The notes beneath the pieces were generated by a model. The model searched no databases and had not been told where the DNA came from. It saw nothing but the letters and a program-made list of their open reading frames with translations. A stretch of DNA of 64,000 nt from Pseudomonas sp. GD03944 (GTDB lineage: Bacteria; Pseudomonadota; Gammaproteobacteria; Pseudomonadales; Pseudomonadaceae), in contig NZ_JAOCAH010000010.1 in assembly GCF_029839275.1 (NCBI RefSeq), positions 124,001 to 188,000 on the forward strand, written 5' to 3'. The position numbers were made by a program, and so were the translations under genes. The first letter of the stretch is position 1; each line of letters starts with the position of its first letter. Of this stretch, positions 1-64,000 are shown in pieces.

Positions 1-927
1 GAACACCAGGGCCTTGAGGCCCCCGTCGGCCTCGATGTCGGCGAATTCGGGCGGGTTTTCCAGGCGTTCGACGAACACCAGCTCGGGCGCTTCCCGGGCG
101 ACGTTGTCGATCAGAAAGTCCGGACCGATCTGTGGGTCGTTGACGCAGGCCAGCACCTCGCCGTGCTCGCTGAGCAACTCCGGCAGGCGGCGCAGGATCT
201 TCTGGTAGTCCTGGGTCAGGGCGAAGCTGCCCTTCTGGAACGACGGCGGGTCGATGATGATCAGGTCGTAGGGCCCCAGCTTGCGCACCTTGCCCCAGGA
301 CTTGAACAGCTCATGGCCGAGGAACTCGACCTTGCCCAGGTCGTGCTGGTTGAGCCGGTGGTTGTCGCGCCCACGGGTCAGGGCGGCCCGGGCCATGTCC
401 AGGTTGACCACCCGGCTGGCGCCTCCGGCGATCGCTGCCACCGAGAACCCGCAGGTGTAGGCGAACAGGTTCAACACGCGCTTGCCCTCGGCGTGCTGGC
501 GGACCCAGCGGCGGCCGTAGCGCATGTCGAGGAACAGGCCGCTGTTCTGCTTCTGGCCCAGGTCCAGCTTGAAGCGCAGGGCGTCTTCGTCGATCAGCCA
601 GTGCTCCACCGGCTCGCCCAGCAGCCATTCGCTGCGGCTGTCGGCCTGGTAGCGGTGGTGCAGCAGCAGGCTGTGGGCGCCGCTGTCGCGCCAGGCCGGC
701 GTCTGGGCGAGGGCCAGCAGCCGGTCGGTGAGCGCGGCCAGGTGCTCGGCCTCGGGCTCGCGAAACAGCGCCACCAGCACGATGCCCTGCAACCAGTCCA
801 CGGTGATCTGCTCCAGCCCTGGCCAGCGGCGGCCGCGCCCGTGGAACAGGCGCCGCGTTTCCGCCGGCGGCGGGCTCAGGGCGGCGAGCAGGTGATCGTG
901 CAGGGTGGTCAGGTCGGCAGGGGTCAT
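1..927 (-). CDS. Class I SAM-dependent methyltransferase, RlmI-like (3' end cut by window)
   Basis: A reading frame open to the left edge encodes 309 residues with no stop, so the C-terminus is outside the window. It starts at the ATG at 927. The C-terminal half has a SAM-binding motif I (NLFAYTCGFSVAA) and the catalytic-type motif DPPSFQKG. This matches the PF10672-type 23S rRNA cytosine/guanine methyltransferases (RlmI/RlmK group). The N-terminal part lacks an obvious PUA domain, so it is probably not RlmI itself. The likely role is methylation of rRNA or another nucleic acid in the cytoplasm; the target base cannot be told from sequence. It is divergent from the small gene at 1131. Confidence 0.8.
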   Translation of the reverse strand, partial: MTPADLTTLHDHLLAALSPPPAETRRLFHGRGRRWPGLEQITVDWLQGIVLVALFREPEAEHLAALTDRLLALAQTPAWRDSGAHSLLLHHRYQADSRSEWLLGEPVEHWLIDEDALRFKLDLGQKQNSGLFLDMRYGRRWVRQHAEGKRVLNLFAYTCGFSVAAIAGGASRVVNLDMARAALTRGRDNHRLNQHDLGKVEFLGHELFKSWGKVRKLGPYDLIIIDPPSFQKGSFALTQDYQKILRRLPELLSEHGEVLACVNDPQIGPDFLIDNVAREAPELVFVERLENPPEFADIEADGGLKALVF

Positions 928-1130
928 CGTGGTCGGTCTGGGCAGTGGGGGCGCGATTCTATCAGGCGAGGCCGGCCCCGACCGGCGTGGGTTGCCAGGC
1001 CGGTCATCGGATCACGCGGCGCAGGGCCGAAAGCGCCTTGATTGTAGGCCTGGCGTCACTATGCTCTCTGCGTGCACCTGTCGAGGTGATGTGCCGTCGT
1101 TCGAGGGCATTATCGAGAAGGAATTCGGCC

Positions 1131-1289
1131 GTGGAAGAACAGCGCTACCTGCCCGCCTTGCGGGCCTATATCGATCAGTTGCTCGGCGCGGGCTGGGTCA
1201 TTGCCAGCCGCGAGCCCCTGAAACTGCGGCTCGGTCGTCGCACCTGCCTGGTGGCGCACGGCATGCTGATCAGCGAAGGCCCGCTCTGA
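1131..1289 (+). CDS. Small conserved-looking hypothetical protein (52 aa)
   Basis: A GTG at 1131 is preceded by AGAAGGAA at about 1117-1124, a good ribosome-binding site. It opens a 52-residue frame beginning VEEQRYLPALRAYIDQLL. The protein is soluble, with an amphipathic N-terminal helix and a basic middle (KLRLGRRT). An upstream in-frame ATG at 945 would extend it across the divergent promoter region and is less likely. Its partner gene on the other strand is the methyltransferase. I recognise no domain and assign no function. Confidence 0.55.
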   Translation: MEEQRYLPALRAYIDQLLGAGWVIASREPLKLRLGRRTCLVAHGMLISEGPL

Positions 1290-1296
1290 CGGGCCG

Positions 1297-2199
1297 TCAT
1301 CCCTGACCGATTACGACGATCTGCTCGATCAGCCACTGCAGGGCGGCATCGCGCTGGCGCTGCGCCAGGCTGACGACGTCCAGGTGGAACGGGCCGACCG
1401 CGAACGGCAGCTCCAGCAACTGCAAGGGCAGCAACCCCGCGAAGTGCCGGGCCAGCTGGCTGGGCAGCACCGCCGCCAGGTCGCTGCCGGCGACGATATG
1501 GGCGGCCTGCAGGTAATTGGGCGTGGTGTACAGGATGTCCCGGGCCAGGCCCTGCTCCCCCAGCCACTGATCGACCATGCCCCGGGTCTGCCCGCCGTGC
1601 ACCCACAAATGCCGCAACGTCAGGAAGGTCGGCAGGTCCACGCCCGCCGCGCACAGCGGATGGCCCTGGCGCACCGCCAGGGTGAGGCTTTCGCTCATCC
1701 AGTGGCGGCGACTGAAGCGCGCCGGTGTCTCCTCGAAGCGCCCCAGCACCAGGTCCAGCTCGCCCTTGTCGAGGGCGTCGGCCGGCAGGCTCGGGCTGAG
1801 GTGGCGAATGTCGATGCGAATCCCCGGCGCCTCCCGGTTCAACTGCTCGATCAGGCGCGGCATGCAGATCAGCTCGACGTAGTCGGTGACCGCGATGCGG
1901 AAATGCTGGGTGCTGCGGGCCGGGTCGAAGGCCTGGTCGGCGCTCAGGCTCTGCTCGATCTGCTGCAGCGCTTCGCGAATCGGCGCCTCCAGCGCCAGGG
2001 CCCGGGGCGTCGGCTGCATGCTGCGACCGACCCGGACCAACAGCGGGTCGTCGAGCAGAGAGCGCAGGCGGTTGAGCGCGTTGCTCACGGCCGGCTGGCT
2101 CAGGGCCAGGCGTTCGGCCGCGCGCGATACGTTCTGCTCACGCAGCAAGGCGTCGAGCACGCGCAGCAGGTTGAGGTCGAAGTGGGGATGCAGCCTCAC
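1297..2199 (-). CDS. LysR-family transcriptional regulator of the adjacent acyl-CoA cluster
   Basis: 300 aa. Residues 6-65 form the LysR winged HTH (LNLLRVLDALLREQNVSRAA, then LSQPAVSNALNRLR). The remainder is the periplasmic-binding-like effector domain. It is transcribed divergently from the 3-hydroxyacyl-CoA dehydrogenase gene at 2366. A T-N11-A inverted repeat lies between them at 2259-2273, the usual layout for a LysR regulator controlling its neighbour. In P. putida a LysR gene next to a similar dehydrogenase/Fe-ADH cluster (PP_2046 by PP_2047-2051) has been linked to 1,4-butanediol use. That match is recalled, not tested. Confidence 0.85.
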   Translation of the reverse strand: MRLHPHFDLNLLRVLDALLREQNVSRAAERLALSQPAVSNALNRLRSLLDDPLLVRVGRSMQPTPRALALEAPIREALQQIEQSLSADQAFDPARSTQHFRIAVTDYVELICMPRLIEQLNREAPGIRIDIRHLSPSLPADALDKGELDLVLGRFEETPARFSRRHWMSESLTLAVRQGHPLCAAGVDLPTFLTLRHLWVHGGQTRGMVDQWLGEQGLARDILYTTPNYLQAAHIVAGSDLAAVLPSQLARHFAGLLPLQLLELPFAVGPFHLDVVSLAQRQRDAALQWLIEQIVVIGQG

Positions 2200-2258
2200 G
2201 GGTGTCTCCGGCGATGGGCAGGTGCAGGGTCGCAGCGCGCACGGTGCGGCGCCAATTT

Positions 2259-2273
2259 ATTCAGCGGCTGAAT
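2259..2273. promoter_or_regulatory. Candidate LysR operator (inverted repeat)
   Basis: ATTCAG-CGG-CTGAAT is a perfect 6-bp inverted repeat with a 3-nt spacer. It contains T-N11-A, the LysR-type half-site pattern. It sits in the 166-bp gap between the divergent LysR gene and the acyl-CoA cluster, about 93 nt before the first ATG. The role is inferred from position and symmetry. Confidence 0.55.
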
Positions 2274-2365
2274 ATGAAGTATCACAAGACTAAATTTCAA
2301 AAATAGTAACGCCTTGCTTAAGGTGGCTGGCGATTTTTTGCTCGGATAACAACAAGAGGATTCCC

Positions 2366-3604
2366 ATGAGCAACGTCTTTCCCGTCCAGCTCGCCGCGGT
2401 GATCGGTGCCGGCACCATGGGTCGCGGCATCGTCATGAGCCTGGCCAATGCCGGCATCCGGGTCCTGTGGCTGGACAACAACCCGCAGATGCTCGAGCAG
2501 GCCATGACCGTGGTCGCCGACACCAACACGCACAACGTCCGTCTTGGGCGCATCAGTGAGGCGCAGGCCGCCGAGCGCCTGGCCTGTGTCACGCCGGTTG
2601 GCGAGTACGCGGCCCTGGCCGATGCCGACCTGGTGATCGAGGCGGTGTACGAGAACCTCGAACTCAAGCAGCAGATCTTCCGCACCCTGGACGACACCCT
2701 CAAACCCGGGGCAATCCTCGCCAGCAACACCTCGGCCCTGGATATCGACGCGATTGCTGCCGTCACCCGGCGCCCCGAGCAGGTGCTGGGCCTGCATTTC
2801 TTCAGCCCGGCGCACATCATGAAACTGCTGGAGATCGTGCGCGGCGCCCGTACCGCCCCGGCGGTGCTGGACGCCGCCCTGGCCCTCGGCCAGCGCATCG
2901 GCAAGGTCAGCGTGGTGGCGGGCAACTGCGACGGCTTCATCGGCAACCGCATGCTGCACACCTACGTGCGCGAGGCGCGGATGATGCTGCTCGAAGGCGC
3001 CTACCCGCATCAGGTCGACGCGGCCCTGCAGGGCTTCGGTTTCGCCATGGGCCCGTTCCGCATGTACGACGTAGTGGGCATCGACCTGGAATGGCGCGCC
3101 CGCGAGCTGGCCGGCACTGGCCAGGACGATCCGGCGGTGCAGGTCGACAACCGCCTGTGCGAACTTGGCCGCTTCGGCCAGAAGACCCGCCTGGGCTACT
3201 ACCGCTACGCCGAGGGCAGTCGCCAGGCCGAGCACGATCCGGAAGTGGACATGCTGGTGCAGGAGACCGCCGCGCACCTGGGCATGACGCGTCGCGAGAT
3301 CGGCCCGGAGGAAATCCTCGAGCGCTGCCTGCTGGCGCTGGTCAACGAGGGCGCGAAGATCCTCGAAGAGAACATCGCGGCCAACAGCCATGACATCGAC
3401 CTGGTGTACCTCAACGGCTACGGCTTCCCCACCGCCCAGGGCGGCCCCATGAGCTGGGCCGACAGCCAGGGCGCGGCAGATATCCGGCAGCGGCTCCAGG
3501 CCCTGCAGGCGCGGTTCGGCGAGCACTGGAAGCCGGCCGCGCTGATCGACGGGCTGGCAGCCGCCGGCAAGCGTTTCGACCAGGTTCAGGAGGGGCGAGT
3601 ATGA
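2366..3604 (+). CDS. Stand-alone 3-hydroxyacyl-CoA dehydrogenase
   Basis: 412 aa. An N-terminal NAD-binding Rossmann domain (VIGAGTMGRGI, residues ~12-22) is followed by the catalytic stretch HFFSPAHIMKLLEIV and two C-terminal 3HCDH domains. The last contains GYGFPTAQGGPMSWAD, as in the dehydrogenase half of FadB/FadJ. The enoyl-CoA hydratase half of those fusions is absent. It would oxidise 3-hydroxyacyl-CoA to 3-ketoacyl-CoA with NAD+. It is the first gene of the cluster and overlaps the acyl-CoA dehydrogenase gene by 4 nt (ATGA). The start is preceded by AAGAGGA at 2352-2358. Confidence 0.9.
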   Translation: MSNVFPVQLAAVIGAGTMGRGIVMSLANAGIRVLWLDNNPQMLEQAMTVVADTNTHNVRLGRISEAQAAERLACVTPVGEYAALADADLVIEAVYENLELKQQIFRTLDDTLKPGAILASNTSALDIDAIAAVTRRPEQVLGLHFFSPAHIMKLLEIVRGARTAPAVLDAALALGQRIGKVSVVAGNCDGFIGNRMLHTYVREARMMLLEGAYPHQVDAALQGFGFAMGPFRMYDVVGIDLEWRARELAGTGQDDPAVQVDNRLCELGRFGQKTRLGYYRYAEGSRQAEHDPEVDMLVQETAAHLGMTRREIGPEEILERCLLALVNEGAKILEENIAANSHDIDLVYLNGYGFPTAQGGPMSWADSQGAADIRQRLQALQARFGEHWKPAALIDGLAAAGKRFDQVQEGRV

Positions 3605-5391
3605 GTTACCAGGCACCGCTGCGGGACATGCGTTTCGTCCTGCATGAGTTGTTCGATGTCACCGGTCATTGCGAGGTGCTGGGCAATGGCCTGGACCGCG
3701 AACTGATCGACGGCGTGCTGGAAGAGGGCGGCCGCTACGCCGCCGAGGTGGTGGCGCCGCTCAACCGCAGCAGCGACGAAGAAGGGGTCGTGCTCGAGAA
3801 CGGGCAGGTGACCACGCCCGATGGCTTCCGCGAGGCCTACCAGCAGTACGTGGATAACGGCTGGGCGAGCATGACCGGGCCGAGCGAGTACGGCGGTCAG
3901 GCGCTGCCGCAGATGCTGGCGTGCAACTTCCATGAAATGCTGATGGGCGCGAGCCTGTCGTTTCGCGTGTATTCCGGCCTGACCGAAGGCGCGGTGCTGG
4001 CGCTGTACAAGCACGGCAGCGAAAGCCTGAAGACCCAGTACCTGGAAAAACTGGTCAGCGGCCAGTGGGCCGGCACCATGTGCCTGACCGAACCCCAGGC
4101 CGGCACCGACCTGGCGCTGCTGCGCACCCGTGCCGAGCCCCAGGCGGACGGCAGCTACCGGGTCAGCGGCAGCAAGATCTTCATCAGCGGCGGCGAACAG
4201 GACCTCTCGGAAAACATCGTGCACCTGGTGCTGGCGCGCCTGCCCGATGCCCCGGCCGGGGTGAAAGGCATCTCCCTGCTGCTGGTGCCCAAGTTCATTG
4301 CCGCTGACGACGGCACGCCGGGGCCGCGCAATGACCTGAGCTGCGGCGCCATCGAGCACAAGATGGGGATCAAGGGCGCGGCCACCTGCGTGATGAACTT
4401 CGACGGCGCGCGGGGCTGGCTGATCGGCGAGGCCAACCAGGGCCTGGCGTGCATGTTCACCATGATGAACGACGCGCGCTTCCAGGTCGGTCTGCAGGGC
4501 CTGGGCATCGGCGAGGCGGCGTTCCAAGCGGCGCTGCGCTACGCCCGCGAGCGCCTGCAATCCCGTGCCCTGACCGGCGCGGCCGAGCCGGACAAGGCCG
4601 CCGACCCGATCATTCACCACCCGGATGTACGGCGCATGCTGCTGACCCAGAAGACCCTGGTCGAAGGCTGCCGCATGCTGGCCGTTTACTGCGCCCGGCA
4701 GCTCGACCTGGAGCACGGCCACCCCGAGGCGGTCGCGCGCAAGGCGGCCGGCAAGCGCGCGGCGTTGCTGATCCCGATCGTGAAGGCGTTCTTCACCGAT
4801 ATGGGCCAGGAAGTCGCGAGCCATGCCGTACAGGTCTATGGTGGACATGGGTACATCCGCGAATGGGGTGTGGAGCAACTGATGCGCGACAGCCGCATCA
4901 CCCAGCTCTACGAGGGCACCAACGGCATTCAGGCGCTGGACTACATCCGCCGCAAGTTGCTGGGCGATGGCGGGGCGGAGCTGCGGGCCCTGCAGGAGGA
5001 GTTCCAGGCCCTGTGCGATGACCAGGTCGGCCGGCAGGCGCTGGCGGACCTGGCGGATACGGTGACGATGCGCCTGGAGGAGTGGCGCCAGTTGAGCCAG
5101 GAGATCATCGCGGCCACCCAGCGCGATGCCCAGGAGATCGGCGCCTGTTCGGTGGACTTCCTCCAGTACTCGGCCTACGTGTTGCTGGCCGGGTTCTGGT
5201 TGCAGGCGGCAGCCCGGGCGCAGGATGCCCTGGACGTCGGTGAGGGCGATGCCGCCTTCTACCAGGCCAAGCTGCACAGTGCGCAGTTCTTCATGCGCCG
5301 GGTCCTGCCGCGGGCCAGCAGCCACCGCGAGGCGCTGATGGGCGGCGCGCAGTGCCTGATGGCCATGCCCGAGGCCAGCTTCGCGTTCTGA
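3601..5391 (+). CDS. Acyl-CoA dehydrogenase with C-terminal extension
   Basis: 596 aa, longer than the ~380-aa classical enzymes and fitting the FadE5/12-like group with an extra C-terminal helical domain. Visible marks are MCLTEPQAGTDLALLRT (FAD/substrate region), a middle beta domain, and YGGHGYIREWGVEQLMRDSR followed by YEGTNGIQALD, which carries the catalytic glutamate region. It would introduce the trans-2 double bond into acyl-CoA, passing electrons to ETF. It is translationally coupled to the upstream dehydrogenase by an ATGA overlap. Chain length is not predictable from sequence. Confidence 0.9.
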   Translation: MSYQAPLRDMRFVLHELFDVTGHCEVLGNGLDRELIDGVLEEGGRYAAEVVAPLNRSSDEEGVVLENGQVTTPDGFREAYQQYVDNGWASMTGPSEYGGQALPQMLACNFHEMLMGASLSFRVYSGLTEGAVLALYKHGSESLKTQYLEKLVSGQWAGTMCLTEPQAGTDLALLRTRAEPQADGSYRVSGSKIFISGGEQDLSENIVHLVLARLPDAPAGVKGISLLLVPKFIAADDGTPGPRNDLSCGAIEHKMGIKGAATCVMNFDGARGWLIGEANQGLACMFTMMNDARFQVGLQGLGIGEAAFQAALRYARERLQSRALTGAAEPDKAADPIIHHPDVRRMLLTQKTLVEGCRMLAVYCARQLDLEHGHPEAVARKAAGKRAALLIPIVKAFFTDMGQEVASHAVQVYGGHGYIREWGVEQLMRDSRITQLYEGTNGIQALDYIRRKLLGDGGAELRALQEEFQALCDDQVGRQALADLADTVTMRLEEWRQLSQEIIAATQRDAQEIGACSVDFLQYSAYVLLAGFWLQAAARAQDALDVGEGDAAFYQAKLHSAQFFMRRVLPRASSHREALMGGAQCLMAMPEASFAF

Positions 5392-5456
5392 TCGTCCGGT
5401 GCGCGAGGGCTTCAATGCCCTCTCGCCCCCACGCAAGACAACAGGAGGACAGCAGC

Positions 5457-6620
5457 ATGCATCCCTTCAGCTTCTCCACCACCGCGCAGATCATCTGCGA
5501 AACCGGCGCTTCCCGGCGCCTGGCCACGCTCTGCGCCGAACGCGGCGCCGCGTCGGTGCTGATCGTCACCGACCCGGGCATCACCCGGCTCGGCCTGCTG
5601 GCGGAGGTGCTGACCGGCTTCTCCAGCGCCGGCATGTCGGTGGCGGTCTATGACCAGGTGGTGGCCGACCCGCCCGAATCCATCGTGCTGGACGCCGTGA
5701 ACCAGGCCAAGGCGCTCAAGGCCGAGCTGATCGTGGGCTTCGGTGGCGGCAGTTCGATGGACGTGGCCAAGCTGGTGGCGCTGCTCGCGCACCCCGAGTG
5801 CCGGCAGACCCTGCAGGACATCTACGGCGTGGGCAATGCCAAGGGCCATCGCCTGCCGTTGATCCAGGTGCCGACCACGGCGGGCACCGGTTCGGAAGTG
5901 ACCCAGGTGGCGATCATCACCACTGGCGCCACCACCAAGATGGGCGTGGTCTCGCCGCTGTTGCTGCCGGACCTGGCCCTGCTCGACGCCGACCTGACCC
6001 TGGGCCTGCCGCCGGCGGTGACGGCCGCCACGGGCATCGACGCCATGGTGCACGCCATCGAGGCCTACACCAGTGCCCTGAAGAAAAACCCGCTGTCGGA
6101 CCTGCTGGCCCGGGAGGCCCTGCGCCTGCTGGCGGCCAACCTCGATGAAGTGGTGCACAACGGCGGCAACCGCGAGGCACGCCAGGCCATGCTGCTGGGC
6201 GCCTGCCTGGCCGGCCAGGCGTTCGCCAACGCGCCGGTGGCCGCGGTGCACGCGCTGGCCTATCCCCTGGGCGGGCACTTCCACATTCCCCACGGCCTGA
6301 GCAATGCCCTGGTGCTGCCTCATGTGCTGGGGTTCAATGCCTCGGCCGCCGCCCCCCTGTACGCTGAGCTGGCACCGCTGGTGGTGGGCGATTCGTTGCG
6401 CCGTGGCAGCGCCATGGACCAGACCGAGCAGTTCATCCTGGCCCTGGCCGATTTCAGCGAGCGCAGCGGCCTGCCGACGCGCTTGCGCGATGCCGGTGTG
6501 CCGCAGGATATGCTGGAGCAACTGGCCAGCGATGCCATGCTGCAGCAGCGCCTGCTGGTGAATAATCCCCGGGAGATGACCGAGGCCCACGCCCTGGCCA
6601 TCTACCAGTCGGCCTATTGA
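5457..6620 (+). CDS. Iron-containing alcohol dehydrogenase
   Basis: 387 aa from the ATG at 5457, which has a strong ACAGGAGGA site just upstream; the in-frame ATG at 5352 lies inside the previous gene. It is a group III Fe-ADH: GGGSSMDVAK binds NAD(P), and the metal ligands lie in TGIDAMVHAIE and in HALAYPLGGHFHIPHG. It would interconvert an alcohol and aldehyde. In this cluster it may feed an alcohol or omega-hydroxyacid into CoA-dependent oxidation, as proposed for the similar P. putida cluster. The substrate is unknown. Confidence 0.88.
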   Translation: MHPFSFSTTAQIICETGASRRLATLCAERGAASVLIVTDPGITRLGLLAEVLTGFSSAGMSVAVYDQVVADPPESIVLDAVNQAKALKAELIVGFGGGSSMDVAKLVALLAHPECRQTLQDIYGVGNAKGHRLPLIQVPTTAGTGSEVTQVAIITTGATTKMGVVSPLLLPDLALLDADLTLGLPPAVTAATGIDAMVHAIEAYTSALKKNPLSDLLAREALRLLAANLDEVVHNGGNREARQAMLLGACLAGQAFANAPVAAVHALAYPLGGHFHIPHGLSNALVLPHVLGFNASAAAPLYAELAPLVVGDSLRRGSAMDQTEQFILALADFSERSGLPTRLRDAGVPQDMLEQLASDAMLQQRLLVNNPREMTEAHALAIYQSAY

Positions 6621-6650
6621 TGGTCTGTCGCGGCTGAAGCCCTCGATCCC

Positions 6651-6674
6651 TGTGTGGGAGGGGCTTGCGCCGCG
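6651..6674 (+). repeat. REP-like half element
   Basis: TGTGTGGGAGGGGCTTGCGC followed by CGCG resembles the head of the Pseudomonas REP unit that reads GTGTGGGAGGGGGCTTGCC. It lies in the short gap between the Fe-ADH and thioesterase genes. The closing arm is degenerate, so this is at best a remnant. Confidence 0.35.
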
Positions 6675-6700
6675 CCTCATTCAACCCTTCAAGGACACCC

Positions 6701-7135
6701 ATGAATCCACCCCAGCACACGCGCGGCGATTACCCCCACTTCCAGCCAATCACCACGCGCTGGCACGACAACGATGTGTACGGCCACGTCAATAACGTCA
6801 CCTACTACAGCTACTTCGACAGTGCGGTGAACGCCTACCTGATCGAGGTGGGCGGGCTGGATATCCACAGCGGCGAGGTGGTGGGTTTCGTGGTCAGCTC
6901 CAGCTGCGACTACTTCGCCTCCATCGCCTTCCCCGATGCCATCGAGATCGGCCTGCGGGTCGGCAAGCTGGGTAACAGCTCCGTGCAGTACGAACTGGCG
7001 GTGTTCAAGGCCGGCGAAGACGAAGCCTGCGCCGCCGGCCGCTTCGTCCATGTGTTCGTCGACCGCACCAGCAACCGCCCGGTGCCGATCCCCGAAGCGC
7101 TGCGGGGTGCACTGGCGCGGTTGAGCCTGGAGTAA
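6701..7135 (+). CDS. Acyl-CoA thioesterase, 4HBT/YbgC-type hotdog fold
   Basis: 144 aa from the ATG at 6701, with AAGGA at 6691-6695; an upstream in-frame ATG at 6665 lies in the REP-like spacer and lacks a ribosome site. The hotdog signature RWHDNDVYGHVNNVTYYSYF is present, with Asp25 in the catalytic position of YbgC-like enzymes and the usual HVNN loop. It would hydrolyse acyl-CoA to free acid plus CoA. It closes the acyl-CoA cluster and may release CoA when flux is excessive. Similar proteins pair with carnitine dehydrogenase elsewhere, but no such gene is here. Confidence 0.85.
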   Translation: MNPPQHTRGDYPHFQPITTRWHDNDVYGHVNNVTYYSYFDSAVNAYLIEVGGLDIHSGEVVGFVVSSSCDYFASIAFPDAIEIGLRVGKLGNSSVQYELAVFKAGEDEACAAGRFVHVFVDRTSNRPVPIPEALRGALARLSLE

Positions 7136-7247
7136 GCCGCGGCCCGTGACGCAGGTTCGATCCCGCGCATCGGGCATTCGTGTTTTTCCCGGGTGACGCT
7201 AGGATGTGAGCATCGCCCGAGAAGGGCCAAGGAGAGTCCCGGCGGCC

Positions 7248-8315
7248 ATGGCCAACCCAACCCGTGAACAGGCGCAGCAACGCGCGGATCGGATTCATGC
7301 GTTTCAGCAGGAGCTGTTGCAGCTTCAGGTGGATCAGGTGGTCGACCTGTCCGGCGAGCAGCAGCAGGCGATCGATCGCTACCACCGGGGGCTGCTCGAC
7401 CATTTCACCACGCACCTGGACATCGACGCCGACCAGCGCTCGCGGCAGCTGTCGCTGGGCATGCGGGCCGCCTCGCTGTTCGGCGCCCTGGCCTTGGCGA
7501 CCGGGCTGTTCTTCCTGTTCTACCAGTTCTGGGGCCTGTTCAACGAGGCGTCGCAAGTGGCCATCCTGCTGGGCAGCGCCCTGGGCAGTGTGTTGCTGAC
7601 TTTCTGGATACAGAAACGCGACAGCTCCGGTTACTACGTGAAGCTGGCGGCGCTGCTGGCCGTCGTCTGCTTTGTGTTGAACCTGGTCATGCTCGGGCAG
7701 ATTTTCAATATCACTCCTTCGGACAAGGCGCTGGTGCCCTGGGGCCTCCTGTCGCTGATCCTGGCCTACCAGTGCCGACAGCGCGTGCTGCTGGGCTTCG
7801 GGTTGTTGTGCCTGGGGGTGTTCGTCGCGGCCCGGGTGAATGCCTGGGGCGGGTTCTACTGGTTCAGCCTGTATGAGCGTCCGGAGAACTTCCTGCCCGT
7901 GGCGCTGGTGGTGTTCTGCGTGCCACAGCTGATCGACCATACACGCTTCAGCGGTTTCGCCAGCCTGTACCGCAGCCTGGGCCTGCTGGCGCTGTTCATC
8001 CCGGTGTTGGTGCTCTCCTACGAGGGCAATTCCAGTTACCTGCCGTGGTCGAGCGACGTGGTCGAGGGTGTCTATCGCTTCCTCAGTTTCGTCCTCGCCG
8101 GGCTGGCGACCTGGCTGGGGATTCGCCGGGGCTGGCCCGAGGTGGTCAACGTCAGCCTGGTGTTCGCGGTGATCTTCCTCTACGCCAAGCTGTTCGATTG
8201 GTGGTGGGAGCTGATGCCCAAGTACCTGTTCTTCCTGCTGCTGGGGACCTTGTCGCTGCTGTTGCTGGTGGTGCTGCAGCGCTGGCGCAGGCAGTTCACG
8301 GGAGGCGCGCGATGA
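7248..8315 (+). CDS. DUF2157-like polytopic membrane protein
   Basis: 355 aa. The ATG at 7248 is chosen (AAGGAGAG at 7229-7236) over an in-frame GTG at 7206. Residues 1-70 are hydrophilic and helical, with a Gln-rich stretch (LLQLQVDQVVDLSGEQQQ). About ten hydrophobic segments follow, ending in a KLFDWWWELMPKYLFFLLLG-type final pair typical of DUF2157 proteins. Inner-membrane location is clear; function is unknown. It overlaps the next gene by ATGA, so the two are made together and probably work together. Confidence 0.75.
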   Translation: MANPTREQAQQRADRIHAFQQELLQLQVDQVVDLSGEQQQAIDRYHRGLLDHFTTHLDIDADQRSRQLSLGMRAASLFGALALATGLFFLFYQFWGLFNEASQVAILLGSALGSVLLTFWIQKRDSSGYYVKLAALLAVVCFVLNLVMLGQIFNITPSDKALVPWGLLSLILAYQCRQRVLLGFGLLCLGVFVAARVNAWGGFYWFSLYERPENFLPVALVVFCVPQLIDHTRFSGFASLYRSLGLLALFIPVLVLSYEGNSSYLPWSSDVVEGVYRFLSFVLAGLATWLGIRRGWPEVVNVSLVFAVIFLYAKLFDWWWELMPKYLFFLLLGTLSLLLLVVLQRWRRQFTGGAR

Positions 8316-9124
8316 GTCGTCCGGGCGTGCGTGGCTGGCTGTGGCTGAGCCTGGGGCTGATCCTGTTGAGCAACGCGGTGGCGCTGGCCGGCGTTTACTA
8401 CAACCGCAGTGGCGAGCCGCAGAGCGTGCTGACGCTCAGCGAACGCGAGCTGATGCTGTCCCGCGGATTGTGGCTGGATCGGGAGACGGACGGTGTGCTG
8501 CACCTGCAGCTGATGTGGCGGGAGGAAGGGAATCAGGGCGAGGTCATCTGGCTGGACCGGAGCAAGTTGCTGTCCCTGGGCTTCGTCGTGCCAGCGGTCA
8601 CCGACACGATCGAGCTGGAGTTTTATCGGCGCAACCTGGAGCGCTCGGTCTGGCTGGTGCTGGAGCTGGATGGGCCGGCCTATCAACGTGAGCTGAAGCG
8701 AACTCGGCAGGCGCTGGAAAAAGCCGAGGCGCGGTTGCAGGCGCTCCCGGACGACGAAGCGTTGCAGCACCGGCGCGATCGGCAACGTGAGTACCTGGAG
8801 GATGAGGAGCATCACAGCAGCCGCCTGTTCCTCGTGGATGCCGGGCTGGATGTCGAAGCGCTGCGGGCGCAGTACCCGGATCGCAGGCGGTATGCGCTGA
8901 TCGCGGGATATATGCGGCCCTACTACCGCTCCGACAAGGACACCCCGCTCTTCAGTGCGTCGATCCGTTCGGAGGTTGCCGAGATCAGCGTGCCGTTCGC
9001 GCTGCGTGAGGTGTTTTCCACCTGGAACAGGCATCAGCGTTACGGCGAGCAGAAGCCAAAAGTCCGGGCCGAGATCGCCTTTGGCCAGCGCTACGAGCCG
9101 TGGATGATTGACGCGGTGCGTTAA
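8312..9124 (+). CDS. DUF4824 family protein, partner of the DUF2157 membrane protein
   Basis: 270 aa. One N-terminal hydrophobic segment (residues ~7-30, WLWLSLGLILLSNAVALAGVY) acts as a signal anchor, so the rest is probably periplasmic. The soluble part has beta-rich stretches and a charged coiled-coil-prone segment at ~125-165 (RELKRTRQALEKAEARLQAL). It fits DUF4824, a family known to sit beside DUF2157. No enzyme motif is visible. It starts inside the stop of the upstream gene and ends at a strong terminator. Confidence 0.7.
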   Translation: MSRPGVRGWLWLSLGLILLSNAVALAGVYYNRSGEPQSVLTLSERELMLSRGLWLDRETDGVLHLQLMWREEGNQGEVIWLDRSKLLSLGFVVPAVTDTIELEFYRRNLERSVWLVLELDGPAYQRELKRTRQALEKAEARLQALPDDEALQHRRDRQREYLEDEEHHSSRLFLVDAGLDVEALRAQYPDRRRYALIAGYMRPYYRSDKDTPLFSASIRSEVAEISVPFALREVFSTWNRHQRYGEQKPKVRAEIAFGQRYEPWMIDAVR

Positions 9125-9150
9125 AGACCATCGCGTGACCCAGGCATGAA

Positions 9151-9175
9151 AAAGCCCGCCAATGGCGGGCTTTTT
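9151..9175. terminator. Bidirectional rho-independent terminator
   Basis: AAAGCCCGCC-AAT-GGCGGGCTTT is a perfect 10-bp stem with a 3-nt loop, flanked by A and T runs. It separates the DUF4824 gene (+) from the convergent glycine-zipper gene (-). Confidence 0.92.
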
Positions 9176-9192
9176 CATGGGCGGTACGGCCA

Positions 9193-9615
9193 TCAGTGAT
9201 GGCGGTGCTTCTTGTGTTTCTTGTGCTTCTTGCCGTGGCGATGACCGTCATCACGGTCGCTGCCCGCGTACTCGTTGGCCAGGGCGCCACCTGCGGCACC
9301 GCCGAGGCCGGCACCGATGGTCGAACCGGTGCTGCCGCCGAGCTGGCCGCCGACCACCGAGCCACCGGCGGCGCCGAGGCCGCCACCCAGGGCCGCTTCA
9401 GTCTTGTTGCCGTCCCGCGCGGTGATCACGCCACCCGCCGCACCGCCGAGGCCGGCACCGATGGCCGCACCGGTGCTGCCACCGACCTGTTGGCCTACCA
9501 CGTTACCCAGCACGCCGCCCAGGCCACTGCCGATGGCGACTTTGCCGGTGTCGCCGGCGAATGCAGCCGGAGCTGCCAGCGCGCTGAATGCCAGCGCGGA
9601 AAAGAGAGTGCGCAT
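9193..9615 (-). CDS. Glycine-zipper envelope protein with Lys/His tail (copy A)
   Basis: 140 aa from the ATG at 9615, preceded by GGAAGG; the in-frame ATG at 9669 lacks this. Residues 1-20 form a signal peptide cut after AAFA. Residues ~25-110 hold three glycine-zipper blocks of the form GGSTGAAIGAGLGGAAGG, which make two-helix membrane hairpins in the 17-kDa antigen/SlyB-like group. The C-terminus is extremely basic and His-rich (RHGKKHKKHKKHRHH). The location is periplasmic or outer membrane. No lipobox cysteine is present, so it is not a lipoprotein like SlyB. It is paralogous to the gene at 9774. Confidence 0.75.
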   Translation of the reverse strand: MRTLFSALAFSALAAPAAFAGDTGKVAIGSGLGGVLGNVVGQQVGGSTGAAIGAGLGGAAGGVITARDGNKTEAALGGGLGAAGGSVVGGQLGGSTGSTIGAGLGGAAGGALANEYAGSDRDDGHRHGKKHKKHKKHRHH

Positions 9616-9663
9616 ACTGCCAACCTTCCAGAAGAAACCGCTGCCCATCGAGCGGGCGAATGA

Positions 9664-9692
9664 CCCCACGGCCTGTCATGCAGGCCGTGGGG
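9664..9692. repeat. Strong 12-bp hairpin between the glycine-zipper paralogues
   Basis: CCCCACGGCCTG-TCATG-CAGGCCGTGGGG is a perfect 12-bp stem. It lies downstream of copy B and just upstream of copy A on the minus strand. There is no T-run after it, so it may be a 3'-end stabiliser or a weak terminator. Confidence 0.5.
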
Positions 9693-9773
9693 CGTCTGTT
9701 AGATCATGATTCGCAAGGAAATTCCCGCCACTCGTCGGGAGACGCGCCGGGCGATCGCCAGGCGCTGCGTTGA

Positions 9774-10259
9774 TCAATCGTCGTGGCGCCAGCCGTGGTG
9801 CTTGTGGCGCTTGTAGTGACCATACTTGTGCCCGCGGCCCGGGTGATCACGGTAGTAACGACGGTCATCGCGGTAGTGGCGACGACGGTCGTCGTCATGG
9901 CGGCGATCGTCGCCATAGTAGTTGCCCAGGGCGCCGCCGGCACCGCCGCCGAGCGCGGCACCGATCAGCCCGCCGGTGTTGCCACCGACCTGCTGACCAA
10001 CCACGTTGCCGCCAGCCGCGCCGAGGGCACCGCCGATGGCCGCTTCGGTACGGCTGCGGCGGTCGGCACCGACCATGCTGCCTGCCGCGCCACCTACACC
10101 GGCGCCAATGGCGGCACCGGTGGTACCACCGACCTGTTGCCCGACGACCGCACCCAACACTCCGCCCAGGGCACCGCCCACACCGGCTTCGGTATTGCCG
10201 GCGAGCGCGGCACCACTGGCCAGGCTCATGGACAGGAGGAGAATCGAGGACAATTTCAT
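9774..10259 (-). CDS. Glycine-zipper envelope protein with Arg/Asp/His tail (copy B)
   Basis: 161 aa from the ATG at 10259, which has an AGG-rich leader; the in-frame ATG at 10355 is in the promoter region. The signal peptide is residues 1-20, cut after AALA. The glycine-zipper blocks repeat as in copy A (GGTTGAAIGAGVGGAAGS, then GGNTGGLIGAALGGGAGG). The tail is rich in Arg, Asp, Tyr and His (YYGDDRRHDDDRRRHYRDD, ending KRHKHHGWRHDD), unlike the Lys/His tail of copy A. It is probably an inner-leaflet or outer-membrane associated envelope protein. The role is unknown, and metal or lipid binding by the tail is only a guess. Confidence 0.75.
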   Translation of the reverse strand: MKLSSILLLSMSLASGAALAGNTEAGVGGALGGVLGAVVGQQVGGTTGAAIGAGVGGAAGSMVGADRRSRTEAAIGGALGAAGGNVVGQQVGGNTGGLIGAALGGGAGGALGNYYGDDRRHDDDRRRHYRDDRRYYRDHPGRGHKYGHYKRHKHHGWRHDD

Positions 10260-10537
10260 GATGAGGACGACCTCAGGTGACTGTGATGGGGCCGATCCTG
10301 AGGTCGAGCGAGACGGCCGACAAGCGCCGTTTGTCGGCCTTGCGGTATTTTTCACTATTTCTTCAAAATTCGCTGCAGCCGCCGAACTACGGGGCTTCTG
10401 GCGTTGTCAGAGAAACTTGGCTGGCGCTGTTTTCAGTCTTTTTTACCCCATTTTGGGATGAGCTGAACACGCCGCATCAGGCGCAAGCGGAGAGGCGATC
10501 ACGGCGTTCGCCGGACCCCTCTCCACTGGTTTGGTCG
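10260..10537. other. Intergenic: promoter side of copy B and 3' hairpin of fdhF-like gene
   Basis: This 278-bp gap has no credible gene. Its middle (about 10340-10460) is AT-richer than its surroundings and probably holds the copy-B promoter. Next to the fdhF-like stop, GGAGAGG (10489-10495) pairs with CCTCTCC (10518-10524), enclosing an inner GGCG-TTC-GCC. This is a plausible 3' hairpin without a T-run. Confidence 0.4.
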
Positions 10538-12855
<2,318 letters not shown>

Positions 12856-12859
<4 letters not shown>

Positions 12860-13731
12860 GCGTGGTGCTCTCTGGCTGGCGGCGCGGGGCTGTAGACCCG
12901 GGGCGCGCTGTGGTGGGGCAAATGAATAAGGTTGAGGTGGTGCTGCCGGGCCCATTGCACGGTGAGTGCGGTCGGTGCGGAGAGGCTGACCAGGGTGGCG
13001 ATGTTGGCGCGCACGGCCTTGTGGATCAGTTCCAGGCTGCAGCGGCTGGTGACCACGGCAAAGCCGTCGCGGCTGTTGCGGCCGTCGCGCTGCAGGGCGC
13101 CGATCAGCTTGTCCAGGGCGTTGTGGCGGCCGATGTCTTCGCGGCACAGGACGATCTCGCCAGTGCTGTCGATGAACAGCGCCGCGTGCAGGGCGCCGCT
13201 CTGGCGCGCCAGGCGCTGGGCGTCGTTGATACGTGGGCGCAGTTCGAGCAGGTGATCGGCCGGTGGCAGCGGGCTGATCGCCAGTGCATCCAGTTTCGGC
13301 AGAGCCTGCTCCAGGGCTTCCACGCCGCACAGGCCGCAGCCGCTGGTGCCGGCCAGTTGGCGGCGCTGTTGCTTCATGGCCCAGAACGCGCGGTTGCTGA
13401 TGTCCACCTCAGCATTGATGGCGGCACCGATGCGTTTCACGCGGATGTCATAAATTTCGTCGATGGAGTCGACCAGACCACTGCTCAGGCTGAAACCGGC
13501 GATGAAGTCCTCGACCGCAGTCGGAGAGACCATCATCACGGCGTGGCTGATGCCGTTGTAGCTGATCGCCAGGGCGCATTCTTCGGCCAATACCGCGTCT
13601 GCCACCTGCGCGCCGGCATCCAGTTCGGCATAGGCATAGCCGTTGGGTGTCAGCGCGGCGGCTTCGTTGGCCGGCGTGGAGATCGAAGCGGGGCGGGGCA
13701 CGGCAGAATTCCCTGCGACAGATTGACACAT
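12856..13731 (-). CDS. fdhD: FdhD sulfurtransferase, molybdenum cofactor sulfuration factor
   Basis: 291 aa. FdhD takes sulfur from IscS and passes it to the bis-MGD cofactor of formate-dehydrogenase-type enzymes. The conserved loop GTSGCGLCG gives Cys132 and Cys135, matching Cys121/124 of E. coli FdhD. CREDIGRHNALDKLIG is the other family signature. It is translated ahead of, and overlaps, the FdhF-like gene, so chaperone and client are coupled. The first ~30 residues are variable, so a later start is possible. Confidence 0.92.
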
Positions 13732-13872
13732 CAGCCTAGGCGGCCGGCCCCCTAGTGTCTAATTGCTACTGCTGATGCAGTGATCGATGCCATCTATCAA
13801 GGCGCTGGAAGCCCCGTCGCCAGCGGGTTGCGCCAGGTACAACGGACCGGTTTTTTTTACCCGAAAAATGGC

Positions 13873-14757
13873 TCAGGCGTTAAGCAGGGCCCTGGCTTCG
13901 GCAAAACAGGCGTCGGCGATGGCCGAGCGGGGTGCGCTGCGGCGCAGGATCAGGCCGAGCGGTGCCAGCGTGTGCGCATCTTCGATGGGGGTCAGCGCCA
14001 GGTGCTCGGTGAAATCGGACAGGCCGCTGCTCAGCGGCATGATCGAGCAGCACAGGCCGGCGCTGACGGCCTGCAGCAACTGGTGCACGGCATCGGTCTC
14101 CAGGCGCGCCAGGGGCGTCAGGCCGCGCGAGCGGAAGCTGTGGTCGATGGACTGGCGGAAGTGCATGCCCGCCGATAGCAGCCCCAGGGGCAGCTCCACC
14201 AGGCTTTCCCAGCGCAGCTGTTCGCTGGTGAACTGGAAGTGGCGCCGGTCGTAGAGCAGGCCCATGCGGGTTTCTTCCAGCTCCAGGCTGTCGAAGTGCT
14301 CGCGATCCAGGCGGTCCAGGTAGGACAGGCCGAGGTCCAGCTGGTTGCGCCCCAGGCGTTCCAGAATCTGCTCGCTGCTCAGGGCGAACAGCTGGAAGCG
14401 CAGGTTCGGGTGCTGGTCGGCGAACAGCTGCACCAGGCGCATCGGGTCGAAGCCGGCCAGCGGCACCACGCCCAGGCGCAGGGTACCGACCAGTTGCCCG
14501 CGGCAGGCGGCGGCCTCCGCGTAGAGGCCATCGTGGGCGGCCATCAGGCTGCGGGCCCAGGCCAGGATGCGTTCGCCTTCGGCGCTGAAACCCTCGAAGC
14601 GCTGGCCGCGGTGCACCAGTTCCAGGCCCAGCTCTTCCTCCAGGCTGCGCAGGCGCATCGACAAGGTCGGCTGGGTGATGTGGCAGCGCGCGGCGGCCTG
14701 ACCGAAATGCCGGGTCTCGTCGAGTGCGATGAGGAACTTCAGTTGCTTGATGTCCAT
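13873..14757 (-). CDS. LysR-family transcriptional regulator upstream of fdhD
   Basis: 294 aa. The HTH lies at residues 1-60 (MDIKQLKFLIALDETRHFGQ, then ITQPTLSMRLRSLEEELG), followed by a standard effector domain. It is on the same strand as fdhD and 141 bp upstream of it, and may control the fdhD-fdhF unit. The gap holds a run of eight T (about 13853-13860) but no convincing terminator hairpin for this gene. The effector is unknown. Position matches PA5179. Confidence 0.85.
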   Translation of the reverse strand: MDIKQLKFLIALDETRHFGQAAARCHITQPTLSMRLRSLEEELGLELVHRGQRFEGFSAEGERILAWARSLMAAHDGLYAEAAACRGQLVGTLRLGVVPLAGFDPMRLVQLFADQHPNLRFQLFALSSEQILERLGRNQLDLGLSYLDRLDREHFDSLELEETRMGLLYDRRHFQFTSEQLRWESLVELPLGLLSAGMHFRQSIDHSFRSRGLTPLARLETDAVHQLLQAVSAGLCCSIMPLSSGLSDFTEHLALTPIEDAHTLAPLGLILRRSAPRSAIADACFAEARALLNA

Positions 14758-14844
14758 TGCCGGGCTCCTTGGGATGGGCCGATTCTAGCGCGGCTGGCCC
14801 CGCGAACCCCATGAACGGCGTCCGGGTATTGCGAAGCCGGGCAC

Positions 14845-15555
14845 TTACAGGCCGTTCAGCAGGACGCGGTAATCCTCGGCGGCGGCGAATTCCTCGGTGT
14901 CTTTCGGGCCCAGGCGGCTGTCCGGTTCGCGCACCGCCAGCAGGTGGCCGATGCCGAAGTCGCGGGCGCTGCGCAGGATCGGCAGGCTGTCGTCGATGAA
15001 CAGGCTGCGCGCGGGCTCGAACTGCAGGTCCTGCTGCAGGGCGTGCCAGAACTGCTGGTTTTCCTTGGGAAAGCCGTAGTCGTGGGAGCTGATCAGACGG
15101 TCGAAGTAGGGCGCCAGCTCGATGCGCTCGAGCTTCAGCGACAGCGAATCGCGGTGGGCATTGGTGATCATCACCACCCGTTTGCCGGCGTCGCGCAAGG
15201 CGGCGAGGAAGGTATCGGCGTCCGGGCGCAGGGCGATCAGTTCGGCGACTTCGCGCTTGAGGTCGCGGATCGACAGCCGCAGCTCGCGGCTCCAGAAGTC
15301 GGTGCAGTACCAGTTCAACTGGCCCGCATGCTGGCGGAACAGCGGGATCAGCTCGGCGTCGGCCAGGGCCCGGCTGACGCCATGCAGTTCGGCGTAGCGC
15401 TGGGGCAGGTGTTCCAGCCAGAAATGGTTGTCGAAATGCAGGTCGAGCAGGGTGCCGTCCATATCCAGCAACACAGTGTCGATTTGCTGCCAGGGCAGCG
15501 CTGCAGCGGCATTCGTTTCGAGACCAGGCGCATGGCGCGGTATTGGCGTCGTCAT
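14845..15555 (-). CDS. yrfG: HAD-family GMP/IMP 5'-nucleotidase, YrfG-like
   Basis: 236 aa, starting at the ATG at 15555 with AGGAG eight bases upstream. HAD motif I is LLDMDGTLLD (nucleophile and acid/base aspartates), motif II is MITNAH, and motif IV is SLFIDDSLPIL. The cap region HFDNHFWLEHLPQRYAE is typical of YrfG, which dephosphorylates GMP and IMP. The ~20 residues before the HAD domain are extra and variable. It is divergent from nudE, another nucleotide-housecleaning enzyme. Confidence 0.85.
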   Translation of the reverse strand: MTTPIPRHAPGLETNAAAALPWQQIDTVLLDMDGTLLDLHFDNHFWLEHLPQRYAELHGVSRALADAELIPLFRQHAGQLNWYCTDFWSRELRLSIRDLKREVAELIALRPDADTFLAALRDAGKRVVMITNAHRDSLSLKLERIELAPYFDRLISSHDYGFPKENQQFWHALQQDLQFEPARSLFIDDSLPILRSARDFGIGHLLAVREPDSRLGPKDTEEFAAAEDYRVLLNGL

Positions 15556-15630
15556 CGCGCAATCTCCTGCACAGATAATCGGGGAACCCGCTTATGATAA
15601 CCCGCCATGTTCTGGTCAGGAGCCGCCCCC

Positions 15631-16197
15631 ATGCGTCAGAAGCCCACTGTTCTCCACCGCGAGATCGTCGCCAGCAGTCGACTGTTTTGCGTCGAGGCGC
15701 TGCAACTGCGCTTCAGCAATGGAGAGGAGCGGACCTATGAGCGGCTGGTCGGCCGAGGCGCCGGATACGGTGCGGTGATGGTGGTGGCGATGCTCGACGA
15801 TGAGCATGCGGTGCTGGTCGAGGAGTACTGCGGCGGTACCGACGACTACCAACTGTCCTTGCCCAAGGGCCTGATCGAACCGGGTGAAGACGTGCTGGCC
15901 GCGGCCAACCGTGAACTGAAGGAAGAGGCGGGATTCGGTGCGCGGGAGCTGGAATACCTTACCGAGCTGAGCCTGTCGCCCGGCTACATGAGCCAGAAGA
16001 TCCAGGTGGTGCTGGCGCGGGACCTCTACGAGGAGCGCCTGCCCGGTGACGAACCGGAGCCGATGCGGGTCGACAAGGTCAACCTGCGCGAGCTGTCGAG
16101 CCTGGTGCAGCATGCGCAATTCAGCGAAGGGCGCGCCCTGGCGGCGTTGTACCTGGTTCGGGACCTGCTGACCCAGCGCGGGGTGCTGCGCCCATGA
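15631..16197 (+). CDS. nudE: NudE, ADP compounds hydrolase (Nudix)
   Basis: 188 aa from the ATG at 15631 (TCAGGAG at 15616-15622); an in-frame ATG at 15607 precedes that site and is rejected. The Nudix box is GLIEPGEDVLAAANRELKEE with AGF after it, matching GX5EX7REUXEEXGU. It hydrolyses Ap3A, ADP-ribose and NADH, releasing AMP. It overlaps cysQ by ATGA and is divergent from yrfG. A TATGAT hexamer at 15593-15598 may be the -10 element. Confidence 0.92.
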   Translation: MRQKPTVLHREIVASSRLFCVEALQLRFSNGEERTYERLVGRGAGYGAVMVVAMLDDEHAVLVEEYCGGTDDYQLSLPKGLIEPGEDVLAAANRELKEEAGFGARELEYLTELSLSPGYMSQKIQVVLARDLYEERLPGDEPEPMRVDKVNLRELSSLVQHAQFSEGRALAALYLVRDLLTQRGVLRP

Positions 16198-17015
16198 GTC
16201 ATCCCCTGCTTGCCGATGTGGTGCGTCTGGTGCGCGCGGCGGGTGAGGCGATCCTGCCGCACTGGCGTACCGGCGTTGCCGTCACCGAAAAGGCCGATGC
16301 CTCGCCGGTGACCGCGGCGGACCTGGCCGCGCACCATGTTCTCGATGCCGGTCTGCGGGCCCTCGATCCGACCATCCCGGTGCTGTCGGAAGAGGCGGCG
16401 GACATTCCCCTGGCGGAACGCGCCCAGTGGCAGCGCTGGTGGCTGGTGGACCCGCTGGACGGGACCAAGGAATTTATCTCGGGCTCGGAAGAGTTCACCG
16501 TCAACGTTGCCCTGATCGAACACGGGCGTGTGGTATTCGGCGTGGTCGGCATCCCCGCTACCGGCCGTTGCTATGCCGGCGGCGCGGGCCTGGGCGCCTG
16601 GATCATGGGGGAGGGCGCTGGTGATACGCCCATCCAGGTGCGGGTGAAGCCTGCCGAGGCCTTCACCGTGGTGGCCAGCCGTCGTCATTCCAGCCCGGCG
16701 CAGGAGCAGTTGCTGGCCGGGCTGGGCGAGCGCTTCGGCGACCTGAACCTGGTCAGCGTCGGCAGCTCCCTGAAGTTCTGCCAACTGGCCGAAGGCGGCG
16801 CTGACTTCTATCCGCGCCTGGCGCCGACCTCGCAGTGGGACACCGCCGCCGCCCAGGGCGTGCTGGAAGGTGCCGGTGGCGAGGTACTGAGCCTTGATGG
16901 TGAGGTGCTGGCCTACGAAGCGCGTGAGTCGCTGCTCAACCCCTCCTTCCTGGCACTGCCGGCCGCCGCCGAGTGGCGTGCCGACCTGCTCGAACTGGCC
17001 CGCGCGCTGGATTGA
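16194..17015 (+). CDS. cysQ: CysQ, 3'(2'),5'-bisphosphate nucleotidase
   Basis: 273 aa of the inositol-monophosphatase fold. The metal-binding motif DPLDGTKEFI and the second motif WDTAAAQGVLEGAGG are both present. It removes the 3' phosphate of PAP, recycling the by-product of sulfate assimilation. It is translationally coupled to nudE. The gene ends at a short palindromic region shared with the convergent fabY. Confidence 0.93.
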   Translation: MSHPLLADVVRLVRAAGEAILPHWRTGVAVTEKADASPVTAADLAAHHVLDAGLRALDPTIPVLSEEAADIPLAERAQWQRWWLVDPLDGTKEFISGSEEFTVNVALIEHGRVVFGVVGIPATGRCYAGGAGLGAWIMGEGAGDTPIQVRVKPAEAFTVVASRRHSSPAQEQLLAGLGERFGDLNLVSVGSSLKFCQLAEGGADFYPRLAPTSQWDTAAAQGVLEGAGGEVLSLDGEVLAYEARESLLNPSFLALPAAAEWRADLLELARALD

Positions 17016-17045
17016 GCCGGGCGGGGCGGCGCCCACTATCACCCG

Positions 17046-17128
17046 TAGGGTGGGTTAGGCGCATTGCCACGTGTCGTCTATCACCACATGAACTCGTTGC
17101 GCCGTAACCCACCGGGTGCCGGTGGGTT
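17046..17128. repeat. Palindromic intergenic element between cysQ and fabY
   Basis: The left arm GGGTGGGTTAGGCGCA (17048-17063) is nearly complementary to TGCGCCGTAACCCACC (about 17098-17113), with ~34 nt between. A second hairpin, AACCCACCGG-GTG-CCGGTGGGTT (17106-17128), follows and shares the right arm. The alternating GTAGGGTGGGTTA/TAACCCACC signature recurs in several Pseudomonas genomes as an intergenic repeat, from memory. It may also end transcription of both convergent genes. Confidence 0.55.
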
Positions 17129-17151
17129 GGTCAGGCGGACTGCCGACGTGC

Positions 17152-19077
17152 TCAGTCGAGCATGTCGGCGTAGCGGTCGTCCTGTTTGAACACCAGCGGC
17201 TGGCTGAACCCCGGGATGCTGATCTGCTCGGTACCGATCTCGATGGCGGTGTCGTCGATCAGGTCGTTGCCGAAGTTGTAGATGATGTCCAGTTGGCCGC
17301 GTAGGGCCTGGGCGTCGTAGGCCTGGGCCGCGGTGCGGGTCTGCTCGCGGCGCGCCAGGTAGGTGGCGAACGCCGCCTCGCCGTGACGCTTGCGCAGCAT
17401 GCGCTCGACCACATGGGGTGCCAGCACCAGGGCGCTGGCGTTGTTGCCGCCGAAGCCCTTGGAGTTGATGAAGCACACGTCCAGGTTCTCGGGCGCGCGC
17501 TGGCGATCGACGTTGGCGATGCTCAGGTGCTGCTGGTGAACGTCATCGGCCACCTGGTCGATGGTTTTGATGCCCGGAATGATCCCGTACTTGAAGCTGC
17601 CCAGGGCGGAGATCACCTGGTCGCCGCTGGCGGTGGCCAGGGAGTGGCCGACGAACGCCTTGACCGCCGTGACCGGCCATTGCTCGATGGCGAACGCACT
17701 GGCAACGCGGTCGAGGATTTCCGATTCGGTGACCCGGTTGGCCGGGGTGCTGGAACCGTGGGCATGCACGAAGCTGCGCTCGCGTACCGCCTCCACGCCC
17801 AGCAGCTGCACAGCGCTGGCCACGGCCTTGGCCACGGTCAGGTAGTTGCCTGGGCCGGGCGCGGAAATGGATTTCTTGAAGCCGTCGGCGTTGATGAACA
17901 CGTCCGGTACCGCGCCGTGGATGTCGGCGCCCAGCTCCAGGGCCAGCTCGTCGTCCATCAGCACCACGAACTGGCAGGCTTCGGCCAGGGTGAAGCCGCA
18001 GTTCTCGCCGAACGGGCGGCTGGCGCGGCGGAAATCCACGTCTTCGGACGTGGAGCCGGTCTTGCCTTCGATCTGGCGCAGGCCGTCTTCGGTGGCCAGG
18101 GCGCCCATGGCGCCATAGCCGTCGATGCATTCCTGGTTGATGGGGGCTTCGCTGTTGCCGACGATGGCCACGCGGGCCTTGCCGCTGGCGATCTGCTCGA
18201 TGCCTTTCTGCAGGTTGTAGAGGAAGGTCGCGCAGGCGCCGGTGACGCTGCCGGTGGTGCCGACGCTGCCCAGCACGTAGGCGTTGATGAAATCGGCCGG
18301 CATGGTGTTCAGGCCCAGGGCCAATTGCTTGGCCGTGACCCGCCCACCCTTGAGGCGCGACTGCATCAGGCCGCCGAAGCCGTTTTCGTCCAGCTGGCTC
18401 ATGATGCTGCCGGCGAACACCGCCACTTCATCCGGGGCGACCGACTGCACGATGCGTTGCCAATCGATGCCGATCGAACGCAGGGCGTCGGTGACGCCGA
18501 CCACGGTCATGGCCAGGCCACGCGGGTGGAAACGGGCGTTGTACAGCTCGCTCGGCTCGAAGCCGGTGGGCAACTGGCCGGCGGATTTCACCGGCAGGGC
18601 GCGGTAGCTGTCGACCTTGAATTCGCAGTGATCGTGCAGGGTCACGCGGACATCGGTGGCGTTCAACGGCTCCACCGACCAGTTGGCCGGCAGCGGTTCC
18701 GGCAGCTGCTTGCGGCTGCTGACGAAGCTCAGCGGCGCTTCGGCCGAAGCGGCGACGCCGAGGCTCTTCTGCCAGTGCGCGGCGTCCACGTCCAGGTGCT
18801 GCTTTTCGATGCGACGCACCAGGGTCGAAGCCAGGATTTCTTCGGCGAAGCGCTGTTCGATGTCCGCCAGGCTCAGCGGCTGGCCGTCTTCGCTCTGGTA
18901 GGCGCCATCGACCACGCGCACGCGCTTCATCATGACCGCCAGGCCGGCGAGGGTCTCCTGGCGTGCGGCGGTGTCCATGGACTCCAGTACGGTGCGACGA
19001 AAGCCGTGGTGGAAGGAGCTTCGCCCAGCGGCGTTGTAACCACCAAAACCAACAATCACAGGTAAGCGAGACTTCAC
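17152..19077 (-). CDS. fabY: FabY, beta-ketoacyl-ACP synthase starting fatty-acid synthesis
   Basis: 641 aa, much longer than FabB/FabF (~410 aa), with ~180 extra N-terminal residues. The condensing-enzyme triad is visible: Cys282 in TGACATFLYN, His440 in VHAHGSSTP and His478 in FVGHSLATASG. P. aeruginosa FabY (PA5174) condenses acetyl-CoA with malonyl-ACP and replaces FabH as the main initiator; length and neighbours (cysQ, nudE) match. The C-terminal ~90 residues beyond the thiolase fold include SKGFGGNNASALVLAP. It is divergent from an acyl-CoA ligase gene, placing fatty-acid synthesis and activation side by side. Confidence 0.93.
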   Translation of the reverse strand: MKSRLPVIVGFGGYNAAGRSSFHHGFRRTVLESMDTAARQETLAGLAVMMKRVRVVDGAYQSEDGQPLSLADIEQRFAEEILASTLVRRIEKQHLDVDAAHWQKSLGVAASAEAPLSFVSSRKQLPEPLPANWSVEPLNATDVRVTLHDHCEFKVDSYRALPVKSAGQLPTGFEPSELYNARFHPRGLAMTVVGVTDALRSIGIDWQRIVQSVAPDEVAVFAGSIMSQLDENGFGGLMQSRLKGGRVTAKQLALGLNTMPADFINAYVLGSVGTTGSVTGACATFLYNLQKGIEQIASGKARVAIVGNSEAPINQECIDGYGAMGALATEDGLRQIEGKTGSTSEDVDFRRASRPFGENCGFTLAEACQFVVLMDDELALELGADIHGAVPDVFINADGFKKSISAPGPGNYLTVAKAVASAVQLLGVEAVRERSFVHAHGSSTPANRVTESEILDRVASAFAIEQWPVTAVKAFVGHSLATASGDQVISALGSFKYGIIPGIKTIDQVADDVHQQHLSIANVDRQRAPENLDVCFINSKGFGGNNASALVLAPHVVERMLRKRHGEAAFATYLARREQTRTAAQAYDAQALRGQLDIIYNFGNDLIDDTAIEIGTEQISIPGFSQPLVFKQDDRYADMLD

Positions 19078-19307
19078 GCGGGAACTCCTTCATAGAAAGC
19101 GCCGGACAAGCACAGATAACGTGGTGGAGGCTTGTCGGCCTGCATGAACGCAGGTCGTGGCCAGGGGGCTGGCCGCCGACTCGGTTGTTCGGATGAGTAT
19201 GCTGACGCGATCCATGACCTGTGAGTCACTGCTTCGACCAAGGTCGCGGGTTCGCTTGACCACAGTCCTGCTAGGGTTTCTCCAAGCATCCAGGCTGGAG
19301 AACAATA

Positions 19308-20954
19308 ATGAACAGCGTCAATCCCTACGAATACGGCCTGCCGCGCGACGCGGCGAACTTCCAGGCACTCAGCCCCCTGAGTTTCATCGAGCGTGCCGCC
19401 AGCGTCTATCCGCAGCGGCTGGCGCTGATCAACGGCCGGTTTCGACAGACCTGGGGCCAAACCTATGAGCGTTCCATCCGCCTCGCCTCGGCCCTGGCCA
19501 AGCGCGGCATCGGCGTAGGCGATACGGTGGCGGTCATCGCACCGAACGGCCCGGCCATGTTCGAGGCGCATTTCGGCGTGCCGATGTGCGGTGCGGTGCT
19601 CAACGCCATCAACACGCGCCTGGATGCCGAAACCATCGCCTTCATCCTGCAGCATGGCGAGGCCAAGGTGCTGCTGGTGGACAAGGAATTCGGCGGGACC
19701 GTGCAGCGCGCCACCAGCCACCTGCCCAATCGACCATTGATCGTTGCCATCGACGACCCCGAATACGACCAGGGGCTGCTGATCGGAGAGCTGGAGTACG
19801 AGGCCCTGCTCGCCGAGGGTGACGCGGATTACGCCTGGCAGCTGCCGGACGACGAGTGGCAGGCCATCGCCCTGAACTACACCTCCGGCACCACGGGTAA
19901 CCCCAAGGGCGTGGTCTATCACCACCGCGGTGCACACCTGAACGCCCTGTCCAATGCCATGTGCTGGGACATGACGCGCTTCCCGGTGTACCTGTGGACC
20001 TTGCCGATGTTCCACTGCAACGGCTGGTGCTTCCCCTGGGCGTTGGCGGCCTACGTGGGCGTCAGTGTGTGCCTGCGTCACGTGCGGGCCGAGGCGATCT
20101 ACCCGGCGATGGCCGAGCACGGGGTCGATCATTTCTGCGGGGCACCGATCGTGCTGAACATGCTGGCCAACGCGTCGCCCGAGCTGAAGGCGCTCAAGAC
20201 CCGGCCGGTCAAGGTGCTGACTGCTGGTGCGGCGCCACCGGCGGCGGTGATCGAGTCGATGGAAGCCCTGGATTTTCGCGTCACCCATGTCTACGGCCTG
20301 ACCGAGACCTATGGCCCCAGCGTGGCGTGCGAATGGAAAACCGAGTGGGATGACGAGGCGCCGGACCAGCGGGCGCGCCTGAAATCCCGGCAGGGTGTGC
20401 GGGCGCCGCTGCTCGATGGCCTGATGGTGGCCGATCCCGAGACCCTGGAGCCGGTGCCTCGCGATGGGCAGACCATCGGCGAGATCATGATGCGCGGCAA
20501 CGTGGTGATGAAGGGCTACCTGAAGAACCCGACGGCCACTGCCGAAGCCTTCAAGGGCGGCTGGTTCCATTCCGGCGACCTGGCCGTGTGGCACGAGGAC
20601 GGCTACGTCGAGATCAAGGACCGCTCCAAGGACATCATCATTTCCGGCGGCGAGAACATTTCCTCGATCGAGGTGGAGGACGTGCTGTACCGCCACCCGC
20701 AGATTCTCGAAGCGGCCGTTGTGGCGATGCCGAGCGAGCGCTGGGGCGAAACCCCCTGTGCTTTCGTCACCCCCAAGCCGGGGGTGACCCTGGAGAGCCA
20801 GGCGGTGATCGAGTTCTGCCAGCAGCGCATGGCGCGGTTCAAGGTGCCTGGCGCGGTGGTGTTCTGCGACTTGCCGAAGACCTCCACCGGCAAGGTGCAG
20901 AAATTCGTGCTGCGCGAACAGGCCAGGGCCCTGGCTGCGGACAAGAACCTGTAG
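19308..20954 (+). CDS. Acyl-CoA ligase (AMP-forming, medium-chain type)
   Basis: 548 aa of the ANL superfamily. Motifs in order are the P-loop YTSGTTGNPKGVVYHHRG, the linker YGLTETYGP, GWFHSGDLAVWHEDGYVEI with the ATP ribose-binding Asp, and the C-terminal KTSTGKVQKF with the adenylation lysine. The FHCNGWCFPW segment is common in the medium-chain/methylmercaptopropionate (DmdB-like) branch. It activates a carboxylate to its CoA ester through an acyl-AMP. It sits alone between fabY and dctM, where P. aeruginosa has arcDABC. The substrate cannot be fixed from sequence. Confidence 0.9.
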   Translation: MNSVNPYEYGLPRDAANFQALSPLSFIERAASVYPQRLALINGRFRQTWGQTYERSIRLASALAKRGIGVGDTVAVIAPNGPAMFEAHFGVPMCGAVLNAINTRLDAETIAFILQHGEAKVLLVDKEFGGTVQRATSHLPNRPLIVAIDDPEYDQGLLIGELEYEALLAEGDADYAWQLPDDEWQAIALNYTSGTTGNPKGVVYHHRGAHLNALSNAMCWDMTRFPVYLWTLPMFHCNGWCFPWALAAYVGVSVCLRHVRAEAIYPAMAEHGVDHFCGAPIVLNMLANASPELKALKTRPVKVLTAGAAPPAAVIESMEALDFRVTHVYGLTETYGPSVACEWKTEWDDEAPDQRARLKSRQGVRAPLLDGLMVADPETLEPVPRDGQTIGEIMMRGNVVMKGYLKNPTATAEAFKGGWFHSGDLAVWHEDGYVEIKDRSKDIIISGGENISSIEVEDVLYRHPQILEAAVVAMPSERWGETPCAFVTPKPGVTLESQAVIEFCQQRMARFKVPGAVVFCDLPKTSTGKVQKFVLREQARALAADKNL

Positions 20955-21020
20955 GAGCGGCCTTGGCCGCGAGCTTTATCTGATCCTGAAGCCAGAGCTC
21001 GCGGGCAAGCCCGCTCCTAC
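20951..21020. repeat. Pair of inverted Pseudomonas REP sequences
   Basis: GTAGGAGCGGCCTTGGCCGC (20951-20970) and GGGCAAGCCCGCTCCTAC (21003-21020, with CGC before it) are the two orientations of the P. putida-type REP unit. They face each other across ~26 nt. This is a typical REP doublet placed just after a stop codon, here that of the acyl-CoA ligase. Confidence 0.85.
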
Positions 21021-21053
21021 AAAGGCCCGCTTTCGCAGAGAAGTGAACGGCCA

Positions 21054-21080
21054 TAAAAAAGCCCGGCACGAAGGCCGGGC
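21054..21080 (-). terminator. Terminator of the dctPQM operon
   Basis: On the minus strand GCCCGGC-CTTCGT-GCCGGGC is followed by six T. It lies 35 nt downstream of the dctM stop. Confidence 0.9.
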
Positions 21081-21114
21081 GCAATGGGGGCGAACCCCCA
21101 TGAAGTAGCGGTTG

Positions 21115-22395
21115 TTACATGCCGAGCATGTTCGGCAGGCCCAGCGAGATGAAGGGCACGTATGTCACCAGAAGCAGGAACACCAGCATCACCAGCAGCC
21201 ACGGCGATACTGCGCGCACCACGCGGGTCAGCGGCATGCCGGTGACCGCCGAGGTCACGAACAGGTTGAGACCGGTGGGTGGCGTGATCAGGCCGATTTC
21301 CATGTTCACCACCATGATGATGCCCAGGTGGATCGGGTCGATGCCCAGTTGCATGGCAATCGGGAACAGGATCGGCGCGAGGATCAGGATGATCGCCGAC
21401 GGCTCCATGAAGGTGCCGGCGATCAGCAGCACGATGTTCACCACGATCAGGAACTCGATCGGGCTGAAGCCCTGCTCGACGACCCAGGCGGTGATCGATT
21501 GCGGGATCTGCTCAGTGGTCAGTACGTGAGCGAACAGCATGGCGTTGGCGATGATGAACATCAGCACCACGCTCAGCTTGCCGGCCTCGATGATGACCTT
21601 CGGGCACTCGCGGACAGTCATGTCCTTGTAGACGAAGATCGCCACGAAGGCCGCGTACACGGCGGCCACGGCAGCGGCTTCCGTCGGGGTGAACATGCCG
21701 GAGTAGATACCGCCGAGGATGATCACGATCAGCATCAGGCCCCAGCCCGCCTTGCGGCCGGCCACGAGGATTTCCTTGAAGGACGCCCGTGGCAGCGACG
21801 GCATGTTCTGCACGCGCGCCATGATGTAGATGACGACCATCAGCACCAGGCCGAGCAGCAGGCCCGGTACCACGCCCGCCATGAACAGCTTGCCCACCGA
21901 GGTCTCGGTCGCGGTGGCGTAGACCACCATGACGATCGACGGCGGGATCAGGATGCCCAGGGTACCGGCGTTACACACGATGCCGGCGGCGAAGTCCTGC
22001 TTGTAACCCGAACGCACCATGCCGGCGATCACGATCGAGCCCACCGCGGCCACGGTGGCCGGCGACGAGCCGCTCAGGGCGGCGAACAGCATGCACGCCA
22101 GGATCGCGGCGATGGCCAGGCCGCCCTTGATGTGGCCGACGCAGGCGTTGGCGAAGTCGATCAGGCGACGGGCCACGCCGCCGCTGGTCATGAACGCACC
22201 GGACAGCAGGAAGAACGGGATGGCCAGCAGCGTGTAGTGCTCGCTGGTCTCGAACAGTTTGATCGCCAGCGAACGCACCGAGTCGTTACTGAAGAACAGG
22301 ATGGTCATGGCCCCGGACAAACCCAGGGAGATCGCCACTGGAATGCCGATGAACATCAGCACGAACAGGGCGATGAAGAGGAAGGCAATGGTCAT
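21115..22395 (-). CDS. dctM: DctM, TRAP transporter large permease
   Basis: 426 aa with about 12 hydrophobic segments and the DctM family marks MEPSAIILILAPILFPIA and GLITPPTGLNLFV. It is the sodium-coupled transport subunit of the C4-dicarboxylate (succinate, fumarate, malate) TRAP system in the inner membrane. It overlaps dctQ by ATGA and ends the operon. Length and motifs are normal. Confidence 0.95.
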   Translation of the reverse strand: MTIAFLFIALFVLMFIGIPVAISLGLSGAMTILFFSNDSVRSLAIKLFETSEHYTLLAIPFFLLSGAFMTSGGVARRLIDFANACVGHIKGGLAIAAILACMLFAALSGSSPATVAAVGSIVIAGMVRSGYKQDFAAGIVCNAGTLGILIPPSIVMVVYATATETSVGKLFMAGVVPGLLLGLVLMVVIYIMARVQNMPSLPRASFKEILVAGRKAGWGLMLIVIILGGIYSGMFTPTEAAAVAAVYAAFVAIFVYKDMTVRECPKVIIEAGKLSVVLMFIIANAMLFAHVLTTEQIPQSITAWVVEQGFSPIEFLIVVNIVLLIAGTFMEPSAIILILAPILFPIAMQLGIDPIHLGIIMVVNMEIGLITPPTGLNLFVTSAVTGMPLTRVVRAVSPWLLVMLVFLLLVTYVPFISLGLPNMLGM

Positions 22396-23030
22396 TTGGT
22401 GGTCTCCGCCTTGTCGTTCTCAGCCAGCTTGACGGCGTCATCCACCTCACTGTGCAGGCCCAGGCCCTGCTGTTTGCCCTGCAGGACGCGGATGAAAATC
22501 TCCAGGAAGCGCACGAACATCAGCGTGAAGCCGATGGGTACGATCATCACGATGTGCCATTGTTGAATGCCAAAGCGGTCCAGGTCCTCGGCACCGGTGC
22601 CGACGCTGAACAGGACGGCGACCCATTGCTCACTGGAATAGGCCATCAGGGCGCAATAGCCGAGGCAGATCAACAGGGCCAGGATGGCAACCCGGCGTTG
22701 GTTTTCGGGGTTGAACTGACGCACAACGAGGTCGACGCCAATGTGCGCGCCGATGCGCACGCCCCAGGCCAGGCCGATGAAGATCAGCCAGCCGAACATG
22801 GCCTTGGTCAGGGCCACGCTCCAGGTCATTTCCTGGGCCACGTAGAGGATGCCGTCGCCGATGCTGAACATGGCATCGTTGGCGAAGGGCAGCGAGTCTC
22901 CCAGGGAATAGAAAACACCATAGAGGTTGTTGAAAACCACGTAAGAGAAGGTGACCAGGGTCATGCCTGCAAGCAGGAAGGCCACCATGAACTCTTCCAG
23001 GTTATTCCAGACACGAGCGACAGCGTGCAT
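22392..23030 (-). CDS. dctQ: DctQ, TRAP transporter small permease
   Basis: 212 aa from the ATG at 23030, which has GGAGA six bases upstream; an in-frame ATG at 23111 has no site. Four transmembrane segments are separated by polar loops (FMVAFLLAGMTLVTFSYVVF; the last ~WHIVMIVPIGFTLMFVRFLEI). It forms the membrane complex with DctM. The N-terminal helix and the charged C-terminal tail are cytoplasmic. The C-terminal tail is somewhat long for the family. Confidence 0.92.
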   Translation of the reverse strand: MHAVARVWNNLEEFMVAFLLAGMTLVTFSYVVFNNLYGVFYSLGDSLPFANDAMFSIGDGILYVAQEMTWSVALTKAMFGWLIFIGLAWGVRIGAHIGVDLVVRQFNPENQRRVAILALLICLGYCALMAYSSEQWVAVLFSVGTGAEDLDRFGIQQWHIVMIVPIGFTLMFVRFLEIFIRVLQGKQQGLGLHSEVDDAVKLAENDKAETTK

Positions 23031-23199
23031 GGGATTATCTCCGTCAGTAAAGCGGTCGCGAAGCGACGATTGGACAGATGGGTCAGAACGTGCGTGGCGG
23101 TTGTCCGCCATGAGTCCCGCTGTCGATGATGCAAGTGGCGGCGGTTCCGCTCAGGTACCGCCGCGAGGGCCTGGCGGTCGCCAGGCCCCGGGGTGTTGC

Positions 23200-24228
<1,029 letters not shown>

Positions 24229-24276
24229 TTAGCGCTGTGGCGCTGATAAGCGGACAAACAAGAGCAAGGGGGGACG

Positions 24277-24290
24277 CCGTTCGAGAACGG
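24277..24290. repeat. Palindrome in the dctP leader
   Basis: CCGTTC-GA-GAACGG is a perfect 6-bp inverted repeat in the ~150-nt leader of dctP, downstream of the predicted sigma-54 start site. It could be an operator or a leader hairpin. Confidence 0.35.
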
Positions 24291-24352
24291 ACGCGGGTGG
24301 AATGCTAAGCCCCTGAACTTGTACTTGTTGGTTCGCCTGGCGCGAAGGGTAG

Positions 24353-24368
24353 AGCAACCGTCATGCCA
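24353..24368 (-). promoter_or_regulatory. Sigma-54 promoter of dctPQM
   Basis: On the minus strand the sequence reads TGGCATGACGGTTGCT, differing from the consensus TGGCACG-N4-TTGCW only by T for C at one position. The -24 GG and -12 GC are intact with correct spacing. The start site would be near 24341, giving a leader of ~145 nt. DctD, a sigma-54 activator, is encoded next door. Confidence 0.85.
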
Positions 24369-24371
24369 GCC

Positions 24372-24389
24372 TTGTGACAGGCGACACAA
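24372..24389. promoter_or_regulatory. Candidate activator site upstream of the sigma-54 promoter
   Basis: TTGTG-N8-CACAA is an inverted repeat lying 4 nt upstream of the -24 element. Rhizobial DctD binds TGTGCG-type dyads, and this one is of similar spacing. It is closer to the promoter than most enhancer sites, so a role is tentative. Confidence 0.4.
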
Positions 24390-24539
24390 CAGACTTTTCA
24401 GAAAGCCGTGAGAGGCCCGTGGAATAGCACTGGCACGCTGTTCGATTGTAGGACGAGAAGTTTGTTACGTCATATTGAGGGAGCCTCCGACGCGCGGTCG
24501 GAGCGTCCGCAGTACTACTGATGAGCGGAAAGCTGCCGA

Positions 24540-25928
24540 TCAGTCCTGGTCCTCTGGCGGGGACCCGCCAGCGTCGGCAAAGTTAAGCCCGTGCTTGCGC
24601 AGCTTGTCGTGCAGCGTCTTGCGCGGCACGCCGAGCGCTTCGGCCAGGCTGCGCAGCGAACCGTGGGGGCGCGTCAGTTCGGCGGCAATCAGGGCGCGCT
24701 CGAACGCTTCCACCTGCTCGCTGAGGTTGCCGGCCTGGGGCACGTTGCTCAGGTGCTGGTCGAGCGGGCGCTCCAGGTCCAGGTCCAGGCCCAGGGCGAA
24801 GCGCTCTGCCGCGTTCTGCAGTTCGCGAACATTGCCTGGCCAGGGGTTACGCAGCAGCAGGGCGCGCTGCCCAGGCTGCAGTTCGCGCACCGGCATGCCG
24901 TGGCGGGCGCTGGCGGCATCGGCGAAGTGCTGGAACAGCAGCAGGCTGTCCTCGCCCCGCTCACGCAGGGGCGGAATGCGCAGGGGCGCGACATTCAGGC
25001 GGTAGTAGAGGTCGGCGCGGAAGCGGCCCTGGTCGGCGGCCTGGCGCAGGTCTTCCTTGGTGGCGGCGATGACGCGGATGTCCAGCGGGATCAGCTGGTT
25101 GCCACCGAGGCGCTCGACGACCCGTTCCTGCAGCAGACGCAGCAGCTTGACCTGCACCTCCAGGGTCATGCTTTCGATCTCATCGAGGAACAGGGTGCCG
25201 CCGTTGGCGAATTCGAACTTGCCGATGCGGCGCTTCTGCGCACCGGTGAAGGCCCCCGGCTCGTGGCCGAACAGCTCGCTTTCCACCACGGACTCGGCCA
25301 GGGCACCGGCGTTGATCGCGACGAAGGGGCCGTCGCGGCGGCTCGACAGATCGTGCAGGGCTCGGGCGACCACTTCCTTGCCGGCCCCGGTCTCACCCAG
25401 GATCAGCACGTCGGTGGAAATGCTGGCCAGGGCACCGATCTGCTCACGCAGGCGCTGGATGGCCGGGGACTGACCGACCAGGCGAGTGGACAGCTGCTGG
25501 CGGTCCGCCAGGGCCATGCGCAGGCTGCGGTTGTCCAGCACCAGGCGGCGCAGGGCCAGGGCGCGGCGCACGCTGTCGAGCAGGTCTTCGCTGGCGAAGG
25601 GCTTTTCCAGGAAGTCGTAGGCGCCGGCGCGCATGGCCTGCACGGCCAGCGGCACGTCGCCGTGGCCGGTGATCAGCAGCACCGGCAGTTCCGGGTCCTG
25701 CTCGTGCAGTTGCTTGAGCAGTTCCAGGCCGTCCACACCCGGCATGCGGATATCGCTGACCACCACGCCGGGCCAGTCGCGCTCAATGCGCTCGGCCAGC
25801 CCCTGGGCATCGGACAGGGTGGTGACCTTGAGGCCGGCCAGGTCCAGGGTCTGGCTCAGGGCCTGGCGCAGGTGGGGGTCGTCGTCGATCAGCAGCACCT
25901 GGGTGCGGGCGTCGATAGTCGTGCTCAT
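24540..25928 (-). CDS. dctD: DctD, sigma-54-dependent response regulator
   Basis: 462 aa in three domains: receiver (residues 8-125, phospho-acceptor Asp59 in VVSDIRMPG), AAA+ (Walker A GETGAGKE, sigma-54-contact loop GAFTGA, Walker B TLFLDEI), and a C-terminal Fis-type HTH (RSLAEALGVPRKTLHDKLRK). It activates C4-dicarboxylate transport genes when phosphorylated by DctB. It overlaps dctB by ATGA. A short stem (24485-24491 with 24497-24503) follows the stop, without a T-run. Confidence 0.95.
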   Translation of the reverse strand: MSTTIDARTQVLLIDDDPHLRQALSQTLDLAGLKVTTLSDAQGLAERIERDWPGVVVSDIRMPGVDGLELLKQLHEQDPELPVLLITGHGDVPLAVQAMRAGAYDFLEKPFASEDLLDSVRRALALRRLVLDNRSLRMALADRQQLSTRLVGQSPAIQRLREQIGALASISTDVLILGETGAGKEVVARALHDLSSRRDGPFVAINAGALAESVVESELFGHEPGAFTGAQKRRIGKFEFANGGTLFLDEIESMTLEVQVKLLRLLQERVVERLGGNQLIPLDIRVIAATKEDLRQAADQGRFRADLYYRLNVAPLRIPPLRERGEDSLLLFQHFADAASARHGMPVRELQPGQRALLLRNPWPGNVRELQNAAERFALGLDLDLERPLDQHLSNVPQAGNLSEQVEAFERALIAAELTRPHGSLRSLAEALGVPRKTLHDKLRKHGLNFADAGGSPPEDQD

Positions 25929-27739
25929 ACAGCAAAGTCCTCGGGCGACTGGGGTTTCAGGCCGTGTTCAGCGGCATGCAGACGCAGGGTCAACAGGGCG
26001 CCACCGTCGGGGTGGTTGGCGAACAGCAGTTCGCCATCGAGGGCGCGCATCAGGGTGTCGCAAATCGCCAGGCCAAGGCCCAGGCCCTGGGCGCTGGTCT
26101 TGGTGGTGAAAAAGGGCTCACGGGCGCGCTGCAGGGCTTCGGCGCTGAAGCCGGGACCGTTGTCGCGCAGGTGCAGTTGGACGCCCTCCGCGGTGCGTTC
26201 GGCACTCAGCCAGATACGCCGCGGATGGGGTTTTTCGCCCAGGGCATCGAGGGCATTGGCCAGCAGGTTGCCGAGGACCTGGCGCAGGCGGGTTTCGCCG
26301 GCCTGCACCCACAGGGTTTCCTCGGGCAGGTCGCGGATCAGCTCGACCTCCATGGCGCGCCGGCGCTTGGCCAGCAGGGCCAGGGCGTCGTCCAGGGCCG
26401 GTTGCAGGGCCACGCTTTCCGGCGCGTGCCGGTCGCGGCGGGCGAAAGCACGCAGATGGGCGATGATCGAAGCCATGCGCTCGGTCAGCTGGCTGATCAG
26501 CTTGAGGTTGCCCCGGGCGTCCTCGGTGCGCTCGTGGTCAAGCAATACCCCGGCGTTATCGGCATAGCTGCGAATGGCGGCCAGGGGCTGGTTGAGCTCA
26601 TGGCTGATACTCGCGCTCATGGTGCCGAGTGCCGACAGTTTGCCGGCCTGGACCAGCTCGTCCTGGGCGCGTACCAGCTCCTGCTGCGCCTGTTCGCGCT
26701 CCAGCACTTCGTCCTTGAGGCGGCTGTTGAGCAGCTCCAGGTCCTGGGTGCGCTCCCGGACGTTCTGCTCCAGCTCCGCGCGGGCCCGGGTGTCCAGGGC
26801 GATGCGTTCGAGATAGTGGCGGCGGCGCTGCATCGCCAGGCCGACCAGCAGGATCAGCACCAGCAGAGTCGCGCCGCCGATGGCCACGGCAGTACGTACC
26901 GGCCGGTCGATCAGGGTGCGGGGGGCGAGGATGCTCACCGTCCAGTCGATCTCTTCGAGGTCGCGGTTCTGTCGGAGCCAGGCGCTTTCGTTGATCTTCA
27001 GCGGTGGCGGCGACTGGGTGGGGTAGGGGATGTTGGCGGAAATCGCCGCCCGCTCCGCGCTGTCCAGCGGGCGAGTGGCCCGGAAGCGCCAGTCGCCGCG
27101 CGAGGTCAGGATCACCACGCCATTGGAATCAGTCACCAGCAGCTGTTCCGGCGTGTTGCCCCACAGGGTTTCGGTGTGGTCGAGGTCGACCTTGACCACC
27201 AGGGCGCCGAGGTTGCGGTTGTCCTCGCGCACCGCGGCGGCAAAGTAGTAGCCGCGCTTGCCGGAGGTGGTGCCGAGGCCGAAAAAGCGCCCGGGGCGCC
27301 CGGCTATCGCCTCGCGGAAGTAGGGGCGAAAGGCGAAGTTGCGGTCGATGAAGCTGTCTGTCTGGTCCCAGTTGGAGGTGGCCAGGGTATTGCCCTGGGG
27401 ATCCATCAGGTAGATCACGTCGGCCCCGACCTGCTCGCGCACCTTGTGCAGCAGGCGGTTGGCCTTGTCCATGGCGACGGGGTCGTCCGGTGACTGCAGC
27501 ACGTTGCGCACGGCCGGCAGGTCGCCCAGGATCGGCGGCAGCACTTCGTAGCGGCGCAGGTTGCCCAGCAGGTTGGCGACGTAGAGGTCGAGGGTCTGGC
27601 GGTTCTGTTCGATCAGCTCGCCGCTGTAGTAACGCTCCGCCAACTGGTGCAACGGCCACAGCAGGGGCGTCAGCAGCAGGGCCAGCAGCGCGAGGCTGCG
27701 CCAGCGTGGGCGTTTGGTCATGAGCGCGGGGTCGGTCAT
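25925..27739 (-). CDS. dctB: DctB, C4-dicarboxylate sensor histidine kinase
   Basis: About 604 aa if started at 27739; in-frame ATGs at 27775 and 27721 are alternatives, and none has a strong ribosome site. A transmembrane helix at the N-terminus and one near residue ~285 bracket a double-PAS periplasmic sensor domain. A coiled coil (RTQDLELLNSRLKDEVLERE) leads to the H-box SASISHELNQPLAAIRSYA, then N, G1 (DNGPGFS) and G2 (GLGLGLAIC) boxes. It phosphorylates DctD in response to dicarboxylates. It is just downstream of rmlD on the same strand. Confidence 0.93.
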   Translation of the reverse strand: MTDPALMTKRPRWRSLALLALLLTPLLWPLHQLAERYYSGELIEQNRQTLDLYVANLLGNLRRYEVLPPILGDLPAVRNVLQSPDDPVAMDKANRLLHKVREQVGADVIYLMDPQGNTLATSNWDQTDSFIDRNFAFRPYFREAIAGRPGRFFGLGTTSGKRGYYFAAAVREDNRNLGALVVKVDLDHTETLWGNTPEQLLVTDSNGVVILTSRGDWRFRATRPLDSAERAAISANIPYPTQSPPPLKINESAWLRQNRDLEEIDWTVSILAPRTLIDRPVRTAVAIGGATLLVLILLVGLAMQRRRHYLERIALDTRARAELEQNVRERTQDLELLNSRLKDEVLEREQAQQELVRAQDELVQAGKLSALGTMSASISHELNQPLAAIRSYADNAGVLLDHERTEDARGNLKLISQLTERMASIIAHLRAFARRDRHAPESVALQPALDDALALLAKRRRAMEVELIRDLPEETLWVQAGETRLRQVLGNLLANALDALGEKPHPRRIWLSAERTAEGVQLHLRDNGPGFSAEALQRAREPFFTTKTSAQGLGLGLAICDTLMRALDGELLFANHPDGGALLTLRLHAAEHGLKPQSPEDFAV

Positions 27740-27784
27740 CGGGGCGGTCGCCTGGGGAACCGGCCTATTATGCACGTTCGCGCT

Positions 27785-28654
27785 TCAGCGGGGACCGTGC
27801 AGGCACTCGAGCAACGCGCTGGGCCAGTCGGGCAGCTGCACGAACCACTCCTTTTGCAGGCGGCTGCAGTCGAGGCGCGAATTGAGCGGCCGCCGCGCCG
27901 GCGTCGGGTACTCGCTGCTGGGAATGGCCTGTAACTGGGCCACCGGTTTGCCCTGCAGGCGCAACTGCTCGGCGATGGCACTGGCGAAACCGAACCAGGA
28001 AATCTCGCCCTGGGCCGTCAGGTGGTAGGTGCCCCAGGGGCCGCCCTGGTCGTTGCGCCAGTGCTGGATGATCTGTTCGGTGGTCTGGGCGATGCTGCCG
28101 GCCCAGGTCGGGGCGCCGACCTGGTCGACCACCACATTGAGGCTTTCCCGTTCCTGCAGCAGGCGTTGCATGGTCAGCAGGAAATTGCGGCCGTGCAGGG
28201 AGTACACCCAGCTGGTGCGCAGGATCAGGTGCGCGCCGCCGACCGCCTGGATCGCCTGTTCGCCGGCCCATTTGCTCTGGCCGTAGACGCCCAGGGGCGT
28301 GGGGGTGTCGGCTTCGGTGTAGGCCGTTTCCTTGCTGCCATCGAACACGTAATCGGTGGAGTAGTGGATCAGCGGAGCGCCCAGCGCGGCGGCCTCTTCG
28401 GCAAGGATGCCGGGGCCTGTCGCGTTGATGGCGAAGGCCAGGTCGCGCTCGCTTTCCGCCTGGTCGACCGCGGTGTAGGCCGCGGCATTGATGATCAGAT
28501 CCGGGCGCAGGTCGCGCACCTGCTGGCGAATCTGCTCGGGCCTGGCCAGGTCGAGTTGCTGGCTGCCGCGGACGATCACCTGTCCCTGGCCTGCCAGGCG
28601 CAATTGCAATTCACGGCTGACCTGTCCGTTGGCACCGATCAGAAGAATGTTCAT
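27785..28654 (-). CDS. rfbD: RmlD/RfbD, dTDP-4-dehydrorhamnose reductase
   Basis: 289 aa. An N-terminal NADPH-binding motif (LLIGANGQVSRELQ) is followed by the short-chain reductase YxxxK in VYGQSKWAGEQ. It performs the last step to dTDP-L-rhamnose, which feeds LPS core or O-antigen and, in some species, rhamnolipids. Last of four rml genes here; it overlaps rfbC by ATGA. In PAO1 rmlD is second, not last. Confidence 0.95.
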   Translation of the reverse strand: MNILLIGANGQVSRELQLRLAGQGQVIVRGSQQLDLARPEQIRQQVRDLRPDLIINAAAYTAVDQAESERDLAFAINATGPGILAEEAAALGAPLIHYSTDYVFDGSKETAYTEADTPTPLGVYGQSKWAGEQAIQAVGGAHLILRTSWVYSLHGRNFLLTMQRLLQERESLNVVVDQVGAPTWAGSIAQTTEQIIQHWRNDQGGPWGTYHLTAQGEISWFGFASAIAEQLRLQGKPVAQLQAIPSSEYPTPARRPLNSRLDCSRLQKEWFVQLPDWPSALLECLHGPR

Positions 28655-29196
28655 GGAAACAGCTCCGCTTCGTCATAGCGGCTGCCGGCCTGGTCCTTTG
28701 CCGACAGCTGCGGTGTGAAGTCCAGTGGCCAGTCGATGGCCAGCGTGGGGTCGTCCCAGCGTATGCAGCGCTCGTGGGCGGGGGCGTAGTAGTCGGTGGT
28801 CTTGTAGAGAAACTCTGCATGCTCGCTGAGCACCACGAAGCCATGGGCGAAACCTTCCGGTACCCAGAGCTGGCGCTTGTTTTCCGCTGACAGGTGGACG
28901 CCGACCCACTGCCCGCAGGTGGGGGAGTGGCGGCGAATATCGACCGCGACGTCATACACCTCGCCGGCGGCGACCCGCACCAGCTTGCCCTGGGCCTGCT
29001 GCAGTTGATAGTGCAGGCCGCGCAGCACGCCGCGCTGGGAGCGCGAATGGTTGTCCTGGACGAACTCGCGCTCCAGGCCGGTGGCTTCGGCAAAGGCGCG
29101 CGCATTGAAGCTTTCGAAGAAAAAGCCGCGATCGTCGCCGAAAATGCGGGGTTCAAGGATGAGCACGTCGGGAATCTGGGTGCGGATCACTTGCAT
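28651..29196 (-). CDS. rfbC: RmlC/RfbC, dTDP-4-dehydrorhamnose 3,5-epimerase
   Basis: 181 aa, the usual size. The cupin-fold epimerase signatures are RGFFFESFNARAFAE (here DDRGFFFESFN), FVQDNHSRSQRGVLRGLHYQ with the catalytic His, and WVPEGFAHGFVVLSE. It follows rfbA with a 3-nt gap and overlaps rfbD. Confidence 0.95.
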   Translation of the reverse strand: MQVIRTQIPDVLILEPRIFGDDRGFFFESFNARAFAEATGLEREFVQDNHSRSQRGVLRGLHYQLQQAQGKLVRVAAGEVYDVAVDIRRHSPTCGQWVGVHLSAENKRQLWVPEGFAHGFVVLSEHAEFLYKTTDYYAPAHERCIRWDDPTLAIDWPLDFTPQLSAKDQAGSRYDEAELFP

Positions 29197-29199
29197 GCG

Positions 29200-30066
29200 T
29201 CATTCCTCTGCCAGGCCGAACAGGTACTGGCCATAGCCGGTCTTGCCGAACGCCTGGGCCTGCTTCAGCAGTTGTTCGCGATCGATCCAGCCCTGCTGGT
29301 AGGCGATTTCTTCCAGGCAGGCGACCTTCAGGCCCTGGCGGTGTTCGATGGTCTGCACGTACTGGGAGGCCTCCAGCAGGCTGTCGTGGGTGCCGGTGTC
29401 GAGCCAGGCGAAACCGCGGCCGAAGCGTTCGACCCGCAGGTCGCCACGTTGCAGGTAGGCATTGTTGACATCGGTGATCTCCAGCTCGCCACGGGGCGAG
29501 GGTTTGACCGCCTTGGCGATCTCGATCACGTCGTTGTCGTAGAAGTACAGGCCGGTCACGGCGTAGCTGGATTTCGGCTGCTTGGGCTTCTCTTCGATGG
29601 AGATGGCATTGCCCCCCTCGTCGAATTCGACCACGCCAAAGCGCTCAGGGTCCTTGACCCAGTAGCCGAAGACGGTGGCGCCCCTGGCTTCGCGGGCTGC
29701 GCGCAGCAGCTTTTCGGTGAAGTGCTGGCCGTGGAAGATGTTGTCGCCGAGGATCAGGCACACCGGATCCCGGCCGATGAACGATTCGCCGATCAGGAAC
29801 GCCTGGGCCAGGCCGTCGGGGGACGGCTGCTCGGCATAACTGAAACGCACACCGAACTGACTGCCATCACCGAGCATCTTCTCGAACTGCGGCAGGTCGT
29901 GGGGGGTGGAGATGATCAGGATGTCGCGGATGCCGGCCAGCATCTGCACCGAGATCGGGTAGTAGATCATCGGCTTGTCGTAGATCGGCAGCAGCTGCTT
30001 GGACACGCCCAGGGTGATGGGGTGCAGGCGGGTGCCGGAGCCGCCGGCGAGGATGATTCCTTTCAT
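29200..30066 (-). CDS. rfbA: RmlA/RfbA, glucose-1-phosphate thymidylyltransferase
   Basis: 288 aa from the ATG at 30066, giving [18 protein letters not shown], the nucleotide-binding start of the family; the frame's earlier ATGs lie inside rfb[23 protein letters not shown] and [19 protein letters not shown] are all present. It makes dTDP-glucose from dTTP and glucose-1-phosphate. It overlaps rfbB by ATGA. Confidence 0.96.
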
Positions 30067-31121
30067 ACGGAGACTCCCAGTCGTTCGCATTGATAGCTGC
30101 CGTCCTGAACGCGTCGGCACCAGTCGAGGTTGTCCAAGTACCAGCGCACGGTCTTGCGCAGGCCGCTGTCGAAGGTTTCCTGCGGGGTCCAGCCGAGTTC
30201 GCGCTCGATCTTGCCGGCGTCGATGGCGTAGCGCTGGTCATGGCCGGGGCGGTCGGTGACGAAGGTGATCTGTTCGGCGTACGAGCCGCCTGGCTGGCGC
30301 GGCGACAGCTCGTCGAGCAGCGCGCAGATGCTCTTCACCACGTGCAGATTCTTCTGCTCGTTGTGCCCGCCGATGTTGTAGGTCTCGCCGACCTGCCCGG
30401 TGCTGACCACGGTCAGCAGAGCGCGGGCATGGTCTTCGACGTACAGCCAGTCGCGGATCTGTTGGCCGTCGCCATAGACCGGCAGCGGCTTGCCATCCAG
30501 GGCGTTGAGGATCACTAGCGGGATCAGCTTTTCCGGGAAATGGTAGGGGCCGTAGTTGTTCGAGCAGTTGGTCAGCAGCACCGGCAGGCCATAGGTCCGT
30601 TGCCAGGCGCGAACCAGGTGGTCGGAGGCGGCCTTGCTCGCCGAGTAGGGCGAGCTGGGGGCGTAGGGCGTGGTTTCGGTGAACAGGTCATCGACGCCGT
30701 GCAGGTCGCCGTAGACCTCGTCGGTGGAAATGTGGTGGAAGCGGAACGCCTGCTTGCGCGCCTCGGGCAGGGCGCTCCAGTAAGCGCGGGTGGCTTCGAG
30801 CAGACTGTAGGTGCCGACGATGTTGGTCTGGATGAACGCCGCGGGCCCGTCGATGGAGCGGTCCACATGGGATTCGGCGGCCAGGTGCATGATCGCGTCC
30901 GGCTGGAAGTCGGCCAGGGCCTGGGCGACCCGCGGCTGGTCACCGATATCGGCCTGGAGGAACTGGTAGCGCGGGTTGTCCGCGACGCTGGCCAGTGATT
31001 CCAGGTTGCCGGCGTAGGTCAGCTTGTCCAGGTTGAACACGCTGTGTTCGGTGTCGTTGAGCAGATGGCGGACAAGTGCCGATCCGATGAAACCGGCGCC
31101 GCCGGTGACAAGGATGCGCAT
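30063..31121 (-). CDS. rfbB: RmlB/RfbB, dTDP-glucose 4,6-dehydratase
   Basis: 352 aa. The extended-SDR enzyme has NAD motif [28 protein letters not shown], the catalytic region STDEVYGDL and [12 protein letters not shown] (YxxxK). It is the first gene of the rml operon, so the promoter lies in the 31122-31528 gap. It converts dTDP-glucose to dTDP-4-keto-6-deoxyglucose. Confidence 0.96.
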
Positions 31122-31528
31122 GATAGGGGCCTTGGCAGAGTGTCGTGTGAGTCGGGTCTAGCTTGTCGGTTGCCGGTCGGTGCTGCAAGCACTGTCTGTA
31201 GTACCAGCCGAGCCGTTTCAGACGATAGCAGCGGCACGGGCTGGATGGCGCCAGCCGCTTGCCGATGCGCCAAGCGCAGCGGCGGTTTCGCCAATACCGA
31301 TCTAGACTTCCAGCTCGCACAGCATGGCCCCCGACACGGTCATCGTCGCAGGCATGTTGGCCAACACCCGTATGAATCCACCGGCAAGTTCGCCGCAGGC
31401 CTGGGGTATCACGCCGTTGCGACGTTCAGCGAAGGCCGTGGCGGTGCCCGTTCTGGCGAAGGGCCGACTGCGCCACGTCCCTGGTTTCGACGCTGACTTG
31501 CCTGCCGTCCTGAACTGAGGAGCTGCGC
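31122..31528. other. Intergenic region between divergent rfbB and catalase genes
   Basis: 407 bp without a credible gene; short frames here show no family features. It must hold the rml operon promoter (minus) and the catalase promoter (plus). I found no clear sigma-70 hexamer pair, sigma-54 site or long inverted repeat. Confidence 0.5.
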
Positions 31529-32962
31529 ATGTCCAAGAAAAAACTGACCCATGCTACCGGGGCGCCGGTGGCCGATAACCTCAATATCCAGACCGCCGGG
31601 CCGCGCGGGCCGGCGCTGCTGCAAGACATCTGGCTGCTCGAGAAACTGGCGCATTTCGACCGTGAAGTGATCCCCGAGCGCCGCATGCACGCCAAGGGCG
31701 CGGGGGCCTATGGCACCTTCACCGTGACCCAGGACGTCACGCGCTACACCAAGATCAAGGCGCTCTCCAGCGTGGGCAAGCAGACCCCCGTGTTCCTGCG
31801 CTTCTCCACCGTAGCCGGGGAGCGTGGCGCTGCGGATGCGGAGCGCGACATTCGCGGCTTTGCGCTGAAGCTCTACACCGAGGAGGGCAGCTGGGACATC
31901 GTCGGCAACAACACCCCGGTGTTCTTCTTCCGTGACCCGCTGCGTTTTTCTGACCTGAACCATGTGGTCAAGCGCGACCCGCGCACCGGGCTGCGCAGCC
32001 CTACCAACAACTGGGATTTCTGGACCCTGCTGCCCGAGGCCCTGCACCAGGTCACCATCGTCATGAGCGACCGGGGCATCCCGAGGAGCTACCGGCACAT
32101 GCACGGCTTCGGCAGTCACACCTTCAGCCTGATCAATGCCGACAACCAGCGGGTCTGGACCAAGTTCCACTTCCGTTGCGAGCAGGGCATCGAGAACCTG
32201 AGCGACAGCCAGGCCGCCGAGGTGGTCGGCCAGGACCGGGAGAGCAACCTGCGCGACCTGTACGAAACCATCGAGCGGGGCGAGTTTCCGCGCTGGAAGC
32301 TGTGCATCCAGGTGATGACCGAAGAGCAGGCGCGCCACCACAAGCACAACCCCTTCGACCTGACCAAGGTCTGGCCGCACGGTGACTACCCGCTGATCGA
32401 GGTGGGCGTGCTGGAGCTCAACCGCAACCCGGACAACCACTTCGCCGAGGTCGAGCAGGCGGCGTTCTCGCCGGCCAACATCGTGCCGGGGGTGGGCTTC
32501 TCGCCGGACAAGATGCTCCAGGCGCGGCTGTTCTCCTACGGCGATGCCCAGCGTTACCGCCTGGGGGTCAACTTCAACCACATTCCGGTCAACGCACCCA
32601 AGTGCCCGTTCCACAGCTACCACCGCGACGGGGCGATGCGCACCGATGGCAACCTGGGTTCGACCCTGTCCTATTACCCCAACAGCTTTGGCGAGTGGGA
32701 GGACCAGCGCGAACTGACCGAGCCACCGCTGCCGCTGGAAGGGGATGCCACCAACTGGGATCACCGGGTGGACCCTGACTACTACGAGCAGCCGGGCAAT
32801 CTGTTCCGCCTGATGAGCCCGGAGCAGCAACAGGCCCTGTTCGACAACACCGCCAGGGCGATGGGCGATGCCCCGGTGATGATCAAGCAGCGCCATGTGG
32901 ATAACTGCACCAAGGCCGATCCGGCCTACGGTGCGGGGGTGGCCAGGGCGCTGGGCTTGTAA
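31529..32962 (+). CDS. Monofunctional haem catalase, clade 3 (KatA-like)
   Basis: 477 aa, small-subunit size. The catalytic His54 is in [12 protein letters not shown], the Asn is in [12 protein letters not shown] (127/128), and the proximal haem ligand Tyr337 is in [36 protein letters not shown] is the family signature. It breaks down hydrogen peroxide in the cytoplasm. The start has TGAGGAG at 31516-31522. No signal peptide is present, unlike KatB. It occupies a slot between rml and tRNA-Thr that holds efflux genes in PAO1. Confidence 0.93.
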
Positions 32963-32984
32963 TCCGTCAGTTGGGCGTAACGGT

Positions 32985-33016
32985 AAAAAGACCTGCCGAA
33001 GCTGCAGGTCTTTTTT
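32985..33016 (+). terminator. Catalase gene terminator
   Basis: AAAAAGACCTGC-CGAAGCT-GCAGGTCTTTTTT forms a perfect 12-bp stem ending in a run of six T, 23 nt after the stop. Confidence 0.93.
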
Positions 33017-33115
33017 CGTTTGATGACTGTCAGAACCGACTAGGTCTTGGCCATGGATGGGGCAGAGTTGGTGACTGTTACGTTGTTTACCTCACCTTGA
33101 TCGAGACGGAAAACG

Positions 33116-33145
33116 AAAAAGGCCCACCTTGCGGTGAGCCTTTTT
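33116..33145 (-). terminator. Terminator of tRNA-Thr
   Basis: On the minus strand the stem AAAAAGGCTCACC/GGTGGGCCTTTTT has one mismatch and a 4-nt loop. It lies 12 nt past the tRNA 3' end. Confidence 0.85.
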
Positions 33146-33157
33146 CGGTACTTCGTA

Positions 33158-33233
<76 letters not shown>

Positions 33234-33247
33234 CTTTGAGGGGCGCC

Positions 33248-33275
33248 ATTATATCCATTCGTTCGGCCGAGTAAA
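33248..33275 (-). promoter_or_regulatory. Promoter of tRNA-Thr
   Basis: On the minus strand TTTACT-N16-TATAAT ends 15 nt before the tRNA. A GC-rich discriminator (GGCGCCCC) follows the -10 element, as in stringently controlled stable-RNA promoters. Confidence 0.7.
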
Positions 33276-33502
33276 GCGCTCTGCGAGGCAGATCGACACG
33301 GGCTCGGCTATCAGCAGGCACACCCTTATGCACAATCGAGAGGCAGCTGGTACGTTCGTGCGCATTTTCTGTGCGCTGTATCGCGGATTGCTCTAACTGG
33401 CTGTTTTTATTGGGCTTTGCGATGTGATCAAAAAATGATCAGTCGTCTCTGGCGCCGACCGGGTCGGCCTTTGCGCGCTTTGCCCAGAATCTATCAACAC
33501 AG

Positions 33503-33511
33503 TTATCCACA
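33503..33511 (+). other. Single perfect DnaA box
   Basis: TTATCCACA matches the DnaA consensus exactly. It lies 16 nt past the stop of the methyltransferase gene and is framed by ACACA/TGTGT. The gap around it (33234-33526) holds no gene, and a second spaced dyad, TGATCA-AAAAA-TGATCA, is at 33425-33441. Confidence 0.45.
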
Positions 33512-33526
33512 GATTGTGTGAGCAAC

Positions 33527-34741
33527 TCAGTGATGCTCCGCCAGGAGCAGCAGGTTGCGTGGCGTGAGGCTGTAATCGCAGAACTGTCCCAGTTGCACGG
33601 TGTACCCCTGTTCCTGCAGGTACAGGGCGCGATCGAGCAGCAGCCAGACTTCCAGGGGGCGGCGGAACAGGGCGCGCAGCAGCTCCAGGTTGCGCACTTC
33701 GGCCAAGCGTCGCCAGCCTTCGGCTTCCAGTGTTTGCCACTCCCGAGGTGACGGTGTGGGCAGGCCCTTGAGTTCGGCGAGGTCCGCGCAATAGGTCGCC
33801 AGGTCCTTGTCGAGCCAGGCCGGTGGCAGCGAAGGCGTAGGCAGGTACTCATCGATACCCCGCAGTTCGCGCTGCAGCACGTCGAAGGCCAGGCGCCGCG
33901 CCATGGAGAGGTCACGCTGACGCCGGACCCGGGCACCGGCGGTGACGGTTTCGCTCAGGGGCAGGCCGAGGTCGTCACGCGACAGGGTCAGCTGTGAGCC
34001 GCTGGCGACGGTGGACAAGGGCTGGTAACGCGACGCCTCGGTGCGGTTGTAGCAGCAGGGGGCGATTGCCAGCTGTGTGCACCCGGTGCGGCTGGCCAGG
34101 TGCATCAGGCGCACATGCAGATCGCCGCAGGCGTGCAGGGCAACCGGGGTGTGGTGGGGCAGAAGGTGGGTGCCGGCATCGGCGGCCATCACGTCCTGTT
34201 GCCGGTGCTGCGCCGCGATGCCCAGTTTCTGGCTGAGTTGCTGCCCGCTGACGACCAGCTCGGCCTGGTGCTCGAGGCAGGTCAGGGCCTGGCCTTCCTG
34301 GACGAGCACGCGGCCGAGGTGGCCCTTGCCGGCGCACCAGTCGAGCCAGTGTGTCACCGGGCGGGCGAACTGCGTGCTGCCGGCGAATGCCAGGATCTGC
34401 TGCCACTTGCGGCCCGGTACGTCCACGCTGGCGTGGGGCGATACCGCAGGCAGTGCATGCTGTGCCAGGGGGCCGACCTGGCTCAGGCGCAGGGCCTGTT
34501 CGGCCAGCTGCGGAAACGGCTGGGGTGCCGGCAGGTCGTGGGGCGTGTTGTGCGCGTGCTCCGCGTCCTGCAGGCTGCGCGCGCGCAGCCACTGCGAGAG
34601 CTGTGGATGGTCGCGCTCCCAGGGCAGCTCGCGGTGAATGAAGGGGCGGGGTTTCCAGAGTGCCTGGTGTTCGAGGAGAAACGCATCCAGCGCCTGGAAG
34701 CGCTGGAGCAGGGTGTCACCGCTGAGGGGGCTCGAGTCCAT
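33527..34741 (-). CDS. SAM-dependent methyltransferase (Methyltransf_32-like)
   Basis: 404 aa. The SAM motif I is THWLDWCAGKGHLGRVL (residues ~130-147); a second motif, VALHACGDLH, and the IAPCCYNR segment are typical of PF13679 proteins. The N-terminal ~120 residues and C-terminal ~110 residues are helical and variable. The substrate is unknown. It starts 43 nt after the ABC permease stop and may be read from the same transcript. A hairpin CGAGGGC-N6-GCCCTCG at 34760-34779 lies between them. Confidence 0.75.
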   Translation of the reverse strand: MDSSPLSGDTLLQRFQALDAFLLEHQALWKPRPFIHRELPWERDHPQLSQWLRARSLQDAEHAHNTPHDLPAPQPFPQLAEQALRLSQVGPLAQHALPAVSPHASVDVPGRKWQQILAFAGSTQFARPVTHWLDWCAGKGHLGRVLVQEGQALTCLEHQAELVVSGQQLSQKLGIAAQHRQQDVMAADAGTHLLPHHTPVALHACGDLHVRLMHLASRTGCTQLAIAPCCYNRTEASRYQPLSTVASGSQLTLSRDDLGLPLSETVTAGARVRRQRDLSMARRLAFDVLQRELRGIDEYLPTPSLPPAWLDKDLATYCADLAELKGLPTPSPREWQTLEAEGWRRLAEVRNLELLRALFRRPLEVWLLLDRALYLQEQGYTVQLGQFCDYSLTPRNLLLLAEHH

Positions 34742-34783
34742 GGTGTTGACGGCTCTGCTCGAGGGCGTCTTAGCCCTCGATCC

Positions 34784-35473
34784 TCAGCGGCCCTGGCAGG
34801 CGTCGACGCGCAGCCAGCGTTCCAGCAGCTTGAAGGCGCGCACCAGGACGAAGGCGATCGCCAGGTAGAACAGGCCGGCCGTGAAGAAGAACTCCAGGGT
34901 CACGTAGGTGCGGGCGTTGAGCGTGCGCGCCATGCCGGTGAGTTCCAGCAGGGTGACCGTACTGGCCAGGGCGCTGGCCTTGAGCATCAGGATCACTTCG
35001 TTGCTGTAGGCCGGCAGGCCGATGCGTGCAGCCCGCGGCAGGATGATGTGCAGCATGGCCTGGGCGCGGGACATGCCCAGAGCACGTGCGGCTTCGATCT
35101 CGCCGGGTGGAACGGCCTGGATGGCGCCGCGCAGGATCTCGGCGATGTACGCGGTGGTGTGCAACGTCATGGTGATGATGGCGCACCAGTATGGGTCGCG
35201 CAGGATCGGCCACAGCGGGCCCTGGCGCACCACATCGAACTGGGCCAGGCCGTAATAGACCAGGAACAGTTGCACCAACAGCGGCGTGCCACGGAAGAAG
35301 AAGATGTAGCCGTAGGGCAGGGCGCGCACGTACCAGTGCTTGGAGGCGCGGGCGATGCCCATGGGCACTGCCAGGATCAACCCGGCGATGACCGCGACGG
35401 CCACCAGCTCCAGGGTCAGCATGGCGCCTTCGGCCATGCGTGGCAGCCACTTGATGATCAATTCCCAGTTCAT
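34784..35473 (-). CDS. Polar amino-acid ABC transporter permease (HisM-like)
   Basis: 229 aa with 5 transmembrane segments. The EAA loop that contacts the ATPase reads EIEAARALGMSRAQAMLHII with LPRA after it, and FFRGTPLLVQLFLVYYG is the HisMQ signature. It pairs with the permease at 35470, overlapping it by 4 nt. The complex imports a basic or polar amino acid. Arginine, ornithine or histidine are likely, as for the P. putida and PAO1 (PA5152-5155) orthologues; this is an inference from neighbours. Confidence 0.9.
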   Translation of the reverse strand: MNWELIIKWLPRMAEGAMLTLELVAVAVIAGLILAVPMGIARASKHWYVRALPYGYIFFFRGTPLLVQLFLVYYGLAQFDVVRQGPLWPILRDPYWCAIITMTLHTTAYIAEILRGAIQAVPPGEIEAARALGMSRAQAMLHIILPRAARIGLPAYSNEVILMLKASALASTVTLLELTGMARTLNARTYVTLEFFFTAGLFYLAIAFVLVRAFKLLERWLRVDACQGR

Positions 35474-36165
35474 TGGCTGCTCCTGATGAAACCGCGGGAG
35501 GCGCGCTTCTCGAGGAAGTGCAGGCCAATCATGGCGAGGATGGTCAGGCCCAGGTAGATGAAGGCGGCCACCATGAAGAAGGTGAACGGCTCCTTGCTGG
35601 CGGTCACGGCGATCTGCGAGCGGCGCATGATTTCCGTCAGGCCGATGACCGACACCAGGGCGGTGTCTTTCATCAGGATCATGAACAGGTTACCCAGGCC
35701 CGGCAGGGCGATACGCCACATCTGCGGCAGGATCAGGCGCTGGAAGATACGGGCCTTGGACAGGCCGAGGGCCAGGCCCGCTTCGCGGTGGCCCTTGGGA
35801 ATGGCGAGGATCGCGCCACGGAACACTTCGGTGGCGTAGGCGCCGAAGCACAGGCCGAGGGCGATGGTACCGGCGGCGAACGGGTCCAGCTCGAGGCTGC
35901 CGACGCCCAGGAACTCACCGAGTTCGCGCAGGGCGTTCACGGTGCCGAAATAGATCAGCAGCACCCAGAGCAGTTCGGGGATGCCGCGCACGATGGTCGA
36001 GTAGGTGCCGCCAAGCCATTGCAACGGCTTGTACGGAGAAGTCTTGGCGAGGGCGCCGAGCAGACCGAGCACCAGACCCAGGCACAGCGCGCTGAGCGCC
36101 AGCTTGATGGTCATGAGGGTGCCGGCGGCCAGTGCCGGGCCGAATCCGTGGAGGTCGAAAGTCAT
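35470..36165 (-). CDS. Polar amino-acid ABC transporter permease (HisQ-like)
   Basis: 231 aa. The family signature YSTIVRGIPELLWVLLIYFG is present, and the EAA loop HREAGLALGLSKARIFQRLI is followed by LPQ. Five transmembrane helices are predicted. It follows the binding-protein gene by 49 nt and overlaps the HisM-like gene. Confidence 0.9.
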   Translation of the reverse strand: MTFDLHGFGPALAAGTLMTIKLALSALCLGLVLGLLGALAKTSPYKPLQWLGGTYSTIVRGIPELLWVLLIYFGTVNALRELGEFLGVGSLELDPFAAGTIALGLCFGAYATEVFRGAILAIPKGHREAGLALGLSKARIFQRLILPQMWRIALPGLGNLFMILMKDTALVSVIGLTEIMRRSQIAVTASKEPFTFFMVAAFIYLGLTILAMIGLHFLEKRASRGFIRSSQ

Positions 36166-36214
36166 GGAAACTCAGAAGCCTGCGCCGCCCGAGGGGCGGC
36201 GCAGGGCTGGCTGC

Positions 36215-36967
36215 TTAGTAGATGCTGAACGGGAAGTACTTGTCGTTGATCTTCTTGTAGGTGCCGTCGGCAACGATCTCTTCCAGGGCGGTGTTCAGGC
36301 GCTCACGCAGGGCGTCGCCCTTGCGAACGGCGATACCGATCTTGTCGTTGTCGAATACCGGGTCGCCCTTGAACTCGAAGTCCTTGCCGGCGTCGCTCTT
36401 GAGCCATTCCCAGTTCACGAAGGTGTCGGCCAGCACGCCATCGAGACGGCCCGAGGACAGGTCGAGGTAGGCGTTTTCCTGGGTGTCGTACAGCTTGATG
36501 TCGACCACGCCGTTCATGTTGTCTTCCAGCCAGGTGCCGGCGATGGTGGCGCGCTGGGCACCGATCACCTTGCCTTTCAGGCTGGCCTTGTCGGTCTTGA
36601 AGTCACTGCTTTTCGGGGCGATGAACTGCAGTTTGTTGGTGTAGTAGGGCTCGGTGAAGTCAACGGCCTGCTTGCGCTCGTCGGTGATCGACATCGAGGC
36701 CACCAGGAAGTCGAACTTCTTGGCGTTCAGGGCCGGGATGATGCCGTCCCAGTCGGAGGTGACCACTTCGCACTCGGCCTTCATCTTGGCGCACAGGGCT
36801 TGTGCGATTTCCACGTCGAAGCCGCCGACCTGGCCGCTGGCGTCGATGAGGTTGAAGGGAGGGTAGGCGCCTTCGGTGCCGATCTTCAGTTTGTCAGCGG
36901 CGACAGCGCTGGTACCGAAAGCCAGGGTGGCGGCAGCGGCCAGCAGGATCTTCTTGTAGTTCTGCAT
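36215..36967 (-). CDS. Periplasmic amino-acid-binding protein of the ABC transporter
   Basis: 250 aa from the ATG at 36967, preceded by CGGAGC; the frame's earlier start at 37036 overlaps the ATPase gene. The signal peptide MQNYKKILLAAAATLAFGTS ends in AVAA. The SBP_bac_3 fold is clear: LKIGTEGAYPPFNLIDASGQ, GFDVEIAQALCAKM, and DWDGIIPALNAKKFDFLVAS. It delivers substrate to the HisQM-like permease and resembles lysine/arginine/ornithine binding proteins. Confidence 0.92.
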   Translation of the reverse strand: MQNYKKILLAAAATLAFGTSAVAADKLKIGTEGAYPPFNLIDASGQVGGFDVEIAQALCAKMKAECEVVTSDWDGIIPALNAKKFDFLVASMSITDERKQAVDFTEPYYTNKLQFIAPKSSDFKTDKASLKGKVIGAQRATIAGTWLEDNMNGVVDIKLYDTQENAYLDLSSGRLDGVLADTFVNWEWLKSDAGKDFEFKGDPVFDNDKIGIAVRKGDALRERLNTALEEIVADGTYKKINDKYFPFSIY

Positions 36968-36983
36968 GCGTTGTTGCTCCGTG

Positions 36984-37757
36984 TTAGCGATTGCTGGACA
37001 TGAATTGTTTGCAGCGCGCCGAGTTCGGGTTTTCAAACACCTGCTCGGGTGGACCTTGCTCTTCTACCAAGCCCTGATGCAGGAACACCACTTCACTGGA
37101 GACCTGTCGGGCGAAGTTCATTTCATGGGTTACCAGCAGCATGGTACGACCCTCGTCGGCGAGCGCGCGGATCACATTAAGCACTTCTTGTACCATCTCC
37201 GGGTCGAGCGCCGAGGTCGGCTCGTCGAACAGGATCACTTTCGGCTGCATGGCCAGGGTGCGGGCAATCGCCGCCCGCTGTTGCTGCCCACCGGACAGCT
37301 GGTTGGGATAGACGTGGCGCTTGTCGGCGATGCCGACCTTGGCCAGGAGCGCTTCCGCGATCTCGATGGCCTCGGCCTTGCTCTGACCCAGCACACGACG
37401 GGGCGCCTCGATGATGTTGTCGAGCACGCTCATGTGGGGCCACAGGTTGAAATTCTGGAAGACGAAACCGATTTCGCTGCGCAGGCGATTGATCTGCTTG
37501 TTGTCGGCGGCGATCAGCTCGCCGTTCTTGGCGGCCTTGAGCTTGAGCGCTTCGCCGGCGACGAGGATCTGACCCTTGTGCGGGTTTTCCAGCAGGTTGA
37601 TGCAGCGCAGGAAGGTCGATTTGCCGGAGCCGGACGAGCCGAGGATGGAAATCACGTCGCCATCGCGTGCGGTGAGGGAGATGCCCTTGAGCACTTCAAG
37701 ATCACCGTAGCGCTTGTGCAGGTCACGGATTTCTAGCGCGGGCGCAGCCTCGGTCAT
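36984..37757 (-). CDS. Polar amino-acid ABC transporter ATPase (HisP-like)
   Basis: 257 aa from the ATG at 37757. Walker A is LGSSGSGKST, the signature LSGGQQQRAAIAR, and Walker B VILFDEPTSALD. Q-loop FQNFNLWPHMSVLDNII fits the amino-acid importer branch. It is the first gene of the operon, followed at 16 nt by the binding protein. Order here is ATPase, binding protein, two permeases, as in P. putida and P. aeruginosa. Confidence 0.94.
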   Translation of the reverse strand: MTEAAPALEIRDLHKRYGDLEVLKGISLTARDGDVISILGSSGSGKSTFLRCINLLENPHKGQILVAGEALKLKAAKNGELIAADNKQINRLRSEIGFVFQNFNLWPHMSVLDNIIEAPRRVLGQSKAEAIEIAEALLAKVGIADKRHVYPNQLSGGQQQRAAIARTLAMQPKVILFDEPTSALDPEMVQEVLNVIRALADEGRTMLLVTHEMNFARQVSSEVVFLHQGLVEEQGPPEQVFENPNSARCKQFMSSNR

Positions 37758-37993
37758 GGGTTGTCCTCTTTTTATACGGGTGCGCTCAGGCGATACGTGG
37801 TCGTCTGGCGACCGCCAACCTAGCATAGCGTTTTACAGACCGCCAAGCCGTTTGCTGGCCAGGGGCCGCCTCGTTGGTATCGGTGTCGCCTGACCGCAGT
37901 TGCCTGTCGCGACGATGCAATTCGAACCCCTGCTCGACAGGTGGAGGCAGGAATGTTGGCCGTTCATCCAAAGCAAAATCACGGCCAAATAAA

Positions 37994-38026
37994 AAACCCC
38001 AAGAAGACGAAGTCCAATTGGGGTTT
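37994..38026 (-). terminator. Terminator of tRNA-Phe
   Basis: On the minus strand AAACCCCAA and TTGGGGTTT form a 9-bp stem followed by TTTTATTT. It lies 10 nt after the tRNA 3' end. Confidence 0.85.
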
Positions 38027-38035
38027 CTCGGTAAG

Positions 38036-38111
38036 TGGTGCCCAGGGACGGAATCGAACCGCCGACACGGGGATTTTCAATCCCCTGCTCTACCGACTGA
38101 GCTACCTGGGC
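38036..38111 (-). tRNA. tRNA-Phe(GAA)
   Basis: 76 nt with encoded CCA. The acceptor stem is GCCCAGG/CCTGGGC, the D-arm AGCTCAGTCGGTAGAGC, and the anticodon loop TTGAAAA gives anticodon GAA. The T-arm is GGTTCGATTCC. Confidence 0.97.
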
Positions 38112-38122
38112 AACGGGGCGCT

Positions 38123-38151
38123 ATTAGACGGATTTGAAGGGTGGGTGTCAA
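38123..38151 (-). promoter_or_regulatory. Promoter of tRNA-Phe
   Basis: On the minus strand a perfect TTGACA (-35) and TCTAAT (-10) are separated by exactly 17 nt. The discriminator AGCGCCCC is GC-rich, like the one at tRNA-Thr. Confidence 0.88.
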
Positions 38152-38201
38152 GCGCGAGTTGGAAAAAATTTAGCGATAACGGGCGTTTACGTAAAAAAGC
38201 C

Positions 38202-38474
38202 TTATTCGCTGGGCGGTACGTAGCCATCTGCCTGGGCGTATTCCTCGCCGGAGAGGAACTTGTCCATCTCGCCCTGGAGGAATTTGCGGTCCTCGGCGTT
38301 CATCATGTTCAGGCGGCGTTCGTTGATCAGCAGGGTCTGGTGTTTCTGCCATTCGTCCCAGGCCTGGCGGGAGACATTGTTGAAGATGTCTTCGCCCTTG
38401 GCGCCCGGGTACGGTGGGCGATCCAGGCCAGGCAGTTCTTGCTTGTGCTTGCGGCACAGTACGGTGCGGGTCAT
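38202..38474 (-). CDS. yggX: YggX, Fe(2+)-trafficking / oxidative protection protein
   Basis: 90 aa, beginning [20 protein letters not shown] with the conserved Cys7. [20 protein letters not shown] and the helical C-terminus are typical. YggX proteins protect iron-sulfur clusters and limit free-iron damage. It overlaps mutY by ATGA, the conserved gammaproteobacterial arrangement; MutY itself needs an iron-sulfur cluster. Confidence 0.95.
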
Positions 38475-39538
38475 GGCTGTTCTCCAGTGTTCAGTGCATC
38501 GGCCGCGCGCTTCAGGAGTTTTTTCACCGGGGCGGCGAGGCCCAGGCGCGGCGGGGTGGCGAGGTTATACCAGAGCCAGTCGTCATCGGCCATGTCGCTG
38601 GGCTGCGACTCGACCCGGACCAGCCAGGGTTCGATGGCCAGCTGGAAATGGCTGAAGGTGTGGGTCAGCCCGTCCAGTTCGCGGCGTTGTCCGAGGTGCA
38701 GGGCGTGCTGGCTGGCCAGGGGCTCCAGGGCTTGCAGGTCGGTCAGCTCGGGCAGGCTCCACAGACCGCCCCACAGGCCGCTGGACGGGCGGCGGTAGAG
38801 CAGGATGGCGCCTTCGCGGTTGGCCAGGATCGGCATCACCGTGCGCTTCTGCGGCAGGGCCTTGCGCGGCTTGGCGATCGGGTAGCGGATTTCCAGGCCC
38901 AGCATGTGCGCCTGGCAGCCACTCTGCAGCGGGCAGAGCAGGCAGCTCGGCTTGCTGCGGGTACAGAGCGTGGCGCCCAGGTCCATCATCGCCTGGGTGT
39001 AGTTGTTCACGCGGTCCTGGGGTAGGAAACGCTCGGCCACGTCCCAGAGCTGCCGGGCCACCTTGGGCTCGCCCGGATAGCCTTCCTGGGCGACGTAGCG
39101 CGCCAGAACGCGTTTGACGTTGCCGTCGAGGATCGGCGCGCGCAGGCCCATGCTCAGGCTGGCGATGGCGCCAGCGGTGGAGCGGCCGATGCCGGGCAGG
39201 GCGGTGAGCGCGTCGACGTCCCTGGGGAACTCACCACCGTGCTCGGCCATGACAATCTGCGCGGTCTTCTGCAGGTTGCGCGCACGGGTGTAGTAACCCA
39301 GGCCCGTCCACAGGTGCAGGACTTCGTCCTCGGGGGCTTCGGCCAGGTCTTTCACGGAGGGCAGCGCCGCCATGAACCGGTCGAAGTAGCCCAGCACGGT
39401 GCTGACCTGGGTCTGCTGCAGCATGATCTCCGACACCCACACCCGGTATGGGGTGATGCCCTGCTGCCAGGGCAGGTCCTTGCGGCCGTGGTCGTCGTAC
39501 CAGCCCAGTACGGCGCTGGAAAACTGCTCGGGACTCAT
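38471..39538 (-). CDS. mutY: MutY, A/G-specific adenine DNA glycosylase
   Basis: 355 aa. The helix-hairpin-helix [20 protein letters not shown] and the catalytic Asp in [12 protein letters not shown] are present, with the catalytic Glu in [10 protein letters not shown]. Four cysteines in [17 protein letters not shown] follow C-X6-C-X2-C-X5-C and bind [4Fe-4S]. The C-terminal third is the MutT-like 8-oxoG recognition domain. It removes adenine opposite 8-oxoguanine. It overlaps asmA upstream and yggX downstream. Confidence 0.97.
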
Positions 39539-41769
39539 CGTTTGAACAGACCTTTCAGGGCGTCTTTCAGCTCGGGGCTGACCTTGTCGCCGAGTTTTTC
39601 TTCGAGCTTCTCGCTGATCTTGTCACCGGCCAGCTTGGCTGCGACCTTGCCCATGCCGTCCTGGTCCAGGCGGCAGGCCTTGGCGCCCAGCTCCAGCGGG
39701 CCACGGCAGCGCAGCGGCCATTCGATGCCGACGTAGCGTTCGTTGACCTGGCAGGCCGGGTCGGGCATTTCGCGCTGGTCACCTTCGATGGTGATGCCGA
39801 CGCGGTAGTCCAGGCCCAGCACGCGCAGGTCGAGGTCGCCGTTGCCGGTGACCGCCAGGCCGGGAATGCGTGCCTTGAGGTCGGGGTTGCTGGCCACGCC
39901 GTTGCGGAACTGCAGGTTGCCCTGCAGCGTGTCGAACGGGGTGTCTTTGGCGCGCGGCTCGCTGTTCAGCGATTTGCGGTTGAGGGTGGCGATGCCGCGG
40001 CACAGTTGCTGTTCCAGGTTGGCATCGACCAGCACGCCGTCATTGAGCAGGAAGCTGGCGTTGCCGTTGAGCCCTTCGACCCAGGCTTTCTGGCTGTTGC
40101 CGGTGGTGGTCAGGCGGGTCTGGAAGTCGAGCTGGCCCTTGAGCGGCGCCGGGCGTTCTTCGGTTTTCAGGAAGGGCTCCACCGGCATGCGGTCGAGGCG
40201 GCTTTCCAGGCTGAGCAGCGGGATGGCCGGGCGCACGTCGGCACTGGCCTTGGCTTCGAAGGCGCCGTCGCCCAGCTTGCCGCGGGCGTCTTCCAGGGTC
40301 AGCAGGCCGCCCTGGGCTCGGGCCTTGAGCGTGGCGTTGGCGATGGCCTGTTTCTTCACGGTCAGCTGGTCGAGCCCCAGGGAGACCTGCAGGTCCAGTT
40401 TGCGCAACGCCTCCACCGGCAGCACCGGCGAAGCGTCCCAGGCTTGCTGGGTCGGGGCGTTCGGCAGCGGCGTGCTGCCGCTCTGGCCGGCACTGGCGAC
40501 GCTTTCCTTGACCTCGGCGCGGCGCGCGGCACCGGCGCTCTTGTCGTCCTTGGCCGGTGGCGGCAGGTAGCGGTCGAGGTTCAGGCGATCGCCCTTGAGC
40601 TGCACGCGCAGGGCCTGCTTGGCGAAGTCGGCGACCGCGATCTGCCCGGTGAAGCTGCTTTCGTCGAGCTTCAGCTTCAGCTCTTCCAGGGTCAGGCTCT
40701 TCGGCGTGCCGCTGAGGCGGGTGACCAGCTCCAACTGGTTGAGGGTCTTGTCATCGGTCATGGGCGGCAGCTTCTGGCCGATGCCGGTGAGAAACTCGCG
40801 CAGGTTGAGCGAGGCGATCGAGAAGGCCCCGGTCAGCTTCGGGTCGGTTTCCAGGTCGCGCACTTTCAGCTCGCCCAGAGCGCGCAGCTGGTTGGCGGAC
40901 AGCTTCAGGCCGTTCCACTCCGCCACCTGGGCGGCCAGGTCGACCAGCAACTGGCCCTGGACGGCGTAGGTCAGGGTCTGGCCGTCGAACGGCTCGCCAG
41001 AGGCCTCACCCGACAGGCGGGCGTCTTCCAGCTGATAGCGCTTGAGCACACGATCAAAGCGCAGCTCGCCCTGCAGCTCGCTGCGAGCGCGCATCACCGG
41101 CTGGTTGGTGCCGAAGAACGCGCTGAGTTTGATCGGGATGGCGGCGCCTTCACGGATGGCACCGGTGGTGAGCTGGATGCTTTCGGCGCTGAATTGTTGG
41201 CCCTTCTGCACGTCGTGGTAATCCACGCGGGCGCTGTTGATGATCAGGCTGTCGATGTCCAGCTTGATCGGCGCGCCTTGCTGGGCAGCGGTGGTGGGCT
41301 CGGTCTCGGGTGCCTCGCCTGGGGTGGCTTCGGTGCTCTGCTGGGCCGGGGCGTCCGCCGGGAGAGGCGGATGGCCGACATCTTCCCAGTTGCCGCGGCC
41401 ATTTTCGTCGCGCTGCAGGTTGAGGTTGAGGCCGTCGATGCGGATATCGCTCATCTGCACTTCTTTGCGCAGCAGCGGCAGCACGCGCACCGAAAGGCCC
41501 AGCAGGCGCAGGTCGGCGAAAGGCTGGTCGGGGGTGGTGGCGCTGGCCAGGGTGGCGTCTGTCAGCTCCAGGCCGAGCCAGGGAAACAGGCTCCAGCCGA
41601 TATCGCCATTGAGCGTCAGCTCCAGGTTGGCCTTTTCCCGGGCCAGTTGGCGAATCTCATCTTTATAGTCGTTGGGATCGAACAGGTGGGTCAGGGCAAA
41701 GCCCAGCGCCACGATGATCAGCAACAGCCCGAGGAAGAACAGACCCAGGATTTTGCCGAGCGCTTTCAT
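39535..41769 (-). CDS. asmA: AsmA family inner-membrane/periplasmic protein
   Basis: 744 aa from the ATG at 41769; the frame's earlier start at 41850 lacks the right context. A single N-terminal transmembrane helix ([20 protein letters not shown]) precedes a long periplasmic beta-rich chain of the AsmA/TamB repeat type, which bridges membranes in lipid transport. The C-terminal AsmA_2 region ([20 protein letters not shown]) is typical. A Thr/Ala/Pro/Gln-rich linker sits near residue ~165. It overlaps mutY by ATGA. Confidence 0.92.
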
Positions 41770-41830
41770 GGACGAATCCTTGTTGGTGAATGACTGAAGT
41801 ATGAGGGCGCGAGTATAGCGCCGACGCGTT

Positions 41831-42937
41831 TCAAAGGTGGCGTGCCACACGTTCGGCGATGGCCAGGCTGGCGGTCAGCCCCGGTGATTCGATGCCGAAC
41901 AGGTTGATCAGGCCAGGCAGGCCGTGTTCGGCAGAGGTTTGGATAAGGAAGTCGGCAGCCGGTTCCCCGGGGCCGACGAGTTTTGGCCGGATGCCACTAT
42001 AGGCCGGTAGCAGGCGCTGGGTATCGAGCGCCGGAAAGTAGCGGCGTATGGCCTGGGCGAAGGGCTCGCGCAGGCGTTCGTCGACGCTGTAATCGAGTGT
42101 GTCGACGTACTGCACGTCGGGGCCGAAGCGCAGCTGGCCGCCCAGGTCGAGGGTGGCGTGAATGCCCAGGCCCGCGGTATTGGCTTCCGGCATCGGGTAG
42201 ATCAGGTGCTGGAACGGCGAGCGGCCGCTGTAGGCGAAGTAGCGGCCCTGGCACCAGTGCGACGGCGCGATTCGGGCGGCCGGCATTCCCTGGGTGCGTT
42301 GGGCCAGTTGGCGGGCGAACAGCCCGCCGGCGTTGATCACGCGCTGGGCCTTGATGCGGAACGGCTGGCCGGCACTCAGGCCGCTGGCGATCCAGCCGTC
42401 GCCGTCGTGGTGCAGCCCGTCGACCCGGGTATGCAGGGCCAGTTGGGCGCCCAGTCGTTCCGCGGCCGCGAGCAACGACTGCAGGTAGGCGTGGCTGTCG
42501 ATGATGCCGGTGCTGGGCGAAAGCAGGGCCGAGACCCCATGCAGCGCCGGCTCCAGGCGTTGCAGGTGCGCCCGGTCCAGCGCCTGCAGGTCATGGACGC
42601 CGCAGGCGTCGGCGTTGCTGGCGAGCGCCTCCAGTTTGCTCTGCTCGGCCTCGCTCACGGCCACCAGCAGCTTGCCGATCCGTCGATGGGCCACGCCGTG
42701 CTCCGTGCACCAGGCATACAGACGCTCGCGGCCTTCCAGGCACAACAGCGCCTTGGCCGAGCCTCGCGGGTAGTAGAGGCCGGCGTGGATGACCTCGGAG
42801 TTGCGGCTCGAGGTGTGCGTGCCCACGGCGGCTTCGGCGTCGACGATCAGCAGGTCGGGGCTCGTCCCGGCGAGGCGTGCGGCGCAAGCCAGGCCGACGG
42901 CGCCGGCACCAATGACCAGGGTATCGATACTGTCCAT
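41831..42937 (-). CDS. FAD-dependent oxidoreductase, L-2-hydroxyglutarate oxidase-like
   Basis: 368 aa of the DAO fold. The FAD motif is LVIGAGAVGLACAARL, and SSRNSEVIHAGLYYPRGSAK closely matches the L2HGDH/LhgO signature. GVHDLQALDRAHLQRLEPAL and the C-terminal YSGIRPKLVGPGEPA also fit. It would oxidise an L-2-hydroxy acid, plausibly L-2-hydroxyglutarate to 2-oxoglutarate. It ends 62 nt from the asmA start on the same strand and is divergent from the desaturase-like gene. Confidence 0.82.
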   Translation of the reverse strand: MDSIDTLVIGAGAVGLACAARLAGTSPDLLIVDAEAAVGTHTSSRNSEVIHAGLYYPRGSAKALLCLEGRERLYAWCTEHGVAHRRIGKLLVAVSEAEQSKLEALASNADACGVHDLQALDRAHLQRLEPALHGVSALLSPSTGIIDSHAYLQSLLAAAERLGAQLALHTRVDGLHHDGDGWIASGLSAGQPFRIKAQRVINAGGLFARQLAQRTQGMPAARIAPSHWCQGRYFAYSGRSPFQHLIYPMPEANTAGLGIHATLDLGGQLRFGPDVQYVDTLDYSVDERLREPFAQAIRRYFPALDTQRLLPAYSGIRPKLVGPGEPAADFLIQTSAEHGLPGLINLFGIESPGLTASLAIAERVARHL

Positions 42938-43032
42938 GGCGTGTTCGGTGGCGATGTTTGGCGGGTTCGGCTGCCTGCCGGGCTGGCCGACAGCGGTAGG
43001 CTGGCGAGCATAACAAGAACCACGAGGTGTTC

Positions 43033-44250
43033 ATGAACGTCGCGATCATGGCCTTTCCCTTGTACATCCTGCTGATGCTGGCGGAGCTGGCCTACGAGCG
43101 TCATGCCGGGCGCAGCACCTATCGCCTGGCCGATGCCAGTACCAGCATCAACACGGCGGTGCTGCGGGTGTTGCTCGAAGGGCCTCTGCGCCTGTTGCTG
43201 GTGGTGCCCTATGCCTGGTTGTACGAGCACGGGCGGCTGTTCGAGTGGGATGCGACTTCGCCCTGGGCCTGGCTGCTGGGCTTCATCGCCGTGGATTTCT
43301 GCTTCTACTGGGCGCACCGCACCCTGCACCGCTACAACCTGCTGTGGGGCGCGCACCAGCCCCATCACTCCAGCGAGGACTTCAACCTGTCCACGGCGCT
43401 GCGCAAAGGCGCGTTCCAGACAGCCTTCGACTGGCCGTTCTACCTGCCGTTGGCGCTGCTCGGGCTGCCGTTGCCGCTGTTTCTGCTGCTGTTGGGAATC
43501 CAGTTGGCCTACCAGTTCTGGATTCACACCCAGCACGTCGGTCGCCTGGGCTGGCTGGAGCAGGTGCTGATCACGCCGTCGCTGCACCGCGTCCACCACG
43601 GGCAGAACGACTGCTACATCGACAAGAACCATGGGGGCGTGTTCATCATCTGGGACCGGCTGTTCGGCACCTATGCCGAAGAGCGCGAGCCTGTGCGCTA
43701 CGGGGTCACCACGCCGGTCGCCACCTTCGACCCGATCCGCCTGCAGTTCAGCTGGTGGCGCCTGCTCTGGGCTGACGCCCGGGCCACACGCTCCTGGTGG
43801 GACAAGCTGCGCCTGTGGTGGATGCCGACGGGCTGGCGCCCTGAGGATGTGAAGCACAGGCCCTGGCCGAAGATGCCGGCCGACAAGTTCGAAACGCATT
43901 ACCCGGCGCGCCTCAAGGCCTATGCGTTCGTGCAATTTCTGGCGATCAATGCCCTGGCGTTGTGCTTCCTGTTCCGCCTCGGCCAGGCCTCGGTCTGGGA
44001 ACCGTGGTTGCTGGTGCTGGTGATCCTCGGCAGCTGCGTCAGCCTGGGGCTGCTGTTCGAAGACAGCCGGCATGTCGGCTGGCTGGAAGGTGCGCGTTTG
44101 CTGGCGATGGCCGGGTTGGCACTGGCCTGGGGCGAATGGCTGGCGCCGGGTTTGGCAGGGTGGGGCGTGCTGCTGGCGGGGCTGTGTCTGGCCAATGCGG
44201 TCTGGCTGGGTTGGCTGCTATCGTCTGCGAGGCTCGCGCGAGCCGTCTAG
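43033..44250 (+). CDS. Sterol desaturase / fatty-acid hydroxylase family di-iron membrane protein
   Basis: 405 aa from the ATG at 43033, just after GAGGTG. The eight-histidine di-iron ligand set is visible: HRTLH, HQPHH and, later, HRVHHG, spread between membrane helices. Helices at the C-terminus (GEWLAPGLAGWGVLLAGLCL region) add a second membrane block of ~110 residues beyond the hydroxylase domain, as in alkylglycerol-monooxygenase-like members. It would hydroxylate or desaturate a lipid in the inner membrane. The substrate is unknown. Confidence 0.85.
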   Translation: MNVAIMAFPLYILLMLAELAYERHAGRSTYRLADASTSINTAVLRVLLEGPLRLLLVVPYAWLYEHGRLFEWDATSPWAWLLGFIAVDFCFYWAHRTLHRYNLLWGAHQPHHSSEDFNLSTALRKGAFQTAFDWPFYLPLALLGLPLPLFLLLLGIQLAYQFWIHTQHVGRLGWLEQVLITPSLHRVHHGQNDCYIDKNHGGVFIIWDRLFGTYAEEREPVRYGVTTPVATFDPIRLQFSWWRLLWADARATRSWWDKLRLWWMPTGWRPEDVKHRPWPKMPADKFETHYPARLKAYAFVQFLAINALALCFLFRLGQASVWEPWLLVLVILGSCVSLGLLFEDSRHVGWLEGARLLAMAGLALAWGEWLAPGLAGWGVLLAGLCLANAVWLGWLLSSARLARAV

Positions 44251-44479
44251 ACAAGGCCTTTGCGGCCGTTCGTCAGATTTTTTCAGCTCGCCAGGCCTCG
44301 GGGCGGCATTTTGCCGCATGTTTCAGTGCGGCGGCGCACATCCGAGACCGAGAGCCAATGGTTTTCAAGTGCGAACCGGCTATTTCTAGTGGTACTCTCA
44401 TATTAATTGGCCATATACACGGTTCAGCGTGTGGTGTTTGGCCAATGTCTTGCCTGCAACCATAACAGAGAAGAAATCA

Positions 44480-46138
44480 ATGACTGACGCCCTTGTGTTG
44501 GACGGCGCTTCAGCGACGCCTGCGTTTCTGTCCAAGGAACGTATTATCGCTAAACCTGGCTTCAACCGCTGGCTGGTTCCGCCGGCGGCTCTGGCCATTC
44601 ACCTGTGCATCGGCATGGCTTACGGTTTCTCCGTATTCTGGTTGCCGCTGTCCAAAGCCATCGGTATCGACGCGCCCGTCGCGTGCGCCGCGGATATCGG
44701 CTTCTTCGAACAGATCTTCGCCAGCAACTGCGATTGGCAGATTTCCATGCTGGGCTGGATCTACACCCTGTTCTTCGTCTTCCTGGGCTGCGCGGCTGCC
44801 GTCTGGGGTGGCTGGCTGGAACACGCAGGCCCACGCAAGGCTGGCCTGGTTTCGGCGGTGTGCTGGTGTGGTGGTCTGCTGATTTCCGCACTCGGTATCT
44901 ACACGCACCAGATCTGGCTGATGTGGGTCGGTTCCGGTGTGATCGGCGGTATCGGTCTGGGCCTGGGCTACATCTCCCCGGTATCGACCCTGATCAAGTG
45001 GTTCCCGGACAAGCGCGGCATGGCGACCGGTATGGCCATCATGGGCTTCGGTGGCGGCGCGATGGTCGGTGCTCCGCTGGCTGCTGCCCTGATGGGTCAC
45101 TTCTCCAGCGAAACCGATGTCGGTGTATGGCAGAGCTTCGTGGTCATGGCGGTGATCTATTTCATCTTCATGGTCGGTGGCGCACTGTCCTACCGCGTTC
45201 CGCCGACTGGCTGGAAACCGGCTGGCTGGACCGCTCCGGCTGCCAAGGCCAACAACGCGATGATCACCAAGGGCCACGTCCACGTGAACACCGCGTGGAA
45301 AACCCCGCAATTCTGGCTGGTCTGGGCCGTTCTGTGCCTGAACGTATCCGCCGGTATCGGCATCATCGGCATGGCGTCGCCCATGCTGCAGGAAGTGTTC
45401 GGCGGCAAGCTGATCGGTAGCCACCTGTCCTTCAGCGAGCTGAGCGCCGCCGAACTGGGCCAGATCGCCGCCATCGCAGCCGGCTTCACCGGTCTGCTGA
45501 GCCTGTTCAACATCGGTGGTCGCTTCTTCTGGGCGTCCTTCTCCGACCTGATCGGCCGCAAGGCGACCTACTTCGTGTTCTTCGCCCTGGGCTTCGTGCT
45601 CTACGCCATCGTGCCGTGGGCCGGTCACCTGGGCAGCGTCGCGTTCTTCGTGTTCAGCTTCTGCGTGATCCTGTCGATGTACGGCGGTGGCTTCGCCACG
45701 GTCCCGGCCTACCTGGCCGACCTGTTCGGTACCCAGATGGTGGGTGCGATCCACGGTCGCCTGCTGACTGCCTGGGCCGCTGCTGGCGTGCTGGGCCCGG
45801 TACTGGTGAACTACCTGCGTGAGTACCAGCTGAGCATCGGCGTCGAGCGTGCTGCTGCCTACGACATCACCCTGTACATCCTGGCCGGCCTGCTGGTCCT
45901 GGGCTTCATCTGCAACCTGCTGGTCCGTCCGGTCGATCCGAAGTACTTCATGACCGACGCCGAGCTGGCTGCCGAGCGCGCCTACGGTGAGAAGTCCGCC
46001 CCGAGCGCTGCCGAGCTGGAGTGGGCGGCCGATCCGTCGAGCAAGCCGCTGGTCGCTGCTGCCTGGCTGGCCGTTGGCCTGCCGCTGGCCTGGGGTGTGT
46101 GGATTACCCTGCAGAAGACCGTCGTAATGTTCCAGTAA
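44480..46138 (+). CDS. OFA-family MFS transporter (oxalate/formate-antiporter type) with extra C-terminal helix
   Basis: 552 aa from the ATG at 44480 (AGAGAAG upstream). Twelve MFS helices carry the OFA motifs KWFPDKRGMATGMAIMGFGG and GRFFWASFSDLIGRKATYF. A periplasmic insert with two cysteines (VACAADIGFFEQIFASNC) follows helix 1. After residue ~490 comes a soluble linker and a thirteenth hydrophobic helix (PLVAAAWLAVGLPLAWGVWI). Codons favour GGT, GCT and CGT more than neighbours, as in highly expressed genes. It likely carries a monocarboxylate or dicarboxylate; the substrate is not established. An inverted-repeat element and a terminator follow. Confidence 0.85.
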   Translation: MTDALVLDGASATPAFLSKERIIAKPGFNRWLVPPAALAIHLCIGMAYGFSVFWLPLSKAIGIDAPVACAADIGFFEQIFASNCDWQISMLGWIYTLFFVFLGCAAAVWGGWLEHAGPRKAGLVSAVCWCGGLLISALGIYTHQIWLMWVGSGVIGGIGLGLGYISPVSTLIKWFPDKRGMATGMAIMGFGGGAMVGAPLAAALMGHFSSETDVGVWQSFVVMAVIYFIFMVGGALSYRVPPTGWKPAGWTAPAAKANNAMITKGHVHVNTAWKTPQFWLVWAVLCLNVSAGIGIIGMASPMLQEVFGGKLIGSHLSFSELSAAELGQIAAIAAGFTGLLSLFNIGGRFFWASFSDLIGRKATYFVFFALGFVLYAIVPWAGHLGSVAFFVFSFCVILSMYGGGFATVPAYLADLFGTQMVGAIHGRLLTAWAAAGVLGPVLVNYLREYQLSIGVERAAAYDITLYILAGLLVLGFICNLLVRPVDPKYFMTDAELAAERAYGEKSAPSAAELEWAADPSSKPLVAAAWLAVGLPLAWGVWITLQKTVVMFQ

Positions 46139-46171
46139 TCACGATCTGCTGCGCGTCGGCCCTGCGGCGTT

Positions 46172-46230
46172 AAAAACAGGCTCGGAATGCTCATTTACAA
46201 CCCGTAAATTCCGCTTCCTCGCCTGTTTTT
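46172..46230. repeat. 59-bp near-palindromic intergenic element
   Basis: The outer arms AAAAACAGGC (46172-46181) and GCCTGTTTTT (46221-46230) are perfect complements. The inside GGAAT...ATTCC and ATTTAC...GTAAAT continues the dyad. From memory, a very similar sequence occurs after many genes in Pseudomonas and relatives. The outer arm ends in five T, so it could also end transcription. Confidence 0.6.
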
Positions 46231-46273
46231 GCCTGGCAGGGCTCTAGCTCGCGATATCGTGAGTCGCTTCTTG

Positions 46274-46310
46274 AAAACCCGCTGGCGCCCCGTGCGTCAG
46301 CGGGTTTTTT
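46274..46310 (+). terminator. Terminator after the MFS gene
   Basis: AAAACCCGCTG and CAGCGGGTTTT form an 11-bp stem over a 13-nt loop, ending in six T. It separates the MFS gene from hisB. Confidence 0.9.
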
Positions 46311-46352
46311 CGTCTCTGGTCGCCTTGCTTCAAGGTTGGGTGCTTATCGGCC

Positions 46353-46358
46353 TATAAT
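46353..46358 (+). promoter_or_regulatory. hisB promoter -10 element
   Basis: A perfect TATAAT at 46353-46358 lies 38 nt before the hisB ATG. The -35 region at correct spacing (TTCAAG) is weak. There is no room for a histidine leader-peptide attenuator between it and hisB. Confidence 0.6.
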
Positions 46359-46395
46359 GTCGGCCCTTTCGCCCAATGATTTTGTGGAGCAGGTG

Positions 46396-46989
46396 ATGGC
46401 CGAACGTACGGCATTCGTCGAGCGCAACACCCTGGAGACCCAGATCAAGGTTTCCATCAACCTGGACGGTACCGGCAAGGCCCGTTTCGACATCGGCGTG
46501 CCGTTCCTCGAGCACATGCTCGACCAGATCGCCCGTCATGGCCTGATCGACCTGGATATCGAGTGCAAGGGCGACCTGCACATCGATGACCACCACACCG
46601 TCGAAGACGTCGGCATCACCCTCGGCCAGGCCTTCACCAAGGCCATCGGCGACAAGAAGGGCATGACCCGCTACGGCCACTCCTATGTGCCGCTCGATGA
46701 AGCGCTGTCGCGCGTGGTGATCGACTTCTCCGGTCGCCCGGGCCTGCAGATGCACGTGCCGTTCACCCGCGCCGTGGTCGGTGGCTTCGACGTGGACCTG
46801 TTCCAGGAATTCTTCCAGGGCTTCGTCAACCACGCCCTGGTGTCCCTGCACATCGACAACCTGCGTGGCACCAACACCCACCACCAGATCGAAACCGTGT
46901 TCAAGGCCTTCGGCCGCGCCCTGCGCATGGCCGTCGAGCTCGACCCGCGCATGGCCGGGCAGATGCCGTCCACCAAGGGCGTGCTCTGA
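46396..46989 (+). CDS. hisB: HisB, imidazoleglycerol-phosphate dehydratase
   Basis: 197 aa, the monofunctional dehydratase (no phosphatase domain as in E. coli). It starts at the ATG at 46396 after GGAGCAGG. The metal-binding motifs are [11 protein letters not shown] and [18 protein letters not shown], which carry the His and Glu ligands. It performs the sixth step of histidine synthesis. It overlaps hisH by one base (46989). Confidence 0.97.
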
Positions 46990-47627
46990 TGCAGACGGTA
47001 GCCGTCATCGACTACGGCATGGGCAACCTGCACTCGGTGGCCAAGGCGCTGGAGCACGTGGGTGCCGGCCGGGTACTGGTGACCAGCGATGCCCAGGTGA
47101 TCCGCGAGGCCGACCGCGTGGTGTTCCCCGGTGTGGGCGCGATCCGCGACTGCATGGGTGAGATCCGCCGCCTGGCGTTCGACAGCCTGGTGCGCGAGGT
47201 CAGCCAGGACCGTCCGTTCCTCGGCATCTGCGTGGGCATGCAGGCGCTGCTCGAGCGCAGCGAAGAGAACGACGGCGTGGACTGCATCGGCCTGTTCCCC
47301 GGCCAGGTGCGTTTCTTCGGCAAGGACATGGTCGAAGACGGCGAGCCGCTGAAGGTCCCGCACATGGGCTGGAACGAAGTGAGCCAGACCGTGCGTCACC
47401 CGCTCTGGCACGACATCCCGGACCAGGCGCGTTTCTACTTCGTGCACAGCTACTACATCGAGTCCGGCAACCCCCGGCAGGTGGTCGGTCGCGGCCACTA
47501 CGGCAAGGACTTCGCCGCGGCCCTGGCCGATGGCTCGCGCTTCGCCGTGCAGTTCCACCCGGAGAAGAGCCACACCCATGGCCTGCAGTTGCTGCAGAAC
47601 TTCGTCGCCTGGGACGGCCGCTGGTAA
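46989..47627 (+). CDS. hisH: HisH, IGP synthase glutaminase subunit
   Basis: 212 aa class I glutamine amidotransferase. The nucleophile Cys is in [13 protein letters not shown], and the His/Glu pair in QFHPEKSH. The oxyanion region [12 protein letters not shown] is normal. It supplies ammonia to HisF. It shares one base with both hisB and the DUF2164 gene. Confidence 0.97.
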
Positions 47628-47884
47628 TGAGCCGCGCGAAGAAGGAGCCGATCCTCGCCCTGGACTCTGCCCAGGAGCAGGAAGCCCTGCTGGTGCTCAA
47701 GCGCTTCCTGTCCGATCGCTTCGAGCTGGAGCTGGGCTCCTTCGAGGTGCAGGAAGTGCTCGACCTGTTCGCGCGCGACATCGCTCCGTACTACTACAAC
47801 AAGGCCATTCTCGACGTGCAGACGCACCTGAAAGACAGGTTCGAAAGCATCGAGAGCGACCTCTGGGCGCTCGAGAAGAGCTGA
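47627..47884 (+). CDS. DUF2164 family protein inside the his operon
   Basis: 85 aa. [20 protein letters not shown] and [20 protein letters not shown] are the family's features. It starts in the last base of hisH (TAATG overlap), and hisA begins 38 nt after its stop. It is soluble and helical. Pseudomonas his clusters conserve it at this place, but no role in histidine synthesis is known. Confidence 0.85.
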
Positions 47885-47922
47885 CCTTCCACCGATTTTC
47901 ACGACTTGAACAGGTTCAACCG

Positions 47923-48660
47923 ATGCTGATTATCCCCGCTATCGATCTCAAGGACGGCGCCTGCGTGCGTCTGCGCCAGGGCCGCATGGAAGATTCCACG
48001 GTGTTCTCCGATGACCCGGTGAGCATGGCCGCCAAATGGGTCGAGGGCGGTTGCCGTCGTCTGCACCTGGTGGACCTGAACGGCGCCTTCGAAGGCCAGC
48101 CGGTGAACGGCGAGGTGGTCACCGCCATCGCCAAGCGCTACCCGAACCTGCCGATCCAGATCGGTGGCGGCATCCGCACCCTGGAAACCATCGAGCACTA
48201 CGTCAAGGCCGGCGTCAGCTACGTGATCATCGGCACCAAGGCGGTGAAGGATCCGGCCTTCGTCACAGAGGCGTGCAAGGCGTTCCCGGGCAAGGTCATC
48301 GTCGGCCTGGACGCCAAGGACGGTTTCGTCGCCACCGACGGCTGGGCTGAAGTCAGCACCGTGCAGGCCACCGACCTGGCCAAGCGTTTCGAGGCCGATG
48401 GCGTGTCCGCCATCGTCTACACCGACATCGCCAAAGACGGCATGATGCAGGGCTGCAACGTCGAAGCCACCGCGGCCCTGGCCGCCGCCAGCCGCATCCC
48501 GGTGATCGCCTCGGGCGGCATCCACAACCTGGGCGACATCGAAAAACTGCTGGCCGCCAAGGCCCCGGGGATCATCGGCGCCATCACCGGCCGGGCGATC
48601 TACGAAGGCACCCTGGATGTCGCCGAAGCCCAGGCGTTCTGCGACACCTACACCGGCTGA
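47923..48660 (+). CDS. hisA: HisA, ProFAR isomerase
   Basis: 245 aa TIM barrel from the ATG at 47923. The catalytic Asp8 is in [13 protein letters not shown], and the two phosphate-binding loops are IQIGGGIRT and [11 protein letters not shown]. The frame stays open upstream to 47530, inside hisH, but only this start gives the family N-terminus. Confidence 0.97.
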
Positions 48661-48669
48661 TTCGTACGC

Positions 48670-48693
48670 GGGGTGGGTCAGCCGGCCCACCCC
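48670..48693. promoter_or_regulatory. Hairpin between hisA and hisF
   Basis: GGGGTGGG-TCAGCCGG-CCCACCCC is a perfect 8-bp GC stem, 9 nt after the hisA stop. It lacks a T-run, so read-through into hisF 72 nt on is likely. It may slow ribosomes or protect the upstream message. Confidence 0.45.
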
Positions 48694-48765
48694 GAAGACA
48701 TCCGCCGCGGCGGTTGACCCTGGTTTGCGCGCAGCACCGCCCGACCCTTCTACGAGAGACTCGCT

Positions 48766-49536
48766 ATGGCACTGGCCAAACGCATCATCCCCTGCCTGGA
48801 CGTGGACAACGGCCGTGTGGTCAAGGGCGTCCAGTTCGAGAACATCCGCGATGCCGGTGACCCGGTCGAGATCGCCCGCCGCTACAACGAGCAGGGCGCC
48901 GACGAAATCACCTTCCTCGACATCACCGCCAGCGTCGATGGCCGTGACACCACCCTGCACACCGTCGAGCGCATGGCCAGCCAGGTGTTCATCCCGCTGA
49001 CCGTGGGTGGTGGCGTGCGCACCGTGCAGGACATCCGCAACCTGCTGAACGCCGGTGCGGACAAGGTTTCGATCAACACCGCCGCGGTGTTCACCCCGGA
49101 GTTCGTCGGCGAGGCCGCCGATCGTTTCGGTTCGCAGTGCATCGTGGTCGCCATCGACGCCAAGAAGGTCTCGCTGCCGGGTGAAACTCCGCGCTGGGAA
49201 ATCTTCACCCACGGCGGCCGCAAGCCCACCGGGCTGGATGCGGTGCAGTGGGCCAAAAAGATGGAAGACCTGGGGGCCGGCGAGATTCTCCTGACCAGCA
49301 TGGACCAGGACGGCGTCAAGAGCGGCTACGACCTGGGCGTGACCCGGGCCATTTCCGAAGCCGTGGGCATCCCGGTGATCGCCTCCGGCGGCGTGGGCAA
49401 CCTGGAGCACCTGGCGGCCGGGATTCTCGAAGGCAAGGCGGCGGCGGTGCTGGCGGCCAGCATCTTCCACTTCGGCGAATACACCGTGCCGGAAGCCAAG
49501 GCGTACCTGGCCAGTCGCGGCATCGTGGTGCGCTGA
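48766..49536 (+). CDS. hisF: HisF, IGP synthase cyclase subunit
   Basis: 256 aa TIM barrel. The catalytic Asp11 ([14 protein letters not shown]) and Asp130 (VVAIDAKKV) are both present, as are the phosphate loops VGGGVRTV and [11 protein letters not shown]. With HisH it forms imidazole-glycerol phosphate and AICAR. It is the last gene of the cluster. Confidence 0.97.
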
Positions 49537-49594
49537 TCGACCCCGTGCACCGCTCTAGGGCGGGTGATCCGGCGCTCACTAAACGACGATCGAG

Positions 49595-49614
49595 GTTTTG
49601 GTCTGCACCAAAAC
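49595..49614. promoter_or_regulatory. Perfect inverted repeat upstream of the first binding-protein gene
   Basis: GTTTTGGT-CTGC-ACCAAAAC is a perfect 8-bp dyad 53 nt before the start at 49667. It can form a hairpin and includes TGCACCA, the half-site of NtrC-type dyads, though the spacing differs. It is a candidate operator. Confidence 0.45.
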
Positions 49615-49666
49615 AGGGCTAAGCTTGGCCGCGCTTTTTTATGGAAAATCCCTGACAGGGTAGGAA

Positions 49667-50425
49667 ATGGTTATGTGGAAGCGGTTGCTGATGGGCGTGG
49701 GTGCCCTGGTGTTGATGTCTGGAATGGCTAGAGCGGAAATCGACCCGAACTACCGTGTGGTGTTGCTCACGGAAAACTTCCCCCCCTACAACATGGCGAT
49801 CAACGGCAAGAACTTCGCCCAGGAGGACAACATCGACGGCATCGCCGCCGATATCGTGCGCGAGATGTTCAAGCGTGCCGGCATCCCGTACAGCCTGACC
49901 CTGCGTTTCCCCTGGGACCGCATCTACAACCTGGCGCTGGAAAAGCCGGATCACGGCGTGTTCGTGACGGCGCGCCTGCCGGAGCGCGAGCAACTGTTCA
50001 AGTGGGTCGGCCCGATCGGCCCGGACGACTGGGTGCTGCTCGGCAAGGGCGACAGTCCGATCACTCTGGCCAGCCTGGACGATGCCAAGCGCTACAAGGT
50101 CGGTGCCTACAAGGGCGACGCCATCGCCGAGCACCTGGAGAAGCAGGGCCTGGCACCGGTCACCGCGTTGCGCGACCAGGAAAACGCCAAGAAACTGATG
50201 GCTGGCCAGATCGACCTGTGGGCCACCGGCGATCCGGCGGGCCGTTACCTGGCCAAGCAGGAAGGTGTCACCGGCCTGAAAACCATCCTGCGCTTCGACA
50301 GTGCCGAGCTGTACCTGGCGCTGAACAAGGAAGTGCCCGACGCCGTGGTGCAGAAGCTGCAGGCCGAACTGGACAAGATGCGCCAGGAAGGCCTGGTGGA
50401 CCAGATCCTCAACAGCTACCTGTAA
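49667..50425 (+). CDS. Orphan periplasmic solute-binding protein (copy 1 of tandem pair)
   Basis: 252 aa. ATG at 49667 or 49673 are both possible, with AGGG and TAGGAA ahead of them. The signal peptide ends MARA. The SBP_bac_3-type fold begins VVLLTENFPPYNMAINGKNF and includes VREMFKRAGIPYSLTLRFPW and VGAYKGDAIAEHLEKQGL. It ends in LNSYL. It is ~65% similar by eye to the gene at 50746. No permease or ATPase lies nearby, so it may serve a distant transporter or a sensor. Confidence 0.85.
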   Translation: MVMWKRLLMGVGALVLMSGMARAEIDPNYRVVLLTENFPPYNMAINGKNFAQEDNIDGIAADIVREMFKRAGIPYSLTLRFPWDRIYNLALEKPDHGVFVTARLPEREQLFKWVGPIGPDDWVLLGKGDSPITLASLDDAKRYKVGAYKGDAIAEHLEKQGLAPVTALRDQENAKKLMAGQIDLWATGDPAGRYLAKQEGVTGLKTILRFDSAELYLALNKEVPDAVVQKLQAELDKMRQEGLVDQILNSYL

Positions 50426-50745
50426 CGACGTCTTCCTCCCAGCCCGCACTCGCGGGCCGTCTGGCCCAGCCCTCAGCGGCGGGGCCTGATTTCCCCTTAC
50501 CCCTCTGTTTCGCGGCCTGCGCCACGGCGTGCGGCTGCCGTCTGCTCGTTCCTTGCGCTTCTCTTGCCTGCCTGTCACCTGCCTGGATGGTGCAATTTAT
50601 GCATCGGCGAGCGCCATGGTTTTTCGGGTGGGTTTGCTTTCCTGGCTGTTCGACCTATGGTGTTCATTCGCGCCGATCAGGAGATCGCCAGACGCACGGA
50701 CGCTGCCAACCATAAAAAACACAACGTATGCGAGCAGGGGAAAGG
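50426..50745. other. Intergenic region between the tandem binding-protein genes
   Basis: 320 bp with no credible gene. A hairpin GCCCGC-ACTC-GCGGGC sits at 50442-50457, just after copy 1. The length suggests that copy 2 has its own promoter rather than being the second gene of an operon. Confidence 0.5.
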
Positions 50746-51501
50746 ATGATGAAGGCAGTAAAGAAAGGGCTTTTTCTAGGGCTGTTGTTGAGTGCCTGTA
50801 TGGCGCGGGCCGAGCTGCCCGAGGACTACAAGGTGGTATTGCTCACGGAGAATTTCCCACCTTTCAACATGTCGGTGGACGACAAGAACTTCGCCCGTGA
50901 CGACGGCATCGATGGCATCAACGCCGAAATCGTTCGTGAGATGTTCAAGCGCGCCAACATCAATTACACGCTGACCCTGCGCTTTCCCTGGGACCGGCTC
51001 TATCGCCTGACCCTCGATAAACCCAACTACGGGCTGTTCTCCACCACCTTCACCCCCGAGCGCCAGCCGCTGTTCAAGTGGGTTGGCCCATTGGCCAAGA
51101 CCGGCTGGGTGCTGCTGGCTGCACCGGGCAACAACCTGAGCGTGGCAAGCCTCAAGGACGCCGGTCAGTACACCATCGGCGCCTACAAGAACGACGCGGT
51201 CAGCCAGCACCTGGAAAGCCAGGGCCTGTCGCCGGTCAACGCCCTGCGTGACCAGGAAAACGTGAAGAAGCTGCTCGCCGGCAAGATCGACCTGTGGGCC
51301 ACCACCGACCCGGTCGGCCGCTACCTGGCCAAGCAGGAAGGTGTCAGCGGCCTGAACACCGTGCTGCGCTTCAACGATGCCGAGCTTTACCTGGCCTTGA
51401 ACAAGGACACCCCGGACGAAGTGGTGCAGCGCCTGCAGAAGGCCCTGGACGAGCTGCGCAACGAAGGCTTTGTCGAAGAAATGACCAACAGCTACCTGTA
51501 A
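50746..51501 (+). CDS. Orphan periplasmic solute-binding protein (copy 2 of tandem pair)
   Basis: 251 aa from the ATG at 50746 (AGGGGAAAGG upstream; an ATG at 50749 is also possible and one at 50728 precedes the site). The signal peptide ends MARA. It shares long stretches with copy 1: VVLLTENFPPFNMSVDDKNF, VREMFKRANINYTLTLRFPW and the C-terminal NSYL. The ligand-side region differs (GLFSTTFTPERQPLFKWVGP against GVFVTARLPEREQLFKWVGP), hinting at different ligands. A terminator follows. Confidence 0.85.
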   Translation: MMKAVKKGLFLGLLLSACMARAELPEDYKVVLLTENFPPFNMSVDDKNFARDDGIDGINAEIVREMFKRANINYTLTLRFPWDRLYRLTLDKPNYGLFSTTFTPERQPLFKWVGPLAKTGWVLLAAPGNNLSVASLKDAGQYTIGAYKNDAVSQHLESQGLSPVNALRDQENVKKLLAGKIDLWATTDPVGRYLAKQEGVSGLNTVLRFNDAELYLALNKDTPDEVVQRLQKALDELRNEGFVEEMTNSYL

Positions 51502-51543
51502 TCAGCGCGCTGTCTGGCGCCGGGGAAACCCGGCGGATCGCGG

Positions 51544-51579
51544 AACGCCCGGTCCCTTGTGGTGCCGGGCGTTTTGTTT
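51544..51579 (+). terminator. Terminator of the second binding-protein gene
   Basis: AACGCCCGG and CCGGGCGTT form a 9-bp stem over a 12-nt loop, followed by TTTGTTT. It overlaps the 3' end of the convergent M20 gene by one base. Confidence 0.85.
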
Positions 51580-53075
51580 CAGGGAGCGGCAGGCGTGTTC
51601 AGGCTCTGCAGCAGCCGGTAATAAAAGCCGCTGGCGTTGGCCAGGGTGTCGATGCCGATCCGCTCGTTGGTGCCGTGCATGCGCGGCAGGTCTTCGCGGT
51701 CCATCAGCAGCGGGCTGAAACGGAAGATGTTTTCGGTCAGCGGCTCGTAGTGCCGTGAATCGGTGCCGCCCACCGTGAGGTTGGGGCTGACCAGGGTGTT
51801 GGCGAAGCTGGCGCGGATCACCTCGGCGAACTGCGTGTAGGCCTTGCCGCGCACATCCGTCACCGCTGACGGTTCGCGGCCGGCGGGCATCACCTTGACG
51901 CTGACCTGGTCGTCCGCCACCGCGGCGCGCACATGGGCGGCCACGCTCTCGATGCTGTCGCGCGGGTGGATGCGCAGGTTCAGCGTGGCGCGGGCACTGG
52001 GTGGCAGCACGTTTTCCTTGATGCCGCCGCGCAGCAGGGTCGGCGACAGCGAGGTTTGCAACTGTGCGGCCCCGGCCGGCGAGGCCGACAGCTGTTGCTC
52101 GACCAGCGGGCCGAACAGCCACAGGTTGGCGAAGATTATCCGGTAGCCGAAGGACTGGGCCGGCGTGAAGCTGGCCAGCAAATCCCCCGTGGGGCCGTCG
52201 AAGCCGCGGGCGAAGGGGGCATCGCCGACCCGTTGCAATGCCAGGCTGAGGCGGCCGATGGCGGTCTCGTCGAAGGGAGGCGGTTGCGAGGAATGCCCGC
52301 CCTGGGCATTGGCCTGCAAGGTGAGGCTGACATACCCCTTCTCGGCGATGCCCACCACGGCGACATCCTGGGTGATGCCGGGAATCTGCCCGCGCACCAC
52401 GAAGCCACCTTCGTCGCTGACCCAGGCCAGGCGCGTGCCCTGTTCCAGCAGGCGCGCGGCGATGCGCCGGTTGCCCTGGTGACCGCCGATTTCCTCGTCG
52501 TGACCGAACGCCAGCAGCACGTCCCGTTGCGGCTGGAAGCCCTGACCGATCAGGGTTTCCACCGCTTCCAGGATCGCCACCATGGAGCCCTTGCTGTCGA
52601 TGGCGCCGCGGCCCCAGATGAAGCCGTCGGCAATCGCACCGGAGAACGGCGGGTGTACCCACTGGTTTTCGGTGCCCGGGGCCACGGGCACCACGTCCTG
52701 GTGCGCCATCAGCAGGGCAGGGGGCAACTGGCGATCCGTGCCCGGCCAGCGCAGCAGGATGCTCGGGCTGCCGGTGTCTTCGTTGAGGGTGGTAGCGCTG
52801 ATCCGTGGGTAGTGCTCGCTCAGCCAGGCCCGCATGCCGGCGAAGGCGGCGTCGCTGGCCGCCAGCTGGCTGGCCGGTGCGCCTACCTGGTGGGACAGGG
52901 TCGGCAGGCGGATGGCCGCCGCCAGGCTCTCGGCGGCGCGCTGGGCGTCCAGGCCCTCGGGCAGCGTGACGGGTGAGGTGTTGACGGCCACCGGCGGCAG
53001 CAACAGGGTACGGCCGACCACCACGGCCGCCAGGCCGAGCAGGGCGAGGGGCAGAATCAGCAACAGTCGTTTCAT
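51579..53075 (-). CDS. M20-family metallopeptidase / amidohydrolase (carboxypeptidase S, PM20D1-like)
   Basis: 498 aa. An N-terminal hydrophobic segment (LLLILPLALLGLAAVVVG) anchors or exports it. The two-zinc ligand set is visible: LMAHQDVVPV, WGRGAIDSKGS, HDEEIGG with the catalytic Glu pair, and GGTDSRHYEPL. A lid domain lies between ~235 and ~380. The long length and anchor fit the CPS1/PM20D1 branch, which hydrolyses N-acyl amino acids or peptides. It is 18 nt downstream of the acylase gene with AGGAG, so they form one operon. Confidence 0.85.
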   Translation of the reverse strand: MKRLLLILPLALLGLAAVVVGRTLLLPPVAVNTSPVTLPEGLDAQRAAESLAAAIRLPTLSHQVGAPASQLAASDAAFAGMRAWLSEHYPRISATTLNEDTGSPSILLRWPGTDRQLPPALLMAHQDVVPVAPGTENQWVHPPFSGAIADGFIWGRGAIDSKGSMVAILEAVETLIGQGFQPQRDVLLAFGHDEEIGGHQGNRRIAARLLEQGTRLAWVSDEGGFVVRGQIPGITQDVAVVGIAEKGYVSLTLQANAQGGHSSQPPPFDETAIGRLSLALQRVGDAPFARGFDGPTGDLLASFTPAQSFGYRIIFANLWLFGPLVEQQLSASPAGAAQLQTSLSPTLLRGGIKENVLPPSARATLNLRIHPRDSIESVAAHVRAAVADDQVSVKVMPAGREPSAVTDVRGKAYTQFAEVIRASFANTLVSPNLTVGGTDSRHYEPLTENIFRFSPLLMDREDLPRMHGTNERIGIDTLANASGFYYRLLQSLNTPAAP

Positions 53076-53093
53076 CGCAGGCTCCTGGTTCCG

Positions 53094-55469
53094 TTAGGGG
53101 CGCAGTGTCAGCTGGCTGCGGGTGTGGCGTTGCACATCGTCCTGGTCGAGGTGCATGGGCTGGTACTCGCCGCGCACGTAGGCCTTGGCCTGGTCCTGGT
53201 AGTGCCTGTCGAACGGCACGCCGCTCTGGCCCACGGGGTTGATGCCCAGCGCGGTGCTGGCGTCGTTGAGGTCGATCAGGCGCCGCGTGGATGGACCATA
53301 GACCACCGACCACGGGGCGGGCCCCACCTTGTGCGACAGGTTGTTCGGCGTCTCGTGGCCGCCGGGCACCTCGAACGGGCCGACGTTCAGCACCGTGTCC
53401 AGTGGCTTCTGCTGGCCTAGGGGGTGGCCGTGTACCAGGGTATGGGCCGGGCCCCACTGCCAGGTGGCCGGGTCTTGGCCGAGAGTACTTTGCAGGTGGG
53501 CGATGCTCGTCCGCCAGGCGGCCTTGACGATATCGGCGCGGCTTTCCGTGGCCTCGGTGCCCCGGTCGTTCCACCAGGGCGAGTCGGCGTTGGCGGTGAG
53601 GCGCGGCAGGGCGCTGTCCAGCACGCGGGTGAACAGCAGGCTGTCGAAGAAGCTGTCGCCCAGTTCGTCATGCATGGCCTGGCGGGTCAACTGATAGACC
53701 AGCTGGTTGAACAGGGTGGTGGCGACGGAGTCCACGCGGTGGTCACCGTCCCAGGCCGCCAGTTGCTCGACCAGCGCGCGCTGCTGGTCGTCGCTGGCCG
53801 CGGCGCGCAGTTCGTCGAGGATCGGTGCCAGCACGCGCGGACCGTAGCCGGTGCCGGTGTCGAGCTGCAGGGCCTGGCTGTTCTGCAGGTCCCATTTGAC
53901 GTCCGCATCGGCGAGGTGCTGGTTCAGGCGCTGACCGCGATCGGGCAGGTTGTAGTAGCCGGGGACCTCGATGCCGGTGGGCGACAGGGGCTGGTAGTTG
54001 GCCGAGACGATGTAGCCACGCTGTGGGTTTTCTTCCTGGGGGTTGTCGGTGAAGGGATGATAGCCGTCCTTCTCCGCCTCGCCGCTGGCGCCATCGAGGA
54101 TGAAGCTCGGGTTGACCCCCGCCGGGCGGCGCGGCAGTTTCGCGGCGGCCCACCAGCCGATGTCGCCCTGGGCATTGGCCCAGACCACGTTGAGGCCCGG
54201 GGCCTCGATCTTTTCCACCGCGGTACGGGCCTTGTCCAGACTCTCGGCTTGGTTGAGCTGGTAGAAAGCGTCGAGGATCGGGTTGTCGGTTTCCAGGAAG
54301 GTCCACCACAGGGCGATCGGCGTGCTGCCCGACGGGTTGCCCAGGGTGTCGTTGATCAGCGGGCCGTGGGGCGAGCGGCGCAGGGTCACGGTGACCGGCT
54401 CGGCGCCTTTGACCAGGATGGTTTCCTCGCGCTGCTGCAGGTCGACCCACGCGTCGCGGTGGCGCACTTGGTTGGGGTTGTTCGGGTTGACGGTCTCGGC
54501 GACGAGGTCGACGTCGTCGTTCTGGAACATGGTCAGGCTCCAGGCGAAGTCCCGGTTGTGCCCCAGGGAGGCGGTGGGGTTGAGGGCCTGGTAGTGACCG
54601 TAGAGCTCGAAGCCGGGGTAGCTCACGTGGGCCTCGTACCACACCGCGGGCACGGCGAAGCGGATATGCGGGTCGCCCGCCAGCAGTGGCTTGCCGCTGG
54701 CCGTGCGGCTGCCGGACACCGCCCAGGCGTTGCTGCCCTCGAACTGCGGCAGGCCGGCGTCGAGCAGCGCCTCGTGGCTGATCCGGGCAATGGCGCCGAG
54801 GTCCTTCCAGTCCCCGGCGGCCAGGGGCTGGCCGACCACGCCTTCGGGGTGCCAGTCGAGGTCGAAGACGTCCAGGTACTCGCTGCCCAACTGGTCGCGC
54901 ACGTAGCTGAGCACCGGCTCGGTGCGGAACGCGGCGGCGAAGCTGTAGGCCATGTAGCCGGCCACGCTGAGGGTGTCGGCGGCGGTGAAGGGGCGCGGCT
55001 GGATGCCCAGCAGGTCGAACTCCATCGGCGCCGGACGGCTGGCCTGGTACTGGTTGATACCGTCCAGGTAGGCCTGCAGGGCCACGGTCGCCGGGCTGTT
55101 CGGGTCGAGTTTCGCGGCGTAGGCATCGGCGTGCTGGCGGATACCCAGGGTGCGGAACAGGCGGTCGGTTTCCAGCAGCGGGGCGCCGAGCACTTCGGCC
55201 AGTTCACCCCGGGCCAGGCGGCGCATCATTTCCATCTGGAACAGGCGGTCCTGAGCGTGCACGAAGCCCAGGGCACGGTACATGTCGGTTTCGTTCTGCG
55301 CCTGGATGTGCGGTACGCCCCGTTCGTCGTAGCGCACCTCGACCGGCGCCTGCAGGTGCTGCAGCGTCAGCTCGCCCTCGCGCAGGGGCTGCTTGCTGTC
55401 GACGTACCAGTAGCCGCCGGCGGCGCTGGCGGCCACGACGACGGCGATGACGGTCAGGGTGCGTTTCAT
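53094..55469 (-). CDS. Penicillin/AHL-acylase family Ntn hydrolase
   Basis: 791 aa. An N-terminal signal or anchor (residues ~4-22) leads to the alpha subunit; the autocatalytic cleavage site is at EG|SNAW, so Ser246 becomes the N-terminal nucleophile of the beta subunit. VHAQDRLFQMEMMRRLARGE is the family's helical motif. Size and layout match the periplasmic AHL acylases PvdQ, QuiP and especially HacB (PA0305). It should cleave an amide bond in an N-acyl compound. Whether the substrate is an acyl-homoserine lactone, an N-acyl amino acid or a lipopeptide cannot be told. Confidence 0.88.
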   Translation of the reverse strand: MKRTLTVIAVVVAASAAGGYWYVDSKQPLREGELTLQHLQAPVEVRYDERGVPHIQAQNETDMYRALGFVHAQDRLFQMEMMRRLARGELAEVLGAPLLETDRLFRTLGIRQHADAYAAKLDPNSPATVALQAYLDGINQYQASRPAPMEFDLLGIQPRPFTAADTLSVAGYMAYSFAAAFRTEPVLSYVRDQLGSEYLDVFDLDWHPEGVVGQPLAAGDWKDLGAIARISHEALLDAGLPQFEGSNAWAVSGSRTASGKPLLAGDPHIRFAVPAVWYEAHVSYPGFELYGHYQALNPTASLGHNRDFAWSLTMFQNDDVDLVAETVNPNNPNQVRHRDAWVDLQQREETILVKGAEPVTVTLRRSPHGPLINDTLGNPSGSTPIALWWTFLETDNPILDAFYQLNQAESLDKARTAVEKIEAPGLNVVWANAQGDIGWWAAAKLPRRPAGVNPSFILDGASGEAEKDGYHPFTDNPQEENPQRGYIVSANYQPLSPTGIEVPGYYNLPDRGQRLNQHLADADVKWDLQNSQALQLDTGTGYGPRVLAPILDELRAAASDDQQRALVEQLAAWDGDHRVDSVATTLFNQLVYQLTRQAMHDELGDSFFDSLLFTRVLDSALPRLTANADSPWWNDRGTEATESRADIVKAAWRTSIAHLQSTLGQDPATWQWGPAHTLVHGHPLGQQKPLDTVLNVGPFEVPGGHETPNNLSHKVGPAPWSVVYGPSTRRLIDLNDASTALGINPVGQSGVPFDRHYQDQAKAYVRGEYQPMHLDQDDVQRHTRSQLTLRP

Positions 55470-55536
55470 CGGGGGCGATCCTTATTGTTCTGTGATGGGG
55501 CACGGCGCCATTCTGGTCAGGGGAGCGGCTGATGGC

Positions 55537-55575
55537 ATTGACCAAATGGCGCAAGACTGAAAGTCTTTGGTCAAT
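55537..55575. promoter_or_regulatory. Large nested inverted repeat in the acylase/AraC divergent promoter
   Basis: ATTGACCA (55537-55544) pairs with TGGTCAAT (55568-55575), and inside, AAGACT (55553-55558) pairs with AGTCTT (55562-55567). All arms are perfect; only the left side has an 8-nt insert. It lies 16 nt before the AraC start and ~68 nt before the acylase start. A related TCTGGTCAGG is at 55512-55521. Likely the operator of the AraC protein. Confidence 0.6.
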
Positions 55576-55590
55576 TGTCACGAGGTAATC

Positions 55591-56646
55591 ATGGATACCG
55601 CACCCAGTCAGACTGTTGCCGCGACGCTGACCCATTCCTCCACCCTGCGCCGCCTGCTCTACGAGTCCCTGGCGGCCCTGGGCCTGGACCCGACCGATAC
55701 CTACCGCCGGGCCTATCAGGGCGTGCCGCTGTCGCCGCCGCGCCTGGTGGCCCGGGAGGAGCACGACAACGCACCGCGGTTCTGGCAGGCCCTGGAAGGC
55801 ATCAGCGGCGACGTCGACATCGGCCTGCACCTGGGCGAGGTGATGAGGCCGCGGCCCATGGACGTGGTGGGCTACCTGCTGTTGGCCAGCGCCGACCTGC
55901 GCCAGGCGCTGGAATGCTTCGTGCGGTTCCAGCACATCCTGTCCGGCGGTTTCGTCGCGCGCCTGGAGGACCGGGGCGACCGGGCACACCTGATCATCGA
56001 CCTCAATTACCGCGGGGTAGGCTCGCTGCGCCAGCAGATGGAGTGCCTGGCGCTGCTGATCTTCAAGATGCTGGCCAGCGTCACCGACGAAGATTTCCAA
56101 CTGGTGGGCGTGGACTTCCGTCACCCGGCGCCGCGTCGCCTCAGCGAGCATCGGCGCCTGTTCGGCCTGCTGCCGCGTTTCGGCCAGCGGCATGATGCCC
56201 TGGTGTTCGAGCAGGGCCTGCTGACTCGTCCGTCGCGCAGCGCCAACCCGCGCCTGTTCACCCTGCTATGGGCCGAGGCCGAGCAGGAGCTGGCCGAACT
56301 GGTGGAGAACCAGTTGCTCAACCGGGTGCGCTACTGGTTGGGGGTGAACCTGGGCGTTCAGCTGTGCAGCCTGGCCGAGTGCGCGCGGGCCCTGGACCTG
56401 ACCAGCAGCGGCCTGCAGCGGGCGCTGGCCGAGCAGGGCAGCAGCTTTCGCCTGCTGCATGATGAGGCGCGCCGTGGCCGCGCCGCCGATCTGCTGGAGG
56501 CCGGCCAGGCCATTCGTGACGTGGCGCGCGCCTGCGGGTTCGCCGAGCTGTCGCCGTTCTACCGGGCGTTCCGCCGCTGGCAGGGCACCACGCCGGAAAC
56601 GTACCGCGCCCAGTGGCTGGCGTCTCAGGCGGGCTGTAGCCGGTAG
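55591..56646 (+). CDS. AraC-family transcriptional regulator (OruR/Arabinose_bd type)
   Basis: 351 aa from the ATG at 55591, preceded by ACGAGG; an in-frame TTG at 55567 lies inside the inverted repeat. The N-terminal domain (residues ~20-230) resembles the PF12625 domain of OruR-like regulators. The C-terminal double HTH includes [20 protein letters not shown] and [20 protein letters not shown]. It is divergent from the acylase-M20 operon and likely controls it. Its 3' end overlaps the convergent chemoreceptor gene by 22 nt. Confidence 0.87.
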
Positions 56647-58178
56647 GGGCCCTTGCGGTTGGTGGAGGAGGCGGCGCGGTCCGCCGGCAAGCGGCTGCGG
56701 CCTTCGGCCTGGCTGACGTGGAATTCGCCGCACAGGCTGGTCAGGTGCTCGGCCAGCTGGGTCAGGCGCTGGCTGTCTTCTGCCACTTCAGCGGCGTCGC
56801 GTGCGGTTTCACCGGCGATGCCCCGGACCTGTTCGATCAGGCGGGCGACTTCCTCGGTGGCGGCCAGCTGTTCCCGGGTGGACACGCCGATGGCCTGAAT
56901 CGCTTCGATCGAGCGGTGCACGTTGTCGAGCAGGGTGACGGTGCGTTCGGTGTGGCCCACACAGCGGGCGACGCCGGCGTGGCTCTGGGCCATGGCGCTG
57001 ACCGCATTGGCCGAGCCCTGTTGCAGGCGGGCGATCATGCCGTGGATTTCCCCGGTGGCCTGCTGAGTGCGCTGCGCCAGCTGCCGCACCTCATCGGCGA
57101 CCACGGCGAAGCCGCGGCCCTGCTCGCCGGCCCGGGCCGCCTCGATGGCAGCGTTGAGGGCCAGCAGGTTGGTCTGTTCGGCCACCGCGCGGATCACTTC
57201 CAGGACCTTGCCGATCTCCTGGGCTTCCCCGGCCAGGCTCTGCACCACCGCGCTGCTGTGGTCCATCTCGGCGGCCAGGGTGCGGATTTCCTGCTGCGTG
57301 GCGCTGATCGAGGCGGCGCCGGCTGCGGCATCGTCACCAGCCTGGTGGGCGGTGTTGGCGGCTTCTTCGGCGCTGCCGGACACCTCGCTGACGGCCCGGG
57401 TCATCTGGTCGATGGCGCTGCCCATCTGGGTGGTGGCCAGCAGCAGGGCGTCGGCGCCCTGGTTCAGCTCGGCGGTGGAGCGGCTCAGGTGCTGGCTGGT
57501 GTCGCGCAGCTCGTCACCGGCGCCCACGACCCGGCTGACCAGGTTGTCGAGCAGGTCGAGAAAACGGTTGAAGCGCTGGGCCAGGCGCTCGCTGGACGGG
57601 CTGCGGTACGCCAGGTCCACTGGCTGGCCGTCGCGCAGCAGGTGCGCCGAGGTGCGTTGCAGGTCTTCGCCGGCGGCGGCTTCCCGCGCGCCGTGGCGGG
57701 CCAGCACCACCAGGATCAGGGTCTCCACCACCACGTAGGCGGCATGGATCAGCACCACCGGCCAACCGGCACCTTCCTGCAGCAGGTAGATCGCGTCGCC
57801 GCTCTGCTGGGCGAGGAAGAACACCAGGTGGTGCACGGCGATCACCCCGGCGGCCAGCAGAATCGGCAACCAGTCGCGGTAATAGACCAGGAACGCGAGC
57901 AGCACGAACACGCTGAAGTGCATTTCGATCATGCCGTGGCTCTGCTGGATGTGCAGCGCGGACAGGACCATGAAGGCGACGCCGATCAGGCACCGGTAGG
58001 TGCGGGTGCCGGCGATCAGCGAGTACAGCGCCGACAGCGCCACGGCGCTGCCGCCGCCGATGACCAGCGCCGCGGCCCAGGTGCCGTGCCAGAAGGCCAG
58101 GCCGAAGGCGTAGAAGGTCATGCCCCAGAGCACGGCGAGCATCAGACGATCGGCTTGACGGTAGAACGTGCCAGACAT
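56625..58178 (-). CDS. Methyl-accepting chemotaxis protein with polytopic membrane sensor
   Basis: 517 aa from the ATG at 58178 (GGGAGGGAT upstream). Residues ~10-165 form about six hydrophobic helices with no large periplasmic domain. The cytoplasmic part has the signalling hairpin [20 protein letters not shown] and [19 protein letters not shown], flanked by long coiled coils ([20 protein letters not shown]). No CheR-binding pentapeptide is at the C-terminus. It probably senses a membrane-related signal such as redox or energy state, or uses a partner. Confidence 0.88.
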
Positions 58179-58296
58179 GGTATCCCTCCCACGGCCCGCG
58201 GAGGCGGGGCGCCAACGCAACGACCTTCAAGTTGTTGCAGAGGTGGGACGAAAGTGCAAATCGAAAGGCGCCCGGCCCGACTAAAGGTGTGCGGGC

Positions 58297-58878
58297 CTAG
58301 CGGTCGGGTGCGTCCTGCCAGGCGCAGAAGCAGCCCACCGCCAGGGTGTTGCTGGCATTCACCCGGCGTCCGTCGGCCAGGGCTTCGAGGATGGGCTCGA
58401 TGAAGCTGTTGCTCGAGGTGCAGGTCAGGCCTTCGCTGTAGGGGCCGAAATAGGCCAGTTCGCCGTTGCGGTCCCAGATGGCCACGGCCGGGCTGGCGGG
58501 CAACTGCTCGGCGCCCTGCAGGTTGTCGAGCGGTTGCAGACCGCTGAGGCTGCGGGGCAGCTGGCCGCTGGTGCCGGCTTTCTGCACGGCATAGAACGCC
58601 ACACCCTGGGGCGCGTAGTGCTCGATCAGTTCGCCCAGGTGTTGCTGGTTGCCGACGTTGCACGGGCAGGCCGGATCCCAGAAGTGCACCAGGCGGATCG
58701 GACCGGGGCCGGCCAGCTCGATGGGCAGGCGCAGTTCGGCGCCGGAGAACAGTGCCGTCTGGTCGCTGAACGAGCGCATGTAGCGGGCTTCGAACCACCA
58801 GAACGCCACCACCATGGCGATGATCCAGGTCACGGCGATGAGGCCGGCGAGGAGGGATTTGCGTGAAGGTCGAGGCAT
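58297..58878 (-). CDS. DUF6436-like membrane-anchored thioredoxin-fold protein
   Basis: 193 aa from the ATG at 58878; the frame's earlier start at 58938 runs into the promoter. One N-terminal transmembrane helix (LLAGLIAVTWIIAMVVAFWW) precedes a thioredoxin-like domain: IRLVHFWDPACPCN occupies the active-site position with Cys71-Pro-Cys73 in place of CxxC. Three more cysteines (153, 183, 185) include a second C-x-C, VGCFCAW, at the C-terminus. It is periplasmic-facing. A redox or metallochaperone role is an inference from the cysteines. Confidence 0.72.
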   Translation of the reverse strand: MPRPSRKSLLAGLIAVTWIIAMVVAFWWFEARYMRSFSDQTALFSGAELRLPIELAGPGPIRLVHFWDPACPCNVGNQQHLGELIEHYAPQGVAFYAVQKAGTSGQLPRSLSGLQPLDNLQGAEQLPASPAVAIWDRNGELAYFGPYSEGLTCTSSNSFIEPILEALADGRRVNASNTLAVGCFCAWQDAPDR

Positions 58879-59044
58879 GGGGGCGCAGTCTGCGTGGTGC
58901 ACGGTAAAATGGGCGGCCCGTCGCATCAGGCGGGGCATCGAGGGGCGCTAGCTTGCCACGCCGCGCCCGACAGCTGAATATCGACAGCCTGCCGGCGAGC
59001 ATGAAGGTGCCGCCGGGATGTCTGCCCGATCGACGGAAAGCCTT

Positions 59045-59977
59045 ATGTCAGCGAGTTTTCAGCCTGATCTGCTGGTCGCCAGCCTGCGACCCTTGGCCGC
59101 AGCGGCAGCCCTGTCGCCCGCAGAACAGGTTTACCGGTCCTTCTATGGGTTCGAGCAGAGCCTGTTGCCCAGCCGCCTCGGCTTCTTCCAGGCAGGGCCC
59201 TACCGCATCGCCGCTCAGGTCTGGTGGCCCCGGGCGCCCCGGGCGACCCTGATCCTGCTGCATGGCTACTACGACCACAGCGGCCTGTACCGGCATGTCA
59301 TCGACTGGGCGCTGGGCATGGGCTTTGCCGTGCTGGCGCTGGACCTGCCGGGGCACGGGCTGTCCAGCGGCGCGCGGGCCAGCATCGACGACTTCGCCGA
59401 GTACCAGACGGTGCTGCAGGCCGGCCTGGCCCAGGCCGCCGAGCTCGACCTGCCGGCGCCCTGGCACCTGTGCGGCCAGAGCACCGGCGGGGCGATCCTG
59501 TTGGATTACCTGCTGACTGGCGAGCCGGCGGCTGACATCGGCGAAACCATCCTGCTGGCGCCGTTGGTGCGGCCTAGGGCCTGGGCCTGGTCGCAGCTCA
59601 GCTACCGGGTGATGCGCAACTTCGTGAAGGAAATTCCCCGGCGTTTCAGCGAGAACTCCCACGACCCGGTGTTCATCGACTTCCTGCAGAACCGTGACCC
59701 CCTGCAACCGCGCAACCTGCCGACCGCCTGGGTCGGTGCCCTGAGCCAGTGGGTGCCGCGTATCGAGCGGGCCGCGCGCAGTACCCGCAGCCCGCTGATC
59801 GTGCAGGGCGAGGCTGACATGACGGTGGATTGGCGGCACAACCTGGGGGTGCTGGAGGACAAGTTCGCGTCGCCGAAGATCTTTCGCCTGCCCGAGGCGC
59901 GGCATCATCTGGCCAATGAAGTGCCGGCGCTGCGTCAGCGCTACTTCGATTTTCTCAGCCAGCGCCTGGCCGGCTGA
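59045..59977 (+). CDS. Alpha/beta hydrolase, serine aminopeptidase S33 / monoacylglycerol-lipase-like
   Basis: 310 aa from the ATG at 59045 with GGAAAG upstream. The nucleophile elbow is GQSTGG, the oxyanion region LLHGYYDHSGLYRH, and the acid and base fit VQGEADMTVDW and ARHHLANE. ALDLPGHGLSSGARASIDDF is typical of the Hydrolase_4 family. No signal peptide is present. It likely hydrolyses an ester of a lipid or small molecule in the cytoplasm. It ends 6 nt from the convergent DUF2059 gene. Confidence 0.82.
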   Translation: MSASFQPDLLVASLRPLAAAAALSPAEQVYRSFYGFEQSLLPSRLGFFQAGPYRIAAQVWWPRAPRATLILLHGYYDHSGLYRHVIDWALGMGFAVLALDLPGHGLSSGARASIDDFAEYQTVLQAGLAQAAELDLPAPWHLCGQSTGGAILLDYLLTGEPAADIGETILLAPLVRPRAWAWSQLSYRVMRNFVKEIPRRFSENSHDPVFIDFLQNRDPLQPRNLPTAWVGALSQWVPRIERAARSTRSPLIVQGEADMTVDWRHNLGVLEDKFASPKIFRLPEARHHLANEVPALRQRYFDFLSQRLAG

Positions 59978-59983
59978 CGCGCT

Positions 59984-60751
59984 TCAGATGCCCTGGGGCG
60001 CGGGCGCCAGGTCGGCGCTGCTCTGGCCCACGGCCAGGCCGGAACGCAGGGCGGTCAGGGCCGCCTGGTAATAGGTCTTGCCGGCTTCGGACTGGGCGAA
60101 ACCGACGAATTCCTCCAACTCCGGGTCGGACAGCTCTCGGTAGACGTGCAGCAGGGTATTGTCGATGTCGGCGCCGATCTGCTCCATCAGACGCTGACGC
60201 TGGCTGTTGAGCAGGGCATGGGCCGAATCGCCACCGAACAGGCCGGGCAGCATCTGGCTCAGGCTGTCGGCGGCCACACCCGCCAGGGCCAGGCTGACTT
60301 CGGCACCGGCGGCTTCAGCCGGCAGGGCCTGGGCCAGGTGGCGAATCAGCAGGCGGCGGGTGGCGTCGGCTTCGATGCGCGGCAGGCCGTCGGCATGGCG
60401 GGCCAACTGGTCGCGGCGGGTGGCCAGCACTTCGGCCTGAACGATCTTGCGGCCCAACGGGGATTGGAAGAACTGCAGGGCAGGCTTGGGATCGGCCAGG
60501 GCCTCACGCAGGCTCTGCTGGGCGCGCTGGTCGATGGCAAGCGGGGCGAAACGCTGGTTGCTGTTGGTCACCAGGGCCTGGAACACCGCCGGCGGCAGGC
60601 TGCTGCGGTAGCGCTCCTGGGCAGCCGTGAGGGCGTCGTTGAAATGCGCGCGCTGTTCCGGCCAGCCGGCCGCCTGGTACAACTCGGAGTGGGTATCGGC
60701 CAGGCTGGGCAAGCTTGCGAGTAACAGCAAAACGAAGGAAAGAACGCGCAT
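59984..60751 (-). CDS. DUF2059-type exported protein
   Basis: 255 aa with a signal peptide (MRVLSFVLLLLASLPSLAD). The mature part is helical. A C-terminal segment, LLHVYRELSDPELEEFVGFAQ followed by EAGKTYYQAALTALRSGLAV, matches DUF2059. It is periplasmic and of unknown function. It is divergent from the 2OG oxygenase gene. Confidence 0.75.
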   Translation of the reverse strand: MRVLSFVLLLLASLPSLADTHSELYQAAGWPEQRAHFNDALTAAQERYRSSLPPAVFQALVTNSNQRFAPLAIDQRAQQSLREALADPKPALQFFQSPLGRKIVQAEVLATRRDQLARHADGLPRIEADATRRLLIRHLAQALPAEAAGAEVSLALAGVAADSLSQMLPGLFGGDSAHALLNSQRQRLMEQIGADIDNTLLHVYRELSDPELEEFVGFAQSEAGKTYYQAALTALRSGLAVGQSSADLAPAPQGI

Positions 60752-60837
60752 ACAGACTCCTGTCTAGCGGACGGCTATTTTCAATGGCCAGTCGGAGCTT
60801 GTCGAGGCGTTGCGCGCACACTGGTAGAATCGCCGGC

Positions 60838-61461
60838 ATGCCTACCGAATCCCACAGCGCCCTGTATGCGCGCATCGTCGACGACCTGGCCGAGCACGGC
60901 TGGTCGATTCAACCGCTCTTCGCTCCAGAGGGTCTGACCGCCGAACTGGCCGATGAGTGCCGTTTGCGTGCCGAGCGCGGCGCCCTGGCGCCGGCCGGCG
61001 TTGGCCGGGGCAATGCCCTGGCGGTGCGCGAGGCGGTGCGCGGTGACAGCATCGAATGGCTGGAAGCGGGGCAGTCCGAAGCCTGCGACCAGTACCTGGC
61101 GCTGCTGGACGGCCTGCGCCAGGCAATCAACCAGGGGCTCTACCTGGGGTTGGAGGACTACGAAAGCCACTTCGCCCTGTACCCGCCCGGTGCTTTCTAC
61201 CAGAAGCACCTCGACCGGTTTCGCGACGACGACCGCCGTACGGTATCGGCGGTGCTGTACCTCAATGAAGGCTGGCAGGACGAGCAGGGCGGCGCGTTGC
61301 GCCTGTACCTCAAGAACGGCGAGGTGCGCGACGTGCCGCCCCGGGCCGGTTGCCTGGTGGTGTTCCTCTCCGCCGACCTGCCCCATGAAGTGCTGCCCGC
61401 CACCCGCGAACGCCTGTCGCTGACCGGCTGGTTCCGCCGCCGGGGCGACGGCCCGCTCTAG
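60838..61461 (+). CDS. 2OG-Fe(II) oxygenase, prolyl-4-hydroxylase type (PPHD-like)
   Basis: 207 aa from the ATG at 60838. The iron ligands are His124 and Asp126 (YQKHLDRF) and His183 (LPHEVLPA); a 2OG-binding Arg follows in RERLSLTGWFRR. It matches the Pseudomonas PHD enzyme (PPHD) that hydroxylates a proline in the switch I loop of EF-Tu and resembles human HIF prolyl hydroxylases. It is cytosolic and oxygen-dependent. Neighbours match PA0310. The EF-Tu target is carried over from the P. putida work, not shown here. Confidence 0.87.
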   Translation: MPTESHSALYARIVDDLAEHGWSIQPLFAPEGLTAELADECRLRAERGALAPAGVGRGNALAVREAVRGDSIEWLEAGQSEACDQYLALLDGLRQAINQGLYLGLEDYESHFALYPPGAFYQKHLDRFRDDDRRTVSAVLYLNEGWQDEQGGALRLYLKNGEVRDVPPRAGCLVVFLSADLPHEVLPATRERLSLTGWFRRRGDGPL

Positions 61462-61538
61462 CATTGCTGGTGAGCCCAGTGTCCACGAGCGCCCTGGGTC
61501 AGCCAAATGAAACGAAACCGCCCGAACCAGGAGGAGCC

Positions 61539-62039
61539 ATGCAGAAGATTCTGGTCAGCCGCTGCCTGTTGGGTCATCACGTACGCTACGACGGCGGTGC
61601 CCATGGTCCCTTTGGTGTGCTGCAGCGCTGGCAGGCGGAAGGGCGCATTGTCCCCTTGTGCCCGGAAGTGGCGGGTGGCCTGCCCACACCCCGTCCTCCG
61701 GCCGAGATTCCGGGTGGCCAGGGCGCTGCTGTGCTCGATGGTGTGGTGCAGGTGGTAACCGTTGACGGTGAGGACGTCACCGCGGCCTTCGTCGAGGGTG
61801 CCGAGCAGGCCTTGGCACTGGTGCAGCGCCACGGTATCCGCCTGGCGCTGCTCAAGGCCCGTAGTCCGTCCTGCGGCAACCTGGAGAACTACGACGGCAC
61901 GTTCACCGGGCGCAAGGTGGCGGGCGAGGGGGTGACGGCTGCGCTGTTGCGGCGCGCGGGTGTCCGGGTGTTCAACGAGGCGCAACTGGCCGAGGCGGAT
62001 GCCGCGCTGGCTGAGCTCGAGCGTGGCGACGGCAACTGA
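61539..62039 (+). CDS. DUF523 family protein
   Basis: 166 aa from the ATG at 61539 after AGGAGGAG. The conserved cysteine motifs are SRCLLGHHVRYDGG, PLCPEVAGGLPTPRPPAEI and ARSPSCGNLENYDG, which probably bind a metal or cluster. The function is unknown. Some relatives are fused to DUF1722 and linked to 2-thiouracil desulfidase activity (TudS); that is a plausible lead. A strong bidirectional terminator separates it from serA. Confidence 0.85.
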   Translation: MQKILVSRCLLGHHVRYDGGAHGPFGVLQRWQAEGRIVPLCPEVAGGLPTPRPPAEIPGGQGAAVLDGVVQVVTVDGEDVTAAFVEGAEQALALVQRHGIRLALLKARSPSCGNLENYDGTFTGRKVAGEGVTAALLRRAGVRVFNEAQLAEADAALAELERGDGN

Positions 62040-62067
62040 GCGTGGCACTCATAAAGCAGCGCCCATG

Positions 62068-62097
62068 AAAAAAGGGAGGCCAGTGGCCTCCCTTTTT
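62068..62097. terminator. Bidirectional terminator between DUF523 gene and serA
   Basis: AAAAAAGGGAGGCC-AGT-GGCCTCCCTTTTT has a perfect 13-bp stem with A and T flanks, so it serves both convergent genes. Confidence 0.94.
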
Positions 62098-62111
62098 CGT
62101 ACCCGGATGAC

Positions 62112-63341
62112 TCAGAACAGGACGCGGCTGCGGATGGTGCCGTGAACGTGCTGCAGTTTTTCCAGGGCCAGGTCGGAGTACTCGGCGTCGACGTCGATCA
62201 CCACGTAACCCACCTTGTCGTTGGTCTGCAGGAACTGACCAGAGATGTTGATGCCGTTGTCGGCGAAGACCTTGTTGATCTCGCTCATCACGCCCGGCAC
62301 GTTCTCGTGGATGTGCAGCAGGCGGTGCTTGCCCGGGTGAGCCGGCAGGGCCACTTCCGGGAAGTTGACCGAGGATACCGAGGTACCGTTGTCGCTGTAC
62401 TTGACCAGTTTCTCGGCCACTTCCAGGCCGATGTTGGCCTGGGCTTCGGCAGTGGAGCCACCGATGTGCGGGGTCAGGATCACGCGATCCAGGCCACGCA
62501 GCGGGCTTTCGAACTCTTCATCGTTGGACTTCGGCTCGACCGGGAACACGTCGATGGCGGCGCCGATCAGGTGCTCGTCCTTGATCGCGGCGGCCAGGTG
62601 ATCCAGCTCGACCACGGTGCCGCGGGCGGCGTTGATCAGGATGCCGCCCTTCTTCATGGCGCGGATTTCCTTCTCGCCGATCATCCACTGGGTGGACGGC
62701 AGCTCAGGCACGTGCAGGGAAACGATGTCGCACATGCCCAGCAGGTCATGCAGCTTGCCGATCTGTGTGGCGTTGCCCAGCGGCAGCTTGGTCACCACGT
62801 CGTAGAAGAACACCTGCATGCCCAGGGCTTCGGCCAGGACCGAGAGCTGGGTGCCGATCGAGCCGTAGCCGACGATGCCCAGTTTCTTGCCGCGGATCTC
62901 GAAGGAGTTGGCCGCGCTCTTGATCCAGCCACCACGGTGGCAGGAGGCGTTCTTCTCGGGAATGCCACGCAGCAGCAGGATGGCCTGGGCCAGTACCAGT
63001 TCGGCCACCGAGCGGGTGTTCGAATACGGGGCGTTGAACACGGCGATACCGCGCTCACGGGCAGCGTCCAGGTCGACCTGGTTGGTGCCGATGCAGAAGC
63101 AGCCGACGGCGACCAGCTTCTTCGCGCAGTCGAAGACTTCGGACGTCAGCTGGGTGCGGGAGCGGATGCCGATGAAGTGGGCGTCGGCGATCTTGCTTTT
63201 CAGCTCTTCGTCGGACAGTGCGCCCTTGAGGTACTCGATGTTGGTGTAGCCGGCAGCCTTCAGGGTGTCGACGGCATTCTGGTGGACGCCTTCGAGAAGA
63301 AGGAACTTGATCTTGCTCTTGTCGAGAGAGGTCTTGCTCAT
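62112..63341 (-). CDS. serA: SerA, D-3-phosphoglycerate dehydrogenase
   Basis: 409 aa from the ATG at 63341; the frame's upstream ATG at 63467 has no support. The substrate domain comes first, then the NAD domain (GIVGYGSIGTQLSVLAEAL), the catalytic Arg/Glu/His set (INAARGTVVELDHL; ILTPHIGGSTAEAQ), and a C-terminal ACT domain (residues ~330-409, HENVPGVMSEINKVFADNGI) that binds serine as feedback inhibitor. It starts the serine pathway and, like P. stutzeri SerA, may also reduce 2-oxoglutarate to D-2-hydroxyglutarate. Confidence 0.96.
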   Translation of the reverse strand: MSKTSLDKSKIKFLLLEGVHQNAVDTLKAAGYTNIEYLKGALSDEELKSKIADAHFIGIRSRTQLTSEVFDCAKKLVAVGCFCIGTNQVDLDAARERGIAVFNAPYSNTRSVAELVLAQAILLLRGIPEKNASCHRGGWIKSAANSFEIRGKKLGIVGYGSIGTQLSVLAEALGMQVFFYDVVTKLPLGNATQIGKLHDLLGMCDIVSLHVPELPSTQWMIGEKEIRAMKKGGILINAARGTVVELDHLAAAIKDEHLIGAAIDVFPVEPKSNDEEFESPLRGLDRVILTPHIGGSTAEAQANIGLEVAEKLVKYSDNGTSVSSVNFPEVALPAHPGKHRLLHIHENVPGVMSEINKVFADNGINISGQFLQTNDKVGYVVIDVDAEYSDLALEKLQHVHGTIRSRVLF

Positions 63342-63526
63342 CGGAGTACCTGTTGTCCCACAAATGGTGTCAGGAGGGGGCCGGACGTGGCCGACCAGAG
63401 CCCGTGGATCGGCTCGGGGGCACGACTCACGGGGTGCGTATGCTAGCATACGAGCCCCGCGAAACACCCGCCCCTGGCAGATGAAGCGTGCTCAGGGTGA
63501 CCATGAAACGTTTGAGAGTTCCGTAG

Positions 63527-64000
63527 ATGACCAACCCTGCCCTGATCGAAGAGCTGAAGACACTGGTTGAACCCGGCAAAGTGCTGACCGACGCCGATTC
63601 CCTGGCCACCTACGGCAAGGATTGGACCAAGCATTTCGCCCCGGCGCCCAGCGCCATCGTCTTCCCCAAGACCATCGAGCAGGTGCAGGCCATCGTCCGC
63701 TGGGCCAACCAGCACAAGGTCGCGCTGGTGCCGTCCGGCGGCCGTACCGGCCTGTCGGCCGCAGCCGTGGCGGCCCATGGCGAAGTCGTGGTGTCGTTCG
63801 ACTACATGAACCAGATTCTCGACTTCAACGAATTCGACCGCACCGTGATCTGCCAGCCGGGCGTGGTCACCGCCGCCCTGCAGCAGTTCGCCGAAGACAA
63901 GGGCCTGTACTACCCGGTTGACTTCGCCTCGGCCGGTTCCAGCCAGATTGGCGGCAACATCGGCACCAACGCCGGCGGGATCAAGGTGATTCGCTACGGC
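63527..64000 (+). CDS. FAD-binding oxidoreductase, D-2-hydroxyglutarate dehydrogenase (5' part)
   Basis: 158 residues are visible before the window ends. The start ATG is at 63527. The N-terminal FAD_binding_4 domain shows PSGGRTGLSAAAVA and GSSQIGGNIGTNAGG, the two nucleotide-binding loops of the family. It is divergent from serA. In P. stutzeri, D2HGDH oxidises the D-2-hydroxyglutarate made by SerA, pulling serine synthesis forward and passing electrons to ETF. Its position equals PA0317 beside PA0316 (serA). Confidence 0.88.
   Translation, partial: MTNPALIEELKTLVEPGKVLTDADSLATYGKDWTKHFAPAPSAIVFPKTIEQVQAIVRWANQHKVALVPSGGRTGLSAAAVAAHGEVVVSFDYMNQILDFNEFDRTVICQPGVVTAALQQFAEDKGLYYPVDFASAGSSQIGGNIGTNAGGIKVIRYG

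Follow-up and report, generated by a model that had tools for sequence, protein, structure and literature searches.

The window, a stretch of 64,000 nucleotides from Pseudomonas sp. GD03944, contains an acylase gene and an AraC-type regulator gene that diverge from a gap of 121 bp, which runs from the acylase start at 55469 (minus strand) to the AraC ATG at 55591 (plus strand).

53094-55469, minus strand: HacB-like acylase gene of the penicillin-amidase (Ntn) fold, 791 aa, the presumed regulated gene
55591-56646, plus strand: AraC-type regulator gene, 351 aa, with PF12625 (Arabinose_bd) and PF12833 (HTH_18) domains, the presumed binder of the dyad described below

The regulator belongs to the Arabinose_bd (PF12625) subgroup of the AraC/XylS family. 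Both of its domains, which include the two-helix-turn-helix DNA-binding part, exceeded their cut-offs (PF12625, 119.3 bits against 27.6; PF12833, 57.4 bits against 33.6), and it matched none of the characterised equivalogs QhpR, GliR and CypR (best score 165.8 bits, for NF049968, with a cut-off of 250). The acylase, a putative hydrolase of acylhomoserine lactones, matched PF01804 over its full length (residues 42-780, E 1.6e-219) and fell below the cut-off of the PvdQ equivalog (64 bits against 950). PA0305 (HacB) of Pseudomonas aeruginosa has been reported to hydrolyse acylhomoserine lactones as an acylase (PMC5474475). The inducer of such a system is not obvious, because hacB expression in P. 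aeruginosa was unchanged with C10-HSL as carbon source (PMC5474475).

The gap contains a perfect inverted repeat, referred to here as the outer dyad.

55537-55546, no strand: left arm, ATTGACCAAA, a perfect 10-bp arm
55566-55575, no strand: right arm, TTTGGTCAAT, a perfect 10-bp arm at the predicted AraC transcription start

The arms are exact reverse complements, separated by 19 bp and 29 bp apart from start to start. A preliminary description, made from the sequence alone, had reported two nested inverted repeats in this gap, and all of the arms that it named are present. It was right that the outer arms are perfect, but it gave them 8 bp where the perfect match spans 10 bp; the 8 extra bases that it saw on the left are there when the arms are taken as 8 bp. 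Among 5000 dinucleotide-shuffled versions of the gap, 11 had a perfect 10-bp inverted repeat (p ~0.002). The pattern TTGACCA-N10..40-TGGTCAA has a single match in the window, and 100 shuffles gave no match. The outer repeat is thus above chance. Across the window (1-64000), we also counted 29 perfect inverted repeats of 10 bp (spacer 3-40 nt), against 7.4 in dinucleotide shuffles; this roughly fourfold excess perhaps reflects terminators. Because such repeats are commoner window-wide than in shuffles, the case for the outer repeat rests on its conservation.

In an initial comparison of 13 loci, that of the window and those of relatives, the divergent gene pair and the arms were kept throughout. 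We then scanned public genomes and fetched 80 loci with orthologous regulators (57-81% identity). The acylase lay divergently upstream of the AraC gene at 80/80, and the arms CATTGA...GTCA were found at the identical 29-bp start-to-start spacing, with zero indels, at 80/80. In an alignment of 81 sequences (the 80 fetched loci and the window), CATTGAC at the left arm was invariant in 81/81, GTCA of the right arm was present in 81/81 and GGTCA in 80/81. On a tree of the 81 regulators the core columns (0-5 in the left arm, 33-36 in the right arm) underwent 0 changes, as compared with 10-25 changes in most spacer columns. The dyads at L105, L106 and L192 (genome G423) have a degenerate left arm (ATTGACATTA) and an intact right arm, a natural variant that could show which arm matters.

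Outside the arms, conservation in the 81-locus alignment was one-sided, a pattern that two overlapping promoters would give. Two mirror pairs in the flanks, 8/30 and 12/26, showed a raw association (z 3.7 and 4.9), and we considered such covariation as proof of dyad recognition. We rejected it, since the association vanished when changes were counted on the 81-tip tree, where no complementary co-changes at mirrored flank positions were found. The raw signal therefore reflects shared ancestry, and beyond the matching cores coevolution lends no support to the idea that one protein reads both arms.

A second, shorter inverted repeat lies between the outer arms.

55553-55567, no strand: inner repeat AAGACT-GAA-AGTCTT, left arm 55553-55558, right arm 55562-55567

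The right inner arm shares two bases with the right outer arm. A 6-bp inverted repeat with a 3-8 nt loop appeared in 230 of 2000 shuffles of the gap (p ~0.12), and the inner repeat was complete in 1 of 81 loci, the window itself. Its left arm, AAGACT, varies freely, and its right half coincides with the AraC gene's extended -10, which is conserved. We therefore rejected the inner repeat as a functional unit; AAGACT/AGTCTT is, judging by the alignment, a chance overlay on the predicted AraC -10. Comparison of orthologous regions, the check put forward in the preliminary description, thus bore out the outer arms (80/80) and not the inner left arm, and the 'nested double' design that it had proposed did not survive, the whole inner repeat being confined to the window.

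From the alignment we predicted one promoter for each gene.

55538-55543, plus strand: predicted AraC -35, TTGACC, inside the left arm
55558-55566, plus strand: predicted AraC extended -10, TGAAAGTCT (consensus TGnAAnTnT), 17 bp after TTGACC and conserved on the right half only
55533-55538, minus strand: predicted acylase -35, ATGCCA, with its complement GGC (55534-55536) showing conservation only on the left
55510-55515, minus strand: predicted acylase -10, CAGAAT (CAnAAT in orthologs), at a fixed distance from the left arm

The 17 bp between the AraC boxes is the spacing of a sigma-70 promoter. With these boxes, AraC transcription is predicted to start near 55573, inside the right arm, and acylase transcription near 55503. 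At 55534-55536 the three bases GGC were conserved in 64 (G), 69 (G) and 81 (C) of the 81 loci, and ATTnTGC, which begins at 55510, was likewise conserved on the left side only, at a fixed distance from the arm. Two base pairs of the left arm also fall within the predicted acylase -35. The two acylase boxes, ATGCCA and CAGAAT, are 17 bp apart, and the -35 is poor relative to the consensus. A generic promoter scan returned no sigma-70 site at its threshold, and the predicted boxes are weak.

We surveyed 399 genomes of the genus, counting the regulator as present at E <= 1e-80. The regulator was found in 44 genomes and an extended dyad pattern in 45, with both together in 43. All 44 regulator genomes contained the dyad; the one outside the pattern list was G423, whose copy (L192) has the degenerate left arm. 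Two genomes had the pattern without the regulator (G261 and G403, at L122 and L141). We took these matches as chance, as they are mismatched and have neither an AraC nor an acylase gene nearby. The acylase is far commoner than the regulator (364/399 genomes). We inspected the regions upstream of 32 acylase genes, and the dyad was absent from all 31 of those that lacked the regulator (0/31), among them the genes of the close relatives G316 and G060 and one of the two acylase copies of G334. Since the dyad tracks the regulator and is absent at regulator-less acylases, it belongs to the regulator gene and not to the acylase itself. A genome that loses the AraC gene would lose that gene's promoter as well, however, so co-loss alone cannot name the binding protein.

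Several individual loci touch on the same subject. The acylases at L175 (G316) and L176 (G060) are 80% identical to that of the window, as close as any, and have no AraC gene and no dyad, which suggests that regulator and operator were lost together in these two genomes. G334 encodes two HacB-like acylases (C1:4497859-4500234 and L185, C1:6469200-6472200), of which one is accompanied by both the AraC gene and the dyad and the other (67% identical to the window's) by neither. The acylase/AraC pair was also present on records labelled as P. aeruginosa plasmids, NZ_CP083369.1 (9835-13274) and NZ_CP045917.1 (208477-211916), with 97% coverage and 74% identity; these are possibly mobile copies or mislabelled pieces of chromosome. 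We found no second genomic copy of the dyad tied to another gene. The loose pattern TTGACC-N14..30-GGTCAA occurred at 8 places in the same genome, against 22 for a reversed control, and so no regulon was seen. Among 17 distant relatives of the regulator, 2 had an 8-bp inverted repeat upstream, and no common sequence was seen.

The best overall explanation of these observations, and in our judgement a probable one, is that the outer dyad serves as the operator of the adjacent AraC-type regulator within a compact back-to-back promoter. The putative binder is very probably the AraC protein itself, whose second helix-turn-helix is nearly invariant among orthologs, as would fit an invariant site. 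Two regulator subunits, oriented as mirror images and spaced by about 29 bp, would occupy the arms ATTGACC and GGTCAAt. The left-arm subunit would cover the AraC -35 and the right-arm subunit the AraC start point; relative to the acylase promoter, the bound protein would be centred at about -39, by the acylase -35, and at about -68. Binding of an effector to the N-terminal domain of the regulator may then activate the acylase. Because the left arm overlaps both -35 boxes and the right arm lies at the AraC start, bound AraC is predicted to repress its own gene, which we regard as likely, and to activate the acylase, towards which the same positions incline us slightly. The -35 region of a promoter is where many activators contact RNA polymerase. 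More tentatively, one mirror-symmetric AraC site might double as the operator and the -35 element of two promoters that face opposite ways, such that a single binding event would turn the acylase on and the regulator off. The preliminary description had pointed out that a single protein at this site could influence both promoters, and the position of the outer dyad agrees with this.

The main alternative is that dyad-bound AraC keeps both genes repressed and that an inducer lifts this by releasing or repositioning the protein. The overlap of the left arm with both predicted -35 boxes would suit such dual repression, but AraC family members are mostly activators and a poor acylase -35 suits an activator, and we consider this outcome rather unlikely. 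Less likely again is that a different regulator encoded elsewhere, for example of the TetR, GntR or LysR type, binds the dyad and controls the AraC gene while AraC acts at other sites. Dyad symmetry is typical of dimeric repressors, AraC sites are mostly direct repeats and AraC is tied to the site by co-occurrence only. Against this, the full pattern is confined to the acylase/AraC pair, with a single copy in each genome, and a single-target regulator that is always lost with the AraC gene is a less simple assumption than autoregulation.

The left arm could be simply a -35 box whose symmetry with the right arm is coincidental, given that TTGACC is near consensus and lies 17 bp from a conserved extended -10, and that the mirrored flanks do not co-change. 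We find this very improbable, because the right block GGTCAA is nearly invariant where no promoter element is expected and is reverse-complementary to the left block at every base, a coincidence that we estimate at ~0.5% even with ~20 offsets allowed. The least probable explanation is that the repeat acts as a DNA cruciform or as a stem in the AraC leader RNA, an idea raised in the preliminary description. Although the transcribed strand can fold into a stem of -23 kcal/mol, this fold is only 1.4 s.d. below that of shuffled sequences (z -1.4; 14 of 200 shuffles were equally good), the inner stem is not conserved and no compensatory changes were seen on the tree. Moreover, with the predicted AraC promoter located within the dyad, the mRNA should begin in the right arm and would not include the left arm.

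AraC-family sites being mostly direct repeats, the dyad is more symmetric than most of them, as the preliminary description had held of usual AraC sites. This contrast does not extend to the RhaS and RhaR sites, which are inverted: RhaR of E. coli recognises a pair of inverted 17-bp half-sites separated by 17 bp, and RhaS binds another inverted repeat (PMC3870299). The window's dyad resembles these in pairing an AraC-family regulator with two half-sites in an inverted repeat, here conserved with the regulator and predicted to be bound by it. It differs in the regulator subfamily (PF12625), in sequence, in its closer spacing (29 bp from start to start) and in the fusion of two promoters to one dyad. 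We did not find the RhaR-type arrangement of 17-bp half-sites with a ~17-bp spacer, and such half-sites would here leave 5 bp. As in araC/araBAD-type regions, regulator and target are divergent and one binding region can serve both promoters. In the classical araI case, however, the half-sites are direct repeats and a loop is formed with a distant site, whereas in the window both promoters are overlapped by one inverted pair. The closest parallel in P. aeruginosa is the PA7 locus L108, which we take to be the PA0305/PA0306 locus; it has the same gene pair (acylase 69% and regulator 59% identical) and the same dyad.

Given that inverted AraC-type sites are known from RhaS/RhaR, the putative operator is new in detail and ordinary in kind, and it is apparently undescribed. 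In the open-access literature we found no account of regulation of the HacB locus by the neighbouring AraC gene; searches on PA0306/AraC, QhpR/AraC and palindromic autoregulated AraC regulators of Pseudomonas gave nothing useful, the sole text match to PA0306 being PA0306a in a heat-shock table.

A HacB-type acylase is a possible brake on acylhomoserine lactone signalling, and its control is undescribed in the open literature that we searched. The dyad supplies a candidate regulator, an exact putative operator and predicted promoters, which makes this control testable in many Pseudomonas species and offers a handle on the control of a quorum-quenching-type acylase. If the proposed single-site arrangement is true, it would constitute a minimal bidirectional switch for acyl-signal turnover in P. 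aeruginosa, P. oleovorans, P. anguilliseptica and related lineages.
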